Positions 1 to 64,000 of a stretch of DNA of 64,000 nt are shown in pieces. The notes beneath the pieces are model-generated. The model was not told the origin of the DNA and did no database searches. It was given only the letters and a program-made list of their open reading frames with translations. The stretch covers positions 62,001 to 126,000 of the forward strand of contig JAQSDX010000001.1 of the NCBI GenBank assembly GCA_029946125.1. Reading direction: 5' to 3'. Position numbers and translations under genes: made by a program. Source of the DNA: Candidatus Methylobacter titanis. GTDB taxonomy: Bacteria > Pseudomonadota > Gammaproteobacteria > Methylococcales > Methylomonadaceae. Each line of letters opens with the position of its first letter. The stretch's first letter is position 1.

Positions 1-182
1 AATATTTTTCTATTATTACTATTAGCTTAAAAGGAAGCTGTGGAAAACAGCTTTTTATCCTTAATAATCAATTAGCTATATTGTTATAAATGATGTGGTT
101 AACGATATACTTCACGGTGTATAACCTGGGGTTAAATAAAGACTGTCGGCAAAATTACATCTTATCCACAGCTTGCTCCCGG
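1..182. promoter_or_regulatory. AT-rich region downstream of dnaA with DnaA boxes
   Basis: This AT-rich stretch follows the dnaA stop codon and runs to the window edge. It holds one perfect DnaA box (TTATCCACA, 162-170) and one close match on the other strand (TGTGGAAAA, 39-47). In many gammaproteobacteria dnaN follows dnaA, so this is probably the dnaA-dnaN spacer, but dnaN itself is outside the window. The boxes could serve regulation or be minor origin elements. The denser box cluster near 11.9 kb is the stronger origin candidate. Confidence 0.5.
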
Positions 183-1499
183 TTAATGTGACAGGGTTCT
201 CAACAAGTTGGAATAATCCTCAGCAATTTTATTATCAGTTTCTTTTAACTCAGCAATTCGTTTACAGGCATTCATTACCGTAGTGTGATCACGACCGCCA
301 AAGGCATCACCAATTTCAGGAAAACTGTGTGAAGTTAATTCTCTGGCTAAGCACATAGCCATTTGCCTTGGCCTAGTAATGGATTGTTTTCTGTTTTTAG
401 AAGACAAGTCGGCCACTCGAATTTTAAAATATTCGGCAACTGTTTTTTGAATATTGTCGATATTAACGAGCTTATCCTGCAAAGAAATTAAATCATGCAG
501 AGCTTCCTTGGTAAAGTCGATGGTGATGTCTCGGCCGGTAAATTGTGCGTTGGCAATGACTCGTCGCAAAGCGCCTTCCAGATCTCGAACGTTCGAAGGA
601 ATCCGTTTGGCGATAAAAAAAGCCACGTCCTGAGCTAATTCAATATTAACAAAAGCGGCTTTCTTCATTAAAATAGCCGCTCTGGTTTCCATATCAGGGG
701 GCTCGATTAAAACAGGAAGTCCCCAGCCAAACCGCGATTTTAAACGATCTTCAAGACCTATAATTTCCTTTGGATATTTGTCGCAGGTTAAGATGACTTG
801 ATGTTTTTTTTCCAATAATGTATTGAAAGTATGGAAAAATTCTTCCTGAGAGCGCTCCTTGCCGGCAAAAAATTGAATATCGTCGATTAACAGCACATCA
901 ACACTACGATAAAATTCTTTAAAGGCATTAATGGAATTTTGTTGTAATGCCCTAACCATATCCTGAACGAATTTTTCAGAGTGCAGATAAATGACAGTTG
1001 CCGATGGATTTTTTTGTAAAACAGCATTGCCAATCGCATGCATCATATGAGTTTTACCTAAACCTGAGCTGCCATAAATGAGCAACGGATTATAAGCTTT
1101 ACCGATATTTTCAGAAACCTGCATGGAAGCCGCCCTGGCCAACTGATTGGATTTACCTTCAACAAAATTATCGAAAGTGAATGCCTTGTTGAGAAAGTTG
1201 GGGCTGCTTTTTTGAGTACCGGCAGGCTTTGCTATTTTAGCAGCAGGGGTAACGGATGAATTTTTAGATCCAATTTCAAGACTTAACTGCAATGTTCCAT
1301 TGGAAAACTCATGAATCGTTTCTTCAATTTTTGCAAAATGATGCTCTTTAACCCAGTCCAGTACAAACCGATTTGGGGCTAATAATTTTATGTGCCCATC
1401 GCTTTCTATGGCCTGAAGGGGTCTTATCCATGTACTGAAGTCAGAACCTGAAATTTCGTTTTCAAGTTTAGAAAGACAGTTGTTCCAAATTGAGCTCAT
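183..1499 (-). CDS. dnaA: Chromosomal replication initiator DnaA
   Basis: DnaA binds DnaA boxes at the origin and opens the duplex as an ATP-bound oligomer. The 438-residue protein has the N-terminal domain I (about 1-80), a short low-complexity linker, an AAA+ domain with Walker [10 protein letters not shown] (about 143-151) and Walker [10 protein letters not shown] (near 205), and a C-terminal helix-turn-helix with the DnaA signature [12 protein letters not shown] (near 404). I chose the start MSSIWNN at 1499. A longer reading frame reaches 1571, but its first 24 residues are hydrophobic and unlike the family. It is divergent from rpmH, as in many gammaproteobacteria. The length is typical and no defect is visible. 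Confidence 0.97.
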
Positions 1500-1668
1500 T
1501 GAAATAGTAAAAAAGTTGATTAAAATTAATGAAGTAATTTTGCATTTTATCACGATACAGTAATAAAACATTGCGCTACAGAATTGACAGACCTAGTGGT
1601 TTATTTTATCATCCGCTGTCTTTTTTATCTGTTTTTGTTAACACTCACCTGATCAGGCCTTAAGTACA

Positions 1669-1803
1669 ATGAAAAGAACATACCAACCTAGTAAAATTAA
1701 ACGCGCAAGAACACATGGTTTTCGTGCAAGAATGGCAACAGTCGGTGGCCGTAGAGTTATTAATGCTCGTAGAGCAAAAGGACGCGCCCAGTTAACCGTT
1801 TAG
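1669..1803 (+). CDS. rpmH: 50S ribosomal protein L34
   Basis: This is a 44-residue, very basic protein starting [18 protein letters not shown] and containing [14 protein letters not shown], which is the full-length L34 sequence pattern. L34 is a structural protein of the large ribosomal subunit. It heads the cluster rpmH-rnpA-yidD-yidC-mnmE, with rnpA starting 12 bases later. The rpmH-dnaA spacer (1500-1668) has no DnaA box, so the origin is not in the place used by Pseudomonas. Confidence 0.96.
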
Positions 1804-1814
1804 TTGATGGTTGT

Positions 1815-2183
1815 GTGGCTGAAGAAGTTTTTAGTTTCCCCCCGCAGTTACGGTTAAGAAAACCAGCTGAATATAAAAAGGTTTTTGCTAAGCCTGTAAA
1901 ATCAAGTGACCAATATTTTACCCTGTTAGCTATACGGAATGATTTCGATCATCCGCGACTAGGCTTGGCAATTGCTAAAAAAAATATAAGAAAGGCAGTA
2001 CAAAGGAATGTAATTAAACGAACTGTCCGGGAAAACTTTAGAATAAAGCAACATGGTTTAGGGAATATTGATATTGTTGTTTTGGCTCGTAGAGAAGCCG
2101 TAGATGCTCCACTGGATTTGTTAAGAAAATCATTGGAAAAGCATTGGCTTAAGCTGGTATCCCGATGCGATTCATACTCATAG
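1815..2183 (+). CDS. rnpA: Ribonuclease P protein component
   Basis: RnpA is the protein subunit of RNase P, which matures tRNA 5' ends. The 122-residue basic protein starts at GTG (1815). It contains FARPxxS-like features and the RNase P signature region [18 protein letters not shown] followed by [11 protein letters not shown]. It sits between rpmH and yidD, and its last 19 bases overlap yidD, suggesting translational coupling. Some divergence is seen at the N terminus, where the exact start is less certain. Confidence 0.93.
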
Positions 2184-2398
2184 CAATTATAAAGTTCTAC
2201 CGGTACTTTATTAGTCCTCTGCTAGGCGATAGATGTCGCTTCTATCCAAGTTGTTCAAGTTATTCTCTGGAAGCGCTTCAGCTCCATGGAGCCATTATCG
2301 GCTCCTATCTGACCCTTAAAAGATTATTAAGATGCCATCCGTTCCATGAAGGTGGCATTGATCCCGTTCCAGAAAAATTTGGTAATAAGAATGGATAA
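2165..2398 (+). CDS. yidD: Membrane protein insertion efficiency factor YidD
   Basis: YidD is a small membrane-associated protein that helps YidC insert inner-membrane proteins. The 77 residues include the family hallmarks [20 protein letters not shown] and [17 protein letters not shown]. It overlaps rnpA upstream by 19 bases and yidC downstream by 8, the usual tight packing of this cluster. Confidence 0.94.
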
Positions 2399-4103
2399 TA
2401 TAAGATTTGTACTGATCATTACTTTTGCAATGCTTGTTTTTATGCTGCAACAAGCTTGGCAACAGGATTATGGCCCGAAACCTGAAATTGCTGCTGTTGT
2501 AGATACCGTAGCGACCAATACCAAAGAAGATTTGCCTTCTGCCACGGGAGCATCGGCTCAAACAGAACCGTCAGATCAAGATACTACAGCCGTTCCATTG
2601 GCAACATTGTCATCTGCCAATATCATTACTGTTAAAACCGATGTACTTGCTCTCGAAATTGACACCAAAGGAGGCACCATCCAGAATCTGGATTTGCTGC
2701 ACTATCCACAGGAAAAATCCAATACCTGGGTAAATAGTTTGCGCGAACTAATTGGTTTGGCGCCCACAGAAAAAAACACCACTCCCGTACGTTTACTTGA
2801 CAGCAGCCAAGAAAAATTATTTGTCGCACAAAGCGGTTTAATTGCTGAAAGCGGTTTCGCGACGGCGCCGAATCATCATACGGTTTTTAAAAATGAACAG
2901 ACCAATTATGACCTGCAACCAGGACAAGATAGCTTAACAGTACCCTTAACATGGACTGATAATAGTGGCCTAACTATTACCAAATTATTTACCTTTAAGC
3001 GCGGCAGTTACGAAATAACGCTCGAACAAAAAGTAAAAAATGCTTCTTCAAAGGATTGGTCTGGCAGACAATACAGCCAACTACTCAGAGTTCCTGATAC
3101 CACCAGCGGCGGCGGTATGCTGACCGGCGGTATGAGAGCTTATGCTGGTGGCGTTATTTATACCGAAAAAGAAAAATACCAAAAAATAAGCTTTGACGAT
3201 ATGGATGATGAAAATCTTGATGTTGCGACCGTAGGTGGTTGGACGGCAATAATTCAGCATTACTTTGCCTCAGCATGGGTTCCGCCTGCGGATAAAGAAA
3301 ATCACTTCTATACCAAAACGCTGAATGATGCCCGTTATGTGATCGGAACTTATTCTCCATTAGTCACTGTTAACGCCAATTCAGACGCTCAATTTGTGGC
3401 TAAATTATTTGCTGGGCCTAAAATTCAACCGATGATGGAAGAAACTGCGCACGGTCTCGAACTTACCGTTGATTACAGTTTTTTAACTTTTATTGGCAAA
3501 CCCATTTATTGGGTATTGAATCAAATTTATAACGCTGTTGGTAATTGGGGCGTGGCCATTATTGGTGTAACCCTGTGTATTAAATTACTGTTTTTCCCAT
3601 TATCGCAAGCCAGTTATAAATCAATGGCTAAAATGCGTAAAATTCAGCCGCGTCTTAAAGAACTGCAAGAACGTTTTGCTGATGACAGGCCGCGTTTCAA
3701 TACTGAAATGATGGCCTTGTATAAAAAAGAAAAGGTCAATCCATTGGGAGGCTGTCTGCCTATTTTGGTGCAGATTCCGGTGTTTATGTGTTTATATTGG
3801 GTATTGAGCGAAACCGTTGAATTTCGTCATGCGCCTTTTATGCTATGGATACAGGATTTATCTTCACAGGATCCCTTTTATGTTTTGCCCGTTATCATGG
3901 GTATCACCATGAAAATTCAGCAAAGCTTAAATCCTGCGCCGATTGATCCGATACAGGCTAAAGTCATGAAGATGTTCCCGATTATCTTCACTATCTTCTT
4001 CCTGTTTTTTCCGGCCGGTTTGGTTTTATATTGGGTGGTCAATAATACCCTGTCTATTATTCAACAGTCGTATATCACCCGGCAAATAGCTAAAATGCCA
4101 TAA
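2391..4103 (+). CDS. yidC: Membrane protein insertase YidC
   Basis: YidC inserts and folds inner-membrane proteins, alone or with SecYEG. I place the start at [15 protein letters not shown] (2391), giving 570 residues. An upstream in-frame ATG at 2346 lies inside yidD and adds a non-family leader. An N-terminal membrane anchor (about 5-20) is followed by a large periplasmic domain, then the conserved C-terminal core beginning near [20 protein letters not shown], with the cytoplasmic loop [14 protein letters not shown] and the last helices ending in [10 protein letters not shown]. It overlaps yidD, and mnmE follows after 2 bases. Confidence 0.96.
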
Positions 4104-4105
4104 CT

Positions 4106-5464
4106 TTGGCTACAGTGGATATTGCTTACCTAGATACCATTGCAGCCATTGCAACACCGCCAGGGAATGGCGGTGTTGGCATTATTCGTATTTCGGGAAC
4201 ATTAGTTCCCGAAATCGCCAAGCGTCTCCTCATGGGTCGCGCATTAACTCCCAGACTGGCTTTGTATTCATCTTTTTACGATGACGACAGCTCAGTGATC
4301 GATTCCGGTATCAGCCTTTATTTTCCGGGACCTGCCTCGTACACCGGTGAACACATACTTGAACTCCAAGGTCATGGCGGCTCAGTGGTATTGGACATGC
4401 TGTTGCGACGGGTTTTATCGCTAGGTGCTCGATTAGCCAACCCCGGTGAATTTACCGAACGCGCCTTTCTTAATGACAAACTTGATTTAGCCCAGGCTGA
4501 AGCCGTCGCCGACTTAATAGAAAGTAGCACTGAACAATCGGTCCGGTCGGCGCAAAAATCGATGCAGGGTGTTTTTTCAGTACAGATCAATGAACTGGTC
4601 GACGAACTCACCGAGCTCAGAATTTACGTTGAAGCGGCTATCGATTTTGTCGATGAAGAAATTGACTTTTTGACCGATGGCGTAGTCGAAAACCGGCTAG
4701 TTAAATTACAACAACGCATAGAACAAATCCAAAAAACGGCACAACAAGGGCGCTTGCTGCGCGACGGTATGACCGTCGTCTTAGCCGGAAAACCCAACGC
4801 CGGAAAATCCAGCTTGCTCAATGCATTGGCCGGACATGAAGCCGCTATAGTCACCGACATAGCCGGGACTACGCGCGACGTGTTAAAAGAGCGTATCCAG
4901 CTGGACGGCATGCCTTTGCATATCATCGATACCGCAGGCTTGCGCGAAAGCGACAATGCGATAGAACAAGAAGGCATTCGCAGGGCGCATCAGGAAATCA
5001 AAAATGCCGACAAAATCTTATTGCTGATTGATGCCAGAGAACCGGAAATAGAATCGATATTAAAAACTCTGCCTTCTGGCGGCAACATCACTCAGGTCTA
5101 CAACAAAATAGACCTGCTTGGCATAGAGCCGGAAATCAAACAAACAGAGTCAGGCTTTCAAATCTACTTGTCTATTAAAACCGGCAACGGCATGGCATTA
5201 TTAAAACAACACCTCAAACAGAGCGTCGGTTTTAATGAAGCTACGGACAATGTTTTTATTGCTCGAAGACGGCACATAGAAGCCTTGAACAAAGGCCATG
5301 AGTTTGTTGATAGCGCCTTAAGCCAGTTAAGAGGCAGTCAGGCCGGAGAACTGGTCGCGGAAGACTTAAGACAAGCGCAAAACAGCCTTGCGGAAATTAC
5401 CGGAAAATTCACTTCGGATGATTTACTGGGGAAAATATTTTCTAGTTTTTGTATTGGAAAATAG
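4106..5464 (+). CDS. mnmE: tRNA uridine-5-carboxymethylaminomethyl modification GTPase MnmE
   Basis: MnmE with MnmG modifies the wobble uridine of certain tRNAs. The 452-residue protein has the N-terminal folate-binding domain (DTIAAIATPPGNGGVGIIR), a helical domain, and an inserted G domain with GKPNAGKSSLLNALAG (G1), IAGTTRD, DTAGLRE (G3) and NKIDL (G4). It ends with the catalytic C-terminal CIGK motif, so it is complete. The start codon appears to be TTG at 4106, two bases after the yidC stop. A GTG at 4115 is an alternative. Confidence 0.95.
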   Translation: MATVDIAYLDTIAAIATPPGNGGVGIIRISGTLVPEIAKRLLMGRALTPRLALYSSFYDDDSSVIDSGISLYFPGPASYTGEHILELQGHGGSVVLDMLLRRVLSLGARLANPGEFTERAFLNDKLDLAQAEAVADLIESSTEQSVRSAQKSMQGVFSVQINELVDELTELRIYVEAAIDFVDEEIDFLTDGVVENRLVKLQQRIEQIQKTAQQGRLLRDGMTVVLAGKPNAGKSSLLNALAGHEAAIVTDIAGTTRDVLKERIQLDGMPLHIIDTAGLRESDNAIEQEGIRRAHQEIKNADKILLLIDAREPEIESILKTLPSGGNITQVYNKIDLLGIEPEIKQTESGFQIYLSIKTGNGMALLKQHLKQSVGFNEATDNVFIARRRHIEALNKGHEFVDSALSQLRGSQAGELVAEDLRQAQNSLAEITGKFTSDDLLGKIFSSFCIGK

Positions 5465-5521
5465 TAGCAAGTCCGCAACAGAGAAAACGAAGATTAACAG
5501 TGTTCAGGTTCCTAAGATTAT

Positions 5522-7390
5522 TCAGCTGTAGCGTGAACAGGGCTCTATCTTAAATTGGGTAAAAATTGCTGGCTGAACAGGGGAGTTCACTAAATCATGA
5601 AAAGCATTCCGCGCCAGCAACTGCTCGCTCGGTTTACCAAAAATATAACCTTGTCCATAATCGATACCTATTTCCCTTAAAAAATGAATTGTTTTTGGGC
5701 ATTCGACAAATTCAGCTATGGTTTTTTTACCCATTTTTTTCGCAATCTCATGCATTGATTGCACCAACATCTGGTCTGTTTCGTTATTCAACAAATTTTT
5801 AATAAACTGACCGTCAATTTTCACATAATCCACTGGAAACGTTTTCAAATAGTTAAAAGAGCAAAAACCAGCACCAAAATCATCTAACGCAAAATGACAG
5901 CCCAAAGCACGCATGTGATTAATCATCGACCTTGTTTGTTTGTAATTTTCTACGGCCGCTGTCTCAGTAATTTCAAAGATAAGACGTTCGGCTCTGACAC
6001 CGGTCATTTCAAGTTTTTGTTTAATCATTGGCAATAAAGATAAATCTTGAAAAGCAACGCTGGACAAATTGATTGCCAAAGAAATATGTGACTGCTCGGC
6101 GGGCAGCGTAGCAAGATAATCAATGGCACTTTCGACTACCCATAAATCAATACCATGAATCAAGCCCATTCTTTCAGCTGCTAGAATAAACTCACCAGGA
6201 CCGATTATTACGCCATCTTCGCGCCTTAATCGAATTAAGACTTCATAATGAGAAACCTCACCATTAATGAGTTTCACAACGGGCTGAAATGCTAAAAAAA
6301 AACGTTTGCTTATTAAAGCTTCTCTTATGATCGGAACCCAATAAATATCACGATGCCTTTCTCTAATGGCAGCATCTTCACTGTCATATTTCCAGATGGT
6401 ATTGCCTCCATAAGTCTTGGCCATACAACAAGCCTGATGAGCCTGGAAAATGAGTTCTCGGGGATGTAGTATTAATTTTGCAGAATTTAACGAACTTAAT
6501 CCTATAGAAGCAGTGATATTGTAAGCAACTTTTCCAATTATAAAGCGGAAATCATCTATAGATGTTTTGATCTTTTTCGACCATATTTCAGCTTGAAGAA
6601 TGGTGCAGTTATCCAGATAAAGACCGAATTTATCAGAGTCAATTCGGGCAAATAGCCCAACATTATTTAACATGTTTCTTATCAAACCGATGACTTCTGT
6701 CAACAAACGGTCACCAACATCAAAACCTTCCAGTTCATTAAACAAACTGAACCGATCAAGGTCGATAAACAATAGCACACTGTCCTGAGAAAAATTCCTA
6801 CTGCTATTTCGGTTCAATGTTAATTGAATATGTTGCTCTAAACTTCTCCGGTTAAGCAGGCCGGTGAGTTCATCATGTATAACAAGGTACTGAAGCTTTG
6901 CATCTACAAGTTTTCGCTCAGATAATTCTGTCAATAGTCTTTCTTGCTGTTTGTAGCTCAGATATTTTCCATTTTTTAAACAAATGAAAAAATTAACCAC
7001 CATCTGCAACTCAACCGAGCTATAGTGCTCTTTTAAATGGTGAACAAGATATTGGCTACCCAAAGTCCAATCATAATCTGGATATAAATTTTTTCTCAAA
7101 ACAATAAGAGGAATAAATACCCCACCGTTCCCATCGGAAAAAGATTTATACAAATCTTTAATCTGACAACCGGGTAAGTTTTCACTGACAATAATTAGGC
7201 CTATTGCTTCGGGATTTTGGTAATACTTTCTGATAATATTATGAATTTCAGCGCCATTAACGGCAAATTTAAGATTATAAAAGTTATTACTCTGTAATTC
7301 ATCAGTGATCTTTGTGGCTGAAGACGCATCATTTTCAGCAATAATAATGACTTCTTGTTTATGTGACTTAAATAACACGCTAATCTCCAA
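5522..7390 (-). CDS. EAL-domain phosphodiesterase with degenerate REC and GGDEF domains
   Basis: The 622-residue protein has an N-terminal receiver-like domain (about 10-130), a GGDEF-type domain (about 160-340) and a C-terminal EAL domain (about 355-600). The receiver lacks the phosphoacceptor Asp: the usual D-x-x-x-P-G strand end reads SENLPG. The cyclase signature reads DSDKF instead of GGDEF, so synthesis of c-di-GMP is unlikely. The EAL domain keeps YEVLIR, INLSS, FEITET, ALDDFGAG, VKIDGQF and the GQGYIFGKP end, so it is probably an active c-di-GMP phosphodiesterase. No membrane segment is apparent. No operon partner: the neighbours are mnmE (convergent) and an HDOD gene (divergent). Confidence 0.88.
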   Translation of the reverse strand: MEISVLFKSHKQEVIIIAENDASSATKITDELQSNNFYNLKFAVNGAEIHNIIRKYYQNPEAIGLIIVSENLPGCQIKDLYKSFSDGNGGVFIPLIVLRKNLYPDYDWTLGSQYLVHHLKEHYSSVELQMVVNFFICLKNGKYLSYKQQERLLTELSERKLVDAKLQYLVIHDELTGLLNRRSLEQHIQLTLNRNSSRNFSQDSVLLFIDLDRFSLFNELEGFDVGDRLLTEVIGLIRNMLNNVGLFARIDSDKFGLYLDNCTILQAEIWSKKIKTSIDDFRFIIGKVAYNITASIGLSSLNSAKLILHPRELIFQAHQACCMAKTYGGNTIWKYDSEDAAIRERHRDIYWVPIIREALISKRFFLAFQPVVKLINGEVSHYEVLIRLRREDGVIIGPGEFILAAERMGLIHGIDLWVVESAIDYLATLPAEQSHISLAINLSSVAFQDLSLLPMIKQKLEMTGVRAERLIFEITETAAVENYKQTRSMINHMRALGCHFALDDFGAGFCSFNYLKTFPVDYVKIDGQFIKNLLNNETDQMLVQSMHEIAKKMGKKTIAEFVECPKTIHFLREIGIDYGQGYIFGKPSEQLLARNAFHDLVNSPVQPAIFTQFKIEPCSRYS

Positions 7391-7936
7391 ATAGTATTGC
7401 CAGACTAATAACCAGATTTCAGGGTACTTCTAAAAAAATAGGCCCTTCCTGATTTCGTTGGATAGGTGCCAAATTGAGTGGACTTGCGATAATGGGCTGT
7501 AAATATTCGACTAATCCGTATAAAATTATTGTTAATCAATAACATAAAATCATGTATATATTGGGTTGCGATAAAATAATCACATACAATTAATGACCTT
7601 GATCGCATCATATTTACGATGGATTTTTAACATGCTATTGATTTTTAATGAAAAACAATGCTTTTAGAAGTCTGCTTTATATTTTTATTGCTTACAAAGC
7701 TCAAATTGCCTACTTCCATCTGACTCAAAAAACGTTCAATCCATGGAGTGTATAGGCTGCTTAACATAACTAATAACAGGCACTTAAATTTTACAAGTAG
7801 AGGTTTTTTCACTCAGATGAAAGTAAATTGATATTCGCCCTAATAATTTATTCGAATTGACTTTAAGACAGCAATTCGCATATGAACTACATCATATCGT
7901 TTGTGGACTACTATAAACAATAATATTTAATTATCT
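7391..7936. other. Long AT-rich intergenic region, divergent promoters expected
   Basis: These 546 bases separate the divergent EAL and HDOD genes. They are AT-rich with no convincing gene. A 68-codon frame on the minus strand (7405-7611) has no recognisable features and I reject it. Promoters for both flanking genes must lie here, but I could not identify convincing boxes. Confidence 0.4.
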
Positions 7937-8785
7937 ATGCTAACGACTATTTCTTCTCATTTAAAAAGTTCAGATCTATTCAGGGGTGATTTGCAACTGA
8001 CGTCACCACCAAACATCTATTTTGAGCTGAAAAAAACCATTGACAACCCTAATAAATCACTTGCAGATGTCGGCTTTATTATTGAACAAGATCCTGCATT
8101 ATCAATCCGGACGCTTAAAATAGTTAATAGTGCTTTTTATTGTCTTCCTGTACCCATCGCATCAATTAAGCACGCCATATCAATTATAGGTGCTCATGAA
8201 TTACAAAATCTGGTATTGGCTACTGTCGTTATAGACAAGTTTTCATCAATGCCCGGCGGTCTCCTGTCCATGAAAAACTTCTGGGCCAGAAGTCTACGTT
8301 GCGCACTCATTAGCAAAGAACTCTGTATTTATCACAACAACAAGGACGACCTTGACTCAATGTTTATTTGTGGATTACTGCACGATATTGGTCAACTGGT
8401 TTTCTACCGCAGAATTCCTGAATTGGCACGTCAAATCGGCCTCTTAGTAGAATCGAGCAATATTGATGAAATCGAAGCAGAAAATAATATACTAGGTTTT
8501 AATCATTATCAGACAGGCGCTGAATTAGCCCGGTTATGGAGACTACCTGAAATCATTATTGAAACCATCGCTCAACATGATCATCCTGATTACACCGGTG
8601 CGTTTGCAAATGTCGCATCAATCATAAGAACCGGTAATTATCTGTGTAAAATTGATACAGTGGACATCCTTCCAAATATTATTTGCAATAATATACCGGT
8701 AGACGATTTGAGTAATATCATTGAAAAAGCCCATAATCAATTTGAAGCTATTTTTAAACTCCTCTACTCAACGCCACCCCACTGA
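7937..8785 (+). CDS. HDOD domain protein
   Basis: The 282-residue protein is almost entirely an HDOD domain (about 15-210), a relative of HD phosphohydrolases usually found in signalling proteins. Supporting motifs are IIEQDPALSIRTLKIVNSA, the helix SIKHAISIIGAHELQNLVL and GLLHDIGQLVFY, where the HD dyad is kept, followed by FNHYQTGAELARLWRLPE. HDOD proteins often act in c-di-GMP or stress signalling, and this one lies divergent from an EAL protein. A functional link is only an inference from position. Confidence 0.88.
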   Translation: MLTTISSHLKSSDLFRGDLQLTSPPNIYFELKKTIDNPNKSLADVGFIIEQDPALSIRTLKIVNSAFYCLPVPIASIKHAISIIGAHELQNLVLATVVIDKFSSMPGGLLSMKNFWARSLRCALISKELCIYHNNKDDLDSMFICGLLHDIGQLVFYRRIPELARQIGLLVESSNIDEIEAENNILGFNHYQTGAELARLWRLPEIIIETIAQHDHPDYTGAFANVASIIRTGNYLCKIDTVDILPNIICNNIPVDDLSNIIEKAHNQFEAIFKLLYSTPPH

Positions 8786-8869
8786 ACTAAAAGTCATACT
8801 TATTAGCATCGATACAAAATGGGTTACGGTAACGTGGTAATTTTACGATCTGATTTACTGAAGAAGCGA

Positions 8870-9235
8870 CAGCCAAAGATAGGCTGAGTCCGAGTCGACC
8901 ACAGGAGTATTTTGATATTCCGATAAAAACCGCTGTGTTTATCTTTTTACAAACTAAAGGCTTTCTGATTTCAGCAATATTAGCTTACTAGAGCAAAACG
9001 CGTCTAAAATAGCCGGTGTTCAAACACTGTCGACAGATAGTGAAGCCATTGAGTAATAAGGGCGAATCGCATGGTAGCAAAAAACGTAAATATGGACGGC
9101 GTGTTTTGTTTACACTCAACAAAATGATAAATGGGGTATGCCTAACCCATAAAATAAAACTAACGTTATAGATAGGTGGCTTTAACTGAATTTTGATTTA
9201 TTCAACGCTGTAGCAGAAGGTAAAATGATACAGGG
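8870..9235 (+). pseudogene. Decayed transposase fragment, IS110-like
   Basis: No intact frame spans this stretch, but pieces in shifting frames resemble the C-terminal part of IS110-family transposases: ISAILAY...TRLK, then KIAGVQTLSTDSE (compare the family pattern AGVAP..RDSG), then HGSKKRKYGRRVLFTL (compare GKR..GGR..VR.VLYM). In-frame stops and frame changes separate them. I read it as an old insertion-sequence remnant. The family call is tentative. Its first bases resemble another dispersed repeat (GCGACnGCCAAA), also present at 61271. Confidence 0.35.
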
Positions 9236-9280
9236 CCATTGTCGAGGTGAAGCAGAAGTATAAGCGGGAAAAAGTCTTAT

Positions 9281-9316
9281 ACCATATCAGAAAACCGAAT
9301 GGTATCCTGATATGGT
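9281..9316 (-). terminator. Inverted repeat after the small secreted protein gene
   Basis: A 10-bp perfect inverted repeat (ACCATATCAG / CTGATATGGT, 16-base spacer) lies just downstream of the minus-strand gene ending at 9330. It could end that transcript. There is no strong T-run on the minus strand, so the terminator call is weak. Confidence 0.35.
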
Positions 9317-9329
9317 CTCAAAATCAGTT

Positions 9330-9716
9330 TTAGATTAAACTTTTCAAGTCATTGAATGCTTTTAGTGCATTTCTTAATTCTTGTTCAGCTTCTTGCAAAG
9401 CTGCTTCTTTAGCATGTTTTCTGGCCAATTTTAGAATGTTATTAGCTTTTGAGCGAGCAATATCAACTTTATCATTAGCATTGATTTCTTTGCTTGCATC
9501 CGATGCGTCTTTAATAAGCTCAGCAACTTGTTCCCCTTCCGTGCCACTAGTCACAGCATCCAGCGCTACTTTAATCTTACCGGTGACTATATCAATTGCC
9601 TCAGCAGGAGCATATGTAATTCTACCAGCATCAGTTTCAGCCAATACTGAAGTTGAAACAGCACCGATAGAAGCTGCAATTAATAAAGATAGTAAGATTT
9701 TTTTTAAGATTTTCAT
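9330..9716 (-). CDS. Small exported helical protein, paralogue 1
   Basis: This 128-residue protein has a clear signal peptide (MKILKKILLSLLIAASIGAVSTSVLA, cut before ETDAG). The rest is a charged, alanine-rich, probably helical domain with no Cys and almost no aromatic residues. It resembles the protein at 10020-10403 in signal peptide, length and C-terminal pattern (ANNILKLARKHA here, ATNLLKSARKSF there), so the two are likely tandem duplicates. The helical bundle pattern recalls SmbP or cytochrome b562-like periplasmic proteins but lacks their His-rich or haem motifs. Function unknown. Confidence 0.75.
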   Translation of the reverse strand: MKILKKILLSLLIAASIGAVSTSVLAETDAGRITYAPAEAIDIVTGKIKVALDAVTSGTEGEQVAELIKDASDASKEINANDKVDIARSKANNILKLARKHAKEAALQEAEQELRNALKAFNDLKSLI

Positions 9717-10019
9717 ATTACCCAGTCCTCAAGTATTGTTATATTGGAGTTAAGCATTACAACTATTTTAAAAAATAGCCATGTGCTGATATTGATTTTA
9801 ACACATTTTGAATCTTTTCAACCAGCTATGGAAGAGTGATTTATAGTGAGTTTTGGATTTTAAAATCAGATTCAATCACATTGATAAAATAATTGAATCT
9901 AACTTTATAGCATATATATGTCTTTGTTAATCAAGCTACATAGGCCTGTCTGCCAATCAAGGCAGTTCTTAACTCATGTATTTGTCATGTCGCTTAATCA
10001 AATTAGACATTTATCATTA
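9717..10019. other. Intergenic region between two paralogous genes
   Basis: These 303 AT-rich bases lie upstream of the 9330-9716 gene and downstream of its paralogue. A small hairpin (CTGCC-AATCAA-GGCAG) is present near 9950. Nothing else was recognised. The promoter of the first paralogue should be near its right-hand... upstream side at 9720-9800. Confidence 0.35.
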
Positions 10020-10403
10020 TTAATGAGTTAAATCGTATTTAGCTTTCATTTCTATAAATAATGCTAAAGATTCGGCTAATTCAGCTTCGCCAGCTTCAAC
10101 ATTACCGGCATTAAAAGATTTACGAGCGGATTTTAATAGATTAGTCGCTTTTTGACGTTGACGTTCGGTAAGTTCAAAACGGAATTCTTTTGAATCTTGA
10201 GCAGCTTTAAGAATAATGTCTGCAACGTTTGATAAATCACCACTTTTGATTGCAGCTTGTGCAGTTGCTATTCCTTCAAGGGTGTTTTCAATGGCTTCTT
10301 TAACTACCGCTTCACCTTCAGGCGCAGCAAAAGCAGAAGATGAAATTGCAGCCATAGACATTGCCATAACAAGAGAAATTAAGATTTTTTTAAAAACTTT
10401 CAT
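10020..10403 (-). CDS. Small exported helical protein, paralogue 2
   Basis: This 127-residue protein begins MKVFKKILISLVMAMSMAA with signal peptide cleavage after AFA. The frame extends upstream to 10481, but the added residues precede a standard signal peptide, so I start at 10403. The mature part is Ala/Glu/Lys-rich and predicted helical, with a C-terminal repeat-like segment (NLLKSARKSFNAGNVEAGEA). It is a paralogue of the neighbouring 9330-9716 gene. Periplasmic, function unknown. Confidence 0.75.
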   Translation of the reverse strand: MKVFKKILISLVMAMSMAAISSSAFAAPEGEAVVKEAIENTLEGIATAQAAIKSGDLSNVADIILKAAQDSKEFRFELTERQRQKATNLLKSARKSFNAGNVEAGEAELAESLALFIEMKAKYDLTH

Positions 10404-10545
10404 CAGATTAAACCTATATTGTTGATATTTAATGTATTTAGCATAACTATTAAAATGTGATTTTTTGCAAAAAAGCAACATAATGAATAGCTAATACCGC
10501 AAGTCATTCTAGCACATAAAAAAGTGAATTCGAGGTTAATGAGAA

Positions 10546-10737
10546 TTATTCATCATCCCGCTTAACATCAATAAAAATTTCTCCTGCATGATCTTCGGAC
10601 ACAATAAATAAAATCGGCGCACAGCAAACCGAACAGTCTTCGTAATATTGCTGCGGCCCGGAACTGTTGTCTACCAATACATCCAAGGATTCACCGCAAT
10701 ACGGGCAAACGATAATAATTTCAGCTAAATCGTGCAT
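10546..10737 (-). CDS. CPXCG motif-containing cysteine-rich protein
   Basis: This 63-residue acidic protein has two CxxC pairs, CPYCGESLDVLVD near the N terminus and CSVCCAP in the middle, which is the layout of the small CPXCG family of presumed zinc-binding proteins. Its start overlaps the stop of the upstream dehydrogenase gene (TAATG), so the two are co-transcribed. No function is established for the family. Confidence 0.85.
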   Translation of the reverse strand: MHDLAEIIIVCPYCGESLDVLVDNSSGPQQYYEDCSVCCAPILFIVSEDHAGEIFIDVKRDDE

Positions 10738-11579
10738 TATTGAACCTTTTTGAGTAAAGCATCAAGCCAGGACATGGGCAGAATGCGTTTAAGAACGGCA
10801 AATAGATAAGTCGGAAAAGTAACGTAATAACGCATTTTAGGATGCTTCGCTTCCAGTGCGTGGATAACTTTTTGGGTAACCGCAAAAGCCGGTAGGGTAA
10901 AAGGCGCTGCGGCTCCTTCTTTTTGTAAGCGTACTTCCATGATTTTATAGGTTTGATTATGGTAGCTGTGCGTTGGGTCTATATTTTTTTTATACAGGGC
11001 AAAGGCATTTTTTCTAAAGTCGCTTAGGATTGGCCCGGGTTCAATCAGCGAAATATGAATATTAGTGCCGTAAAGCTCCAGGCGTAAGGTATCAGCCAAA
11101 CCTTCCAGAGCAAACTTGCTAGCATTATAAGCTCCCCTATAGGGCATCGCGACAAGTCCCAAAATTGAACTGTTATAGATAATCCGTCCATGCCCTTGTT
11201 TACGCATCAGGGGTATGATCAGATTGGTCAGTTCATGGGTGCCAAACAGATTGGTTTCAAACTGAAATCTGAGTACATCGCGCGTTAAATCCTCAACAGC
11301 ACCGGGTTGACCAAAAGCACCATTGTTAAATAAGGCATCAATTTTTCCGGCGGTTAATTGAACTGCCAAATTAACCGCTTGTTGAATGCTGTTACTGTCA
11401 GCCAAATCCAGTTGTATTGCAGTAAAACCTTGCTGTTGTAAATGGGATACATCGTCCTGTTTTCTTGCCGTAGCAATAACATTGTAACCACGGTTTTTTA
11501 ATTCTATAGCAGTAGCGTAACCAATGCCGGTAGAGCAACCGGTGATTAATATTGTTTTAGATGGGTTCATTAATGTCAT
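10737..11579 (-). CDS. Short-chain dehydrogenase/reductase
   Basis: A 280-residue SDR-family NAD(P)-dependent oxidoreductase. It has the cofactor motif TGCSTGIG near residue 14, ATARK after the second strand (suggesting NADP preference), NNGAF in place of NNAG, a catalytic Ser in NSSILG, and the catalytic YNASK. The tail is hydrophobic (YLFAVLKRILPMSW), as in SDRs that touch membranes. A second start, MNPSK, lies three codons in. Substrate unknown. It runs away from the putative origin and is coupled to the CPXCG gene. Confidence 0.88.
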   Translation of the reverse strand: MTLMNPSKTILITGCSTGIGYATAIELKNRGYNVIATARKQDDVSHLQQQGFTAIQLDLADSNSIQQAVNLAVQLTAGKIDALFNNGAFGQPGAVEDLTRDVLRFQFETNLFGTHELTNLIIPLMRKQGHGRIIYNSSILGLVAMPYRGAYNASKFALEGLADTLRLELYGTNIHISLIEPGPILSDFRKNAFALYKKNIDPTHSYHNQTYKIMEVRLQKEGAAAPFTLPAFAVTQKVIHALEAKHPKMRYYVTFPTYLFAVLKRILPMSWLDALLKKVQ

Positions 11580-11639
11580 TAAATGTGATGAGCCGGTCGA
11601 ATTACTTAACTAATACATGTTTGGTAAAGACAAGCAGAT

Positions 11640-11960
11640 TAAAATAATAATTCATTATAAATCATATACTTAATATTTTCTACTAAGCCCTGATAAGCTA
11701 TAAGTTACTGATTTAAAAAAATTAATCATAGCGGCGTTGTTGATAACAGATATTTTGTTTGAATTAATAATAACAAATTAAAAATATTTAAAAGCTATTA
11801 TTACTATTAAGTCAGTATGATCCTGTTGATAAGTCATTTTTTAATAATTAAATCAATTTGTTATAGTCAAGAGTAAAGTGGGTTTAAGGTTATCCACATG
11901 CTGTGGATGGGTTGTGGATAACTAATGAATTAAGGTTATCCATAGCATTATCCACAACTT
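11640..11960. other. oriC: Candidate replication origin (oriC)
   Basis: The 568-base gap between the divergent SDR and moxR genes contains a DnaA-box cluster within 67 bases. Perfect boxes TTATCCACA lie at 11890-11898 (+), 11913-11921 (-) and 11948-11956 (+). Near matches lie at 11902-11910 (-, two mismatches) and 11936-11944 (+, TTATCCATA). To the left lies a very AT-rich stretch (about 11640-11880) suited to unwinding. Box density is far above the rest of the window; only one other perfect box was noticed (162). The gap also must hold the promoters of both genes. No experimental evidence is implied. Confidence 0.72.
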
Positions 11961-12147
11961 ATTAAGAGTTTTTTAACAGATTTACCCTATGTTGTCTTGG
12001 CCAATAACTGTATAAAATAGGCAACCTTTTGTTGAAAAGATGATTTACAGATAATAAATTTGGTCAGATAAAACCCCGTTTAGTGCTTAATGTATAAAGC
12101 ATTCGCACTGTCCTTAAGATTAATAACTTCATCATGTCAGAACAATT

Positions 12148-13140
12148 ATGTTAGAAAAAAACGGCGATAAAAATACCGTTCAACCGGCATTAATCCGGTT
12201 GAAAAACTATATTAATCAAGAGATTATAGGGCAGGATGTGCTGGTCGAACGGATGTTGATTGGTCTGTTGTCCGACGGTCATATTCTGGTTGAAGGCGCT
12301 CCGGGTCTTGCCAAGACCCGAGCGATTAATGTGTTAAGCAAAGGCATACAGGGAGACTTTCATCGGGTACAGTTCACCCCCGATTTATTGCCTGCCGATT
12401 TAACCGGCACTGAAATTTACCGTCCCCAGCAAGGTACCTTTGAATTTCAAAAAGGGCCTTTGTTTCATAATTTGATACTGGCTGATGAAATCAACCGATC
12501 ACCGGCGAAAGTGCAGGCGGCGTTACTGGAAGCGATGGCCGAGCGGCAAATAACCGTAGGTCAGGCGACTTATCCTCTGCCGAAATTATTTATGGTGATG
12601 GCAACGCAAAATCCAATTGAGCAGGAAGGCACTTATCCGCTCCCGGAAGCGCAACTGGATCGTTTTTTGCTGCATATAAAAATTGATTATCCGAAAGCGG
12701 AACATGAAAAAAATATTTTGCATTTGGCTAGAACCGAAGCGCGTTCCGGCTCGGTAAGAAATGGCGATCAGTTCGAGCCGCTTGAGCAAAAAACCTTGTT
12801 TGCAGCGCGTAATGAGGTGCTGGATTTGCATATGGCAGAAAGCCTTGAAAACTATTTGCTGCAAATTATTTTAGCTACCCGTAATCCTGCGGCTTATGGA
12901 GAGGATCTGGCCGCCTGGTTGCAATATGGTGCAAGCCCTAGAGCCAGCATAGCTCTGGATCGTTGTTCCAGAGCTAAAGCCTGGTTGGCGCAACGCGATT
13001 TTGTCAGCCCGGAAGATATTCAGGATATGGCCTTCGATGTATTGCGACATCGGTTGATATTGTCATATGAAGCCGAGGCGGAAGGCATCACTACGGATCA
13101 TGTTATTAAAGAACTGATTGCCAGAGTTGCTGTACCGTAA
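12148..13140 (+). CDS. MoxR family AAA+ ATPase
   Basis: A 330-residue MoxR ATPase, a chaperone-like AAA+ protein that works with VWA-domain partners. Walker A reads EGAPGLAKTRAI, Walker B ILADEINRSPAKVQAALLEA, and the sensor MATQNPIEQEGTYPLPEAQLDRF is typical. It is the first gene of an operon with DUF58, DUF4381, two VWA proteins and BatD; the next gene starts at its stop codon. The substrate of such MoxR-Bat systems in this organism is unknown. They are linked to envelope stress or maturation of periplasmic enzymes elsewhere. Confidence 0.94.
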   Translation: MLEKNGDKNTVQPALIRLKNYINQEIIGQDVLVERMLIGLLSDGHILVEGAPGLAKTRAINVLSKGIQGDFHRVQFTPDLLPADLTGTEIYRPQQGTFEFQKGPLFHNLILADEINRSPAKVQAALLEAMAERQITVGQATYPLPKLFMVMATQNPIEQEGTYPLPEAQLDRFLLHIKIDYPKAEHEKNILHLARTEARSGSVRNGDQFEPLEQKTLFAARNEVLDLHMAESLENYLLQIILATRNPAAYGEDLAAWLQYGASPRASIALDRCSRAKAWLAQRDFVSPEDIQDMAFDVLRHRLILSYEAEAEGITTDHVIKELIARVAVP

Positions 13141-14120
13141 TGTTTTTTGCTAAACAAGCAGGCCTAGCCAAGGCCTTAGCCAGTGAATTGGTTTCAGTGT
13201 CGTTAAAAACGCTGATCGATTTGGCCAGACCGGCAGCCGGATTAAACTTGAAACATTCAGCCATACGTTCCGGACAAAGCGGCGGTTATGTGTCCCGGTT
13301 TAAAGGTCGCGGCATGGAGTTTGAAGAAGCCAGAATTTACCAAGCGGGCGATGACATACGCAGCATCGATTGGCGGGTCACCGCGCGCACCGGAAAAACC
13401 CATACCAAGGTGTTTCGGGAAGAGCGCGAAAGACCGGTATTTATTTCTGTGGATAACCGCCTTGCGATGCATTTTGCTACGCGCGGTGTTTTTAAATCGG
13501 TACTGGCTGCAAAACTAGCCGGTTTTCTGGCATGGGCGGCTCAGCATCATGGAGACAGGATTGGCGGGCAGATATTTACCGACACATTGTGCCGGGAATT
13601 AAAACCGCAAAATGGCAGACATGCCGTGTTGCGGTTTTTAAATGCTATTGTTTGCGGGAGTGACTTTAGCCACCGGGCGACTGAAGTCGCCCCCACCGTT
13701 ACCTTGGAACGGGTGCTGGCAAGGCTTATGATCCATGCCCGCCCCGGCAGTCGGGTTTATATGATCAGCGATTTTCGTGGCATTAATGATCAGGTTGAAA
13801 ACTATCTGGCAAAGCTGTCGCGACATTGCGAGGTGGTGTTGATTTTTGTCTACGATCCGCTGGAAAGTCATTTGCCGGAAAAAGGCCGCTATCGATTTAT
13901 CGCCACGGATGGTGTGTATGCCGCAAGCCTCTCAGGAACAGGCTCGGCGATCGACGAGCAGCGTGATGTGGTGATTGACACCGGCGATAGGCAGCGACTA
14001 TTAAAATATCAACAACATTTTACCCAGCGGCTGTATCAGCTGGAGCAGATAGCAAAAAAATTGGGTTTGGCCTTTATTCAATGCAGTACCACCGACGATC
14101 CGCTACAACGTTTACGATAA
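13140..14120 (+). CDS. DUF58 domain protein with two repeat insertions
   Basis: A 326-residue DUF58 protein, the usual partner of MoxR ATPases. The hallmark GRGMEFEEARIYQAGDDIRSIDWRVTARTGKTHTKVFREERERP lies at residues 59-101 (given by position: GDDIRSIDWR is the core). Two dispersed repeats interrupt less conserved parts. A GGGCGACT palindrome lies around residues 173-186 (13655-13696). A copy of the 51-bp repeat encodes ATDGVYAASLSGTGSA around residues 254-270 (13899-13951). Both are in frame, and the flanking sequence reads through normally. It follows moxR without a gap and precedes the DUF4381 gene. Confidence 0.92.
   Translation: MFFAKQAGLAKALASELVSVSLKTLIDLARPAAGLNLKHSAIRSGQSGGYVSRFKGRGMEFEEARIYQAGDDIRSIDWRVTARTGKTHTKVFREERERPVFISVDNRLAMHFATRGVFKSVLAAKLAGFLAWAAQHHGDRIGGQIFTDTLCRELKPQNGRHAVLRFLNAIVCGSDFSHRATEVAPTVTLERVLARLMIHARPGSRVYMISDFRGINDQVENYLAKLSRHCEVVLIFVYDPLESHLPEKGRYRFIATDGVYAASLSGTGSAIDEQRDVVIDTGDRQRLLKYQQHFTQRLYQLEQIAKKLGLAFIQCSTTDDPLQRLR
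13655..13696. repeat. GGGCGACT palindrome inside the DUF58 gene
   Basis: A perfect 8-bp hairpin (GGGCGACT-GA-AGTCGCCC, 13675-13692) lies within the DUF58 reading frame, preceded by a related GTGACTTTAGCCAC stretch. A related sequence with GCGACT and AGTCGCCCC arms lies at 61271-61311. It adds residues that read SDFSHRATEVAP. Confidence 0.5.
13899..13951 (+). repeat. 51-bp in-frame palindromic repeat, copy A
   Basis: Copy of the coding palindromic repeat, in the sense orientation, within the DUF58 gene. Ends ATCGCC and GGCGAT are complementary. The inner hairpin is GCCTCT-CAGGA-ACAGGC with one mismatch. The encoded peptide is IATDGVYAASLSGTGSA. Confidence 0.85.
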
Positions 14121-14591
14121 ATGAATCCTACTCTTCTTGATTTAAAAGACATCCACGAACCCGACGTCATAGCCTGGTGGCCTCCGGCTATCGGCTGGTG
14201 GATCTTGGCGGTATGCATTCCGTTGCTGATTATTTTCTTTATCTGGCTATATAAAAAGTTGACCCGGAAGACTGCGCTTAAAACCGCCAGAAAAATACTG
14301 ATTCAAATCAAACATGACGCTACGCGGGATAACCTTCAAAAATTATGCGCTGTTTCGGTACTGCTCAGGCGCGTAGCCATCAGCGTATCGCCGCAGGCAA
14401 AGGCCGCCGGATTGACCGGACGGCAATGGCTGGAATTTCTCGACACTTCGGTAAAAGGGTTACCGTTCAGCGAGGGCGTCGGTCAACTTTTAGCTGACGC
14501 ACCCTATCGAAAAACGCCGCCCACAGAACTGGAAATTTCCCAATTAATCGAGCTATGCGAAGACTGGCTTAAAGCCCAGACAAAATCATGA
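14121..14591 (+). CDS. DUF4381 domain protein
   Basis: A 156-residue protein with one N-terminal membrane segment (about 24-46, WWILAVCIPLLIIFFIWLY) flanked by the WWPPAIGWW motif seen in DUF4381 proteins, then a cytoplasmic domain ending in a helical part with GRQWLEFLD. It sits at the expected position between DUF58 and the first VWA gene of MoxR-Bat operons and overlaps the next gene by 4 bases. Confidence 0.85.
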   Translation: MNPTLLDLKDIHEPDVIAWWPPAIGWWILAVCIPLLIIFFIWLYKKLTRKTALKTARKILIQIKHDATRDNLQKLCAVSVLLRRVAISVSPQAKAAGLTGRQWLEFLDTSVKGLPFSEGVGQLLADAPYRKTPPTELEISQLIELCEDWLKAQTKS

Positions 14592-15565
14592 TTTACTTTG
14601 AATGGCCCTGGCTGCTGGCCGCGTTACCCTTACCCTTGTTAATCCGCTGGCTGGTTCCGGCCAAGATGCTTGTGGAACAGGCGGCATTAAAAGTTCCGTT
14701 TTTGGACGATTTTTCCGATGCTGAAACCCGAGCGGTCTCCCAAAGCCAACAATGGCCGTTATTGCTGGCGGTGCTGGCCTGGCTGTTACTGGTCATCGCC
14801 TGCACCCGCCCGCAATGGCTCGGTGAGCCGATTGAGCAGGCGGTCAGCGGCCGTGATTTAATGCTGGCAGTGGATTTGTCCGGCAGTATGGAAGAACAGG
14901 ATTTTGTGATTAACAAACGGGCTGTTGACCGCCTGACAGCTGCCAAAGGCGTTGCCGGAGATTTTATCAACCGGCGTGTCGGCGACCGGGTGGGCTTGAT
15001 CCTGTTCGGCACCCAGGCCTATTTACAAACGCCGTTAACCTTTGACCGAAAAACCGTGATGACCTTGTTAAACGAGGCCGTCATCGGTCTGGCCGGTGAC
15101 AATACCGCGATCGGCGACGCCATAGGATTGGCGGTCAAGCGCCTTAAAAACGAGCAGGCCAACAGCCGGGTTTTGGTGTTGATGACTGACGGCGCCAATA
15201 CCGCCGGTGAAGTCTCACCGTTAAAGGCCGCCGAATTGGCCGCCGTCAATCATCTGAAAATTTACACGATCGGCATAGGCGCGGATGAAATGATCGTGCG
15301 TAATTTTTTCGGTAACCGCAAGATTAATCCGTCCGTCGACCTGGATGAAAAAACCTTGATCAAGATCGCCGAAAGCACCGGCGGCCAATATTACCGGGCC
15401 AGAAATACCGATGAGCTGAATAATATTTACATGAGGCTGGACGAGCTGGAACCGGTTAAGAAAGATAAACAATATTTCAGGCCCCCTAGCGAACTGTATT
15501 TCTGGCCGTTGTCGCTGGCATTGGGTCTGGCGGCGGTCATTGCTTTGTCGAAGGTGCGATTGTGA
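14588..15565 (+). CDS. batA: VWA domain protein BatA
   Basis: A 325-residue membrane protein with an N-terminal pair of membrane segments (WPWLLAALPLPLLIRWLV and LLLAVLAWLLLVIACT), a von Willebrand A domain (about 93-290) with the metal-binding motif DLSGSME, and a C-terminal membrane segment (PLSLALGLAAVIALSK). This is the BatA arrangement, with the VWA domain between the anchors. It is translationally coupled on both sides. Confidence 0.88.
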   Translation: MIYFEWPWLLAALPLPLLIRWLVPAKMLVEQAALKVPFLDDFSDAETRAVSQSQQWPLLLAVLAWLLLVIACTRPQWLGEPIEQAVSGRDLMLAVDLSGSMEEQDFVINKRAVDRLTAAKGVAGDFINRRVGDRVGLILFGTQAYLQTPLTFDRKTVMTLLNEAVIGLAGDNTAIGDAIGLAVKRLKNEQANSRVLVLMTDGANTAGEVSPLKAAELAAVNHLKIYTIGIGADEMIVRNFFGNRKINPSVDLDEKTLIKIAESTGGQYYRARNTDELNNIYMRLDELEPVKKDKQYFRPPSELYFWPLSLALGLAAVIALSKVRL

Positions 15566-17361
15566 TGAACCTAGTCGAGTTTCATTTTATCAGGCCATAC
15601 TGGTTACTGGCCGGTTTACCTTTTCTGGTGATCGTGGTGTTAATGCTCAGAAACAAGTTGGCTCAAGGCAACTGGTCGGCCGTATGCGACGCCGCATTGT
15701 TGCCTTATATCTTGCAGGAAAAGCCGGGCAAGCAAAGCCGTTGGCCGTTAACAGCCGGTGCTGTTGCGGCCCTGTTGGTGATTATTGCGCTGGCCGGACC
15801 AAGCTGGGAACGACTGCCATCGCCGGTATTTAGAAACGATTCGGCGCTGGTCATTGTTCTGGATTTATCCCGTTCCATGGATGCGGCCGATATTAAACCC
15901 AGTCGTTTGATTATGGCGAGATACAAAATCGCCGATATGCTAAAGCAGCGCAAAGACGGCCAGACCGCGTTGCTGGTCTATGCCGGCGACGCGTTTACCG
16001 TTACGCCGCTGACCGATGATACCCAAACCATAGACAGCCAGTTGTCGGCATTAAATACCGACATTATGCCCAGCCAAGGCAGTAATACGGTGTCGGCATT
16101 GGACAAAGCCGTTGAATTGTTCAAGCAGGCCGGTCTGCAAAAAGGCCAGATACTGTTGGTTACCGATGGTGTTGATGTCGATAAAACCTTGCCCGCAGTA
16201 AAATTATTGGATAAGTACTCGCTGTCAATATTGGGTGTCGGAACCGATGACGGCGCACCGGTAGCGTTGCCTGAAGGCGGATTTCTTAAAGATGGGCAAG
16301 GTAATATCGTAGTGCCTAAATTAAATTCCCATGAGTTATCGACGCTGGCTCAGGCAGGTAACGGCATTTATCAAACCATAACGACAAATGACGCCGACAT
16401 GCAAACCATACAGGCAACCCTGGATAGACCGGTAAAACAGTCGGGTAAGGAAAACAACACGTTATTATTGGATCAATGGGCAGACAAAGGCCCCTGGTTG
16501 CTATTGCTGGTCTTGCCGCTGGCCGCGCTGACGTTCAGGAAAGGTCTGTTATGTTTTGCCTTATTGCTGATCTTGCCCTTGCCTAAAAACAGTTATGCAT
16601 TGGGCTGGCAGGATTTATGGCAGACCAAAAACCAACAGGCGCAGCAGGCTTATAAAAAGCAGGATTATGCTAAAGCGGCGGAGCAATTTTCAAACCCGGA
16701 CTGGAAAGCGGCGGCGCACTATAAAGCCGGTGAGTATGACAAGGCGCTGGAAAGCCTGAAAAGCAGCAAGTCTACCAGCAGCGCTTACAATCAGGGCAAT
16801 GCGCTGGCGAAAGCCGGTCAGTTAGAAGAGGCTATAAAAGCCTACGACAAAGCACTGACTATGAATCCTAACGATAGCGACGCCAAACACAACAAGACTG
16901 TCGTAGAAAAAGAACTGGAAAAGCAAAAGCAGGATCAGAAAAAGGACGATAAACAACAAGCCAAAGGCGATTCTAAGCAAAACAAGGAGGGCGAAAAACA
17001 AGAAAAATCAGACGAGCAGAATCCGGATCAAAATAAAACCGAGGAAAAGCCCGAACAAAAACCTGAACAGAAGCCATCCGATCAACAACAGTCGGAAGAA
17101 AATCAGCAGCAAAATAAAGCCGAGGAACAAAAACCGGAAGCCTCACAACCTCAGCAAACCGAGCAAGGCAAAGACAAAGCTAAGCAGCAAGACAAAGAGC
17201 AAATACCTGCTACGCCCGAGCTATCGGATGAGCAACAGCAAGCCAACGAACAATGGCTTAAAAGAATTCCCGACGATCCTGCCGGCTTGTTAAAACGTAA
17301 ATTTAAATATCAATATGGGCAGCGAGGTCGACAAACAACGGGTGATGCCGACAATTGGTAG
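15565..17361 (+). CDS. batB: VWA and TPR domain protein (BatB-BatC fusion type)
   Basis: About 598 residues. Two N-terminal membrane segments are followed by a VWA domain with DLSRSMD and a third segment near residue 315. After that comes a TPR region (AYNQGNALAKAGQLEEAIKA) and a long charged low-complexity stretch (about 460-560, mostly K, E, Q, D, P). The layout merges what are separate BatB and BatC proteins in some bacteria. ATG at 15565 overlaps the batA stop. A GTG at 15562 is an alternative start. Confidence 0.88.
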   Translation: MNLVEFHFIRPYWLLAGLPFLVIVVLMLRNKLAQGNWSAVCDAALLPYILQEKPGKQSRWPLTAGAVAALLVIIALAGPSWERLPSPVFRNDSALVIVLDLSRSMDAADIKPSRLIMARYKIADMLKQRKDGQTALLVYAGDAFTVTPLTDDTQTIDSQLSALNTDIMPSQGSNTVSALDKAVELFKQAGLQKGQILLVTDGVDVDKTLPAVKLLDKYSLSILGVGTDDGAPVALPEGGFLKDGQGNIVVPKLNSHELSTLAQAGNGIYQTITTNDADMQTIQATLDRPVKQSGKENNTLLLDQWADKGPWLLLLVLPLAALTFRKGLLCFALLLILPLPKNSYALGWQDLWQTKNQQAQQAYKKQDYAKAAEQFSNPDWKAAAHYKAGEYDKALESLKSSKSTSSAYNQGNALAKAGQLEEAIKAYDKALTMNPNDSDAKHNKTVVEKELEKQKQDQKKDDKQQAKGDSKQNKEGEKQEKSDEQNPDQNKTEEKPEQKPEQKPSDQQQSEENQQQNKAEEQKPEASQPQQTEQGKDKAKQQDKEQIPATPELSDEQQQANEQWLKRIPDDPAGLLKRKFKYQYGQRGRQTTGDADNW

Positions 17362-17395
17362 GCAATTTTCTTAAAATATCGGTTGATTAATCTAA

Positions 17396-19093
17396 ATGAT
17401 GAACATGAGCGCTATAAAAAAAATATTCTTTCTTCTGTTGCTGTTGAGTTTCGTGCCCGCCAACGTACTTGCAGCGCAAATCAGTGTGTCGTTCGATCGC
17501 AATCCGGTTAGTCTTAATGAATCCTTTCAGATCATTTTTACGGCCAATGACACGCCGGATAAAGACCCCGATTTCACCCCGCTGGAACAGGATTTCGAGA
17601 TACTCGGTCAAAGCCAGAGCAGCAATTCATCATGGGTCAACGGACAGTCCAGCAGGATTATACAGTGGACGCTTAACGTGATGGCTAAACATTCCGGCAG
17701 TTTGATTGTTCCGGAGGTGAAGTTTGGCGATGATGTCAGTCAGCCAACACCTATTCTGGTTACTGAGGCGACGGTCAATAAAGCCGTCGATACCGACGAT
17801 GATTTGTTTCTGGAAGTTGAGGCGACCCCTGAAAGCCCTTATGTGCAATCCCAAGTTCTGTTTAGTGTGCGCTTATATAGAAGAGTCGATATTACTCAGG
17901 CCGCGTTGAATGAACCGGAACTGGGTGACGCGGTGATTGAAAAGCTGGGTGATGACAGTAATTACAATACCCAGATCAACGGAGTGAATTACCTGGTTAC
18001 CGAGCGTAAGTATGCGATTTTTCCGCAAAAAAGCGGTTCAGTTAGTATCAAGCCGCTGGTATTATCCGCCGAGGTTGTGGCTAATAGCCGCCCGGATTTT
18101 AACGGCTTTTTTAGCTCTCGGACGACCCGAACCAAAAAGGTTTTATCCAAAGCGGTAACGCTGGAGGTGAAGCCTGTTCCGGCAACGTTTACCGGACAGC
18201 ATTGGTTGTCAGCGGAACAACTGGTGCTAAAGGAAGAATGGTCGGGCGATAACCAGCAAATGAAAGTCGGCGAACCTTTGACCCGAACCTTGACGCTGTT
18301 GGCAAAAGGCACGACAGTCGGCCAATTGCCCGAGTTAAATGCCGGAAAAACTGACGAGCAGCTGAAAACCTATCCCGATCAGCCGGTATTGCGCGAGCAG
18401 AAAAAAGCGGATGGGTTGATTGCTTTTCGGGAAGAAAAAATTGCCGTCATTCCATCTAAAGCGGGATTCTATAAATTACCGGCGATTGAAATCCCCTGGT
18501 TTAACAGTCGAAGCCAAAAAATGGAAATAGCCAAAATCCCGGAAACCACGATCACGGCGCTTGAGGCGGCGGGAATCCTGCCGGACATGGCCGTTCCCGT
18601 AGCCCCGGCGACGGCGCAACAACAGCAAAAAGTCGAACAAGCCACGCCGATTATCAACCAGCCGCAACAGCAAAATATCTGGCTATGGGTATCGGTATTT
18701 CTAGGGTTAGGCTGGTTGGCGACATTGATCTATTTTCTGGTTAAGCGTCCGGCTAAAAAACCGGTAATGGAAAAAAACGAGCGGGAAATAGGCTTGGAAG
18801 CTAGCGTAAAAAGCCTGAAAAAAGCCTGTGCCGATAATAACGCCGCAGCGGCCAAAGATGCGTTGTTGGCATGGGGACGACAAAAGTCTGGTGCGGCCAG
18901 CCTGGGTGCAATCGCCGCAGAAAGCGATGCTAGGTTAAGGGATGAAATCCTGCATTTGAATCAGATTTTATATGGCAAGGGCGTAGAGCAGTGGCAGGGG
19001 AAAAAACTGATTCAGGCATTTGTTGAAAATAAAGCCAGAAAAAAAATAGCCGCTACCGACGATGATAAATTAGAGCCGCTTTATCGTTTGTGA
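17396..19093 (+). CDS. batD: BatD family protein
   Basis: A 565-residue BatD-type protein with a signal peptide (KKIFFLLLLLSFVPANVLA), a long periplasmic part of repeated beta domains (ISVSFDRNPVSLNESFQIIF is the typical first repeat), one membrane segment near residue 430 (IWLWVSVFLGLGWLATLIYFL) and a short cytoplasmic helical tail. It is the last gene of the MoxR-Bat operon, 34 bases after the VWA-TPR gene. Confidence 0.9.
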   Translation: MMNMSAIKKIFFLLLLLSFVPANVLAAQISVSFDRNPVSLNESFQIIFTANDTPDKDPDFTPLEQDFEILGQSQSSNSSWVNGQSSRIIQWTLNVMAKHSGSLIVPEVKFGDDVSQPTPILVTEATVNKAVDTDDDLFLEVEATPESPYVQSQVLFSVRLYRRVDITQAALNEPELGDAVIEKLGDDSNYNTQINGVNYLVTERKYAIFPQKSGSVSIKPLVLSAEVVANSRPDFNGFFSSRTTRTKKVLSKAVTLEVKPVPATFTGQHWLSAEQLVLKEEWSGDNQQMKVGEPLTRTLTLLAKGTTVGQLPELNAGKTDEQLKTYPDQPVLREQKKADGLIAFREEKIAVIPSKAGFYKLPAIEIPWFNSRSQKMEIAKIPETTITALEAAGILPDMAVPVAPATAQQQQKVEQATPIINQPQQQNIWLWVSVFLGLGWLATLIYFLVKRPAKKPVMEKNEREIGLEASVKSLKKACADNNAAAAKDALLAWGRQKSGAASLGAIAAESDARLRDEILHLNQILYGKGVEQWQGKKLIQAFVENKARKKIAATDDDKLEPLYRL

Positions 19094-19171
19094 TTAGGGC
19101 GACCAATGCAAGTTTTGCCTTCCTCAACATCATTGCTTCGGAACAGGTGCAGGTCTAGCGTTTCCGTCGAA

Positions 19172-19723
19172 TTACAATGCCTTAAAATATTCCAGCGCCA
19201 TAAACAGCGCGGCAATTGAACGGGCTTCGGTACATTCGCCGGTAGCTAATAACGCATTAATATTGCTTAATTTCCAGGGAATAACTTCCAGCTCTTCCGG
19301 TTCGTCGCCTTCCAATTTTTCGGCATATAAATCCTGGGCAAGCACAATCTCGGTCACGTGTTCCAGATAGGACGGTGCGATCGAAAAAGTGCTTAAATGA
19401 TGCAGGCTTCTGGCGCCAAAGCCGACTTCTTCTTTCAGTTCCCGGTTTGCGGCATCGAGAAAGGATTCTCCTGCATCGGTTTTACCCTTGGGCAAGCCCA
19501 ATTCATAACGATGTACACCGGCGGAATATTCCCTGATTAGCAATACCGTTTCCGCATCCAGCATCGGCACAATCAGTACCGCGCCGCTGCCGGAATTACC
19601 ACGAGCCAGACGTTCGTAGTTGCGCAGTTCGCCATTGCTGAATTCAATATCCAGCGATTCGATGCGGAATAACCGGCTGGTAGCGATGATGGTTTTGTTA
19701 AGGATGGTCGGTTTTTGGCTCAT
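19172..19723 (-). CDS. nudE: ADP compounds hydrolase NudE
   Basis: NudE hydrolyses ADP-ribose, NADH and diadenosine compounds. The 183-residue protein has a complete Nudix box, GKTDAGESFLDAANRELKEE followed by VGF, near residues 80-102. The NudE-specific context YELGLPKG precedes it. It is divergent from yrfG, the arrangement also found in Escherichia coli, which supports the symbol. Confidence 0.92.
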   Translation of the reverse strand: MSQKPTILNKTIIATSRLFRIESLDIEFSNGELRNYERLARGNSGSGAVLIVPMLDAETVLLIREYSAGVHRYELGLPKGKTDAGESFLDAANRELKEEVGFGARSLHHLSTFSIAPSYLEHVTEIVLAQDLYAEKLEGDEPEELEVIPWKLSNINALLATGECTEARSIAALFMALEYFKAL

Positions 19724-19765
19724 TGTGGTATTTTATGAAGTATTTTTTTGCAAATATAACGCACT

Positions 19766-20425
19766 ATGATGATTGATTGGAACAAGGTTGATACGGTTTT
19801 GTTGGATATGGATGGCACGCTGCTGGATTTGAATTTTGACAATCATTTCTGGAAGGAGTTTGTGCCGCTTAAGTTTGCCGAAAAACAGGGCTTGTCGATA
19901 GAAGCCGCAAAGCGGCAGTTGGAGCCGCGCTTTAAAAGCATGGAGGGCAAGCTGGAATGGTATTGTCTGGATTACTGGAGTGAGGTTTTAACGCTGGATA
20001 TTGCCGGATTGAAGGCGGAGATTTCCGGGTTGATTGCCATATTGCCGCATGTCACGGAGTTTCTGGAAAAAGCGCATCAATCGCCCAAAAAAGTGTATTT
20101 GGTCACCAATGCGCATCGGGGCAGTCTGGGACTTAAAATGGAAAAAACCTGCTTACAGCCGTTTTTCGACGGCATTATCAGCTCCCATGATCTTGGCTAT
20201 CCGAAGGAACATGCCGATTTTTGGCGCTTGCTGCAACAGCGTGTCTCGTTTGAAAAACAAGCTACGCTGTTGATCGATGATAGTCTGGCGGTACTTAATT
20301 CTGCCAAGCAGTTCGGTATAGCGCATTTAATTTCGGTGAGCAGGCCCGACACCCAGCAGCCTAAAAAAGAAATAACCGCTTATCCTGCTATTGAGGATTT
20401 TCGGGAGTTGATGGCTGGACTGTAG
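19766..20425 (+). CDS. yrfG: HAD-family GMP/IMP nucleotidase YrfG
   Basis: A 219-residue HAD phosphatase with motif I LLDMDGTLLDL, motif II LVTNAH, a Lys in GYPKEHADFW and motif III LLIDDSLAVL. The family member YrfG dephosphorylates purine mononucleotides. Its position opposite nudE matches that in E. coli. Confidence 0.9.
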   Translation: MMIDWNKVDTVLLDMDGTLLDLNFDNHFWKEFVPLKFAEKQGLSIEAAKRQLEPRFKSMEGKLEWYCLDYWSEVLTLDIAGLKAEISGLIAILPHVTEFLEKAHQSPKKVYLVTNAHRGSLGLKMEKTCLQPFFDGIISSHDLGYPKEHADFWRLLQQRVSFEKQATLLIDDSLAVLNSAKQFGIAHLISVSRPDTQQPKKEITAYPAIEDFRELMAGL

Positions 20426-20465
20426 GTTTTAAGATATTCCAATACGAAGCCGCCAAAAGAGCCGT

Positions 20466-20511
20466 CCACGAAAAGCGCCATAACAGGGTTGTTTCGATTG
20501 TTTTTTTGTGA
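20466..20511. repeat. CCACGAAAA-type dispersed repeat, partial
   Basis: Contains CCACGAAAA near its left end and TTTCGATTGTTTTTTTGTG near its right end. The same pieces occur in the more complete copy at 37763-37826. It lies between the convergent yrfG and rhlB genes and could act as a transcription end. Confidence 0.45.
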
Positions 20512-20512
20512 A

Positions 20513-21832
20513 TTAACTGCTTTTTCTAGGTTGATTAGGACGTTTTCCTTGATATTCTGTTTTGATTCTTTCAGGTCTTTTTTCCGGGTTTACAATTTCA
20601 GCCAACAGGTCCGCTGTAATGGGTAGCACCGGAATTTTCTGGCCAATATAGTCTTCGATATCCGGCATTGAATAGGCGTATTGTTCACAGATAAAACTGA
20701 TCGCGACACCGCTGGCACCAAAACGCGCGGTGCGACCGATTCTGTGTACATAATCTTCCACATCCTGCGGTAAATCGTAATTAAAGACATGAGAAACATC
20801 GGCAATATGCAGGCCTCTGGCCGCAACATCGGTCGCAATCAACAGGGTGATTTTGTTTTCCTGAAAATCGCTTAACAAGCGCTGGCGTTTGTCTTGCGGT
20901 ACATCACCACTGAGCGCGGCAGTTTTGTAGCCGTTAGCATTGAGGGTGTCATCAAGTCGTTCGGCACAGCGCTTGGTGTTAACGAAAATAATGCTGCGCT
21001 GCGGCTTATGCTGATTCAATATGCCGACCAATAAAGGGATTTTTTGCTCATTCGAAGGACAAAATGCGCTTTGTTCTATGGCTTTAGAGGTGACTTCTTC
21101 GGTTTCGATGCGTATCAAAACCGGATTGTTCATGTGCTCATAAGCCAGCTCGGTCACTTTGTAGGATAACGTCGCCGAGAACAGCATATTCAAGCGCTGA
21201 TCCGGCGGCGGCATACGTCGCAATAAAAAACGGATGTCTTTAATAAAACCTAAATCAAACATACGGTCGGCTTCATCCATCACCGTGACTTGCACATTAT
21301 CCAGGGTGAAGGCATTTTGCCGGTAAAAGTCGATGATGCGACCCGGTGTGCCGATGATAATATCGATAGTAGACTTTAGACTGTCCAGTTGTTTTTGGTA
21401 GTCGGTGCCGCCGTAAATGAGCGCCAATTTAAGATTAAGATGCTTGCCCAGTTGTACCGCATCCTTGTGGATCTGAATGGCTAACTCGCGAGTTGGCGCG
21501 AGAATAATCGCTCTGGGATAGTTGATTTGTTTGCTTTTGGCAGCGACTTTGGGAGCTGGTTTTTCTGTATCAAGATCATCGTCGGCTTGTGCTTCTGCAT
21601 CGTCCTCGGCATCATTGATTAAATGTTGAAAAGTTGCCAGCAAAAAAGCGGCGGTTTTACCGGTTCCGGTTTGAGCTTGCCCCGCAACATCCATACCTCG
21701 TAACGACAAGGGTAGGGCTTTTTTTTGGATCGGGGTGCAGTGATCAAAACCGGCGTCTTGTAAACTGCGTAAGATAGAATCAGACAATTCAAGATTGCTG
21801 AAGCGGGTTTGGGTTAAATGTGTATTATTCAT
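20513..21832 (-). CDS. rhlB: ATP-dependent RNA helicase RhlB
   Basis: RhlB is a DEAD-box helicase that unwinds RNA for the degradosome. The protein, about 439 residues, has the Q motif (FDHCTPIQ), AQTGTGKTAAFL, PTRELAIQI, VMDEADRMFDLGF, SATLS, and the C-terminal IATDVAARGLHI and YVHRIGRTARFG. An insert of acidic residues after motif I (AEDDAEAQADDDLDTEK) is unusual but in a known loop. It is divergent from trxA-rho, as in E. coli. Start taken at MNNTHLTQ (21832). Confidence 0.92.
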   Translation of the reverse strand: MNNTHLTQTRFSNLELSDSILRSLQDAGFDHCTPIQKKALPLSLRGMDVAGQAQTGTGKTAAFLLATFQHLINDAEDDAEAQADDDLDTEKPAPKVAAKSKQINYPRAIILAPTRELAIQIHKDAVQLGKHLNLKLALIYGGTDYQKQLDSLKSTIDIIIGTPGRIIDFYRQNAFTLDNVQVTVMDEADRMFDLGFIKDIRFLLRRMPPPDQRLNMLFSATLSYKVTELAYEHMNNPVLIRIETEEVTSKAIEQSAFCPSNEQKIPLLVGILNQHKPQRSIIFVNTKRCAERLDDTLNANGYKTAALSGDVPQDKRQRLLSDFQENKITLLIATDVAARGLHIADVSHVFNYDLPQDVEDYVHRIGRTARFGASGVAISFICEQYAYSMPDIEDYIGQKIPVLPITADLLAEIVNPEKRPERIKTEYQGKRPNQPRKSS

Positions 21833-21943
21833 AGTGTATAGCATAGCGTAAAAATCAAATGAGCTGAAATTGATTGACTCCCAGCTTCATCCCTCCTATA
21901 GTTTTGGCTTTCGGCAACCGCTCCCTGCGTTGCCCTACCTTCT

Positions 21944-21961
21944 GCATCCGTGCAGTCGTAA
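21944..21961 (+). repeat. Repeat shared with the region upstream of the RiPP precursor gene
   Basis: The 18-base GCATCCGTGCAGTCGTAA, just upstream of trxA, matches 29783-29800 with one difference. It may be the end of a dispersed repeat or a common regulatory site. Two copies are too few to decide. Confidence 0.35.
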
Positions 21962-21978
21962 TTTTTAGGAGACATAAT

Positions 21979-22305
21979 GTGAGTGATTCAGTCCTTCATG
22001 TAAGCGATAGTGAGTTTAACGAAACTGTTATTAAAGCTGCGGGTCCCGTCCTGGTTGACTACTGGGCTGAATGGTGTGGACCGTGCAAAATGATTGCACC
22101 GATTCTGGATGATATCGCCAAAGAATATGCGGGCAAGTTGACCGTGGTAAAATTGAACATAGATGAAAATCCGGAAACTCCTCAACATTACGGTGTACGC
22201 GGCATTCCCACGTTGATGCTGTTTAAAGACGGCGAAGTGGAAGCGACTAAAGTCGGTTCATTGTCAAAATCGCAACTTGCCGCCTTTATTGATAGCAATA
22301 TTTAA
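21979..22305 (+). CDS. trxA: Thioredoxin 1
   Basis: A 108-residue thioredoxin with the active site [10 protein letters not shown] and the cis-Pro segment RGIPTLMLF. It reduces protein disulfides in the cytoplasm. The frame reaches upstream to 21874, but family length and a TAGGAG ribosome site (21966-21971) point to the GTG at 21979, giving [14 protein letters not shown]. It is followed by rho, as in E. coli. Confidence 0.95.
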
Positions 22306-22596
22306 ACTTATCAGCTCCATGGACAGTATTTGCTCCTTGGAAATTGCTCCTGCGTCGCGTTAGGCGATATAGAATGATTGCCGGGAGCAATCGAATCGCT
22401 GCCTCATTATTACTCAGATTGGGCTCAGGCCTGTCACAAAAAATTGGACGGGGCTGAGTACTTGAGTTACACTTATGCAGTGTGCTAATCACGCGCACCC
22501 AATCATATCGTCCGATAAACTACACCCCTGAATTATAATCCTGTCCTAGTCGTTGCGGTTTAACACCGTAGTTACTTTTCCTTGAGTTGTCCTTTT
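22306..22596 (+). promoter_or_regulatory. trxA-rho intergenic leader with inverted repeat
   Basis: The 291-base gap upstream of rho has an 8-bp inverted repeat ATTGCTCC / GGAGCAAT (about 22344 and 22383). In other bacteria the rho leader is a target of autoregulation, so such a structure is a plausible control region. I could not identify promoter boxes with confidence. Confidence 0.4.
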
Positions 22597-23853
22597 ATGA
22601 ATCTAACTGAGTTAAAACTAAAACAAATAAGTGAAGTTATTGAAATCGCCGAGTCCCTTGGGCTTGAAAATGTAGCCAGATCGCGAAAGCAGGATTTGAT
22701 TTTCGCTATCCTGAAAAAACAGGCAAAAGCCGGTGACGATATATCAGGCGATGGTGTGCTGGAAATTTTACAGGATGGTTTTGGTTTTTTACGTACGCCG
22801 GGCTGCTCCTATTTAGCGGGTCCCGACGATATTTATGTTTCACCCAGTCAAATCAGACGATTTTCTTTAAAGACCGGGGACACGATTAGCGGGAAGATCA
22901 GACCGCCCAAAGATAACGAACGTTATTTTGCGATGCTCAAAGTTGATCAGATCAATTTTGAACCTCCGGAAAATACCAAAAACAAAATCACCTTCTCAAA
23001 TCTGACTCCCTTATTTGCCAAACAAAGATTCGTCCTTGAGCAGGGCAACGGTACCAGTGAAGATTTAACCGGGCGGATGATAGATTTAATAGCCCCCATC
23101 GGAAAAGGTCAACGCGGATTGATCGTATCGCCGCCTAAAGCCGGTAAAACCATGATCCTGCAAAGTCTGGCTCAGGCGATTGCAGAACAAAATCCTGAAT
23201 GTTATCTGATTGTGTTGCTGATCGACGAACGTCCCGAAGAAGTTACCGAAATGGAGCGCTGCGTTCGCGGCGAAGTCATTTCCAGCACCTTTGATGAACC
23301 GGCAACCCGGCATGTACAGGTTGCAGAAATGGTCATCGAAAAGGCGCGTCGATTGGTCGAACATAAACACGATGTAGTCATTTTGTTAGACTCGATTACG
23401 CGTCTGGCCAGAGCTTATAACACGGTTGTGCCATCGTCAGGCAAAATATTGACCGGTGGGGTTGATGCCAATGCGCTGGAAAAACCGAAACGGTTCTTCG
23501 GTGCGGCGCGAAATATTGAAGAGGGCGGCAGCCTGACAATTATTGCCACTGCGTTGGTTGATACCGGATCGAGAATGGACGAGGTTATCTATGAGGAATT
23601 CAAGGGTACCGGCAACATGGAGTTGCATCTGGATCGCAAGATTGCCGAGAAAAGAATTTACCCTGCGATTAATATCAATCGTTCCGGTACGCGCCGCGAA
23701 GAGTATCTGATTGATCCTGATACCCTGCAAAAAACCTGGATCTTGCGCAAAATTCTTCAGCCCATGGATGAAACTGCGGCTTCAGAATTTTTGATCGGCA
23801 AGCTTAAAGATTTTAAAACCAATGCAGAATTTTTTGATTCGATGAAGCGGTAG
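22597..23853 (+). CDS. rho: Transcription termination factor Rho
   Basis: Rho is a hexameric RNA-dependent ATPase that ends transcription. The 418-residue protein starts [13 protein letters not shown] (22597), with the N-terminal Rho_N helix, the RNA-binding domain (GFGFLR, then [13 protein letters not shown]), Walker [12 protein letters not shown], Walker [15 protein letters not shown], and the Q and R loops ([20 protein letters not shown]). The upstream in-frame TTG at 22582 would add five residues. Confidence 0.97.
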
Positions 23854-23955
23854 TGTTTGAGCATCATCTATAAAATCTCTTAAAATACAGCATCTTTGCT
23901 GTTAGATAAGACGGTAGCCGAGCTATGGTAAGCTAACAATTGATCGGAGCCGTCG

Positions 23956-24804
23956 ATGCGTAAAAAAGCGGTTTTAGCTTATGCCCGATTGCTGGCCGGG
24001 TTGTGGCTATGTATTTTTGCTTTTTCCGCGCAGGCGTTGGACGTATTGCTTGCTAATGCCTGGAATGAACATCTGGAGCCGTCAGCATACTGGGTCAGTG
24101 AAAAGCTGGATGGAGTGCGTGCAGTATGGGATGGCGCACAGCTGCGCACGCGCAACGGCCATTTAATTCATGCGCCGGCCTGGTATATCGCCGGTTTCCC
24201 CAAAGATGCGATGGACGGCGAACTTTGGATGGGCCGCAAACGCTTTGAAGCCGTTTCCGGCGCAGTGCGTCAACAGGCGCCAAATGATGTTTTATGGCGA
24301 CAGATTCACTATCGTATTTTTGAGCTGCCCAATAGGCCGGGTGATTTTTCTGCACGTATTGTTGAGATGCAGCGCATCAGCCAAGCAGCCAGTGTGCCGT
24401 GGCTGACGCCGGTTGAGCAGTTTCGTGTTGGTAATGCGGATGCGTTGCGACACAAGCTCGATGCTGTGGTAGCTGAAGGCGGGGAAGGCTTGATGCTGCA
24501 TCGCGCCGATGCCAGTTACCAGACCGGTCGCTCAAACGCGCTACTCAAGCTCAAACCGTTTGACGATGCCGAAGCTCGCGTGGTGGCGCATAGACCGGGA
24601 ACCGGGCGCAATGCCAAAAGATTAGGTGCGCTTCAGGTTGAAACGGCAACAGGGTTAAGCTTTCGCATCGGTAGCGGCTTTAGCGATAAGCAGCGTGAAA
24701 ATCCTCCGCCAATCGGCACAGTAATTAGCTATCGTTACAACGGCCTGACCAATAAAGGATTACCACGTTTTCCTCGTTTTCTTCGTATTCGTCCGTTGGA
24801 ATAA
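23956..24804 (+). CDS. Exported ATP-dependent DNA ligase (LigE type)
   Basis: A 282-residue minimal ATP-dependent DNA ligase. A signal peptide (YARLLAGLWLCIFAFSAQA) precedes the adenylation domain, with catalytic lysine in SEKLDGVRAVWDG, then MDGELWMGRKRFE, IHYRIFELP, AEGGEGLMLHR and LLKLKPFDDAEARV. A short OB-fold domain follows. LigE enzymes typically carry a leader for periplasmic export and are thought to join imported or extracellular DNA. It lies convergent with yggX. Confidence 0.88.
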   Translation: MRKKAVLAYARLLAGLWLCIFAFSAQALDVLLANAWNEHLEPSAYWVSEKLDGVRAVWDGAQLRTRNGHLIHAPAWYIAGFPKDAMDGELWMGRKRFEAVSGAVRQQAPNDVLWRQIHYRIFELPNRPGDFSARIVEMQRISQAASVPWLTPVEQFRVGNADALRHKLDAVVAEGGEGLMLHRADASYQTGRSNALLKLKPFDDAEARVVAHRPGTGRNAKRLGALQVETATGLSFRIGSGFSDKQRENPPPIGTVISYRYNGLTNKGLPRFPRFLRIRPLE

Positions 24805-24819
24805 TCGGCTTTCAATATG

Positions 24820-24852
24820 ACAGATAATATCTCTGCCAGAGATATTATCTGT
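24820..24852. terminator. Bidirectional hairpin between ligase and yggX
   Basis: A perfect 15-bp inverted repeat (ACAGATAATATCTCT, 3-base loop, its complement) lies between two convergent genes, so it can end transcription from both sides. There is no clear T-run. Confidence 0.6.
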
Positions 24853-24870
24853 TCTCGCTGTTTAAAATTA

Positions 24871-25143
24871 TCAGCCTTTCGGCGGCACATAGCCTTCCGG
24901 CATGTCATTGTTATCTTCAAACAGAAACTTGGTTCGCTCTTCTGCCAAAAATTCCCTGGCTTTCGGGTCGAAACTGGCCAATTTCCCCTCATTAATCAGC
25001 ATGGTTTGCTTGGCTAGCCATTCTTTCCAGGCTTGTTTGGATACCTTTTCAAATATTTCCTGACCTTTAGGTCCCGGAAATGGCGGTGCATCCAAGCCTT
25101 CGGTTTCTATTCCCAATTTTACGCAATTAACCAGTCTAGTCAT
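24871..25143 (-). CDS. yggX: Probable Fe(II)-trafficking protein YggX
   Basis: A 90-residue protein with the family start [20 protein letters not shown] and the core [18 protein letters not shown]. YggX protects against oxidative damage and aids Fe-S cluster assembly in enteric bacteria. It overlaps mutY by 4 bases, the arrangement known from E. coli. Confidence 0.94.
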
Positions 25144-26189
25144 TTTATTCTCGTGTGTGATTGCAACAGCAGCTTAATCGGTGCGGCTAAGCCAAGCTTA
25201 TTAAGCTGCCCAACTTTATACCAGACAGTTTGATTGGCTTCCATCACAAAATTAATAGGGTTATCTGAGCATTGAACTAATAGCGGCGTATAGTCCAAAT
25301 GATAATGGGAAAAGGTATGGCGCTGGGTTGCCAGTGTCTGCTGATCGGCAATAGGAATATTGTGGGTCAGGCACCAGTCGCGTGCAGCGGAAATGCTGTC
25401 GAATTCCGGTAGGCTCCACAAGCCGCCCCAGATGCCGGTTGGCGGTCTTTTTTCCAGTAATATCTGGTTATCGGCATTGCTCAGCATTAAAAAGGTGAGT
25501 TGTTTAACAGCTTGGATCTTGGCAGGTTTCTTGGTTGGAAAAGCCGAAATATTATCGCTACGTCTGGCCAGGCATCCGGCATTCAGCGGACAGGCCTCAC
25601 AAGCCGGTTTGCTGCGGGTACAGAGGGTTGCGCCTAAGTCCATGATGGCCTGGGTATAATCCGCGACACGATCTACGGGAGTTAACTTGGCGCTGATTGC
25701 CCAGAGTTCTTTGTTGACTGCGCTGTTGCCGGGCCAGCCGTAAACAGCTTTAAATCGGGTCAGTACTCTTTTGACATTGCCATCAAGTATCGGCTGGCTT
25801 TTATTAAACGCAATGCTCAATATGGCTCCCGCCGTTGACTGGCCTATGCCGGGTAATTCGAGCAGTTCCTCCAGGGTATCGGGGAAGCGATCCTGTTCGG
25901 CAATAAACTGTGCCGTTTTATGCAGGTTACGGGCGCGTGCATAGTAGCCCAAGCCGGACCAAAGATGCAGAACCTCATCAACGGGAGCGTTTGCCAAACT
26001 CGCTACATCGGGGAACTTTTCTATAAAAGTATTGAAGTAAGGGATAACGGTAGCAACCTGGGTTTGCTGCAACATGGTCTCGGAGAGCCAGACGCGGTAA
26101 GGTGTTAGCTCTTGTTGCCAGGGCAGGTCTTTACGGCCGTATTGATCAAACCAGGCGAGAATGTTGTGCTGAAAAGCGGATGGACTCAT
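25140..26189 (-). CDS. mutY: A/G-specific adenine glycosylase MutY
   Basis: MutY removes adenine mispaired with 8-oxoguanine. The 349-residue protein has the glycosylase core ([20 protein letters not shown]-type segment with the catalytic region), helix-hairpin-helix [12 protein letters not shown] with catalytic Asp in LDGNVKRVL, an iron-sulfur cluster pattern [17 protein letters not shown], and a C-terminal Nudix-like domain ([19 protein letters not shown]). It is coupled to yggX. Confidence 0.95.
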
Positions 26190-26198
26190 AAGGGTTAA

Positions 26199-26287
26199 AA
26201 GACGAAAGATGAAGGGCGATGGGCGAAGAGTGAAGGGCTGCGTAGTTTAAGGGCTGCTTTTTTCGCCCTGTGCCTTTCGCCTTTCAC
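26199..26287. repeat. Heptad tandem repeat, two inverted arrays
   Basis: Six 7-bp units (AAGACGA, AAGATGA, AGGGCGA, TGGGCGA, AGAGTGA, AGGGCTG) form the left arm (26199-26240). An inverted array ending TTCGCCCTGTGCCTTTCGCC then TTTCAC forms the right arm (about 26262-26287). The repeat runs into the asmA stop codon. The same heptad occurs in three pseudopilin genes and at 61937. Confidence 0.7.
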
Positions 26288-28398
26288 CGACTCTCCCTTT
26301 TTAAAAAGTTTTTTAACAAATCACCGACACCAGGGCCTAATTTTTTATCGATTTTATTGATCAGCTTATCAATTTTAGCTTTGTTTTTATCGGTCAATAA
26401 TGAGGCTATATCTATCGAATAGGACGGCTTGCTGAGCGTTCCGGCAATATGGATGGTTGCCGCACCTTTAATTTGTTCCGGCTCAGCGGCAGTCGCATCA
26501 GTATTGAGTAACTTGGCATCGATTTTATAGTCCAGCGCTTCAGAGATTAGGTTTATGTTGCCCTTGCCATCGACCTGTAATTTGGAGGATTTGGCAACAA
26601 GGTCGTTGTTTTGGATTATGCCGTTAGCGATGGTCGCGGTACCGCTCATATCTGAAAATAATGTCTGGTCGTTTTTATGGTCCGTGGGCAAAGCAGAACC
26701 TTTAATAAGTGCCTTGCCGCTATCGATGATGTGTTGCAGGTTAAAACCTTTAATAACGGAATCTTTAACCAGGAAATTCAACCGACCATTGAGCGAGGAT
26801 TTAAGTTCTTTAGTCTTATTGCCCCGTCCTTGCAGCTGAGTGGATGCGTTTACGATACCGCTCATTCGAGCTTCACCCAGGTAGTCTTTCAGCAAAGGTT
26901 CAAGTTGCACGTGATCAATTTTTTCGTTTACAGTCAGTGTCGGCTTGTCGCCGTGCGTATCCACGGTGAGATGGCCCAAATAGCCTCCCTGGTAAAACTG
27001 ATTTACAGATTGTTGGGTGTTAATCGTGCCGTTTTTTGCCTTGAGTTTGAGCTTAATATCCTGCATAAGCAAATTATTGACTTTAAGTTTGTCCATTGAC
27101 ACGGTGCCTTCGGCATTGAGTTTTCTCAAGGTTTCAACAGGCAGAGCGTTTGCGCCTATCGCTAAGGCGATGGCCGGAGTTGTAATCGGTTTGGAGGCTT
27201 TATCGGCAGGAGGCAAATAACGGTCGAGATCAAGGTTATCCGCATGTAAAGCAAATACGATAGCGGGTAATGCAAAGTCTTTAATGCCGACGGAACCTTT
27301 AATTTGGGTATCGTCCAGCGACAATAGCAGATTTTGCAGCTCCGCCGATTCAGCCGTTGCGGCCAAGTCAAAATTGATCGACAGCTTGCTTAGGGCATTG
27401 GCATCCTGCCTTGCAGGCAACGCGATGGCCCATTGCTGCATCACTTTGGCCGGACTGAACGCTGCAATGCTGACCGGACCTTGAAAAGCCGGTTTATCCT
27501 TAATGGCGGTGCCGGTCAATTCGGCTGACAGCGTCACCTCGCCCGATGTAAGCTGCAACCCGGAAATTTTGGCCGTTTGTTTTGCCGAATCCAGGGCTAT
27601 ATCGGCGACAGTTAATGCGGTGGTTAACGCTTTTCCGGGAACTGTTTCCCCTGTCGTAGTGATCTGTAGGTCGGTATGGCGTAATGCAAAAATATCAAGT
27701 TGTTGATTAACGCTTAATTCGGTATTAAGTTTGACGGCCTGGGTTATTTGGGATTGGCTGTCTACAGCGATCAGGGAAACGGCGACACCTGCCGGTTCAT
27801 CAAAGGTAAATTTATCGGTATTCAGGTTAAGGTCTGTTATTTCGGTGCGCTGTTCGGTTTGCTGGTCGTTCCAGTTAATCCGCGCATTTTCTATAGTAAT
27901 GCCGCCGATGGCAAAAGCTGCCAGCGCGGCACTGGGTGTTGGCTGTTGATCCTGTTTGCCGCCGTCCTCAGTCGGGGCGGGTTGTATCTTCCCGGATCGG
28001 GTTAGATCATCCCAGTTGCTGATGCCTTGTTTGTTTTTGGCAAGGTTTAAAACCAGGCCTTTTAAGGCTATGCGGCTGACTTCTATTTTCTTAGATAACA
28101 GCGGCAGTAACCGCACTTTTACATCGCTTTCTTCTAGGGTTGCAAAGGCTTGGTCTTGAAAATCCGATGCATTGCTCAGCGCCATTTTTCCGGTTGAAAT
28201 ACCGATCCAGGGGAACAGAGAAAGTTTTAACTCGCCATCCAGTACCAGGTCACGGCCGGTTTTATCCTTAACGGCGGCGGCAATTTCAGGCTTAAAATCA
28301 TTAGGATCGATAATCAAAGGCAGGATGCTGATGGTGGCAATCAGCAGCAAAACTAATGCAGCCATTGTCGATAAGATGATTTTAAATGGTTTGCCCAC
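26284..28398 (-). CDS. AsmA family protein
   Basis: A 704-residue inner-membrane-anchored protein. An N-terminal membrane segment (IILSTMAALVLLLIATISIL) is followed by the AsmA start PLIIDPNDFKPEIAAAVKDK, then KTGRDLVLDGELKLSLFPW, a long beta-rich repeat body and the C-terminal AsmA domain (LNGRLNFLVKDSVIKGFNL). Family members are thought to act in outer-membrane lipid transport or assembly. A heptad repeat begins at its stop codon. Confidence 0.88.
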   Translation of the reverse strand: MGKPFKIILSTMAALVLLLIATISILPLIIDPNDFKPEIAAAVKDKTGRDLVLDGELKLSLFPWIGISTGKMALSNASDFQDQAFATLEESDVKVRLLPLLSKKIEVSRIALKGLVLNLAKNKQGISNWDDLTRSGKIQPAPTEDGGKQDQQPTPSAALAAFAIGGITIENARINWNDQQTEQRTEITDLNLNTDKFTFDEPAGVAVSLIAVDSQSQITQAVKLNTELSVNQQLDIFALRHTDLQITTTGETVPGKALTTALTVADIALDSAKQTAKISGLQLTSGEVTLSAELTGTAIKDKPAFQGPVSIAAFSPAKVMQQWAIALPARQDANALSKLSINFDLAATAESAELQNLLLSLDDTQIKGSVGIKDFALPAIVFALHADNLDLDRYLPPADKASKPITTPAIALAIGANALPVETLRKLNAEGTVSMDKLKVNNLLMQDIKLKLKAKNGTINTQQSVNQFYQGGYLGHLTVDTHGDKPTLTVNEKIDHVQLEPLLKDYLGEARMSGIVNASTQLQGRGNKTKELKSSLNGRLNFLVKDSVIKGFNLQHIIDSGKALIKGSALPTDHKNDQTLFSDMSGTATIANGIIQNNDLVAKSSKLQVDGKGNINLISEALDYKIDAKLLNTDATAAEPEQIKGAATIHIAGTLSKPSYSIDIASLLTDKNKAKIDKLINKIDKKLGPGVGDLLKNFLKRESR

Positions 28399-28625
28399 AA
28401 TAGTTTCCTAGTGTAAAAAAATGTTGATGATGATCAATTATGGAATATGATTATCCGCTTATATCAGTTGTGTAGCTTAGGTTATCGTCTTTCTTGTCAG
28501 TTAACATTTATGTCTTATGTCTTATGTCTTATGGCTTTGTTAAGTTTACGATACCAACTTAGGCAAAGTTATTCACTGAGTCTACTCGACGGTAAGTTTA
28601 TTATAATCAAAAATAAGGTGTAAAA

Positions 28626-28913
28626 ATGTTGCATTTGGCTAGATTTGCTGCGATTGCAGTTCTTGTATGGTTTTATATGACCGCAAAGGAAAAAGGGGAA
28701 TCACCTATTAACTGGGCTATCACCGGATTGATTGGTTATTGGATCACTTGGTGGGTGGTTAAGCTGGCAGTAATTCCTACTTTAATGGGAATGGTTGCTA
28801 AAAATCCCACAGGCGCTTTTTTGGTTTATCAGATACCCGCTCTATGCGCAATCGGCGCGGCTTTTTTTATCAGAAAAAAAATGTTGGCGAATGCGGCTGA
28901 AAAAGCCAATTAG
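28626..28913 (+). CDS. Small membrane protein
   Basis: A 95-residue protein with three predicted membrane segments: LARFAAIAVLVWFYMT, INWAITGLIGYWITWWVV (extending to PTLMGMV) and GAFLVYQIPALCAIGAAFFI. It ends in a basic tail. I do not recognise a family. The ATG at 28626 follows an AAGGTG ribosome site. Upstream (28511-28535) a small tandem repeat of TGTCTTA is present. Confidence 0.65.
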   Translation: MLHLARFAAIAVLVWFYMTAKEKGESPINWAITGLIGYWITWWVVKLAVIPTLMGMVAKNPTGAFLVYQIPALCAIGAAFFIRKKMLANAAEKAN

Positions 28914-29096
28914 GGTGGATGCCAAAAATAAAGGCTTTAGCACTGCATAGACAAATATTTTACAACACTATTTGATCCGACGTATTTTTGTACGATTTAA
29001 TGTTAATGATGCGAAATCGAGTACAGTTTTATCTTGTTCCATTCTTTGATTATGTTGAGAATAGCGGCACATTAGCGAGTACAGTTCAATAACAAC

Positions 29097-29729
29097 ATGA
29101 ACCTAAAAAAACGTCTGGAAATTTTTGACCGACTGGCCGTAGCCATACCTGAACCGACTACGGAGCTGCATTTCACCAGTCACTTTGAATTATTAATTGC
29201 AGTGGTTTTATCGGCTCAGGCGACCGATAAGGGCGTTAATAAAGCGACTGCTAAATTATTTCCCGTCGCCAATACGCCCGGCGACATTTTGGCGCTGGGT
29301 GAGACCGGCTTAAAAGAATACATCAAGACCATCGGCTTATTTAACAGCAAGGCGACTCATATCATCACGCTTTGTCAGCAATTGCTCGATAAGCATGCAG
29401 GCCAGGTGCCGGCAACGCGGGAAGAGTTGGAAGCGCTGGCGGGGGTTGGCAGAAAAACCGCCAATGTGATACTCAATACTGCTTTTGGGCAACATACGAT
29501 TGCGGTGGATACGCATATTTTCAGGGTTGCCAACCGTACTGGCATTGCACCCGGTAAAAATGTGCGGGAAGTGGAGCGCAAACTGGATAAATGGGTGCCT
29601 AAACAGCATAAAAAAGATGCGCATCATTTATTGATTCTGCATGGTCGTTACACCTGTATTGCCAGAAAGCCGCGTTGCCAGAGCTGCGTTATTGAAGATT
29701 TGTGTGAGTTTCAGGAAAAGTCGGCGTAA
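29097..29729 (+). CDS. nth: Endonuclease III
   Basis: Endonuclease III removes oxidised pyrimidines from DNA and nicks at the site. The 210-residue protein has VLSAQATDKGVNKAT, the helix-hairpin-helix LAGVGRKTANVIL with catalytic Lys, the catalytic Asp in AVDTHIFRVANR, and the iron-sulfur cluster CIARKPRCQSCVIEDLC. Confidence 0.96.
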   Translation: MNLKKRLEIFDRLAVAIPEPTTELHFTSHFELLIAVVLSAQATDKGVNKATAKLFPVANTPGDILALGETGLKEYIKTIGLFNSKATHIITLCQQLLDKHAGQVPATREELEALAGVGRKTANVILNTAFGQHTIAVDTHIFRVANRTGIAPGKNVREVERKLDKWVPKQHKKDAHHLLILHGRYTCIARKPRCQSCVIEDLCEFQEKSA

Positions 29730-29741
29730 ATACAAAATCTA

Positions 29742-29801
29742 GTTACGACTGCATGGGCAGCTTTTGCTTTCTGAAAAAACCGGCATCCCTGCAGTCGTAA
29801 C
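29742..29801. repeat. 12-bp inverted repeat upstream of the RiPP operon
   Basis: GTTACGACTGCA (29742-29753) and TGCAGTCGTAAC (29790-29801) are perfectly complementary, 36 bases apart, just after nth. The right arm also occurs upstream of trxA. It could be a short mobile repeat, or end the nth transcript. Confidence 0.5.
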
Positions 29802-29861
29802 CCAACTAACGCCCACAAATAGGAGGATATTCATTCATTATTCAGTCGATTTTGATATGAT

Positions 29862-29912
29862 AAGCGGTATTCGATATCTTTTGGATATCGAGATATTTCT
29901 TGGCCTAACCGC
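29862..29912. promoter_or_regulatory. Nested inverted repeat upstream of RiPP precursor gene
   Basis: A perfect 8-bp palindrome TCGATATC / GATATCGA (29871-29878, 29884-29891) is nested inside a pair AGCGGT / ACCGCT. It lies about 65 bases before the precursor start, a likely position for an operator or a structured leader. The regulator is unknown. Confidence 0.4.
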
Positions 29913-29957
29913 TGGGAACGGATTGAAATTTATACTAATACTTTGGAGTCAAAATAC

Positions 29958-30533
29958 ATGAAAAAAATTAATAAAACCCCTTTAGCTGCTGCAATGGGTG
30001 TTGCTTTTTTATCAACTTTTGCTGTAACCGCAGTTAATGCCGAAGCTAATCCTTTCGGTATGACTGAAATGTCTGCCGGGTACATGCAAGTGGCTGCTGC
30101 CGATAAAGCGGCTGAAATGGCTTGTGGTGCGGCAATGGGTGGCATGGACAAGCCTAAGACAGCCGAAGGCGCATGTGCGGGCAACAAAGCAACAACCGGC
30201 AGCGCAAAATCTGCTGTAAAACCGAGCGAAGCTTCATGCGGCGCGATGATGAAAGACGGCAAAATGAAACCGGGCATGGAAGCAGCTTGCGGCGCGATGA
30301 TGAAAGGCAAAGAAGGCGCTTGCGGTGATATGATGAAAGGCAAGGAAGGCGCGTGTGGCGCTCAATGCGGCGAAGGCATGAAAGCTTGCGATGCTGCCAA
30401 AACTAAGGAAGGCGCTTGTGGCGCCATGATGAAAGGTTGCGGCGAAGATATGAAAGGTTGCAGCGAAATGACCAAAGGCAAAGAAGGCGCTTGCGGCGAC
30501 AAAATAAAAGCTAAAGACGCAGCGGGCAAATAA
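29958..30533 (+). CDS. Cys-rich RiPP precursor, HvfA/bufferin-like
   Basis: A 191-residue precursor with a signal peptide (KTPLAAAMGVAFLSTFAVTAVNA) and a conserved mature start (EANPFGMTEMSAGYMQVA). It has 12 Cys. Four are in exact EGACG motifs (C122, C133, C154, C179), with variants EMACG, EGACA, EASCG and EAACG around C56, C73, C94 and C111, spaced by Lys/Met-rich linkers such as AMMKGK. In the HvfA family the related EGKCG Cys residues are converted by an MNIO enzyme and bind copper. The first gene of a three-gene operon; start ATG after GGAG (29945-29948). Confidence 0.88.
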   Translation: MKKINKTPLAAAMGVAFLSTFAVTAVNAEANPFGMTEMSAGYMQVAAADKAAEMACGAAMGGMDKPKTAEGACAGNKATTGSAKSAVKPSEASCGAMMKDGKMKPGMEAACGAMMKGKEGACGDMMKGKEGACGAQCGEGMKACDAAKTKEGACGAMMKGCGEDMKGCSEMTKGKEGACGDKIKAKDAAGK

Positions 30534-30556
30534 GCTTAAGACTCGTTATTAGTATA

Positions 30557-30583
30557 GAGAGGGCATGATAATCATGTCCTCTC
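30557..30583 (+). terminator. Hairpin between precursor and MNIO genes
   Basis: A strong stem (GAGAGGGCATGAT / ATCATGTCCTCTC, complementary apart from one G-T pair) lies in the 79-base gap after the precursor stop codon. No T-run follows, so it may partly end transcription or protect the 3' end, which would give more precursor than enzyme. RiPP operons often need such an excess. Confidence 0.5.
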
Positions 30584-30612
30584 GTTCCCATCAAATCAGA
30601 TAAGGTGTTCAT

Positions 30613-31464
30613 ATGGACACAACCCAAAATCTTGTTCACGGCGCCGGTTTAGGTCTACGGCGGTCTTTTTTAAGCCAGATTGTTGAATCGCCTCCCGAAA
30701 ATGTCGGCTTTTATGAAGTCGCACCGGAAAACTGGATCACCATCGGCGGAAAATACGCTAAACAATTCCGCGCAATGACCGAACGCTTTGATTTTATCTG
30801 CCATGGCTTATCGCTGTCGATAGGCAGTACTGATCCGCTGGATGAAAAATTTGTCCGCGAAGTCAAACAGTTCATGGCCGAACATCAGATCAAGTTTTAC
30901 AGCGAACATTTAAGTTATTGCAGCAAGGACGGGCATTTATACGATCTGATGCCGATTCCGTTTACCTCGGAAGCGGTGACTCATGTTGCCGGAAGGATCA
31001 GGCGCGTTCAGGATATTCTCGAGCAAAAAATAGCCATCGAAAACGTGTCCTATTACGCCGCCCCAGGCCAGGAAATGGCTGAAATCGATTTTTTCAATGC
31101 GGTTATCGAGGAAGCCGACTGCGATGTGCTGATTGATATCAACAATATTTACGTTAACAGCGTTAATCACGGTTACGATGCCGAAGCTTTTTTAAAGGCC
31201 ATGCCGGCACACCGTATCGCTTACGCACATATCGCCGGACATTATGTGGAGGCAGAAGATTTTTTAGTCGACACCCATGGTGCCGACGTAGTCGATCCGG
31301 TCTGGAAATTACTGGGAAAAGCTTATGAACTTTACGGCGTGTTTCCGACGCTGTTGGAGCGGGATTTTAATCTCCCGGCGATGGATGAATTAATCAGAGA
31401 AGTGAACACCATCAGCGCCATACAAACCGCTTGGGGCGCACAACATGCACGACAATTTGCCTGA
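30613..31464 (+). CDS. MNIO family (DUF692) RiPP-modifying oxidase
   Basis: A 283-residue multinuclear non-haem iron-dependent oxidase with a TIM-barrel. Candidate metal-binding motifs are CHGLSLSIG, FYSEHLSY, AIENVSYY, LIDINNIYVN, HIAGH and LLERDFN. In HvfB and BufB systems this enzyme converts precursor Cys residues to oxazolone/thioamide or thiooxazole groups. It starts at ATG 79 bases after the precursor and is 6 bases from its partner. Confidence 0.93.
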   Translation: MDTTQNLVHGAGLGLRRSFLSQIVESPPENVGFYEVAPENWITIGGKYAKQFRAMTERFDFICHGLSLSIGSTDPLDEKFVREVKQFMAEHQIKFYSEHLSYCSKDGHLYDLMPIPFTSEAVTHVAGRIRRVQDILEQKIAIENVSYYAAPGQEMAEIDFFNAVIEEADCDVLIDINNIYVNSVNHGYDAEAFLKAMPAHRIAYAHIAGHYVEAEDFLVDTHGADVVDPVWKLLGKAYELYGVFPTLLERDFNLPAMDELIREVNTISAIQTAWGAQHARQFA

Positions 31465-31470
31465 GGCCGT

Positions 31471-32220
31471 ATGAGCGTCGACTTTAAAGCTAAACAGCTG
31501 GAGTTTGCAGCCTATATCCGGGATCCTGAAAACAATCCGCCGCCTGCCGATGTTCAGCCACAGCGCATAGCGATGTATCGTGAGCTGTTTTTTAATAATA
31601 TCGACAGTTTTTTGTCGGCTAATTTTCCGGTGTTGCAGACAATATTGGATGACCAACAATGGTTTCAGCTGGGGCAGGATTTTTTTGCCAAGCATGCCTG
31701 TCAATCGCCGCATTTTTCAAAAATACCGGAAGAGTTTTTGGATTACCTGCAAAACGAGCGGGATAGTTCGAATGATTTTCCGTTTATGCTGGAACTGGCG
31801 CATTACGAATGGGTGGAAATGGCTTTATCCATTGCCAAGGAAACCGTATCCGGCCGTCACCAGAATCTGGATAACCTGCAAAATCAGAGCATTCAGTTGT
31901 CTTCTTTGGCTTGGCCGCTAGCTTATCAATATCCGGTGCACAAAATATCGCCCGATTTTTTACCTGAAACCGCGCCGGAACAAGCTACGTTTCTGGTCGT
32001 TTATCGCAATCCGGATGACGAGGTTAATTTTATGGAAATCACCCCGATCACTTACCGATTGCTGGAAATAATTCAGGAGCATGAACAGGTATTAGTGACG
32101 GATTGCCTAAAGCAGGTTGCCGAAGAAATGCATCATCCCAATCCTGAAATGATTATGGCAGGCGGCTTACAGATTCTAAAAGAACTGGCTGAAAAGACAG
32201 TTATTACGGTTGCTGTTTAA
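31471..32220 (+). CDS. DUF2063 partner protein (HvfC/BufC-like)
   Basis: A 249-residue protein of the DUF2063 family, with the N-terminal DNA-binding-like fold (FAAYIRDPENNPPPADVQ, MYRELFFNNIDSFLSANFPV) and a C-terminal domain. Such proteins act as the precursor-recognition partner of MNIO enzymes. It ends the operon; no DoxX-type fourth gene (HvfD) follows. Confidence 0.9.
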   Translation: MSVDFKAKQLEFAAYIRDPENNPPPADVQPQRIAMYRELFFNNIDSFLSANFPVLQTILDDQQWFQLGQDFFAKHACQSPHFSKIPEEFLDYLQNERDSSNDFPFMLELAHYEWVEMALSIAKETVSGRHQNLDNLQNQSIQLSSLAWPLAYQYPVHKISPDFLPETAPEQATFLVVYRNPDDEVNFMEITPITYRLLEIIQEHEQVLVTDCLKQVAEEMHHPNPEMIMAGGLQILKELAEKTVITVAV

Positions 32221-32274
32221 ATGGGTGAGGGTTATAGCGGTGAGATTGAAAAACCGAATTTTGATGGTTAATGA

Positions 32275-32880
32275 CTATAACAGTAAAGTAATTAACCCGG
32301 CTTGTGAAAATGCCTGCACACATTTTTTTTCTTCATGCCAAGGATGGCCGTCAGCACCCGTAAACGTAAAGCCTAAAACTGTAATTTTTACTGATGCAGT
32401 ACCATACTGTTTCAGTATATATTTTAATGCCATATAGCCCGAGCTTGGAATTAAATTGCTTGGTTGAATAATGTTTAAATCCATGCAGGCTTCGAAGAAT
32501 AAATCTTCGTTTAAAAAAAGAATATTTTTCTGTTTAAGCTCGTTTTCTTTCAAAATAAATTTCGAATAATCAGTTTTTTTAAATTTTTTTTTGTTAAAAG
32601 GTTTTAACCAGAACTGTTTAGCCGTGCAATCGAATGGATGAGGAAACCAAATATCGATTACATCTTTAATGAAATGTAATTTTTTAATTGTTTTATATTT
32701 AGAAAATGTCCGTCCAGGATGCGAAGTATTTGCCAGGCAGAGTACATCGCATTTGTGACCTGTTAATCCTGATGCATAATTTCTTGCTTCATTAAACCTA
32801 ATGACTAAGTCGGCGCTGTCAACTAATTTGGAATGGTCGCTATTAATATCAGCATTTCCAATAACTACAATATGATACAT
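32275..32880 (-). CDS. GT29-like (sialyltransferase-like) glycosyltransferase
   Basis: A 201-residue protein beginning VVIGNADINSDHSKLVDSAD and then LVIRFNEARNY. A small-molecule-transferase pattern of this type (GN, then a D-VIRFN stretch) is seen in family 29 glycosyltransferases and related bacterial proteins. No signal peptide or membrane segment is evident. The gene is unusually AT-rich next to its neighbours, suggesting transfer from elsewhere. It faces the RiPP operon. Substrate unknown. Confidence 0.55.
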   Translation of the reverse strand: MYHIVVIGNADINSDHSKLVDSADLVIRFNEARNYASGLTGHKCDVLCLANTSHPGRTFSKYKTIKKLHFIKDVIDIWFPHPFDCTAKQFWLKPFNKKKFKKTDYSKFILKENELKQKNILFLNEDLFFEACMDLNIIQPSNLIPSSGYMALKYILKQYGTASVKITVLGFTFTGADGHPWHEEKKCVQAFSQAGLITLLL

Positions 32881-32910
32881 TTTATTTTCAAATTCTATTC
32901 GTCGTATAAA

Positions 32911-32950
32911 AAGCGCATCAATCGAGAATTATGCGCTTCGTACTCCTACA
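32911..32950. repeat. GCGCTTCGTAC dispersed repeat
   Basis: A perfect 8-bp inverted repeat AAGCGCAT / ATGCGCTT, followed by CGTACTCCTAC. It resembles the right half of the repeat at 36689-36780. Confidence 0.5.
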
Positions 32951-32971
32951 GCAATCGGTCTTGCCCACTAA

Positions 32972-33436
32972 TCAATTAACCTGAGGTGCCCTGGAAAAGT
33001 CAGGTCCTTTAGGATGTGTATTCTGTTGCAGGCAATGATAAGCCGCATTTTCATACTTGATGACTAAAGACTGGGCATTTTTATGTTCGCCGATGAATTT
33101 TTCAGCTTCTTCCGCAGTCAAATCTTTCATCAAAAATGTGGCGATACACAGACAAGGCTGAGTATATTGCGCTGCATCAGTCTCTTTATTAGATGAATGT
33201 TTCAGTTCTCTTTGTACGCATTGCTTGGCAAAATCATGCTCAAATTTATGCTTTTGTATATCGGTCACTGGGGTGTCATGGGAATGATCGAATGGATTAT
33301 GTACTGCGGTAGTCGTCTCAGGTTTCGCGGCTAGTGTTTTTTCTTTATCATCCGAACAACCGGTAATTGATAATGCGATAATCATGCTGATCAATGCAGT
33401 AATAAAGTTTTTTTTTGTAAATGCGGACGTTTTCAT
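32972..33436 (-). CDS. Predicted lipoprotein of unknown function
   Basis: A 154-residue protein with a lipoprotein signal peptide (ITALISMIIALSITGC, lipobox ITGC), so it is likely anchored to a membrane. The mature part has His-rich stretches (NPFDHSHD) and four Cys residues after the lipid Cys, in CVQREL, PCLCIA and YHCLQ, which could form disulfides or bind metal. No family was recognised. Confidence 0.7.
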   Translation of the reverse strand: MKTSAFTKKNFITALISMIIALSITGCSDDKEKTLAAKPETTTAVHNPFDHSHDTPVTDIQKHKFEHDFAKQCVQRELKHSSNKETDAAQYTQPCLCIATFLMKDLTAEEAEKFIGEHKNAQSLVIKYENAAYHCLQQNTHPKGPDFSRAPQVN

Positions 33437-33589
33437 AAGATTTCGTAAATAGTTTAATTAAGGTTATTCAAACTTTATCATTTTATCAAGAAGCGTTCTA
33501 CCCATCTTCGTCGTTGATCAAATTTCATTGCTGGTCTGAAGGCTCTCGTTTCAGGGGGATTATTTGGGATTGACAAAGAGGCACCCGCA

Positions 33590-33696
33590 TCGTTATCCTT
33601 TTTGGCAATCTCCTCGTTTACGGGGAGGAACAATCCGCCGACCTCTATCTGTCGGCGGGTGTCACTCGATGGATGAGGTCGGGTGTGGATTGAAAC
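33590..33696. repeat. Cluster of short inverted repeats with CRISPR-repeat-like end
   Basis: Contains a perfect hairpin CCGCCGAC / GTCGGCGG, a second pairing CCGACCTC / GAGGTCGG, and ends in GTCGGGTGTGGATTGAAAC (33678-33696). The last bases (GTGGATTGAAAC) match the 3' end of many type I CRISPR repeats. There is a single copy and no spacers, so this is not an array. Confidence 0.4.
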
Positions 33697-33713
33697 ATTG
33701 ATGATTTTCGCCC

Positions 33714-36692
33714 ATGTCTTTTATTAAAAATCTTGAAGCTGAATGTGCTTCGCTACCGGATCAGTTAACCGCAACGGTCATTGATTCGCTGACGAAATGG
33801 GATGAACGAGTCAAGGAGCTTAAGCTTAATTTTACGCAAACGCCTGAGTTTAACGCATCGATTGCCAAGGTTTGGTGTTCCAGTCGGTTTATTGCCGAGA
33901 GCTGCACCCGCAAGCCTGAGTTGCTGGTCGATCTGGTCAATTCCGGCGATTTGTCGGCTATCTATGGCGAAAACAGTTATGTCGAAAAATTAGCGCAATC
34001 GCCTGTCGAATCACAAGCCGAGTTATCGCCAGGGATGGTGTGTATGCCGCAAGTCTGCCGGGAGCAGGCGTGGTTAATGACCAAACTGCGCGACTTTCGG
34101 CGCAGGGAAATGGTCAGGATAGCGTGGCGGGATTTGGCCGGTTGGGCCGAATTATCGGAAACGCTAACCGATTTATCGCATCTGGCCGATGCCTGCATTC
34201 AATATGCGCTCGATTTTCTTTATCAGGAGGCCTGCGAGCTGCGAGGCACTCCATTATTAGCCGACGGCACACCGCAGCAGATCGTAGTGTTGGGCATGGG
34301 CAAACTGGGTGCTTACGAATTGAATTATTCTTCCGACATCGACCTGATTTTTGCCTACGCAGAAGACGGCGTGTTGCCGGACAGGAAAGAAACCACCTAT
34401 GGCGAGTTTTTTACCAAGCTATGCCGCAGTCTGGTTAAAGTTCTGGATGAGAGCACCGTAGACGGCTTTGTATTTCGCACCGATATACGTTTAAGGCCTT
34501 ATGGCGACAGCGGCCCTATCATCATGAGCTTTGACGGCATGGAAAACTATTACCAGACCCAGGCTCGGGAATGGGAGCGTTATGCGATGATCAAAGTGCG
34601 TCAGGTTGCGGGCGACTTTACCGTTGGCGCACAACTGATGGCCATGTTCAGGCCTTTTGTGTACCGACGTTATCTCGATTACGGCGCGTTCGAAGAATTG
34701 CGCTCGTTAAAGGCGCAAATCACCCAGGAGTTGCGGCGCAAAGACCGCATGGAAAATATCAAGCTGGGGCCGGGCGGCATCCGCGAAATCGAATTTATCG
34801 GCCAAGCTTTTCAGCTGATACGCGGCGGCAATGAAAAAGCCTTGCAAACACCTGGTATTCTGGATGTTTTGCAATTGTTGGGCGAGCTGGAGTTGCTGTC
34901 GCAACCCGATGCCGATCAATTAAAACAGTCATACCGCTTTTTGCGCCGGGTGGAAAACCATATCCAGCAGTATCAGGACAGGCAAACCCACGATTTGCCG
35001 TCAGACCCGTCAGTGCAGCGGATATTGGCGTATTCGCTGGATTATTCTGACTGGACCAGCTTTAAACAGGATCTGGATAAGGTAAGAGCACAGGTACATG
35101 AAGTCTTCGACCAGGTCTTTTCGTTATCAAAACAGGATGGTTCGACAGGCTCACCACGAACGGGAATAATTTGGGCTTGCGTGGCGGATGAGTCGGAGTT
35201 GATGGGGCATCTAAAAGAATGCGGCATTCAAGACACCGGCAGCATACTCGCCGCGATTAAAGACTTTAAAAATTCCGCCGCCGTGAGAAGAATGACGACC
35301 AAAGGTGCGGGCGTGCTGGATCGGTTGATGCCGCAATTAATAGAAGCTGTGCAGCAGGTTGATAATTCGGATGAGACCTTGTTGCGGATACTCGTTTTGT
35401 TTGAGGCGGTAGCGGGTCGGAATGTGTATTTATCGTTATTGTCTGAAAATTCGAATGCGCTGTCTCAATTGATCAAGCTGTCGTCGGCCAGTCCGTGGAT
35501 TTGCGCTTATTTAGCGCAGTATCCGGTGTTATTCGATGAATTGCTCGATACTCGCTCTCTTTACGAGCCGCTTAAAAAAGCCGATCTTGATCAACAGCTT
35601 GATATTTTACTGGCTCAAATTGAGGTACAGGATTTGGAACAGCTGATGGTGGTGCTGCGCCAGTTTAAACAATTGAATGTGTTAAGAGTAGCCGCCGCCG
35701 ATATTATGGGCGTCATTCCGCTGATGGTGGTCAGCGATTATCTGACCTATATTGCCGAAAGCATAGTCGATCATGTTGTTGAACGTGCGTGGCTGATGCT
35801 GACCGACAAGCACGGCTTGCCGCCCGCGCCGGGCCAGTTCCCAACTGGCTTGCGGCATACACACCATCCCTGGCGATATACCGATAACGCTTCCATAGGC
35901 TTTGCGGTCATCGGTTTAGGTAAACTGGGCGGTATCGAGCTGGGCTACGGTTCCGATCTGGACCTGGTATTTTTGTACGATTGCCAGGACGGCAATGCGA
36001 TGACTGACGGCTATAAGCCGATTTCCTGCGCCCAGTTTTATGGCCGCTTGGGGCTGAGGGTTCGGCATATCCTCGATACCAAAATGTTGTCAGGCGTACT
36101 TTACGAAGTGGATATGCGCTTGCGCCCCAATGGCGACTCCGGCTTGCTGGTCAGTCATATTAACGGCTATGAGGACTATCTGAAAAATCAGGCTTGGACT
36201 TGGGAATTACAGGCACTGGTTAGAGGCCGGTTTATCGCCGGTGATCCGCAATTGAAAGCTCGGTACGAGGCTATTCGCAGCCGGGTTTTGAGTTTGCCTC
36301 GGGATACTGAAAGCTTAAAAAAAGAAGTCCGCGAGATGCGCGAAAAAATGCGCGAGTCCTTGACTACCAAAGATAAAGACCAGTTTGATCTCAAACAAAG
36401 CAAAGGCGGTATTGCTGATATTGAGTTTATAGTACAATTTGGTGTTTTAGATCAGGCAGCTTTTAATGTAGCGTTAACGACCTACACCGACAATGTCAGA
36501 TTGCTGGAAGGCTTGCAACAGCAGGGTTTTATGTCCAAAGCCGATGAGAAAACACTTAAAAATGCTTACTGTATTTATCGGGATTTCGGTCATAAACAGG
36601 TTTTACAAGGGGATAAGGCGGTTATCGCCGAGGCCGAAGTGGTTAAAATAAGCGCTCAAGTCGAGCGGATTTGGCATGAATATATGGAGTAG
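33714..36692 (+). CDS. glnE: Bifunctional glutamine synthetase adenylyltransferase/removase
   Basis: GlnE adenylylates and de-adenylylates glutamine synthetase according to nitrogen status. The 992-residue protein has two nucleotidyltransferase halves, with GMGKLGAYELNYSSDIDL near residue 195 and GLGKLGGIELGYGSDLDL near residue 733. It is longer than typical relatives (about 950). Three dispersed repeats lie in frame: the 51-bp repeat at residues 104-121 (SPGMVCMPQVCREQA) and at 704-721 in the opposite orientation, and a GGTTCG...CGAACGGG palindrome near 475-485. Removing the two 51-bp copies would give 958 residues. The stop codon lies in another repeat. Confidence 0.94.
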   Translation: MSFIKNLEAECASLPDQLTATVIDSLTKWDERVKELKLNFTQTPEFNASIAKVWCSSRFIAESCTRKPELLVDLVNSGDLSAIYGENSYVEKLAQSPVESQAELSPGMVCMPQVCREQAWLMTKLRDFRRREMVRIAWRDLAGWAELSETLTDLSHLADACIQYALDFLYQEACELRGTPLLADGTPQQIVVLGMGKLGAYELNYSSDIDLIFAYAEDGVLPDRKETTYGEFFTKLCRSLVKVLDESTVDGFVFRTDIRLRPYGDSGPIIMSFDGMENYYQTQAREWERYAMIKVRQVAGDFTVGAQLMAMFRPFVYRRYLDYGAFEELRSLKAQITQELRRKDRMENIKLGPGGIREIEFIGQAFQLIRGGNEKALQTPGILDVLQLLGELELLSQPDADQLKQSYRFLRRVENHIQQYQDRQTHDLPSDPSVQRILAYSLDYSDWTSFKQDLDKVRAQVHEVFDQVFSLSKQDGSTGSPRTGIIWACVADESELMGHLKECGIQDTGSILAAIKDFKNSAAVRRMTTKGAGVLDRLMPQLIEAVQQVDNSDETLLRILVLFEAVAGRNVYLSLLSENSNALSQLIKLSSASPWICAYLAQYPVLFDELLDTRSLYEPLKKADLDQQLDILLAQIEVQDLEQLMVVLRQFKQLNVLRVAAADIMGVIPLMVVSDYLTYIAESIVDHVVERAWLMLTDKHGLPPAPGQFPTGLRHTHHPWRYTDNASIGFAVIGLGKLGGIELGYGSDLDLVFLYDCQDGNAMTDGYKPISCAQFYGRLGLRVRHILDTKMLSGVLYEVDMRLRPNGDSGLLVSHINGYEDYLKNQAWTWELQALVRGRFIAGDPQLKARYEAIRSRVLSLPRDTESLKKEVREMREKMRESLTTKDKDQFDLKQSKGGIADIEFIVQFGVLDQAAFNVALTTYTDNVRLLEGLQQQGFMSKADEKTLKNAYCIYRDFGHKQVLQGDKAVIAEAEVVKISAQVERIWHEYME
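34025..34077 (+). repeat. 51-bp in-frame palindromic repeat, copy B
   Basis: Sense-orientation copy in glnE, read one frame away from the copy in the DUF58 gene. Hairpin GTCTGC-CGGGA-GCAGGC. The encoded peptide is SPGMVCMPQVCREQAW. Confidence 0.85.
35139..35164. repeat. GTTCG dispersed palindrome inside glnE
   Basis: The sequence GGTTCGACAGGCTCACCACG then AACGGG lies in frame within glnE (DGSTGSPRTG). It has GTTCG / CGAAC arms. The reverse-strand reading gives a VRGEPVEP pattern that recurs widely in repeats of many bacteria. Confidence 0.5.
35825..35877 (-). repeat. 51-bp in-frame palindromic repeat, copy C
   Basis: Antisense-orientation copy in glnE. On the repeat's own strand the hairpin is perfect, GCCAGT-TGGGA-ACTGGC. 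In glnE the copy is read as GQFPTGLRHTHHPWRYT. Confidence 0.85.
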
Positions 36693-36780
36693 GATGCGCT
36701 AACCAAAAGGAGGCGCTTTAGGCGACGCAGTGCAGCGCATCATTCGCGGACGATGCGCTTCGTACCTCAGCACATCCTAC
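36689..36780. repeat. GTAGGATG/CATCCTAC palindromic repeat at glnE end
   Basis: A 92-base repeat with perfect 8-bp ends GTAGGATG and CATCCTAC and internal GCGCATC / GATGCGC pairing. It begins inside the glnE stop codon (TAG at 36690-36692), so the repeat supplies the stop. It could fold as an end-of-transcript hairpin. Confidence 0.65.
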
Positions 36781-36817
36781 ACACTACGTAACAAATAAAC
36801 TTAATATTGGAGAAACA

Positions 36818-37744
36818 ATGATGACGATGGACGACAGAGACGGCGTTATTTGGCTGGATGGAAAGTGGGTTGAGTGGCGCGAAGCTAAAGTCCATGTGTT
36901 GACGCATACCTTGCACTATGGTTTGGGGGTGTTTGAAGGCATAAGAGCTTATCACGCGGAAAAAGGCACGGCGATTTTCAAGATGCAGGACCATACGGAC
37001 CGCCTGTTCCGTTCCGCGCATATCATGAATATGAAAATGCCGTATGGCAAAGACGAGCTGAATCAAGTTCAGCGCGATGCGGTGGCCAAGAACAACCTGG
37101 ACAGCGCCTATATTCGCAGCATGTGTTTTTTAGGTTCTGAAGGCATGGGGCTAAGAGCCGATAACCTGAAAGTGCATGTGATGGTTGCCGCATGGTCTTG
37201 GGGCGCGTATTTGGGCGCGGACAGCATCGAACAAGGCATACGCATACGCACTTCGTCTTATACCCGCAACCATCACAACAGCACTATGTGCAAAGCCAAA
37301 GCCAACGGCAATTACATCAACTCCATTCTGGCGTTACAAGAAGCGCGCGCCAATGGTTACGATGAAGCGTTGATGCTGGATCACGAAGGCTTTGCGGCAG
37401 AAGGCAGCGCCGAAAACCTGTTTATCGTGCGTAACGGCAAAATTTACACGCCGGAAACCACCTCGGCATTGGAAGGCATTACCCGCGATACGGTGATGAC
37501 GGTTGCCAGAGAACAAGGCTATGAAGTGATTGAAAAACGTATTACCCGCGACGAGATTTACATTGCCGATGAAGCCTTCTTTACCGGTTCTGCGGCTGAA
37601 GTGACGCCGATCAGGGAGTTGGATAATCGCACCATAGGTTCCGGCAGTCGGGGGCCGATCACCGAGCAATTGCAGTCGCTGTATTTCGACTATGTGCATG
37701 GACGCCGGGACGATCATGCCGACTGGTTGACTTACGTTGCTTAA
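36818..37744 (+). CDS. ilvE: Branched-chain amino acid aminotransferase
   Basis: The enzyme transfers amino groups between glutamate and branched-chain 2-oxo acids. The 308-residue protein has TLHYGLGVFEGIRAY, the PLP-binding Lys in STMCKAKANGNYINS, and EGSAENLFIV, followed by ITRDTVM. The ATG at 36818 follows a GGAG site (36810-36813). It may be transcribed separately from glnE because of the repeat between them. Confidence 0.95.
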   Translation: MMTMDDRDGVIWLDGKWVEWREAKVHVLTHTLHYGLGVFEGIRAYHAEKGTAIFKMQDHTDRLFRSAHIMNMKMPYGKDELNQVQRDAVAKNNLDSAYIRSMCFLGSEGMGLRADNLKVHVMVAAWSWGAYLGADSIEQGIRIRTSSYTRNHHNSTMCKAKANGNYINSILALQEARANGYDEALMLDHEGFAAEGSAENLFIVRNGKIYTPETTSALEGITRDTVMTVAREQGYEVIEKRITRDEIYIADEAFFTGSAAEVTPIRELDNRTIGSGSRGPITEQLQSLYFDYVHGRRDDHADWLTYVA

Positions 37745-37762
37745 AGGATTTTAAAAATTTAA

Positions 37763-37826
37763 CCACGAAAAATACGAAAAAGCTCGTAACACGATCCTTT
37801 CGATTGTTTTTTCGTGCCTTTCGTGG
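37763..37826. repeat. CCACGAAA/TTTCGTGG dispersed repeat
   Basis: A 64-base element with perfect 8-bp ends CCACGAAA and TTTCGTGG and internal GAAAAA...TTTTTTC pairing, between ilvE and waaF. A partial relative is at 20466-20511. It may act as a terminator for ilvE. Confidence 0.6.
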
Positions 37827-37882
37827 ACTATTTTTGTTGAATTCATTATTAAAATCGCCTTAATGGATAATCAGGTCAGGTT

Positions 37883-39013
37883 TTGAAAAATACACCGAAA
37901 ATTCTAGTCGTCGGCCCCTCCTGGGTCGGCGATATGGTGATGGCGCAAAGCCTGTTTATCGCCCTGAAAAATACCCACCCCGATTGCCGAATTGACGTGC
38001 TGGCTCCGTCATGGACATTGTCGCTGCTGGAAAGGATGCCCGAAGTGAGCAAAGCCCTTGCCGTGCCATTGCCGCGCGGTAAGCTCGGCTTGATGGCGCG
38101 CATCAAGCTGGGTTTGAGCTTACGCTTGGAAGGCTACGATCAGGCCATCCTGCTGCCGAACTCCTGGAAATCCGCAATCCCGCCGTTTTTTGCCAATATT
38201 CCGGTTCGTACCGGTTATATCGGCGAATGTCGTTGGGGTCTGCTTAACGATGCCAGAAAGTTGGATAAAAACCGGCTGACTATGACCGTGCAGCGTTTCG
38301 TTGCATTAGGCTTGCCCGCAGACGCGCCTATGCCGCCGGTATGCCCGCCGCCTGCGCTAACAATCAGCAAAGACCGGCAACAGGCGGTCATCGATAAATT
38401 CAAATTAACACCATCAGCCGCCGAGTCTGTTCCCGACAGACTTACGGCATACACACCCTCCCTGGCGATTGCCGCGCCTGCTCCCGGCAGTCTTGCGGCA
38501 TACACACCCTCCCTGGCGATAAAAATTCTTGCTCTATGCCCGGGCGCCGAATACGGCCCGGCAAAGCGCTGGCCGATCGAGTATTACGCCGAAGTCGCCC
38601 GGCATAAAATCGACCAGGGTTGGCAGGTCTGGCTGTTCGGCTCCGATAAGGATAAAGCCGATGCGGCACAAATCAACCGGGAAACTTCGGGATTTTGTAC
38701 CGACTTCACCGGCAGGACATCGCTAGCCGAGGCGGTCGATTTGATGTCGCTGGCCAATACCGTAGTCAGCAATGATTCGGGCCTGATGCATGTTGCCGCC
38801 GCGTTGGACAAAAAAATCATCGCCATTTACGGCTCGTCGGACCCGGGATTTACGCCGCCGCTGAATGCCAAGGCCAAGATTGTCTCGTTGAATCTTGATT
38901 GCGCTCCCTGCTTCAAGCGTGATTGCCCGTTAGGCCATACCCAATGTTTGACCGGCATCAGGCCTGAGCAGGTGCTTGAATTGATAACACTTACCCAGTC
39001 AGGGCCTCAGTGA
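37883..39013 (+). CDS. waaF: ADP-heptose--LPS heptosyltransferase II
   Basis: WaaF adds the second heptose to the lipopolysaccharide inner core. The 376-residue GT9 protein has VVGPSWVGDMVMAQSL, LPNSWKSAIPPFFA, CPGAEYGPAKRWP, and NDSGLMHVAAALDKK. Two tandem copies of the 51-bp repeat (residues 179-213, sequence PDRLTAYTPSLAI then AAPAPGSLAAYTPSLAI) sit in the linker between the two Rossmann-like halves. Without these 34 residues the length is 342, close to the usual 345-350. Start TTG at 37883 is tentative. It overlaps waaC by 4 bases. Confidence 0.93.
   Translation: MKNTPKILVVGPSWVGDMVMAQSLFIALKNTHPDCRIDVLAPSWTLSLLERMPEVSKALAVPLPRGKLGLMARIKLGLSLRLEGYDQAILLPNSWKSAIPPFFANIPVRTGYIGECRWGLLNDARKLDKNRLTMTVQRFVALGLPADAPMPPVCPPPALTISKDRQQAVIDKFKLTPSAAESVPDRLTAYTPSLAIAAPAPGSLAAYTPSLAIKILALCPGAEYGPAKRWPIEYYAEVARHKIDQGWQVWLFGSDKDKADAAQINRETSGFCTDFTGRTSLAEAVDLMSLANTVVSNDSGLMHVAAALDKKIIAIYGSSDPGFTPPLNAKAKIVSLNLDCAPCFKRDCPLGHTQCLTGIRPEQVLELITLTQSGPQ
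38417..38469 (-). repeat. 51-bp in-frame palindromic repeat, copy D1
   Basis: Antisense copy in waaF, with a perfect inner hairpin GTCTGT-CGGGA-ACAGAC on the repeat's own strand. It is directly followed by copy D2 at an exact 51-base spacing, and the two share two bases (AT). Confidence 0.8.
38468..38520 (-). repeat. 51-bp in-frame palindromic repeat, copy D2
   Basis: Second antisense copy in waaF. Ends ATCGCC and GGCAAT are complementary with one G-T pair. Hairpin GACTGC-CGGGA-GCAGGC has one mismatch. Encodes AAPAPGSLAAYTPSLAI in the waaF frame. Confidence 0.85.
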
Positions 39014-40008
39014 AAATTGCTATCGTAAAGCTTTCCGCTCTGGGAGACATCGTCCATGCGATGGTCGCATTACAGTTCATCAAGGCGTATTCCCCGGAAA
39101 TTCAGATCGACTGGATTGTTGAACAACGCTTCGCCGACGTTTTAAAACACAATCCCGACATCGATAACGTTTTAACGGTTAACCTGAAAGCTCTGAAAGC
39201 CAACAAGGCAGGGCTATTTGCGCAGCTTAAAAAAATACGCAGCTATGCAAGCAACAACTATGATCTGGTTATTGATGCCCAAGGACTGATTAAATCGGCG
39301 GTTACCGCTAAGATCATAGGAAAACGCATCGCCGGATTCGATGCCGATTCAATCCGGGAAAAAGCCGCGTCATGGTTTTATGATGTCAAAGTGGCCAGCG
39401 CTTACGATGCCAACACCATCGACAGAAACGCGTTGATACTGTCCAGCCCTTTAGGGATCGACATCAGCAAAAAGCAAATCCTGAACAAAAAGCCGTTTTT
39501 GTTTTTCAGCAACGAAGATCCGCAAATATACGATTTCCTGGCAAAAGACCGGCTCAATATAGTCCTGGTTATCGGCTCGACCTGGGACAGCCGCAATTAT
39601 CCGGCCGCCAAGTTTGTAAAAATCGCCGAGGCCTTGCAACAAAACTGCCTGGTCATCTGGGGCAGCGATCAGGAAAAAGCCGCAGCAGAGTGGATGGCGA
39701 CGCAATCCGACCGGATCAAAGTCATGCCCAAGCTGGATTTGAACAGCCTGAAAGCGCTGATTGCCAAGGCCGATTTAGTGATCGGCAACGACACCGGACC
39801 AACCCATATGGCCTGGGGGCTAAATCGACCGTCAATCACCATTTTCGGCCCGACCCCGGTCAGCCGGGTTTATCAAACCGACATTAATAAAGTGGTCAAG
39901 TCTGCGTCTATCGTCAATCCGTATAAGCTCAATAAACAGGATTATTCGATTAAGGACATTGATGAACAGGTCATTGTTACGCAGGCAAAGTTGTTATTGG
40001 CATTTTGA
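39010..40008 (+). CDS. waaC: ADP-heptose--LPS heptosyltransferase I
   Basis: WaaC adds the first heptose to Kdo in the lipopolysaccharide core. The 332-residue GT9 protein has VKLSALGDIVHAMVAL, VIDAQGLIKSAVTAK, VIGSTWDSRNYPAAKF and NDTGPTHMAWGLNRP with IFGPTPVSRVY. It starts at GTG, overlapping the waaF stop. Its stop codon directly abuts an IS200/IS605-like end (TGACATCTACCCCC). Confidence 0.92.
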   Translation: MKIAIVKLSALGDIVHAMVALQFIKAYSPEIQIDWIVEQRFADVLKHNPDIDNVLTVNLKALKANKAGLFAQLKKIRSYASNNYDLVIDAQGLIKSAVTAKIIGKRIAGFDADSIREKAASWFYDVKVASAYDANTIDRNALILSSPLGIDISKKQILNKKPFLFFSNEDPQIYDFLAKDRLNIVLVIGSTWDSRNYPAAKFVKIAEALQQNCLVIWGSDQEKAAAEWMATQSDRIKVMPKLDLNSLKALIAKADLVIGNDTGPTHMAWGLNRPSITIFGPTPVSRVYQTDINKVVKSASIVNPYKLNKQDYSIKDIDEQVIVTQAKLLLAF

Positions 40009-40150
40009 CATCTACCCCCAGCTAAAGCGGGGGGATTCCTTAGTACAGCCCTCCATGCCCGAAGGGGACGACTCTGAAAATCGTCTTACTTCACGCCATC
40101 TCAGTGACCCTGATGGCAGGAGATACGCAGCAACAGCGCACCCAACGACG
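40006..40150. mobile_element. IS200/IS605-like element end, no transposase
   Basis: Starts TGACATCTACCCCC and has a subterminal hairpin CCCCC-A-GCT-AA-AGC-GGGGG (40015-40033) followed by GATTCCTTAG. This is the type of end found after tnpB in the IS200/IS605 family. No transposase frame is present nearby, so it is a remnant or a non-autonomous copy. Family assignment rests on the end sequence alone. Confidence 0.45.
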
Positions 40151-40293
40151 AAAATTATAGATGATAACAAAAACAAATCAAGAGCATCCTTACATCCCTT
40201 ACCTGAAGGAAGGGGCTTTACGGACTTTTTTGGTAAATAAAAGGGTAAACTACGGTTTTTTTGGTATTATCAATGTGTTTAAGCCCGGTTTAA

Positions 40294-40332
40294 TCGCCAA
40301 TCTGTATAAATGGATTATTCGATTAAGGGCAT
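40294..40332 (+). pseudogene. Fragment similar to the 3' end of waaC
   Basis: The bases 40294-40332 match waaC bases 39911-39959 apart from a 10-base gap: 14 of 16 in the first part, then 20 of 21 in GGATTATTCGATTAAGGGCA plus one base. The frame would read DYSIKGIN, compared with DYSIKDID in waaC. It looks like a decayed duplicate left beyond the element end. The rest of 40009-40608 is AT-rich with no gene found. Confidence 0.5.
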
Positions 40333-40608
40333 CAATAATGCCGATAACTATCGAGTAGGAAAATTTTTAGGGTTGTTTTCAACAAAAAATAATATTTTAG
40401 CGCCACAACAACACCGCCCAACTTACAGCGGAAAATCTTGATCCCAAGAAAATCCAGTGGAATTAAAAAATACTGGGGGCTTTGTTAATATAAAATATAT
40501 TGCTAAACAACAGAGTCATTTGATAAGTGATAGCACTTATTGATTGAATAAGTTGAACGCTCTAACCTACAGACACTCACTGCACTATCAACCGGTTTTT
40601 TTGAAAAA

Positions 40609-42342
40609 ATGGCATATGAATCGTTGCTAAGCGTTTTGCAGGATAAGCATAAACTTTCTGTTGCAGAATTGAAAAAAGTTGAGCGCGTGCAAAAGACGTC
40701 GGTTTCGGAAACTGTGCCGCAGTTGCTGGTTAAGCTTGGCTTATGTTCGGAGTTGGATGTGGCCGATGCCTTTGTTGAATCGGGCCGGTTTGAAAAAATC
40801 ACACCGGATCAGTATCCGCTGGAAGTGCAACTGCCGGAAACGGTGCCGCTACGGTTTTTAAAAAACTACCATGTCATCGGTTTGAGTCAAAATGACGATA
40901 TTACCGTTGCGCTGATGGATCCCGAAGACCGGTTTGTGATTGATGCGTTAAAGCTGGCGACCGGAAAAAACATCATCCCCAAAGTCGGCCTGCTTTCGGA
41001 AATCGATGCGGCGCTGGAAGTACAGTATGGCGAAGGTCGCTCGCAAATGGATAAACTCGTTGATGATTTGACTGTCGATGATTTGGGCGAAGAAGATCTG
41101 GAGCATTTAAAAGATCTGGCCAGTGAAGCGCCGGTGATCAAAATGGTCAATCTGATCATGCAGCGGGCGATTGAAACCCGGGCCTCGGACATTCATATTG
41201 AGCCCTTCGAGCAATCGCTAAAAGTCAGGTTACGCGTCGATGGCGTGTTGAAAGATATTGACGCGCCTTCGGTTAAATCGACCGCAGCGGTGATTTCACG
41301 TATCAAGATCATGGCCAAGCTGAACATCGCCGAACGCCGCCTGCCGCAGGATGGCCGCATCAAGGTGCAAATGTTGGGTAAAGAGCTGGATTTACGGGTT
41401 TCGACGATACCGACGATGTATGGCGAAAGCGTGGTGATCCGCTTGCTGGACAAGGAAAATACCGTGCTGGATTTTGCCGCGCTGGGTTTTTCCGGAAAAC
41501 ATTTACAGCAGTTTATCAATGTACTGGCTCAGCCGCACGGCATTATTCTGATTACCGGTCCTACGGGTAGCGGAAAATCCACCACGATGTATGCCGCGTT
41601 AAAACAGCTCAACACCTCCGAGCGAAAAATCATTACCGTTGAAGATCCGGTCGAATACCAGATGGACGGAGTCAATCAGATTCAGGCAAAACCGCAAATA
41701 GGCCTGACCTTTGCGTCGGCGTTGCGTTCTATCGTGCGCCAGGATCCCGATGTAATCATGATTGGTGAAATGCGCGATCTGGAAACGGCAAGAATCGCCG
41801 TGCAATCTGCATTAACCGGACATTTGGTGTTGTCGACGCTGCATACCAACGACGCAGCCGGCGGTGTCACCCGATTGCTGGATATGGGCCTTGAAGAATA
41901 TCTGCTCACGTCCACCGTCAACGGCATATTGGCGCAACGTTTGGTAAGAAAGCTATGTCCTGAGTGCAAGCAACGCTATACACCGACCCCGGACATTATC
42001 GATGGCATGAGGTTAAGACGGTTTACACCGGATATTGCCAGGGATGATGTGTATGCCGCAAGCCAGTTGGGAACTGGCACGGCGGGCGATATTGTCTTAT
42101 ACAAACCGGTTGGCTGCGCGTCTTGCGGGGGCTTGGGTTACCGTGGACGGTTGGCGATTATTGAGTTTTTGCAAATGACCGATCCTCTGCGTAAATTGAT
42201 TATGGCGCATGAAGAAGCCGGCGCTATTCAGCGACTTGCTATTGAAGAAGGGATGACCACGATGTATGAAAACGGCCTGATTAAAGCCCTGCAAGGAATT
42301 ACCTCTTTGGAAGAAGTGCTGCGGGTCACGTCGGAAACCTAA
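40609..42342 (+). CDS. gspE: Type II secretion ATPase GspE
   Basis: GspE powers the type II secretion pseudopilus. The 577-residue protein has N-terminal GspE domains, Walker A TGPTGSGKSTTM, the Asp box ITVEDPVEYQM, Walker B DPDVIMIGEMRDLETA and the His box LVLSTLHTND. The zinc-binding loop has C-PEC near 448 and CASCGG near 503, and a 51-bp repeat copy (ARDDVYAASQLGTGTAG) lies within it at residues 476-494. First gene of an 11-gene operon. Confidence 0.95.
   Translation: MAYESLLSVLQDKHKLSVAELKKVERVQKTSVSETVPQLLVKLGLCSELDVADAFVESGRFEKITPDQYPLEVQLPETVPLRFLKNYHVIGLSQNDDITVALMDPEDRFVIDALKLATGKNIIPKVGLLSEIDAALEVQYGEGRSQMDKLVDDLTVDDLGEEDLEHLKDLASEAPVIKMVNLIMQRAIETRASDIHIEPFEQSLKVRLRVDGVLKDIDAPSVKSTAAVISRIKIMAKLNIAERRLPQDGRIKVQMLGKELDLRVSTIPTMYGESVVIRLLDKENTVLDFAALGFSGKHLQQFINVLAQPHGIILITGPTGSGKSTTMYAALKQLNTSERKIITVEDPVEYQMDGVNQIQAKPQIGLTFASALRSIVRQDPDVIMIGEMRDLETARIAVQSALTGHLVLSTLHTNDAAGGVTRLLDMGLEEYLLTSTVNGILAQRLVRKLCPECKQRYTPTPDIIDGMRLRRFTPDIARDDVYAASQLGTGTAGDIVLYKPVGCASCGGLGYRGRLAIIEFLQMTDPLRKLIMAHEEAGAIQRLAIEEGMTTMYENGLIKALQGITSLEEVLRVTSET
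42034..42090 (+). repeat. 51-bp in-frame palindromic repeat, copy E
   Basis: Sense copy in gspE, same reading frame as in the DUF58 gene. Perfect hairpin GCCAGT-TGGGA-ACTGGC. Ends ATTGCC and GGCGAT pair with one G-T. Slightly longer at its right end than other copies. Confidence 0.82.
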
Positions 42343-43556
42343 TGTTATTTGCCTATAAAGCCGTTAATAGTCTGGGTGAAACCGAAGAGGGCGTCAGGGA
42401 CGCGGTTGATGAGCAGCAGTTGATTGCGACTTTGCAGACGGAAGGCTATATCCCTATTCGCGTCGTGCCAGCCAGCGCCAAATCGTTTCTGGGTTTAAGG
42501 CTGGGCATAAAGCAGTCCAAATTATCGCAAAAAGACATCGCCTTGTTCACCGGCGAATTGGCCACCTTGCTGGAATCCGGCCTGCCGTTGGATAAATCCC
42601 TGCTGGTGTTGATCGACTTGACTGAGGACAATGAGCGGGTGAGCAAGTTGATCGGTAGGGTTCTGGATAAAGTAAAAGGCGGATCTACGCTGGCCGATGC
42701 GCTGGAAAAACAGTCCGGTATTTTCAGCAAGTTTTATCTGAACATGATCCGCGCCGGTGAGGCGGGCGGTAGTCTGGGCGAAGTATTGACGCGTTTGTCC
42801 GAATATCTGGAGCGCTCTCGGGAATTAAAAGAAACGGTCAGCACCGCGATGATCTACCCGGCCATTTTATTGATTATGTCGCTGGCTTCGCTTTTTGTGA
42901 TGCTGACCTTTGTGGTGCCGCAGTTTTCCGAAATGTTTGAAAGCGCGGGCAAGGCGTTGCCGGTATCGACCCAGATTGTAGTGGGACTGGCAAACTGGTT
43001 GCAAAGCTATTGGTGGATGCTGGCTTTAGGCATTGTCTTGATCACCGGATATATGAATCTTCAGCTGGCCGATCCGGTCAAAAAGAAGGTTTGGGATGGC
43101 CGTTTTTTGAAACTGCCGCTGGCGGGGACGATTATTTTGCATAAGGAAACCGCCAACATCAGCCGTACACTGGGCACTTTATTGGGCAATGGCGTTTCGA
43201 TACTGGCGGCTTTGGTTATCGTGCGTGAAACGGTAGACAATCTGGTTTTGGCGGCGGCCATTCAGGATACCGAGGAGCAGTTAAAGCAGGGTAAAAATAT
43301 GTCGGATGCTTTGTTGGAGAAAGGTATATTCCCCAAAATGGCCATGCAAATGATAAAAATGGGCGAAGAAACCGGACGCCTGGAAGAAATGTTGTTGCGT
43401 GTGGCGACTATTTACGATAAACAGCTCAGGGTGTCAATACAGCGGATGCTGGCATTGCTGGAACCGGCTTTGATCATTACCTTAGGCTTGATGATTGCGG
43501 GCATCATTGTCTCGATTTTGCTGGCTATTCTGAGCGTTAATGATCTGGCTTTTTAA
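42342..43556 (+). CDS. gspF: Type II secretion inner-membrane protein GspF
   Basis: A 404-residue polytopic platform protein with two GspF domains (KDIALFTGELATLLESGLPL and ISRTLGTLLGNGVSILAAL) and three membrane segments (AILLIMSLASLFVMLTFVV, YWWMLALGIVLITGYM and ALIITLGLMIAGIIVSILLA). It overlaps gspE by the sequence TAATG and is coupled to it. Confidence 0.95.
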   Translation: MLFAYKAVNSLGETEEGVRDAVDEQQLIATLQTEGYIPIRVVPASAKSFLGLRLGIKQSKLSQKDIALFTGELATLLESGLPLDKSLLVLIDLTEDNERVSKLIGRVLDKVKGGSTLADALEKQSGIFSKFYLNMIRAGEAGGSLGEVLTRLSEYLERSRELKETVSTAMIYPAILLIMSLASLFVMLTFVVPQFSEMFESAGKALPVSTQIVVGLANWLQSYWWMLALGIVLITGYMNLQLADPVKKKVWDGRFLKLPLAGTIILHKETANISRTLGTLLGNGVSILAALVIVRETVDNLVLAAAIQDTEEQLKQGKNMSDALLEKGIFPKMAMQMIKMGEETGRLEEMLLRVATIYDKQLRVSIQRMLALLEPALIITLGLMIAGIIVSILLAILSVNDLAF

Positions 43557-43571
43557 AACTAGGAAAATATC

Positions 43572-44045
43572 ATGAAACAGTTATTAAGATTCAAGGCGAA
43601 AGGCGAAAAACGAAAGGCGAATAATGTCGGCTCGCCGCATCAGCGCGGATTTACCTTACTTGAGTTATTGGTCGTGTTAGGCATTATTGCGATGTTGGCC
43701 GGGATAGTCGGGCCGCAGGTCATGAAGCATATGGGCGAATCCAAAACCAAAGCGGCAAGGGTGCAAATTGAAGATCTGGCGGCCGCTCTGGATATGTATA
43801 AACTGGACTTGGGTAGCTATCCGACTTCCGAGCAAGGCTTGATGACCTTGATTGAATCACCCGATAAGGCTAACCGCTGGAATGGCCCTTATTTGCGTAA
43901 ATCCAAAATGCCGTTGGATCCATGGCAACAGGAATATCGTTATGTGGCTCCCGGCGAGCACGGAAAATTCGATTTGTATACCTTAGGGGCGGATGGCAAG
44001 GAAGGTGGCGAAGGCGAAGATCAGGATATTGCTAGTTGGGAGTGA
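43572..44045 (+). CDS. gspG: Type II secretion major pseudopilin GspG
   Basis: The major pseudopilin. A 26-residue basic leader ends at RG, then F27TLLELLVVLGIIAMLAGIV, the type IV pilin-like N-terminal helix, with Glu at +5. The body has the GspG pattern LGSYPTSEQGLMTLI. The leader is long because of a heptad tandem repeat (43593-43620) encoding FKAKGEKRKA; GspI and GspK in the same operon have leaders of 6-10 residues. Confidence 0.94.
   Translation: MKQLLRFKAKGEKRKANNVGSPHQRGFTLLELLVVLGIIAMLAGIVGPQVMKHMGESKTKAARVQIEDLAAALDMYKLDLGSYPTSEQGLMTLIESPDKANRWNGPYLRKSKMPLDPWQQEYRYVAPGEHGKFDLYTLGADGKEGGEGEDQDIASWE
43593..43620 (+). repeat. Heptad tandem repeat in gspG leader
   Basis: Four 7-bp units (AAGGCGA, AAGGCGA, AAAACGA, AAGGCGA) encode part of the prepilin leader. 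Confidence 0.75.
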
Positions 44046-44524
44046 TTGATAAGACGAAAGGCGAAAGGCACAAGGCAAAAAGCCATGCGCAGCACGGCTT
44101 TACTCTGCTGGAGTTGGTCGTAGTCCTTTTTGTCGTGGTACTGGGTTTTTCCGTCATCGGTCTTAATCTGTCGTCAGGCAGTGACTCTACAGAAATCAAG
44201 GCGGCGGCAAGGGATATGGTTTCAGCCTTACGCTATGCCCGAGGACAGGCTTTAATGACCCGCGAAGAAACCACAGTGGCTATTGATCTTAGCGACAAAA
44301 ATTACACTGTCAGCGGTAAGAGTAAACTGTATAAAATACCCGAGACTATCGATATTACTGTGGTCACTGCGCAAACCGAATTAAGCGGTGAAGGCTCGGC
44401 GAGCATTCGTTTTTTTGCCGATGGCTCCTCAACCGGAGGAAGGATCACGCTGGAACGAGGACAGACATCGTGGAAAATCGATATAAACTGGCTAACCGGG
44501 CAAATTGAGCTTGAAAGCAAATAA
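44036..44524 (+). CDS. gspH: Type II secretion pseudopilin GspH
   Basis: A minor pseudopilin with leader TKGERHKAKSHAQHG, then FTLLELVVVLFVVVLGFSVI. The body has LRYARGQALMTREE, typical of GspH. TTG at 44036 has an AGGA site 9 bases upstream; GTG at 44042 overlaps the gspG stop (GTGA) and is an alternative start. The leader contains five heptad units (44051-44085). Confidence 0.88.
   Translation: MGVIDKTKGERHKAKSHAQHGFTLLELVVVLFVVVLGFSVIGLNLSSGSDSTEIKAAARDMVSALRYARGQALMTREETTVAIDLSDKNYTVSGKSKLYKIPETIDITVVTAQTELSGEGSASIRFFADGSSTGGRITLERGQTSWKIDINWLTGQIELESK
44051..44085 (+). repeat. Heptad tandem repeat in gspH leader
   Basis: Five 7-bp units (AAGACGA, AAGGCGA, AAGGCAC, AAGGCAA, AAAGCCA) within the coding sequence for the leader. 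Confidence 0.75.
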
Positions 44525-44921
44525 ACAAAGCGGCTTTTCTTTACTGGAAATCCTGATTGCGTTTTCAATCCTGGCGCTTGCACTCGGCATTTTGCTGAAG
44601 ATATTTTCTGCCGGTGTGAATACTGCCGGTGTTGCCGAGGAATATACCGCCGCCGTGCAAATTGCCGAAGCGTTAATGGCCAAAACCGGTGTAGAAGCGC
44701 CTTTGAAACCAAGCGAAGCTACCGGTCTGGAAAATGAAAAATATCATTGGCGGGTGTCGGTCAGTCCATTTCAATTCATAGCTGAGAATGTGGATGTCAC
44801 GGCCCTAGCGGCAGAGCTTTTTAAGATTAAGGTTACGGTAAGCTGGGGTGATGATAATGCCCGCGTTGATCGCAGGCAGGTTGAACTCATCACCTTAAAA
44901 CTGGTTAATAAAACGTCATGA
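44505..44921 (+). CDS. gspI: Type II secretion pseudopilin GspI
   Basis: A minor pseudopilin of about 138 residues with a short leader KANKQSG and the segment FSLLEILIAFSILALALGIL. The body has the GspI features of a short C-terminal domain (WRVSVSPFQF). TTG starts at 44505 or 44511 are possible; the second gives the shorter leader. It overlaps gspH and gspJ by a few bases. No heptad repeat is in its leader. Confidence 0.88.
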   Translation: MSLKANKQSGFSLLEILIAFSILALALGILLKIFSAGVNTAGVAEEYTAAVQIAEALMAKTGVEAPLKPSEATGLENEKYHWRVSVSPFQFIAENVDVTALAAELFKIKVTVSWGDDNARVDRRQVELITLKLVNKTS

Positions 44922-45751
44922 GCGGCAACAGCCAAGCGAAAGGCGAAGGGCGAAGGGCGAAGTACCCCGTTCTCATTGGCACATCAAGACTGAAAGCCGC
45001 GACCGGTTTTACGCTGATTGAAGTTTTAATCGCCATGACGCTATTAAGCATCATGGTGGTGTTATTGTTCAGCAGCTTGAGCATTTGCGCCAAAAGTTGG
45101 GAGCAGGGAGAAAACAAGATAGCCGAAGTGAATGAAGCCGCAGTCGTTTATCATTTTTTTCAGCGGCATTTATCCTCGGCCATTCCTTTATGGGACGATT
45201 TTACCGCCAGGGATGGGGGGTATGCCGCAAGTCGGCCGGGAGCCGGCGCGGCGATCCCTAGGGATGGTACGAATACCGCAAGCCAATCCGGAACTGGCGC
45301 TGCGACTGAAAACAAGGATAAAACGTTTTCTTTCCAGGGTAAAAAACAGTCCTTGCAGTTTGTCTCGGTTTTTCCCGCAAGTGCCAGGAGAACAGGTATG
45401 CAGCTGTTTTCAATAGAAACTCAGCAACAAGATGGCGAGCAGGATATTAAGGTGACGTTAACGCCATTTTATCCGGTGGCTGAGGGTGAAGAATGGAATC
45501 AAGAAGAGGTGGTTTTATTAAAACATATCAACAATTTCGAGTTGGCTTATTTTGGTGTTGATGATTCAGGCGAAGGGGCTTGGCAGGATGAATGGCTGGA
45601 AAAAGACGCTCAACCCCGATTGGTCAAAATCAGTATCAATACTGACAATGGCATTTATTGGCCGGACATGATCATCGCGCTTAAAGTGGCAGGCGCAGGC
45701 GTTGAAACCAATACGGAAAATGGTGCCGTATCGTCACCGGATAGCAATTGA
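44918..45751 (+). CDS. gspJ: Type II secretion pseudopilin GspJ
   Basis: A minor pseudopilin of 277 residues, long for the family (about 200). The leader of 30 residues (SGNSQAKGEGRRAK then PVLIGTSRLKAATG) precedes FTLIEVLIAMTLLSIMVVLL. Two sets of insertions explain the length: heptad repeat units in the leader and two tandem 51-bp repeats at residues 96-129 (TARDGGYAASRPGAGAA then IPRDGTNTASQSGTGAA). The rest shows the GspJ pattern, FSIETQQQDGEQDI and NNFELAYFG. Confidence 0.9.
   Translation: MSGNSQAKGEGRRAKYPVLIGTSRLKAATGFTLIEVLIAMTLLSIMVVLLFSSLSICAKSWEQGENKIAEVNEAAVVYHFFQRHLSSAIPLWDDFTARDGGYAASRPGAGAAIPRDGTNTASQSGTGAATENKDKTFSFQGKKQSLQFVSVFPASARRTGMQLFSIETQQQDGEQDIKVTLTPFYPVAEGEEWNQEEVVLLKHINNFELAYFGVDDSGEGAWQDEWLEKDAQPRLVKISINTDNGIYWPDMIIALKVAGAGVETNTENGAVSSPDSN
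44934..44960 (+). repeat. Heptad tandem repeat in gspJ leader
   Basis: Units AAGCGA (6 bp), AAGGCGA, AGGGCGA and AGGGCGA within the leader coding sequence. Confidence 0.75.
45203..45255 (+). repeat. 51-bp in-frame palindromic repeat, copy F1
   Basis: Sense copy in gspJ. Ends ACCGCC and GGCGAT, hairpin GTCGGC-CGGGA-GCCGGC pairing throughout with one G-T. Encodes TARDGGYAASRPGAGAA. Followed at exactly 51 bases by F2. Confidence 0.85.
45254..45306 (+). repeat. 51-bp in-frame palindromic repeat, copy F2
   Basis: Second, more diverged copy in gspJ, sharing two bases with F1. Hairpin GCCAAT-CCGGA-ACTGGC with one mismatch. Encodes IPRDGTNTASQSGTGAA. Confidence 0.8.
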
Positions 45752-46752
45752 TCAGGCAAAAGGGCTTCGCCCTGGTTCTGGTTTTATGGGTGTTGAGCCT
45801 GTTAACTATCATGGCCGGGAGTTTTGCTCTGAGTATGCGGCGGGAGGCGGCTATTGTGACTGGCAGCCGTACTAATGCTCAGGCTATGGCTGTTGCAGAA
45901 TCGGGGCTGGCGATTGCCGAGCTGATGTTATTGAATCCCGATCAGCGTCAACGTTGGCATACCGACGGCAGTATTTACCAAATTGATTATGCAGAGTCTG
46001 CAGTCAGAATTCGGTTGTTAGCTGAGACCGGTAAGGTGGATATAAACAGCGCGGATCAGATACTGCTGCAAGGGCTTATAGCTTACGCACCGGTGGAGAC
46101 TGAGGCACAAACCAAGCTGGTCAATTCGATTCTCGATTGGCGTGATGCGGATGATCTGGTGCGCATAGAGGGCGCGGAGAAAAAAGAATATAAAGAGGCG
46201 GGATTAAGTTACCAGCCTCGCAACCAGCCGTTTCAGTCCATTGAGGAATTACAGCTGGTATTGGGCATGGATGAACAGGTCTACCATTGGCTTGAAAGCT
46301 TGGTCACGGTTTACTCGGGACAGGCTAAGGTTGATTTGACTCTGGCAGCCAAAGACGTTTTGCAGGTGTTGCCGGAAGTAGATTCCGGGTTAATAGAGGG
46401 GTATATTGCAGCCAGGCGGGAAAACGCGATAAACCGCTTACCGGCCCCGGCAGTTCCGTTAGCCTCTAATCTAGGTATGGCATCCGGGCAAACGGGTCAG
46501 AGCATGCCGGTAACAGCGGTTAATGACGGGGCAGAACAAAAAGGTGCGATTACGGTTGTTACCGAAGCGCGGTTGAATGATGGTACAACGGCCGTCATCA
46601 GGGCGCTGATAAAAAAATCCGATAGTCAGGTGTCGACACCTTTTCAGGTTTTAAAATGGCAGCGCAATGCCGATGGCTATGGTTCATTATTTACAGACGA
46701 AAAAGATGATTTACTAGTGGGACAGTATGGCGAACCTGAATTCAACAATTAA
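45748..46752 (+). CDS. gspK: Type II secretion pseudopilin GspK
   Basis: A 334-residue GspK with leader IRQKG, then FALVLVLWVLSLLTIMAGSF; position +5 is not Glu, as is usual for GspK. The conserved EAAIVTGSRTNAQAMAVAESG and the SAM-like domain motif VDINSADQ and ILDWRDADD are present. It starts at TTG overlapping the gspJ stop, and overlaps gspL by 26 bases. Confidence 0.92.
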   Translation: MIRQKGFALVLVLWVLSLLTIMAGSFALSMRREAAIVTGSRTNAQAMAVAESGLAIAELMLLNPDQRQRWHTDGSIYQIDYAESAVRIRLLAETGKVDINSADQILLQGLIAYAPVETEAQTKLVNSILDWRDADDLVRIEGAEKKEYKEAGLSYQPRNQPFQSIEELQLVLGMDEQVYHWLESLVTVYSGQAKVDLTLAAKDVLQVLPEVDSGLIEGYIAARRENAINRLPAPAVPLASNLGMASGQTGQSMPVTAVNDGAEQKGAITVVTEARLNDGTTAVIRALIKKSDSQVSTPFQVLKWQRNADGYGSLFTDEKDDLLVGQYGEPEFNN

Positions 46753-47857
46753 TCTGGATGTTAAAAAGTTCTTCCGCTGGTGGCTGCGCGAACTTGACTT
46801 TTTGGTGCCGGAAAAAATCAGGCAGCTGGTTAATGAGAAGCAGGGTTGCATTATCGTTCGTCCCGAAGACAATCAGTTAGCGCTGACTTATGTGGCGAAC
46901 GGACTAGCCGAGCCTCTGGCAATACTGGAGCGCAATGCATCGGGTATAGCGCAATATAAAGCCTTGCTGGCCAAAGATGGAAGACTGGCTAAAACGGATT
47001 TAATACTCCGGCTAACGGGGCAAGAAGCCATTCAAAAGGAGCTTGTCCTGCCTGCTGCGGTTAAAGAAAATCTATCCCAGGTTGTCACCTATGAACTTGA
47101 TCGCTACACTCCGTTTAAGGCGGAACAGGTTTATTTTTCGGTTAAGCAGCTGGAAGCTGAGCATGAACCCGGGCAAATCCGAGTCATGCTGGTGTTAACG
47201 CCCCGAGAAACGCTTGACGCGTTGTATGAAGACATCAAGGCCATGGGCATGTCACCGTTATTCGTTGATTATGAAGCCACGCCCAATGATCTTGAGCAGC
47301 GCTATGATGCCTATAATTTATTACCTGAACATCTACGGGAAAAAACCGCCAATACGCCGCGCCTGATTTATACGGCGCTGAGTACGGCGGTATTTTTACT
47401 GTTGGTTGCAGTGCTGGTGTTGCCGGTCTGGTTTGAATATCGGACAGTCAACGCGTTGCAGGAAAAAATCGATACCCTGGAAAAAGATGCCAAGGAGGTT
47501 AAGGCTTTGCAGCTGGAGATCGATGCGATGATAGACGAAACGCGACTATTGATAGCAGAGAAAAGTGCGGCTCCGACGGTCGTCGATATGTTGAATAGCT
47601 TAAGCACGATCATGAAAGACGATACCTGGTTGTCCTATGCGCAATACTCGGACGGGAATCTGCAAATACAGGGCGAGTCTCCGGCGGCTTCAGCATTGAT
47701 CGGTGTTCTGGAAGACTCTGAATTGTTTGTCAATGCCCGGTTCGTCTCACCGGTCACGCAGGATAAAATCAGCAAGCAGGAGCGCTTCCAGATTACCGTT
47801 GACGTTAGCCCTGCCATTGCGACTGCACCCACACAGTCGAACGGGAGGCGCAAGTGA
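46727..47857 (+). CDS. gspL: Type II secretion protein GspL
   Basis: A 376-residue protein with a cytoplasmic actin-like domain (ending TYELDRYTPFKAEQVYFSV), a membrane segment near residue 220 (LIYTALSTAVFLLLVAVLVLP) and a periplasmic coiled-coil and ferredoxin-like domain. This is the GspL/PilN-type layout, linking GspE to the inner-membrane platform. It overlaps gspM by 4 bases. Confidence 0.88.
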   Translation: MANLNSTINLDVKKFFRWWLRELDFLVPEKIRQLVNEKQGCIIVRPEDNQLALTYVANGLAEPLAILERNASGIAQYKALLAKDGRLAKTDLILRLTGQEAIQKELVLPAAVKENLSQVVTYELDRYTPFKAEQVYFSVKQLEAEHEPGQIRVMLVLTPRETLDALYEDIKAMGMSPLFVDYEATPNDLEQRYDAYNLLPEHLREKTANTPRLIYTALSTAVFLLLVAVLVLPVWFEYRTVNALQEKIDTLEKDAKEVKALQLEIDAMIDETRLLIAEKSAAPTVVDMLNSLSTIMKDDTWLSYAQYSDGNLQIQGESPAASALIGVLEDSELFVNARFVSPVTQDKISKQERFQITVDVSPAIATAPTQSNGRRK

Positions 47858-48438
47858 ATAAGATCAGTAGTCAGCAAATGCAGCGATGGTTAGCAGTAGG
47901 CCTGCTGGTTGCAGCAATACTGATAGTCGGTTTTGTTGTTATTGTGCCGGTGGTTAACAAAGGTTTGGAGCTGCGCGAGTCCAAAAATAATCTTGTTTTC
48001 AGGCTACAGCAATATGAGCGGATCTTGGCAGGAAAAGATGCCGTCATTGCAAACATGAATGCGATAAAAGAGCAGTATCAACAGCGCGGGCTTTTGAACA
48101 GGCAGGGTACTGGCGCTTTAGCCTCTGCCGAGGTTCAGGAGTTCATTAAAAAAACGATTGTGGAGGCAGGCGGACAATTGAGCAGCACCCAGGCGCTACC
48201 TGTCAGCACCAAAAATGAATTTAACCGGATAACCGTCAGCGTAAGAATGACGGGTAATAGCGAAGTGTTGCGGGCGGTACTGTATAAGATAGAAACATCA
48301 ACCCCGCTGATTATTATTAATCAGCTCGATATAAGGCCGATGCGCGGCGTAAGAAGCAGGACAACGCGACAGATTGAACCGAGTAACGAATTAAATATAA
48401 ATTTTCAGGCCGTTAGTTTTATGAGAAAGCAATCGTAA
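47854..48438 (+). CDS. gspM: Type II secretion protein GspM
   Basis: A 194-residue GspM-type protein with one N-terminal membrane segment (WLAVGLLVAAILIVGFVVIV) and a periplasmic domain (ITVSVRMTGNSEVLRAVLYK). It starts at GTG overlapping the gspL stop. It partners GspL. Confidence 0.85.
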   Translation: MNKISSQQMQRWLAVGLLVAAILIVGFVVIVPVVNKGLELRESKNNLVFRLQQYERILAGKDAVIANMNAIKEQYQQRGLLNRQGTGALASAEVQEFIKKTIVEAGGQLSSTQALPVSTKNEFNRITVSVRMTGNSEVLRAVLYKIETSTPLIIINQLDIRPMRGVRSRTTRQIEPSNELNINFQAVSFMRKQS

Positions 48439-49073
48439 TGAATACAAAACTCATAAAATTGCTGGTATCTACCTGCATCAGCCTGTGCTTGATTATTGTC
48501 GGGGAGTGGTTGTATGCAAGCTATATGCGGCACCGTTTGTTAACGTCAATAAGCTCGGAAAAACGGCAAGATTACAAAACAGATGAGTTACCCGCAATAG
48601 AACTGAAAAAACTATCGGAAGATAGTTATGTCGACCTGGTTGCCAGGCCGTTATTTATTAAAGGCAGAAAACCTGTAGATGAGCCGAGTTCTGAGGCAGA
48701 GCAAGCGGCCGCTAAATCGGAAAGTTTTGATTGGGAGCTGACCGGCGTTTACGGTACTCAAAAAAATGTATCGGGACTCTTTAGCCGGTCTAAAGCAAAA
48801 GTTGCCAAAGACAACTTTCGAAAAATAACCGTAGGGGATGAGGTTGACGGATGGAAACTGACCGAAATAAATAAGGACAGAGCCATGCTCAAACAAGGCG
48901 ATAAAGAGAAAGAACTGCTGCTTCGAAAACCAAAATTAAAAGCATTGCCACAAAGGATAAATGGCGCAATACCGGCTACACCGGCTCCTGCACCGTCGCC
49001 TTTTTCTACTCCACCCGTTGCGCCTGAACCTGCTGAAAATACCAACGAAAGCTCACCCGAGAATCAAGAATAA
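48438..49073 (+). CDS. GspC/GspN-like type II secretion protein
   Basis: A 211-residue protein with an N-terminal membrane segment (LLVSTCISLCLIIVGEWLYA) and a periplasmic domain resembling the GspC homology region (ELTGVYGTQKNVSGLFSR, ITVGDEVDGWKLTEI). The C-terminal tail is Pro-rich (about 175-211). GspC links the inner-membrane platform to the GspD secretin. It overlaps its neighbours by one base each. Confidence 0.75.
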   Translation: MNTKLIKLLVSTCISLCLIIVGEWLYASYMRHRLLTSISSEKRQDYKTDELPAIELKKLSEDSYVDLVARPLFIKGRKPVDEPSSEAEQAAAKSESFDWELTGVYGTQKNVSGLFSRSKAKVAKDNFRKITVGDEVDGWKLTEINKDRAMLKQGDKEKELLLRKPKLKALPQRINGAIPATPAPAPSPFSTPPVAPEPAENTNESSPENQE

Positions 49074-51223
49074 TGACTAATGTAAAAAAAATATCAACAG
49101 CATCTTGCTTCGTGATCATGGGTTTAACACTATCAAGTTGTGAATTACTCGGCCCGAAGCAGGTCGCTAAATTACCGTTGACACCGGTGAAAACCGAGCA
49201 AACCGATGTGATTTATAAAGAGCTGCAAAACAAAGCATCGGTTACTGAAACAGCGCAGGCCAAGCCTGAATTGTTTCCCGGTACCAGCCGGTTTGTACCG
49301 GACACGACCCTGCAGCATAGAAACACAAAACGAGGCGGCGAAGGCACCTACAGCCTGAATTTTGATGAAGCGGATCTTGGTGAAGTGGCCAAAGTTATCT
49401 TAAGCGATATACTCGGACAAAACTATGTGCTCAGCCCCAAAGTGGCAGGCAAAGTCACTTTGCAAACCACCGACCCTTTAAGTAAAGACGAGCTAATTCC
49501 TACGCTTGAAATGCTGTTGCGCATGAACAATGCGGTGCTGATTAAAGATGCCAGTATTTACCATATCGAACCTGATAGCGAAGCCTTGTATAGTTCCAGC
49601 TTTTCGGCTCCCGGTGCAGCTGGCAGGACAGGCTTTCAAATCAGAGTTATCCCGATCAGAAATGTCGCCGTACAAGACCTTATCGATGTGATCAAACCGC
49701 TGGTGCAGGAAAAGACCATACTCAATGTTGATGGCGCCCGCAATATCATGATCGCTTCCGGCACTCCGGATGAACTGGCGCGGGTCATGGATATGGTCAG
49801 CACCTTTGATATCGATGTGTTGAAGGCGCGGTCTTTCGGTCTGTTTCCGTTGACGCATGTTGATGCGGAAACCATTATTAAAGAATTGGAAGAGGTGTTT
49901 AACAAAAAAGCCAAAGGGGATGAGACTAGCTTTTTTCGCTTTATTCCTATCGAACGTTTGAATGCGGTCATGGCGATCACTCATCAGGCGCGGTATTTAA
50001 AGGATATTGAAAGCTGGGTCCTCAGGCTGGATCGTGCCAATACCGCTTCCGGCGGTGGTGTTAATGTCTATAAGGTTCAGCATGTTGATGCCGTGGAACT
50101 GGCAGATACCTTAAATGAAATTTTTGCCGGTGCGCAAAAAAAGGATAAATCGGCGAAAGTTGCACCGGGAACAAAAGCCGTTGAAATAACCACAAAAAAA
50201 CAAACGGATACCAAAAAAACAAGCGCCGGTAATACCGAAACCGGAGACGCTAAGGTATCTGATGTCGGCGAGGTCAGAATAATTGCCGATGAAGCCAATA
50301 ACTCGGTCATTATTGTTGCCACCGCTCAGGAGTATGAAGTGATCAGGCCGGTTATCAATCAGCTGGATTCGATGCCGTTACAGGTGTTGATTGATGCGAC
50401 CATAGCCGAGGTGACCCTAACGGATAACCTGGTATACGGCATCCAGTGGTTTCTTAAAGAAGGCAGTTCGGGTGTCGGCAGTGGCTTAGGGAAGGCTTCA
50501 CTTAGCGATCTTGCCGTTGCAGGTGCTGCGGCCTCTGCCACAGGCGGACTGAGCCTATTGTATAACTCGGGCTCCATTAAGGCCTTATTAAGCGCCGAAG
50601 CCACCGATGGCAATGTCAATGTCATTTCCTCGCCGTCGCTGATGGTGTTGAATAATCAGGAAGCCTCGATACAGGTCGGTGAAGAAATACCGTTAAGAAC
50701 CTCCCAGTCGACCAATGTCACTAATGTCGGCGGAACCGATTCGACTCAAACGTCAGGCGGACTGGTAACCAGTGGCATACAGCAGCGTAAAACCGGGGTT
50801 AAATTAACGGTTAAACCCAGAGTTAACGCCAATGGTTTAGTCATTATGGATATTGAGCAAAGCGTTGAAAATGCACAACAAACCAAAACCAGCGGAATCG
50901 ATTCTCCCTCCATACAAACCCGGGAAATCTCCAGTTCCGTTGCGGTACAAAGCGGCGAAACTATTGTTCTTGGTGGGTTAATTAAGGATGACGACACTGA
51001 TAATAAAGCCGGCATACCTTTTTTACATGAGTTGCCATTGATAGGGGCATTGTTTGGCAATACCACTAAAAACAAGATCAAAACTGAATTAGTGGTATTG
51101 ATTACTCCGCGCGTGGTCGGTACCCGCCAGGATGCCCGGCTGATTACCGACGAATTCAAGCGCAAATTAACCGGAATTTATGAGGATAAAGCCGTTGTTT
51201 CGGGAGCTTCAGCAGCAGAATAG
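49073..51223 (+). CDS. gspD: Type II secretion secretin GspD
   Basis: The outer-membrane secretin, 716 residues. A lipoprotein-type signal (LSSC at about 22) suggests lipid anchoring. The N0-N3 domains (SLNFDEADLGEVAKVILSDI; PIRNVAVQDLIDVIKPL) come before the secretin domain, with EVTLTDNLVYGIQWF, VISSPSLMVLNNQEASIQVG and LVVLITPRVV. Between them is a Lys/Thr-rich linker (about 370-395). It ends the operon; no GspO peptidase is in the window. Confidence 0.94.
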   Translation: MTNVKKISTASCFVIMGLTLSSCELLGPKQVAKLPLTPVKTEQTDVIYKELQNKASVTETAQAKPELFPGTSRFVPDTTLQHRNTKRGGEGTYSLNFDEADLGEVAKVILSDILGQNYVLSPKVAGKVTLQTTDPLSKDELIPTLEMLLRMNNAVLIKDASIYHIEPDSEALYSSSFSAPGAAGRTGFQIRVIPIRNVAVQDLIDVIKPLVQEKTILNVDGARNIMIASGTPDELARVMDMVSTFDIDVLKARSFGLFPLTHVDAETIIKELEEVFNKKAKGDETSFFRFIPIERLNAVMAITHQARYLKDIESWVLRLDRANTASGGGVNVYKVQHVDAVELADTLNEIFAGAQKKDKSAKVAPGTKAVEITTKKQTDTKKTSAGNTETGDAKVSDVGEVRIIADEANNSVIIVATAQEYEVIRPVINQLDSMPLQVLIDATIAEVTLTDNLVYGIQWFLKEGSSGVGSGLGKASLSDLAVAGAAASATGGLSLLYNSGSIKALLSAEATDGNVNVISSPSLMVLNNQEASIQVGEEIPLRTSQSTNVTNVGGTDSTQTSGGLVTSGIQQRKTGVKLTVKPRVNANGLVIMDIEQSVENAQQTKTSGIDSPSIQTREISSSVAVQSGETIVLGGLIKDDDTDNKAGIPFLHELPLIGALFGNTTKNKIKTELVVLITPRVVGTRQDARLITDEFKRKLTGIYEDKAVVSGASAAE

Positions 51224-51317
51224 TTGGAAGGGCAGGAATGAGGATGGACAGAAAGTTTGCCTAAAGCGGCTGCTTTTGTGTCCCGCTAAACGCCATCCAT
51301 GGCATTATGGCGGAGCA

Positions 51318-51345
51318 CAAGCCGGGGCATTGTTGCCTCGGCTTG
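51318..51345. terminator. Hairpin between gspD and rpiA
   Basis: A 12-bp stem with one G-T pair (CAAGCCGGGGCA-TTGT-TGCCTCGGCTTG) lies between the convergent gspD and rpiA genes. There is no T-run. Confidence 0.5.
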
Positions 51346-51354
51346 CCGACTATT

Positions 51355-52008
51355 TTAAAGCGTAGTGACTTCATTACCTTTGCCGATTAACACCACATCG
51401 GCAGGACGCATCGCAAAAATACCGACGGTAACTACGCCGGTAATGTTGTTAATGATTTGTTCCAGTTTGATCGGATCGACAATATTCATATTATGCACAT
51501 CGAGAATTTCGTTGTGATTATCGGTAATAAAATTTTCCCGCCACACCGGTTGACCGCCTAATTTAACCAGTTCTCTGGCAACATAACTTCTGGCCATCGG
51601 AATGACTTCAACCGGCAGTGGAAAGGCACCCAGCACATCGACACATTTGCTTTCATCAGCAATACAGACGAATTTCTTGCTGGCCGCGGCAATAATCTTT
51701 TCGCGAGTCAATGCGCCGCCGCCGCCTTTAATCAGGTATTTGTGCGGATTGACCTCGTCGGCTCCGTCCACATACACATCCAGCGTACCCACTGCATTTA
51801 AATCAAATACCGGAATACCGATTTTTTTTAAGCGTTCGGTACTCGAGATTGAACTGGAAACGGCTCCCTCAATATCGGCCTTAAAATCGGCCAAACAATC
51901 AATGAAGTGATTAACGGTAGAACCCGTGCCTACGCCGACGATGGCAACGTCTTTAATATAGAGTAAAGCGGCTTGAGCCACTTTTTGTTTTAATTCATCT
52001 TGAGTCAT
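51355..52008 (-). CDS. rpiA: Ribose-5-phosphate isomerase A
   Basis: RpiA interconverts ribose-5-phosphate and ribulose-5-phosphate. The 217-residue protein has [13 protein letters not shown], the catalytic region [25 protein letters not shown], and [19 protein letters not shown], all expected. It is convergent with gspD. Confidence 0.96.
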
Positions 52009-52228
52009 AAGGCTATCCTGATTTTGGTTAAGGGTAATAAAGTGTGTGTGATAATACCGCAGATAGCGTTATCCAGAAAAATTTTGTTCTCTCGTAGCTG
52101 TTCCTGGCAGAAAGGCATCGCCTTTCGCCAAGAACGTTTTTTTGATTCAAAGTTCAGGGTATGGAGTGGTGGTTATCACCGCAGCTTGGAGTGCCTAGCT
52201 ATACGGCAAACAGTCCCGAATAAGGCCA

Positions 52229-52753
52229 TTAACGCCAACTCAGATCCGAAATGGCATCCATAACTAACCCCGTTCCAATCGTGATTAACAAAATGTCGTC
52301 CGCCACCCGCACATAACGGTGCCTGGGCGGAGGCGGCCCCAACTGCATAAGGATTGTCGGCGGCAGGTCGTAGTAAATGACGTTACGCGGTAGCTGTCGA
52401 CCTACAGCCCACTGTTTTGCCTGTCCGGGGGGCATGCAACCGTTGTGTTTCTTGGCAAGCCCTGGCGGACAGCGACCGCTACGGAACTGTTCCGCATAAT
52501 AGTCATGAATCACGGCTCGGTGCCGGTCACCAAAATAGTGCTGATCTCTAAAGCCATTTGAGCCTTTTTTAGAAAATGACCGGTCATCGTGACCTCGATC
52601 AGAGCTACGTTTTTGACTTTCTTGCCGCTGATGTTTGTCGGCTTTACCATGATCGCCCCGTGAAGGCTTGTCGGCAAGAGCTGAGCCGGTCGCTAACATT
52701 GCCGCGATAACAAAGGCGATGGTTTGACCTGTTTTTAAAGTAAATTGCTGCAT
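52229..52753 (-). CDS. RcnB-like exported protein
   Basis: A 174-residue protein with a signal peptide (GQTIAFVIAAMLATGSALA), a charged His- and Lys-rich linker (about 29-75), a CPPGLAKKHNGCMPPGQAKQ segment and a C-terminal RcnB-like domain (YVRVADDILLITIGTG). RcnB proteins act in periplasmic nickel/cobalt tolerance; this member may only share the fold. The gap to rpiA (52009-52228) shows a hairpin at about 52110-52138 but no gene. Confidence 0.7.
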   Translation of the reverse strand: MQQFTLKTGQTIAFVIAAMLATGSALADKPSRGDHGKADKHQRQESQKRSSDRGHDDRSFSKKGSNGFRDQHYFGDRHRAVIHDYYAEQFRSGRCPPGLAKKHNGCMPPGQAKQWAVGRQLPRNVIYYDLPPTILMQLGPPPPRHRYVRVADDILLITIGTGLVMDAISDLSWR

Positions 52754-52850
52754 AGTTTATTTCCAAATAATAAAGTTAACATTCACTCACTGGCCTGTTT
52801 GCATGCAATGCGCATACGCATTAATGTCTGCCATGGCATTGTTGCCCAAC

Positions 52851-53534
52851 TTAAGCCGGAGTATCCGATTCTAAGGTAGCCGGTTTTTTATAGTTTTCGA
52901 CAAAAGCGTTTAATCCTTTTTGTACTAGCTCATAAGTCGCATCAATATTACTGCCGATATTGCCTTCTTTTAATACGTTAAGACCTTCTAAAATATCTCG
53001 AGCTTCTTTAAAGCCTTTATCAATCCCGCCGCCAATTAACGCGGTAAATGAGTGCAGGGCATCTTCAGTGCTTTGTTCGGGATGATTAGCCTGATACCGA
53101 TCAAAAAAAGCCGTACTCAGTTGGACAATTCGATCGGCAGTGGCTTGCGGCGATACATCGAGACCCGAAGCATACGATTTTTGAATGGCATTAGTACCCA
53201 GTTCACCGGCTAAAGCTTTATTAACACCCTCTAGTGCAGTCTTGAATAATAAGGCTGCCGGATTATTACCGGCGCTCAGGCTCACCTCCATAGATGCCTG
53301 CAAGATACTCTGATTTAATTGTTTTTTGGCTGTTACTGCTGCCGAATCCTGCACACTATCGGCTTTTTTTGCCTGCGCCTGTGGCGATACCTGCATGCCG
53401 AAAGGCGTGCGATCCTGTACCGCTTCATTTTTTTTCTCGTGCGCTTGTTCAGATACTCGCGTACCGAAAGAGGCATTTGCCAGCTTGGGTGTTTTCGCTG
53501 AGTAGTTTAACGGTTGTTCTGATTTAATTTCCAT
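52851..53534 (-). CDS. DUF5610 domain protein
   Basis: A 227-residue protein. The start at 53534 follows an AGGAG site; a longer frame begins at 53552. An N-terminal tandem repeat of about 23 residues (FGTRVSEQAHEKKNEAVQD, FGMQVSPQAQAKKADSVQD) precedes the DUF5610 domain (about 80-220; VSPQATADRIVQLSTAFFD, HSFTALIGGGIDKGFKEAR). The domain is of unknown function. No signal peptide seen. Confidence 0.78.
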   Translation of the reverse strand: MEIKSEQPLNYSAKTPKLANASFGTRVSEQAHEKKNEAVQDRTPFGMQVSPQAQAKKADSVQDSAAVTAKKQLNQSILQASMEVSLSAGNNPAALLFKTALEGVNKALAGELGTNAIQKSYASGLDVSPQATADRIVQLSTAFFDRYQANHPEQSTEDALHSFTALIGGGIDKGFKEARDILEGLNVLKEGNIGSNIDATYELVQKGLNAFVENYKKPATLESDTPA

Positions 53535-53645
53535 GAACAGGCTCCTAATCAAATATGAGTTCTAAAGTTATAGGTATTTAGTTTTTTGTCAAAAGAAACT
53601 AAGCTCTAACAGCTGGTTAGCGGCTGTTAACGTTCGGACTTTAAA

Positions 53646-54950
53646 TCACAGCGATTTTTGTGCGGCAAACAGCACGCACATATGCCGATAGGCCAGCCAT
53701 TTCAGGCTGGAAAATAACAGCAGGGTAGGCACGGCGTAAGCCATAGCAACACCGGTTGAACCGTAGCGAGCGCCTAGAATAAAACTCAGGGCTATCATGC
53801 TAAGCGCAGCCAGTGACATTAAACTAACGACTAAACGATTGCGCCCCATAAATTGCAAATAATACGGCGAGTCGGAAAATAGGGTGCTAAATGCGGCTCC
53901 GAATGCGCTGATAAATAAAGCCTGATAGCCTTGAGAATAATTGGCACCAAACAGATCAATTATTTCCTGCCCCCAAATACCGATAATACTCAGGAAAACT
54001 GCGATGAAGCAGGCAATCAAACGCATGCGTTTACCCAGTAAAGCCTTGATAGCATCCTGGTCGCGACGCTCGAGTAAAACTACCAGCATCGGCAGATAAT
54101 AACGATTGGTCGAGGTGCCGATCAGAGAAATCAAGGCTACTGTGTTCATCGCAACAGCATAAGTTCCGGCTTCCGCCTGTGAGGGATATAATATTTCCAG
54201 GATGATAATGCCGCCGCTGGTGAGCAAGGTCATCATTAAGCTGCTTATCAACAAGGGAAGCGAGTTTTTCAGCCACCAGCGCTGACCTTTTGAGTTGGCT
54301 TTTGCCGGTCTAAGTTCTCTTGGACTGGCAGCTCGCGCCGTAATCAGCATTAGTATCAGCGTCAAACACCAGGCTGTGCCAAAACACAGCACCGCAGAAA
54401 CCGCGGTTATCTTAAGCTGAGCATAGGGTAAAGCGATAATCAACAGCAAAAATACTGAAGGCAGAAAAAAACGATACAAAGCCAAAGCCAGGATTTGTAC
54501 ACCGTAGACGGTAATGACTTCAATCAAAAACAAACACAGCGCAATCACCGGCAAAAAACCGGCGTAAATGACAATTGCGATGTGAAAATCAGCCTCTTGC
54601 AAGGCCAAAAAGGTTTCCAATCCCAAGCCGAGTATGCCCAGCAACAGTATGCTGAACAGAAAGATAGCCCGCATTGAAAACAGCAAAAATCCACGCAGAC
54701 GCGGCCAGTTTTCGCGCTCGATATACAGGGCGATCAGACGCAGGGCGTACTTTTCCAGTCCCATGGTTGCCAGCGTCGACAGCAGCGTGACAGTGGAAAT
54801 AGCGACACTGTAATCACCAAAAGCGTCGATAGCCAGATGCCTGGCCAGAAAAATATTCGCCCAATACATCAGCGCATAATTACAGAAGCTCAAGCCAAAC
54901 AGCATCATGGAACTGAAATTATTGGGTTGGACAGAAAATTTTGGGTTCAA
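53646..54950 (-). CDS. Polysaccharide/lipid flippase (MATE-like superfamily)
   Basis: A 434-residue integral membrane protein with about 12 hydrophobic segments, for example LFGLSFCNYALMYWANIFLA, LIGTSTNRYYLPMLVVLLER-type loops and LIEVITVYGVQILAL. The pattern matches Wzx-type oligosaccharide or teichoic-type translocases. Neighbouring genes give no clue to the substrate. Confidence 0.8.
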   Translation of the reverse strand: MNPKFSVQPNNFSSMMLFGLSFCNYALMYWANIFLARHLAIDAFGDYSVAISTVTLLSTLATMGLEKYALRLIALYIERENWPRLRGFLLFSMRAIFLFSILLLGILGLGLETFLALQEADFHIAIVIYAGFLPVIALCLFLIEVITVYGVQILALALYRFFLPSVFLLLIIALPYAQLKITAVSAVLCFGTAWCLTLILMLITARAASPRELRPAKANSKGQRWWLKNSLPLLISSLMMTLLTSGGIIILEILYPSQAEAGTYAVAMNTVALISLIGTSTNRYYLPMLVVLLERRDQDAIKALLGKRMRLIACFIAVFLSIIGIWGQEIIDLFGANYSQGYQALFISAFGAAFSTLFSDSPYYLQFMGRNRLVVSLMSLAALSMIALSFILGARYGSTGVAMAYAVPTLLLFSSLKWLAYRHMCVLFAAQKSL

Positions 54951-55625
54951 TATAAATCCATTAAATTGATGGGTAGTGTTTCAGGGTCGGAAGGTGAAAA
55001 GCCCCGAAGCACATTGTTAATGATGGATGTCTAGTGATGCCATATATCTTAAGTGTTAATTCGTTCATTCAGCACCACTAGAGCCTCTTATGTATGTGTC
55101 TTTTCTTTTCCATATAAATCAATTACTTCAATCGTAATGTTGTCATTCGGTGCGGTGACTAGAAAATCCTCAATTGTTTTCATAATGACATGATCGATAA
55201 ATTTGGCTTTACTCGCAGTAATGCTGCTGTTTGCCTTAATGGTATTGCGACCAAGAACACCAGGATTCCGGAAGGAATATCATGTTTAGATGACGGTAGT
55301 GGTATTGAGCGTATTTGTGTATCGCGTTAATAATCCTTTAGTTCTAAAGCGGGCGTACATTGATGCCACGGGTTATTCTTGAAGGGATAGTGAGTCTTTG
55401 GCAGGCAACCATTAAAGACCATCATCCTAGCCCCTTAAGCTTTCAATAACCTTTCACAATTTTTCGAGTACGTCATGTTGACGCAACGGCTCATTCTAGC
55501 TACAGATTTTTTGTTGTTGAAAAGAGAATAAGTAACGTGCTGTTTTTTTACTAGGAATCACAATAAAGCCGAACAACGAATTTTGGATTGTTGTAGATTT
55601 GCAAATTATTTGATGATTTGTTGCT
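54951..55625. other. Long intergenic region with a short open fragment
   Basis: These 675 bases have no complete gene. On the minus strand a frame without stops (roughly 55084-55283) reads ...NPGVLGRNTIKANSSITASK..., ending DLYGKEKTHT; a stop lies just upstream and there is no good start. It may be a remnant of a lost gene. Nothing else is recognised until the Pho box. Confidence 0.4.
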
Positions 55626-55681
55626 CTGTAACCAAACTGTAACAAATCTGTCATTAAGCTGTCATGTAATTTTCTTATTCT
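55626..55681 (+). promoter_or_regulatory. Four-unit Pho box and -10 element
   Basis: Four tandem 11-base units, each starting CTGTAAC or CTGTCAT (55626, 55637, 55648, 55659), match the PhoB binding repeat (CTGTCAT every 11 bases). A TATTCT -10-like element starts at 55676, 7 bases after the last unit, so PhoB would replace the -35 region. It directly precedes the porin gene. Confidence 0.8.
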
Positions 55682-55716
55682 TGCCCCGACCTTTTCGACA
55701 ACAACCAGAGCAAAAA

Positions 55717-57204
55717 ATGAAAATATCTAAACTTACATTGGCAATTGCTACCGTTTTAGGTGCGAGCGTCACATCCGGCGCTTTTGCCATGGATCTTTAT
55801 GTAGATACCAAAACCAAGCAAATTTTTGCAGAACCGGGCCGTGGACGGGAACTGATGGGTGCTTTCGAGAAGGTTCAAGATGCTCCTGCGAAAATAGCTG
55901 AGAAATTAGATGAAGCGGAAATTAAAGCTATTCGCGAAGATTTGGCATTAAAAGATAATGCGATTAAAGCATTACAAGAGCACAAAGAAGAATCTACGGG
56001 GCCCGATTCGGTTAATGTTAAGCTGGACAAGAAAGGCCTTAACTTTGAAACAAAGGATAAAAACTTCAAGTTTAAGCTGGGTGGCCGTATTCAGGCCGAT
56101 GCGAATTACAGCAGCAATGATAACTTTGTTACCAGAGGTACAAACAATCATGTTGAAGCCAATGACGGCACGGAATTTCGTCGCGGACGTATAGACTTTA
56201 CCGGTACTTTCTTTAAAGACTGGAACTTTAAAACCCAGGCGGACTTCGCTGATAACGGCGTCGCGATGAAGGATTTATTTATACAATACACTGGCTTAGG
56301 TTTCATGAGCGCTACTGTTGGTCAACAGAAACAAAACTTCAGTCGTGAATTGCTCGAAAGCTCTAATGATTTGATGTTTACCGAGCGTTCCTTAATGAAC
56401 GTATTAAACGCTCCGGTGGTTGATCGTGCGATCGGTCTGAATCTTCAAAGTGAAGCCAAAAAAGGCTATACCGCTGCGCTCGGTATTTATGGCGACACCA
56501 TTACCGCCAATAAGCCAGCCGCACCTAACAAAGGTGACGAAGGCTGGGGTATTTCAGGACGCGCTACTTATGCGCCGATTGAAGAGAAAACTAAAGTTGT
56601 GCATTTAGGTGTCGCAGGTAATTACCGGGCACCAAACGCTGACGATAAGGTTCTGGATAGCGGCTTACATTATGTATATGAAACCAATCATATGTCTAAC
56701 CTTAACTTGATAGATACGAAAGTAACTGGTGTTAACAATATCAAAATGATGGGCTTAGAAGCTGCCGGACTTTATGGGCCTGTTTCAGTAGGAGCAGAAT
56801 ATACGCGCACTTGGCTTGATCGTAAAAATGGCGGCACTAATCTGGAATTAGATGGCTGGTATGCAGACGCTGCATGGACTATTACCGGTGAATCACGCCA
56901 GTACAAACAAGGTCGGTTTTATAAAGTTGATCCGGCGAAGAATTTCAGTTTTAAAAATGGCGGCTTGGGTGCATGGGAACTTGCGACCCGTTACTCTGAT
57001 GTTGATTTAAACGATGGCGCTTTTCACGGCGGCAAAATATCAAATGTCACTGTCGCTTTAAACTGGTACCTTAACAGCAATATCCGCTTGATGGCTGATT
57101 ACACCCGAGCATTTAATATGACTCATCCTGCTGTTACTACCGCTACAGGTGGTGATCCGGATAATAATGATACCTTTACTATACGTACACAATTGGCGTA
57201 CTAA
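55717..57204 (+). CDS. Phosphate-selective porin OprP/OprO-like
   Basis: A 495-residue outer-membrane porin with a signal peptide (KLTLAIATVLGASVTSGAFA). An N-terminal coiled-coil stretch (DEAEIKAIREDLALKDNAI) is followed by a beta-barrel with KFKLGGRIQADANYSSND, FRRGRIDFTGTFFKDW and the aromatic C-terminal end FTIRTQLAY. The start at 55717 gives a standard signal peptide. The four-unit Pho box argues for induction in phosphate starvation. Confidence 0.85.
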   Translation: MKISKLTLAIATVLGASVTSGAFAMDLYVDTKTKQIFAEPGRGRELMGAFEKVQDAPAKIAEKLDEAEIKAIREDLALKDNAIKALQEHKEESTGPDSVNVKLDKKGLNFETKDKNFKFKLGGRIQADANYSSNDNFVTRGTNNHVEANDGTEFRRGRIDFTGTFFKDWNFKTQADFADNGVAMKDLFIQYTGLGFMSATVGQQKQNFSRELLESSNDLMFTERSLMNVLNAPVVDRAIGLNLQSEAKKGYTAALGIYGDTITANKPAAPNKGDEGWGISGRATYAPIEEKTKVVHLGVAGNYRAPNADDKVLDSGLHYVYETNHMSNLNLIDTKVTGVNNIKMMGLEAAGLYGPVSVGAEYTRTWLDRKNGGTNLELDGWYADAAWTITGESRQYKQGRFYKVDPAKNFSFKNGGLGAWELATRYSDVDLNDGAFHGGKISNVTVALNWYLNSNIRLMADYTRAFNMTHPAVTTATGGDPDNNDTFTIRTQLAY

Positions 57205-57231
57205 ATAGATCAGGGCTTAGTTAGTTAGATA

Positions 57232-57266
57232 AAAAGCCGCGCTGGATTTCCAGTGCGGCTTTTTTT
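57232..57266 (+). terminator. Rho-independent terminator after the porin gene
   Basis: A stem of about 12 bp (AAAGCCGCGCTGG-ATTT-CCAGTGCGGCTTT, one G-T pair) followed by a run of T, directly after the porin gene. It argues that the downstream gene has its own promoter. Confidence 0.9.
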
Positions 57267-57326
57267 ATGGTCAATATTTCATATATGATGAGCGGTTTAA
57301 AAATCTGTCACCAAACGAGGTTAGCG

Positions 57327-58850
57327 TTGAAAGTTAGTCACATCATTAAATTTTTACCTGTTTTATGGCTGGCGGGATGCACATTGGCTCCTGTTAACTC
57401 CACTAGCCATTGGACTATAGAGCCGGTCAGCGACTATGATTCCGGGTATAAAAAAGGCACAGAAATCGTCAGTGTGCAGCAATCCACGTTGCGGGCGGTA
57501 CTCAGTAACTTCGAAAGTGGCGAAGTGGATGTACTGGATGTCAGTCAACCTGGGCGCTTGCACAGAAAAGCCCGTTTCAATCTTAAACTCAGCCAGGGCG
57601 AAGAACTAACTTCGGTTGCCTTTCATCCTTCTCTGGATCTGTTTGCAGCGGTTGTCGATGCCGGTAACCGTCCCGGCAGGCTGGAGATTCGTTCGGCAAC
57701 GACAGGGCTGTTGGTGGATCGTATCGTCATCGGCTTTGGGTCGGATGCGGTGGTTTTTTCCGAAAACGGCAAGCTTGCGATGATCGCCAATGAAGGCGAG
57801 GATTTTCTGTTTGAGCCGTCAAGCAAACAATTTTTCACTCCGGAAGGCAGTGTTTCAATCGTGCATTTGAGTCAATCCGGGCATATTGTGAGCCACAAAA
57901 ACCTGGAGCTGGCTAACATGACCAATCAGGAGGGTTTTGTCATCACCGAAGGCGGGCGGTTCCTGGAAAGGGAAATCGACTGGAATGGCGATGGCATCAT
58001 TAGCAAGAACATGGATTTCGATGGTAATGGCGTTATTGAAAAGAAAAAGGTCGTCTTGGGTTATTTTGAAGGACACGATGTGTTCGGTACCGAAACCAAG
58101 GGCGAAAAGAAAATATTCATTCCGATAAAAAACCGTTCGCCAGCTTTATTAGAGCCGGAATATATTGCGATTACCCCTGATTCAAGTAAAGCCTATGTAA
58201 CCTTGCAGGAAAATAATGCGGTGGCGGTGGTCGATTTAGTCAACGAGCAGGTTATCAGCTATTACGGCCTGGGCGTGACTGAACATAAAACCGATGCCCG
58301 CTATGACGGTTGGGTGAATTTTGATGAATCGATGGCGGGCTTGCGTGAACCCGATGGAATTACCACGGTGGGCAATGGCCGTTATTTTGTCACCGCCGAT
58401 GAAGGCGATAGCGATTCGGATATTTCTATGCCAATTGACGGCCAGCCGACCGGCGGCGGTCGTTCGGTCAGTGTTTTCGATGCGGCGACAGGAGTCTTGT
58501 TAGGCGATACCGGCAACCAGCTTGATGAGTTTGCCTTCGCTAATAAAGTTTACCCGGAGCTTCGCAGCAACAAAAAAGGCTCGGAACCGGAAATGCTGGT
58601 TGCTTTCGATCTGGACGGCATACCGTATGTTGCCGTTGGCATGGAAAGAGCCGGTGCGGTTGAATTGATTTCCTTGGCTGATCCTGTTCATCCTAAAGTC
58701 GTCGCTTTGGGCAAGATTAGCGGCGATGAAGACAAGTCGCCTGAAGGCATCGCCCATTTTGTCGTGGATGGCGAGCATTATCTGCTGACGGCCAATGAAA
58801 TGAACGGAACGGTTGAGTGTTTTAAAATCGTTCGGCAAGGCGCTGATTAG
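57327..58850 (+). CDS. Choice-of-anchor I-type lipoprotein with calcium-loop motifs
   Basis: About 507 residues. I choose the TTG at 57327, which has a GAGG site 6 bases upstream and gives the leader KVSHIIKFLPVLWLAGC, a lipoprotein signal. An ATG at 57267 lies directly at the end of the terminator T-run and seems less likely. The body reads as a beta-propeller-like choice-of-anchor I domain (VEISL-type repeats; EPEYIAITPDSSKAYVTLQE). Two EF-hand-like loops, DWNGDGII and DFDGNGVI, sit in the middle. Likely exported; substrate unknown. Confidence 0.75.
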   Translation: MKVSHIIKFLPVLWLAGCTLAPVNSTSHWTIEPVSDYDSGYKKGTEIVSVQQSTLRAVLSNFESGEVDVLDVSQPGRLHRKARFNLKLSQGEELTSVAFHPSLDLFAAVVDAGNRPGRLEIRSATTGLLVDRIVIGFGSDAVVFSENGKLAMIANEGEDFLFEPSSKQFFTPEGSVSIVHLSQSGHIVSHKNLELANMTNQEGFVITEGGRFLEREIDWNGDGIISKNMDFDGNGVIEKKKVVLGYFEGHDVFGTETKGEKKIFIPIKNRSPALLEPEYIAITPDSSKAYVTLQENNAVAVVDLVNEQVISYYGLGVTEHKTDARYDGWVNFDESMAGLREPDGITTVGNGRYFVTADEGDSDSDISMPIDGQPTGGGRSVSVFDAATGVLLGDTGNQLDEFAFANKVYPELRSNKKGSEPEMLVAFDLDGIPYVAVGMERAGAVELISLADPVHPKVVALGKISGDEDKSPEGIAHFVVDGEHYLLTANEMNGTVECFKIVRQGAD

Positions 58851-58912
58851 GGGCATACTAAAAAAGTACGTGGGCCGCGCTTTTCTGTCCACCAAATTGA
58901 TGATGAGTAAAC

Positions 58913-58935
58913 GGTGGGCAAAAAAACTGCCCACC
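58913..58935. repeat. GGTGGGCA hairpin repeat
   Basis: A perfect 8-bp hairpin (GGTGGGCA-AAAAAAC-TGCCCACC) between two convergent genes. It could end transcripts and resembles dispersed repeats of other bacteria. Confidence 0.5.
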
Positions 58936-58964
58936 CTATGCCTTTGTCTACAAATCCAATATTC

Positions 58965-59282
58965 TTAGTCATGCCCCATTATGTTTAACTGGGCGCGCAG
59001 GTTTTCAAGCTCTTCGATCAAGTCCAGCGCCAGTGCAATACCGGCCAGATTAACGCCCAGATCATGCTGTAACCTTAGCGCCGAACGTACCCGCACCAGG
59101 CTGGCCCCTGAAAAACGCCATAAATGTATCTCATCTCCTTGCGGCTCGATAATGCTTTCTTCAACCAGGCTGATAACCCATTCTGCATGCACGCCGCAAG
59201 CCTGGCACAATTGTTCCAACGTCAGACTGTCATCTTCAATGACGGTTCCGGTATGTACTGGCAATAAGTCATGTGAATTCAT
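58965..59282 (-). CDS. cbpM: Chaperone modulator CbpM
   Basis: A 105-residue MerR-like helical protein that inhibits CbpA. The pattern LTLEQLCQACGVHAEWVISLVEE and the C-terminal helix LIEELENLRAQL match CbpM. It follows cbpA in the same operon by 5 bases, as in E. coli. Confidence 0.9.
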   Translation of the reverse strand: MNSHDLLPVHTGTVIEDDSLTLEQLCQACGVHAEWVISLVEESIIEPQGDEIHLWRFSGASLVRVRSALRLQHDLGVNLAGIALALDLIEELENLRAQLNIMGHD

Positions 59283-59287
59283 TGGCG

Positions 59288-60235
59288 TTATACCCCCAGA
59301 GATAGACGCGGATTAAAATCAAGTTCTTGCTGCATTTTTTGGTAGATGACTTTGGCGTGCTCGGTGTTGGCAGGCGGCAGCGCGATTTGCAGCACTACAA
59401 AAAAATCGCCCGGTGTTTTGGCCGGTAGTCCACGACCTTTTAAGCGCAGTTTTGTGCCTTGCCGGGAATTGGGCGGGATTTTCAGGTCAATATTCCCTTC
59501 CGGTGTCGGTACTTTGATTTTAGCGCCTAAGGCCGCTTCCCAAGGCGTGACCGGCAGATCCAGATAAATGTCGGTTCCTGAAACCCGATACAGCGGGTGG
59601 CTGTTAAAGGCTATTTCAAGCAGCAGGTCACCGGCTTTACCGCCGCCTGAGCCTGGGTCGCCCTGACCTGACAGGCGTATGTGTTGTCCGGGTTTAATGC
59701 CTTTGGGGATTTTGATGTTCAGGCTACGGTGCTTGACCTGTATATAGCCTTGCGCATCCATTCCCGGGGTGCTGAGGGAAATATTCCGTGTCGAGCCGTG
59801 AATGCTGTCTTCCAGATCGATATAAATTTTTGCATGACTGTCCTGCCCACGCTGATCGAAACCACGTTGCCCCTGAGCGGATGGGCGGAATCCGGCGCGA
59901 CCGAATAATTGTTCAAAAAAATCGCTAAAGGTGCTGGCGTCGCCGCCGGTAAAGCCGCCGCCTTTGAATTCGAAGCCCTCATCCCAGTTTGGCGGCGGCC
60001 TGAATTCCTCGCCGGCTTTCCAGTTCGTGCCCAGTTTATCGTAAGCGGCTCTTTTTTGAGGATCTTTGAGTACTTCGTAAGCCTCGCCCAGTTCCTTGAA
60101 TTTTGCCTCGGCATCCTTTTCCTTGCTGACATCGGGATGATACTTGCGCGCCAGTTTACGATAGGCACGCTTGACGTCGTCCTGAGTCGAGGTTCTGGAT
60201 AGCCCCATGATCTTGTAGTAATCTTTATATTGCAT
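59288..60235 (-). CDS. cbpA: Curved DNA-binding J-domain chaperone CbpA
   Basis: A 315-residue DnaJ-like co-chaperone. J domain (KDYYKIMGLSRTSTQDDVKR, with HPD in YHPDVSKEKD), G/F-rich linker, then two substrate-binding beta domains (IKIPKGIKPGQHIRLSGQGD; LKLRGRGLPAKTPGDFFVVL-type). No zinc-finger cysteines, as expected for CbpA. Confidence 0.93.
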   Translation of the reverse strand: MQYKDYYKIMGLSRTSTQDDVKRAYRKLARKYHPDVSKEKDAEAKFKELGEAYEVLKDPQKRAAYDKLGTNWKAGEEFRPPPNWDEGFEFKGGGFTGGDASTFSDFFEQLFGRAGFRPSAQGQRGFDQRGQDSHAKIYIDLEDSIHGSTRNISLSTPGMDAQGYIQVKHRSLNIKIPKGIKPGQHIRLSGQGDPGSGGGKAGDLLLEIAFNSHPLYRVSGTDIYLDLPVTPWEAALGAKIKVPTPEGNIDLKIPPNSRQGTKLRLKGRGLPAKTPGDFFVVLQIALPPANTEHAKVIYQKMQQELDFNPRLSLGV

Positions 60236-60310
60236 GCTGCCCGTCCGATGACGTGAATTTGCCTGGAAAATTATATTTCTACATTACCTAAATCGCTTAA
60301 TGGCAAGCTT

Positions 60311-60904
60311 TCAGCTTAGGCGACTGGCCCGATAGGCGCGCATTAAGGCGACAAATGCCAGAAAATCGTACAGGCCGTGAATCACTATGGGAATTAATAA
60401 ATTCCTGTCGCCGCTATAATCCATCGCTAAGCTTAAATAAATCCCCACTAAAGCTGCCAGCACCGCATAAAGCGGGGTCACGGCATGAGCCAGTCCAAAA
60501 ATAATATTGCTGCCGACTAGGCCGGCGGTCATTCCCCAGGACGATTCTATCCAGGGCTGGATAACGCCGCGAAACAGCAGCTCTTCGGAAAGCCCTGCAA
60601 TCGATGCCAGCATCAATAAATCAGCCCAGTGATAACGCTGCAAGCTGGGGCCTAAGGTTTCAAACAGCAGGTTTTTAATCTTGATTACCGAGTCTATCCG
60701 CATCTGCTCTAGGCTTAACAGCAATAAAAATAAAGGCATAGCCCCTATTACGCCGTAAGCGATGGCGGTTTCTGAAAAATGCAGGTAAGCGAAAGGGTTG
60801 ATGTTGGCGAGCCAGCCTAACGCTATCGCAACCGGAATCAGCGTCGCTTCAAAAGAACAGGCCTTTTTAAAAAAATCGTCGGGGTTGAACGAAGATTTAT
60901 CCAT
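60311..60904 (-). CDS. CPBP family intramembrane metalloprotease
   Basis: A 197-residue membrane protein of the CAAX/CPBP protease family. Motif 1 is EELLFRGVIQPW (zinc-binding Glu-Glu and Arg), motif 2 FGLAHAV and motif 3 VIHGLYDF supply the His residues. About five membrane segments. Substrate unknown. Confidence 0.85.
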   Translation of the reverse strand: MDKSSFNPDDFFKKACSFEATLIPVAIALGWLANINPFAYLHFSETAIAYGVIGAMPLFLLLLSLEQMRIDSVIKIKNLLFETLGPSLQRYHWADLLMLASIAGLSEELLFRGVIQPWIESSWGMTAGLVGSNIIFGLAHAVTPLYAVLAALVGIYLSLAMDYSGDRNLLIPIVIHGLYDFLAFVALMRAYRASRLS

Positions 60905-60998
60905 GGGTTTTATTGGTGCAGTCAGCGCAGTAAGAAAACCACATTCTAATCAAAAATGGTTAAAATAGCCGTTTTGATTCATTACTGTGACTGACCCT

Positions 60999-61256
60999 AT
61001 GCTGTGTTTTATTTATAAAAGCCTGAAAAAAGAACATCTTTATCTGTATGTCGATAAAAAAGACGATTTTTCGAAGGTACCGGAAGCGCTGTTCAACAGC
61101 TTTGGCAAAATGGAATTTGTGATGGATTTGGCGTTGACGCCGGAACGCAAACTGGCCAAGGAGGAAGCCGGAAAAGTGATTGACAGCCTGATGGCGAAAG
61201 GTTTTTTCGTGCAGCTGCCGCCGGTTCACATACCGATGCCGCTGAAGATTCAATAG
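60999..61256 (+). CDS. YcgL domain protein
   Basis: An 85-residue small cytoplasmic protein of the YcgL family: MLCFIYKSLKKEHLYLYV, then DDFSKVPEALFNSFGKMEF. I start at ATG 60999 because the family begins this way; GTG 60987 is an alternative. Function unknown. Confidence 0.88.
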   Translation: MLCFIYKSLKKEHLYLYVDKKDDFSKVPEALFNSFGKMEFVMDLALTPERKLAKEEAGKVIDSLMAKGFFVQLPPVHIPMPLKIQ

Positions 61257-61270
61257 CTTGGGCTGATAAA

Positions 61271-61311
61271 GAGCGACTGCCAAAAGTAGGCGCTTTAAGC
61301 GAAGTCGCCCC
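61271..61311. repeat. GCGACT/AGTCGC dispersed repeat
   Basis: A 6-bp inverted repeat GCGACT / AGTCGC spanning about 36 bases, with the rest GCCAAAAGTAGGCGC in between. Related sequences are in the DUF58 gene (13655) and at 8879. Confidence 0.45.
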
Positions 61312-61316
61312 TAAAT

Positions 61317-61883
61317 TTACGCTTTCGGCAAGGTAACCCCGGTCTGTCCCTGATACTTGCCGCCCCGGTCTTTGTAGGAGGTTTCGCACACTTCATCGCC
61401 GCCGAAAAACAGCATTTGCGCTACGCCTTCATTGGCATAGATTTTTGCGGGCAGCGTCGTGGTATTGGAAAACTCCAGCGTCACATGGCCTTCCCATTCG
61501 GGCTCTAAAGGCGTTACATTGACAATGATGCCGCATCTTGCATAAGTCGATTTTCCCAGACAAATTGTTAATACGTCGCGCGGAATACGGAAGTATTCGA
61601 CCGTTCTGGCCAAGGCGAATGAGTTCGGCGGAATAATGCAGACATCGGACTTAACATCGACAAAGCTGTTCGAGTCGAAATCTTTGGGGTCGACGATCGC
61701 GGAATTGATATTGGTGAAAATTTTGAATTCGTCTGAACACCGGACATCATAGCCGTAACTAGAGGTGCCGTAGGAAATGACCCGGCCGCGTTCCGAATCC
61801 CTGACCTGGCCGCTTTCAAACGGCTCGATCATGCCCTGTTGTTCCGCCATGCGGCGTATCCATTTGTCCGATTTAATGCTCAT
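61317..61883 (-). CDS. dcd: dCTP deaminase
   Basis: Dcd converts dCTP to dUTP. The 188-residue protein has [51 protein letters not shown] and the C-terminal [13 protein letters not shown]. It is next to mrp on the same strand, separated by a heptad repeat. Confidence 0.95.
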
Positions 61884-61936
61884 GCTGTACTAACGACCCA
61901 GTGTTAAAACGGTCAATTTTCACACAGAGATTCGAT

Positions 61937-62010
61937 AGGCACAAGGCGAAAGGCGAAAGACAACGGCCGCTGTGTTTTCCTTGTGCCTTGAACCCTTGCG
62001 CTTTGCGCCT
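61937..62010. repeat. Heptad repeat, inverted arrays
   Basis: Left array AGGCACAAGGCGAAAGGCGA with the unit AAGGCGA twice, then a spacer, then an inverted array (CCTTGTGCCTTGAACCCTTG and CGCTTTGCGCC). Same class as 26199-26287 and the repeats in the pseudopilin leaders. It lies between mrp and dcd. Confidence 0.65.
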
Positions 62011-62015
62011 GTTTT

Positions 62016-63107
62016 TCAGGTATTTTGCACCACGATAGTGGGGAATTTGGTGGTGAAATCCTTGGCCTTTAACGCCAGTCTTGCTGCTGTTTTACGGGCG
62101 ATTTGCCGGTAAATTTGCGCAGCTCGACCGTCCGGGTCGGCAACGACAGTCGGTCTGCCGGAATCGGCAAATTGCCGGATACTTATGTCCAAAGGCAGGG
62201 AGCCCAGAAACTCGATCCGGTTGCGCTCTGCCATCGCCAGCCCGCCGCCTGCACCGAAAATGGCTTCTTCGTGACCGCAGTTGCTGCAAATATGCATGCT
62301 CATGTTTTCAACCAGACCCAACACCGGCACGTTGACTTTCTCGAACATGCCTAAGCCACGCTGGGCGTCGATCAGCGCAATATCCTGCGGCGTGGTGACG
62401 ATAATTGCGCCGCTGACCGGAATCTGTTGCGACAAGGTTAACTGAATATCGCCGGTACCCGGCGGTAAATCGACAATCAGATAATCCAGCTTGTCCCAGT
62501 TGGTGTCTTTAAGCAGCTGCTGCAAAGCGGTGGTGACCATCGGGCCACGCCAGATCATGGCTTGATCGGCTTCCACCAGATAGCCGATAGAAATGGTCTG
62601 TATGCCGTATGCAACCTTAGGCATCATGGTTTTCTTGTCTTTACTTTCAGGATAACCTGAAAGACCGAGCATCATCGGGATGCTGGGTCCGTAAATGTCT
62701 GCGTCCAGAATGCCGACATTAGCGCCTTCTGCAGCCAGCGCCAGAGCCAGATTGACCGCCGTCGTCGATTTGCCGACGCCGCCTTTGCCGGAGGCCACCG
62801 CGATAATGTTTTTGACGTTGGGCAGCGGTTTTAATGCCTGTTGCACGGCATGGGATACGATTTTTACGGTCACGTCAACATTGACATCGCCGATACCGAC
62901 CAGGGTTTTCAGATGCTCTTCAACCTCGGCTTTAAGTTGGGCCAGGTAGCTTTTGGCAGGATAGCCCAGCTCCAGTTTTACGCTGACATTGTTGCCCTCT
63001 ATGGTGATGGCTTTAACCGACTTTGCAGAAACCAGATCGGCTCCATTGTGGGGGTCGATAAATGTTTGCAGTAGATCTTCTACAGCTGTTTTTTCGATGC
63101 TCGCCAT
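62016..63107 (-). CDS. mrp: Iron-sulfur cluster carrier protein Mrp/ApbC
   Basis: A 363-residue P-loop ATPase that carries and delivers Fe-S clusters. N-terminal DUF59-type domain, then the deviant Walker A VASGKGGVGKSTTAVNLALA, the switch DIYGPSIPMMLG, VDLPPGTGDIQLTL and the cluster motif CSNCGHEEAIFG. Divergent from metG, as in E. coli. Confidence 0.94.
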   Translation of the reverse strand: MASIEKTAVEDLLQTFIDPHNGADLVSAKSVKAITIEGNNVSVKLELGYPAKSYLAQLKAEVEEHLKTLVGIGDVNVDVTVKIVSHAVQQALKPLPNVKNIIAVASGKGGVGKSTTAVNLALALAAEGANVGILDADIYGPSIPMMLGLSGYPESKDKKTMMPKVAYGIQTISIGYLVEADQAMIWRGPMVTTALQQLLKDTNWDKLDYLIVDLPPGTGDIQLTLSQQIPVSGAIIVTTPQDIALIDAQRGLGMFEKVNVPVLGLVENMSMHICSNCGHEEAIFGAGGGLAMAERNRIEFLGSLPLDISIRQFADSGRPTVVADPDGRAAQIYRQIARKTAARLALKAKDFTTKFPTIVVQNT

Positions 63108-63295
63108 GCGGATGCTCCCTAAAGGTAAATAAAATACGCCTGGTTAATAACCAAGTATTAAACTCAAGATATAAATCATTTTACCGATTTCAACACACTA
63201 TTGCACTTATTAGCGGCTTGATAATCACTGATTGCTTTTATTTTATGCCATAATACAAAGCTATTTTTGCCTTCGAATTGTTTGCACTTTACACT

Positions 63296-64000
63296 ATGTC
63301 AGCTAGAAAAATTCTCGTTACCAGCGCACTGCCTTATGCCAACGGCCCGATTCATCTCGGCCATCTGGTTGAATATATTCAAACGGATATTTGGGTACGT
63401 TTTCAGAAACAACGCGGCAATCTCTGTTATTACGTTTGCGCGGACGACACTCACGGCACGCCGATCATGCTCAGGGCGGATCGCGAAGGCATCACTCCTG
63501 AACAGCTGATAGCCCAGGTCGGCAAGGAACATTTGGCCGATTTTATCGAATTCGGCATCGCGTTCGACAATTACCACAGCACCCATTCTGAAGAAAATAA
63601 AGCCTATTCAACGCTGATTTACGAACGCTTGCGCGATGCCGGGCATATCAGCTCACGCAGCATTACCCAGGCTTTCGATCCGGTTAAGAACATGTTCTTG
63701 TCCGACCGTTTTATCAAAGGCGAATGCCCAAAATGCGGAGCACTCGATCAATACGGCGACGGCTGTGAGGTTTGCGGCGCGACCTACTCGCCGACCGAAC
63801 TGAAAAATGCGGTTTCTGCCATTTCAGGCGCAAAACCGGTCGATAAAGATTCGGTACATTATTTTTTCGATCTGGCTAACTTTAGCGACATGTTGCGCGA
63901 CTGGACTCACGCCGGTCATTTGCAGTCCGAAGTCCGTAATAAACTGGCCGAATGGCTGGATGGTGGCCTGCAGCAATGGGATATTTCGCGCGATGCGCCT
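63296..64000 (+). CDS. metG: Methionyl-tRNA synthetase, 5' part
   Basis: The gene starts with ATG at 63296 and runs past the window edge; about 235 codons are visible. Methionyl-tRNA synthetase charges tRNA-Met. It has the HIGH-type motif in [18 protein letters not shown], then ADDTHGTPI, and the zinc knuckle with CPKCG and CEVCG. The KMSKS region lies beyond the edge. Divergent from mrp. Confidence 0.95.

Follow-up and report, generated by a model that had tools for sequence, protein, structure and literature searches.

The operon at positions 29958-32220 of the window, i.e., of the whole 64,000-nucleotide stretch of Candidatus Methylobacter titanis DNA that was analysed, most probably encodes a captophorin (Buf_EGKCG/oxazolin, HvfABC-type), a peptide predicted to be modified, exported, and Cu(I)-buffering. 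We give this reading a probability of roughly 0.7. The HvfB and HvfC profiles were matched above their cut-offs, while BufB and MbnB were not. The recently described class itself is known, and its 5-thiooxazole chemistry and copper binding have been published for relatives (PMC13097082, PMC13419390, PMC12538549, PMC12452194); new here is a lineage-specific Ala-Cys motif followed by paired Met residues. No literature on a captophorin-type cluster in Methylobacter was found. The genes are ordered precursor, MNIO, and HvfC/DUF2063 partner, all on the forward strand, with gaps of 79 bp and 6 bp, and the following features were assigned.

29958..30533, (+), precursor, HvfA/FonA-like, 191 aa with 12 Cys and 21 Met
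29958..30041, (+), Sec-type signal peptide, with cleavage probably after VNA (residue 28)
30048..30095, (+), conserved leader/recognition block NPFGMTEMSAGYMQVA (NPF...GYMQVA)
30114..30500, (+), core with the 12 Cys, repeat form EGACGxMMKGK
30557..30583, (+), 12-bp intercistronic hairpin without a T-run, between the precursor and MNIO genes
30613..31464, (+), MNIO of the HvfB family, NCBIfam NF003818 443.6 bits (cut-off 360), Pfam PF05114 354 bits
31471..32220, (+), HvfC-type RRE/DUF2063 partner, NF050145 318.4 bits (cut-off 142), PF09836 and PF22106

The NF003818 and NF050145 matches confirmed the reading of the earlier note that an MNIO gene is followed by a DUF2063 partner. No DoxX gene adjoins the operon. 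Both enzymes typical of captophorin clusters, an HvfB-family MNIO and a PME1/HvfC partner (DUF2063 + RRE), are present. Their nearest solved structures are PDB 3BWW for the MNIO (E 4.9e-72) and PDB 3DEE for the partner (E 5.8e-11), both of which the literature assigns to such clusters. The MNIO residues R16, R17, N178, D220, H222, D251, and F252 are conserved. R16/R17 correspond to R15/R16 of FonB, and the catalytic base D251 and F252 to FonB D249 and F250; N178, D220, and H222 were taken as the essential HvfB residues N175, D242, and H244 based on an alignment to 3BWW and on the spacing of D-x-H.

Two other assignments were rejected: bufferin 1, as the MNIO reached 269.8 bits with the BufB profile, below the cut-off of 310, and no DUF2282 match was found; and methanobactin, as the MbnB profile gave 52 bits, far below the cut-off of 325, and the partner is of the HvfC type. 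The MbnB score also bears on the chemistry. MNIO enzymes vary in what they catalyse, and the earlier note had expected oxazolone/thioamide formation, as in methanobactin. However, this or another Cys oxidation appears extremely improbable, given this score and the fact that HvfB, FonB, and all characterised MNIO-PME1 clusters install 5-thiooxazole (PMC13097082, PMC13419390). The HvfA product itself has been reassigned to 5-thiooxazole, with −4 Da per Cys (PMC13419390, PMC13097082), which by analogy is the chemistry to be expected here.

The best named matches of the MNIO come from Methylobacter, with 96% identity to the MNIO of Methylobacter tundripaludum SV96. An MNIO match was present in 58 of the 61 genomes searched and a close ortholog (88-100% identity) in 22 of the 23 genomes of the host genus, across which the precursor and MNIO genes were repeatedly found together. 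The dN/dS values against relatives were 0.03-0.06 for the MNIO, 0.11-0.19 for HvfC, 0.06-0.13 for the first 50 residues of the precursor, and 0.08-0.13 for its Cys-rich core, and selection on the operon genes is purifying. A spurious ORF or chance is ruled out by the genus-wide conservation and a dN/dS of about 0.1. In two genus members (loci L027 and L029 of genomes G017 and G016, respectively), the MNIO frames carry an in-frame TGA due to either sequencing error or decay. The upstream neighbour of the operon is an endonuclease III-like gene. Just 3' of the operon, 32275-32880 on the reverse strand weakly matches a family-29 (sialyltransferase-like) glycosyltransferase (25.2 bits, cut-off 23), and beyond it lies a large ORF that was read by eye as glnE.

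A count in the ORF 29958-30533 agreed with the 12 Cys and the four exact EGACG motifs plus variants described earlier. The Cys residues are at positions 56, 73, 94, 111, 122, 133, 137, 144, 154, 161, 168, and 179, with exact EGACG at 122, 133, 154, and 179; the other contexts are EMACG, EGACA, EASCG, EAACG, AQCG, KACD, KGCG, and KGCS. EGKCG, the Lys-Cys repeat characteristic of captophorins, is absent from this precursor. As EGKCG is still present in its close relatives, the precursor was counted as a variant rather than a typical member of the class. It had no match of its own among the Pfam/NCBIfam profiles, and AlphaFold predicts it to be disordered (pLDDT 40), with no fold and no beta-helix, an outcome that is neutral towards the captophorin reading. 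The Sec signal peptide, another captophorin feature of multi-Cys precursors, was recognised by sequence inspection, and 88 of 93 relatives have Ala at the equivalent cut position before the NPF block. Within the leader block, PF is found in 92 and GY in 88 of the 93 precursors of the order, those of EGKCG type included; by this comparison, the leader is homologous to the leaders of EGKCG precursors in the same order, and the block may serve in HvfC binding. The homologous leader and the enzyme profiles uphold the interpretation of the earlier note as an HvfABC-like RiPP metallophore class with Ala for Lys, although its chemistry and its Cys expansion did not stand. Ten of the 12 Cys are directly followed by Gly or Ala. 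Because Gly or Ala after Cys was found to be needed by FonBC (PMC13097082), these 10 are the likely modification substrates, while Cys144 (CD) and Cys168 (CS) are less likely ones.

The motif change was surveyed in 93 non-redundant precursors of the order, banded by MNIO identity into 60-75% (n = 15 precursors, mostly from other families), 75-84% (n = 36), and 84-100% (n = 42). Lys precedes Cys at 88%, 25%, and 13% of the sites in these bands, respectively, and Ala/Ser at 55% and 73% in the latter two, while Gly/Ala after Cys is kept at 96-99% of the sites in all bands. Met occupies Cys+3 at 44% and Cys+4 at 63% of the sites in the 84-100% band, compared with 19% and 12% in the 60-75% band, and the Lys and Met fractions are negatively correlated (Spearman −0.35, n = 93, uncorrected for relatedness). 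Among 369 sampled gammaproteobacterial genomes, with just one other member of the host's family in the sample and with search spacing windows that differed (1-31 bases for EGKCG vs 15-45 for EGACG), tandem EGKCG was found in 90 genomes and tandem EGACG in the host genome only. Judged from the two surveys, the Ala motif pointed out in the earlier note is a real, lineage-restricted change in the methanotroph family. An enzyme residue behind the change was looked for and rejected, as the substrate-contact residues R16/R17/F252 are unchanged; MNIO position 172 (V vs L) best separates the Ala and Lys types and is confounded with phylogeny.

FonBC modified the substrate EAACGEGACG in vitro and hence accepts EGACG sites (PMC13097082). 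Because of this, the Ala motif is, by analogy, no barrier to modification, and the in vitro tolerance of FonBC fits the natural exchange of Lys for Ala. Conversely, the loss of Lys might have turned the sites into poor substrates, leaving a mostly unmodified, Met/Cys-rich, metallothionein-like binder, with the MNIO acting on few sites or on a second precursor. The higher frequency of Met at Cys+3/+4 where Lys is lost would fit this, as would the fact that canonical sites are only some of the total and that the second precursor of the genome carries EGKCG/EGGCS. We nevertheless consider it very unlikely, since EGACG is accepted by FonBC, the MNIO retains its complete active site and has the dN/dS given above (0.03-0.06), Cys-Gly/Ala is retained at 96%, and the second cluster carries its own MNIO and partner.

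The 12 Cys, seen earlier as an expansion, are an ordinary number: relatives have 5-14 per precursor, and up to 58 have been published for the family. Short precursors (6-7 Cys) alternate with long ones (8-12 Cys) within the genus, and the module of the long form, CGEGMKAC...MKGCGEDMKGC, requires 4-8 changes on the MNIO tree. An 'expanded precursor' as a special trait was rejected on these grounds. The module's detail is common to Methylovulum and Crenothrix, which suggests that it is old and has been lost repeatedly. Similarly, the lack of DoxX, the additional gene of HvfABCX, is true of the operon but is no local oddity: none of the 51 clusters of this type in the order had DoxX within 6 kb, compared with 9 of 14 clusters of the second MNIO type and 8 of 18 others, some contigs ending inside this range. 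The search for a distant DoxX proposed in the earlier note gave genes on contigs C135 and C144 and a marginal match on C11. The C144 gene belongs to the second MNIO cluster, and no dedicated partner was indicated.

The host genome has just two MNIO genes, both HvfB-like. The second captophorin-like cluster is apparently split over contig ends (L072, G000:C6:87-407, and L006, G000:C144) and contains a precursor, an MNIO (56% identical), an HvfC-like partner, and DoxX. Its precursor has EGGCS repeats around a single EGKCGEGKCG pair; the EGGCS sites have Ser after Cys, unlike the published Gly/Ala preference of FonB. Positions 2774-4336 of L006, in opposite orientation to this cluster, encode an outer-membrane efflux (TolC-like) protein according to a by-eye reading of the translation.

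Upstream of the precursor gene, three further elements were identified.

29829..29861, (+), promoter-like block with direct repeats (ATTCATT and ATTCAGT, 11 bp apart) and, after them, an extended -10-like TTTTGATATGAT
29871..29891, (+), 5' leader hairpin 1 (SL1), 92% of cells paired, 23 sequences
29899..29916, (+), 5' leader hairpin 2 (SL2), 95% of cells paired

The promoter-like block is conserved in an alignment of about 25 species and occurs as a single copy genome-wide, with 0 in shuffles; it probably functions as a promoter. A regulon sharing the block was rejected, as the genome search gave the operon locus only. Neither a copper regulator nor a sigma factor was seen next to the operon. 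Because of this and the uniqueness of the block in the genome, the sequence gives no indication of a copper response. In the leader, 93% of the SL1 and SL2 pair cells hold in the 23 sequences, and the covariation score exceeds those of all 500 shuffles and all slides. The changes in SL1 are mostly A-U/G-U, with some two-sided ones, and those in SL2, which is missing in four relatives, are one-sided only (C-G/U-G type). The support for an RNA structure is moderate because two-sided changes are few and related sequences inflate covariation scores. The spacing inside hairpin 1 varies, which argues for the leader acting as RNA rather than as a protein operator. A covariance model of the leader matched in 22 of 23 genus genomes, with the best match 5' of the precursor and, for most members of the genus, a single strong match; weak additional matches in some genomes are regularly spaced and resemble repeat arrays. 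The leader is also present in a few neighbouring genera, while most genera of the family are without it, and Rfam gave no match for it. The region 29829-29916 (leader to 29957) is possibly a new cis-regulatory RNA specific to the operon across Methylobacter. In 68 of 85 relatives, the stretch separating the precursor gene from the MNIO gene has a folding energy 5 kcal/mol or more below that of mononucleotide shuffles, with differing stem sequences; the hairpin was not seen in the two EGKCG-type relatives checked (L045 and L047). It may raise precursor output over that of the enzyme. No published description was found for the promoter, the two-hairpin leader, or the intercistronic hairpin of the operon.

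As pmoA is present in its genome, the host is a methanotroph. Gammaproteobacterial methanotrophs need copper for the particulate methane monooxygenase, and Met-rich sites for Cu(I) are a typical feature of copper trafficking in the periplasm. In the captophorin reading, the precursor would be made with its Sec signal peptide, and HvfC would bind the NPF...GYMQVA block and hand the Cys repeats to HvfB. This iron enzyme would convert roughly 10 of the 12 Xaa-Cys pairs, most of them Ala-Cys-Gly, into 5-thiooxazoles by oxidation, and export would follow. Once in the periplasm, the peptide, modified but otherwise without structure, could bind several Cu(I) via thiooxazole thiolates, assisted by the paired Met after many sites, and thereby buffer copper. 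The Met pairs near Cys suggest a mixed thiooxazole/thioether copper site. The same peptide could alternatively serve the acquisition or storage of copper for the particulate methane monooxygenase rather than protection, as a methanotroph-specific function. The presence of pmoA, the Met-rich sites with their fit to periplasmic trafficking, the nearly universal occurrence of the cluster in the family, and the two HvfB-like MNIO genes, which leave no sign of methanobactin, would be consistent with this. On the other hand, neither an exporter nor a TonB receptor nor linkage to pmo was seen at the locus, precursors with tandem EGKCG are frequent in bacteria other than methanotrophs (the 90 of 369 class genomes above), and copper binding and a link to stress have been published for members of the class; we therefore regard this function as unlikely. 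In a genome without a methanobactin-type MNIO, the near-universal captophorin operon is a candidate for holding periplasmic copper in the family. Quite unlikely, in our view, is the more far-reaching proposal of a captophorin remodelled in gammaproteobacterial methanotrophs into a mixed-ligand EGACGxMMKGK copper peptide (thiooxazole thiolate and thioether) for copper storage or delivery in methane oxidation, controlled by a dedicated structured mRNA leader.

Among the known systems, methanobactin (MbnABC) shares the MNIO superfamily, methanotroph hosts, and copper with the Methylobacter operon and differs in that the MNIO here is below the MbnB cut-off, the partner is HvfC-type, and no transport genes were seen. 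The bufferins Buf1 (DUF2282) and Buf2 (6/12 Cys) likewise combine an MNIO and a DUF2063 partner with a Sec signal peptide and a copper role, whereas the Methylobacter precursor has no DUF2282 match and its MNIO is under the BufB cut-off. Oxazolin (HvfABC) of Haemophilus influenzae has the same precursor, MNIO, and HvfC genes (NF003818 + NF050145) and a secreted multi-Cys repeat precursor; it has EGKCG sites and DoxX, in contrast to the EGACG/EAACG/EASCG sites followed by Met pairs, without DoxX, of Methylobacter. Fontiphorin (FonABC) and gonophorin, of the captophorin class, have in common with it the Xaa-Cys-Gly repeats, the catalytic base, and the substrate-contact residues, while their natural motif is EGKCG and the Methylobacter precursor has Ala for Lys at most sites and a Met-rich core. 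Bulbicupramide (MmrABC) of Microbulbifer is made by an mmrABC cluster, with no DoxX mentioned in the text of its paper. Its EGKCG repeats, with 5-8 EGKCG Cys, are modified to copper-binding thiooxazoles. Under copper, expression of mmr was absent, and the cluster afforded no clear protection against the metal, which speaks against a simple copper-response account of the Methylobacter operon. Met-rich repeats are not described for bulbicupramide in that text, whereas the Methylobacter core has them.
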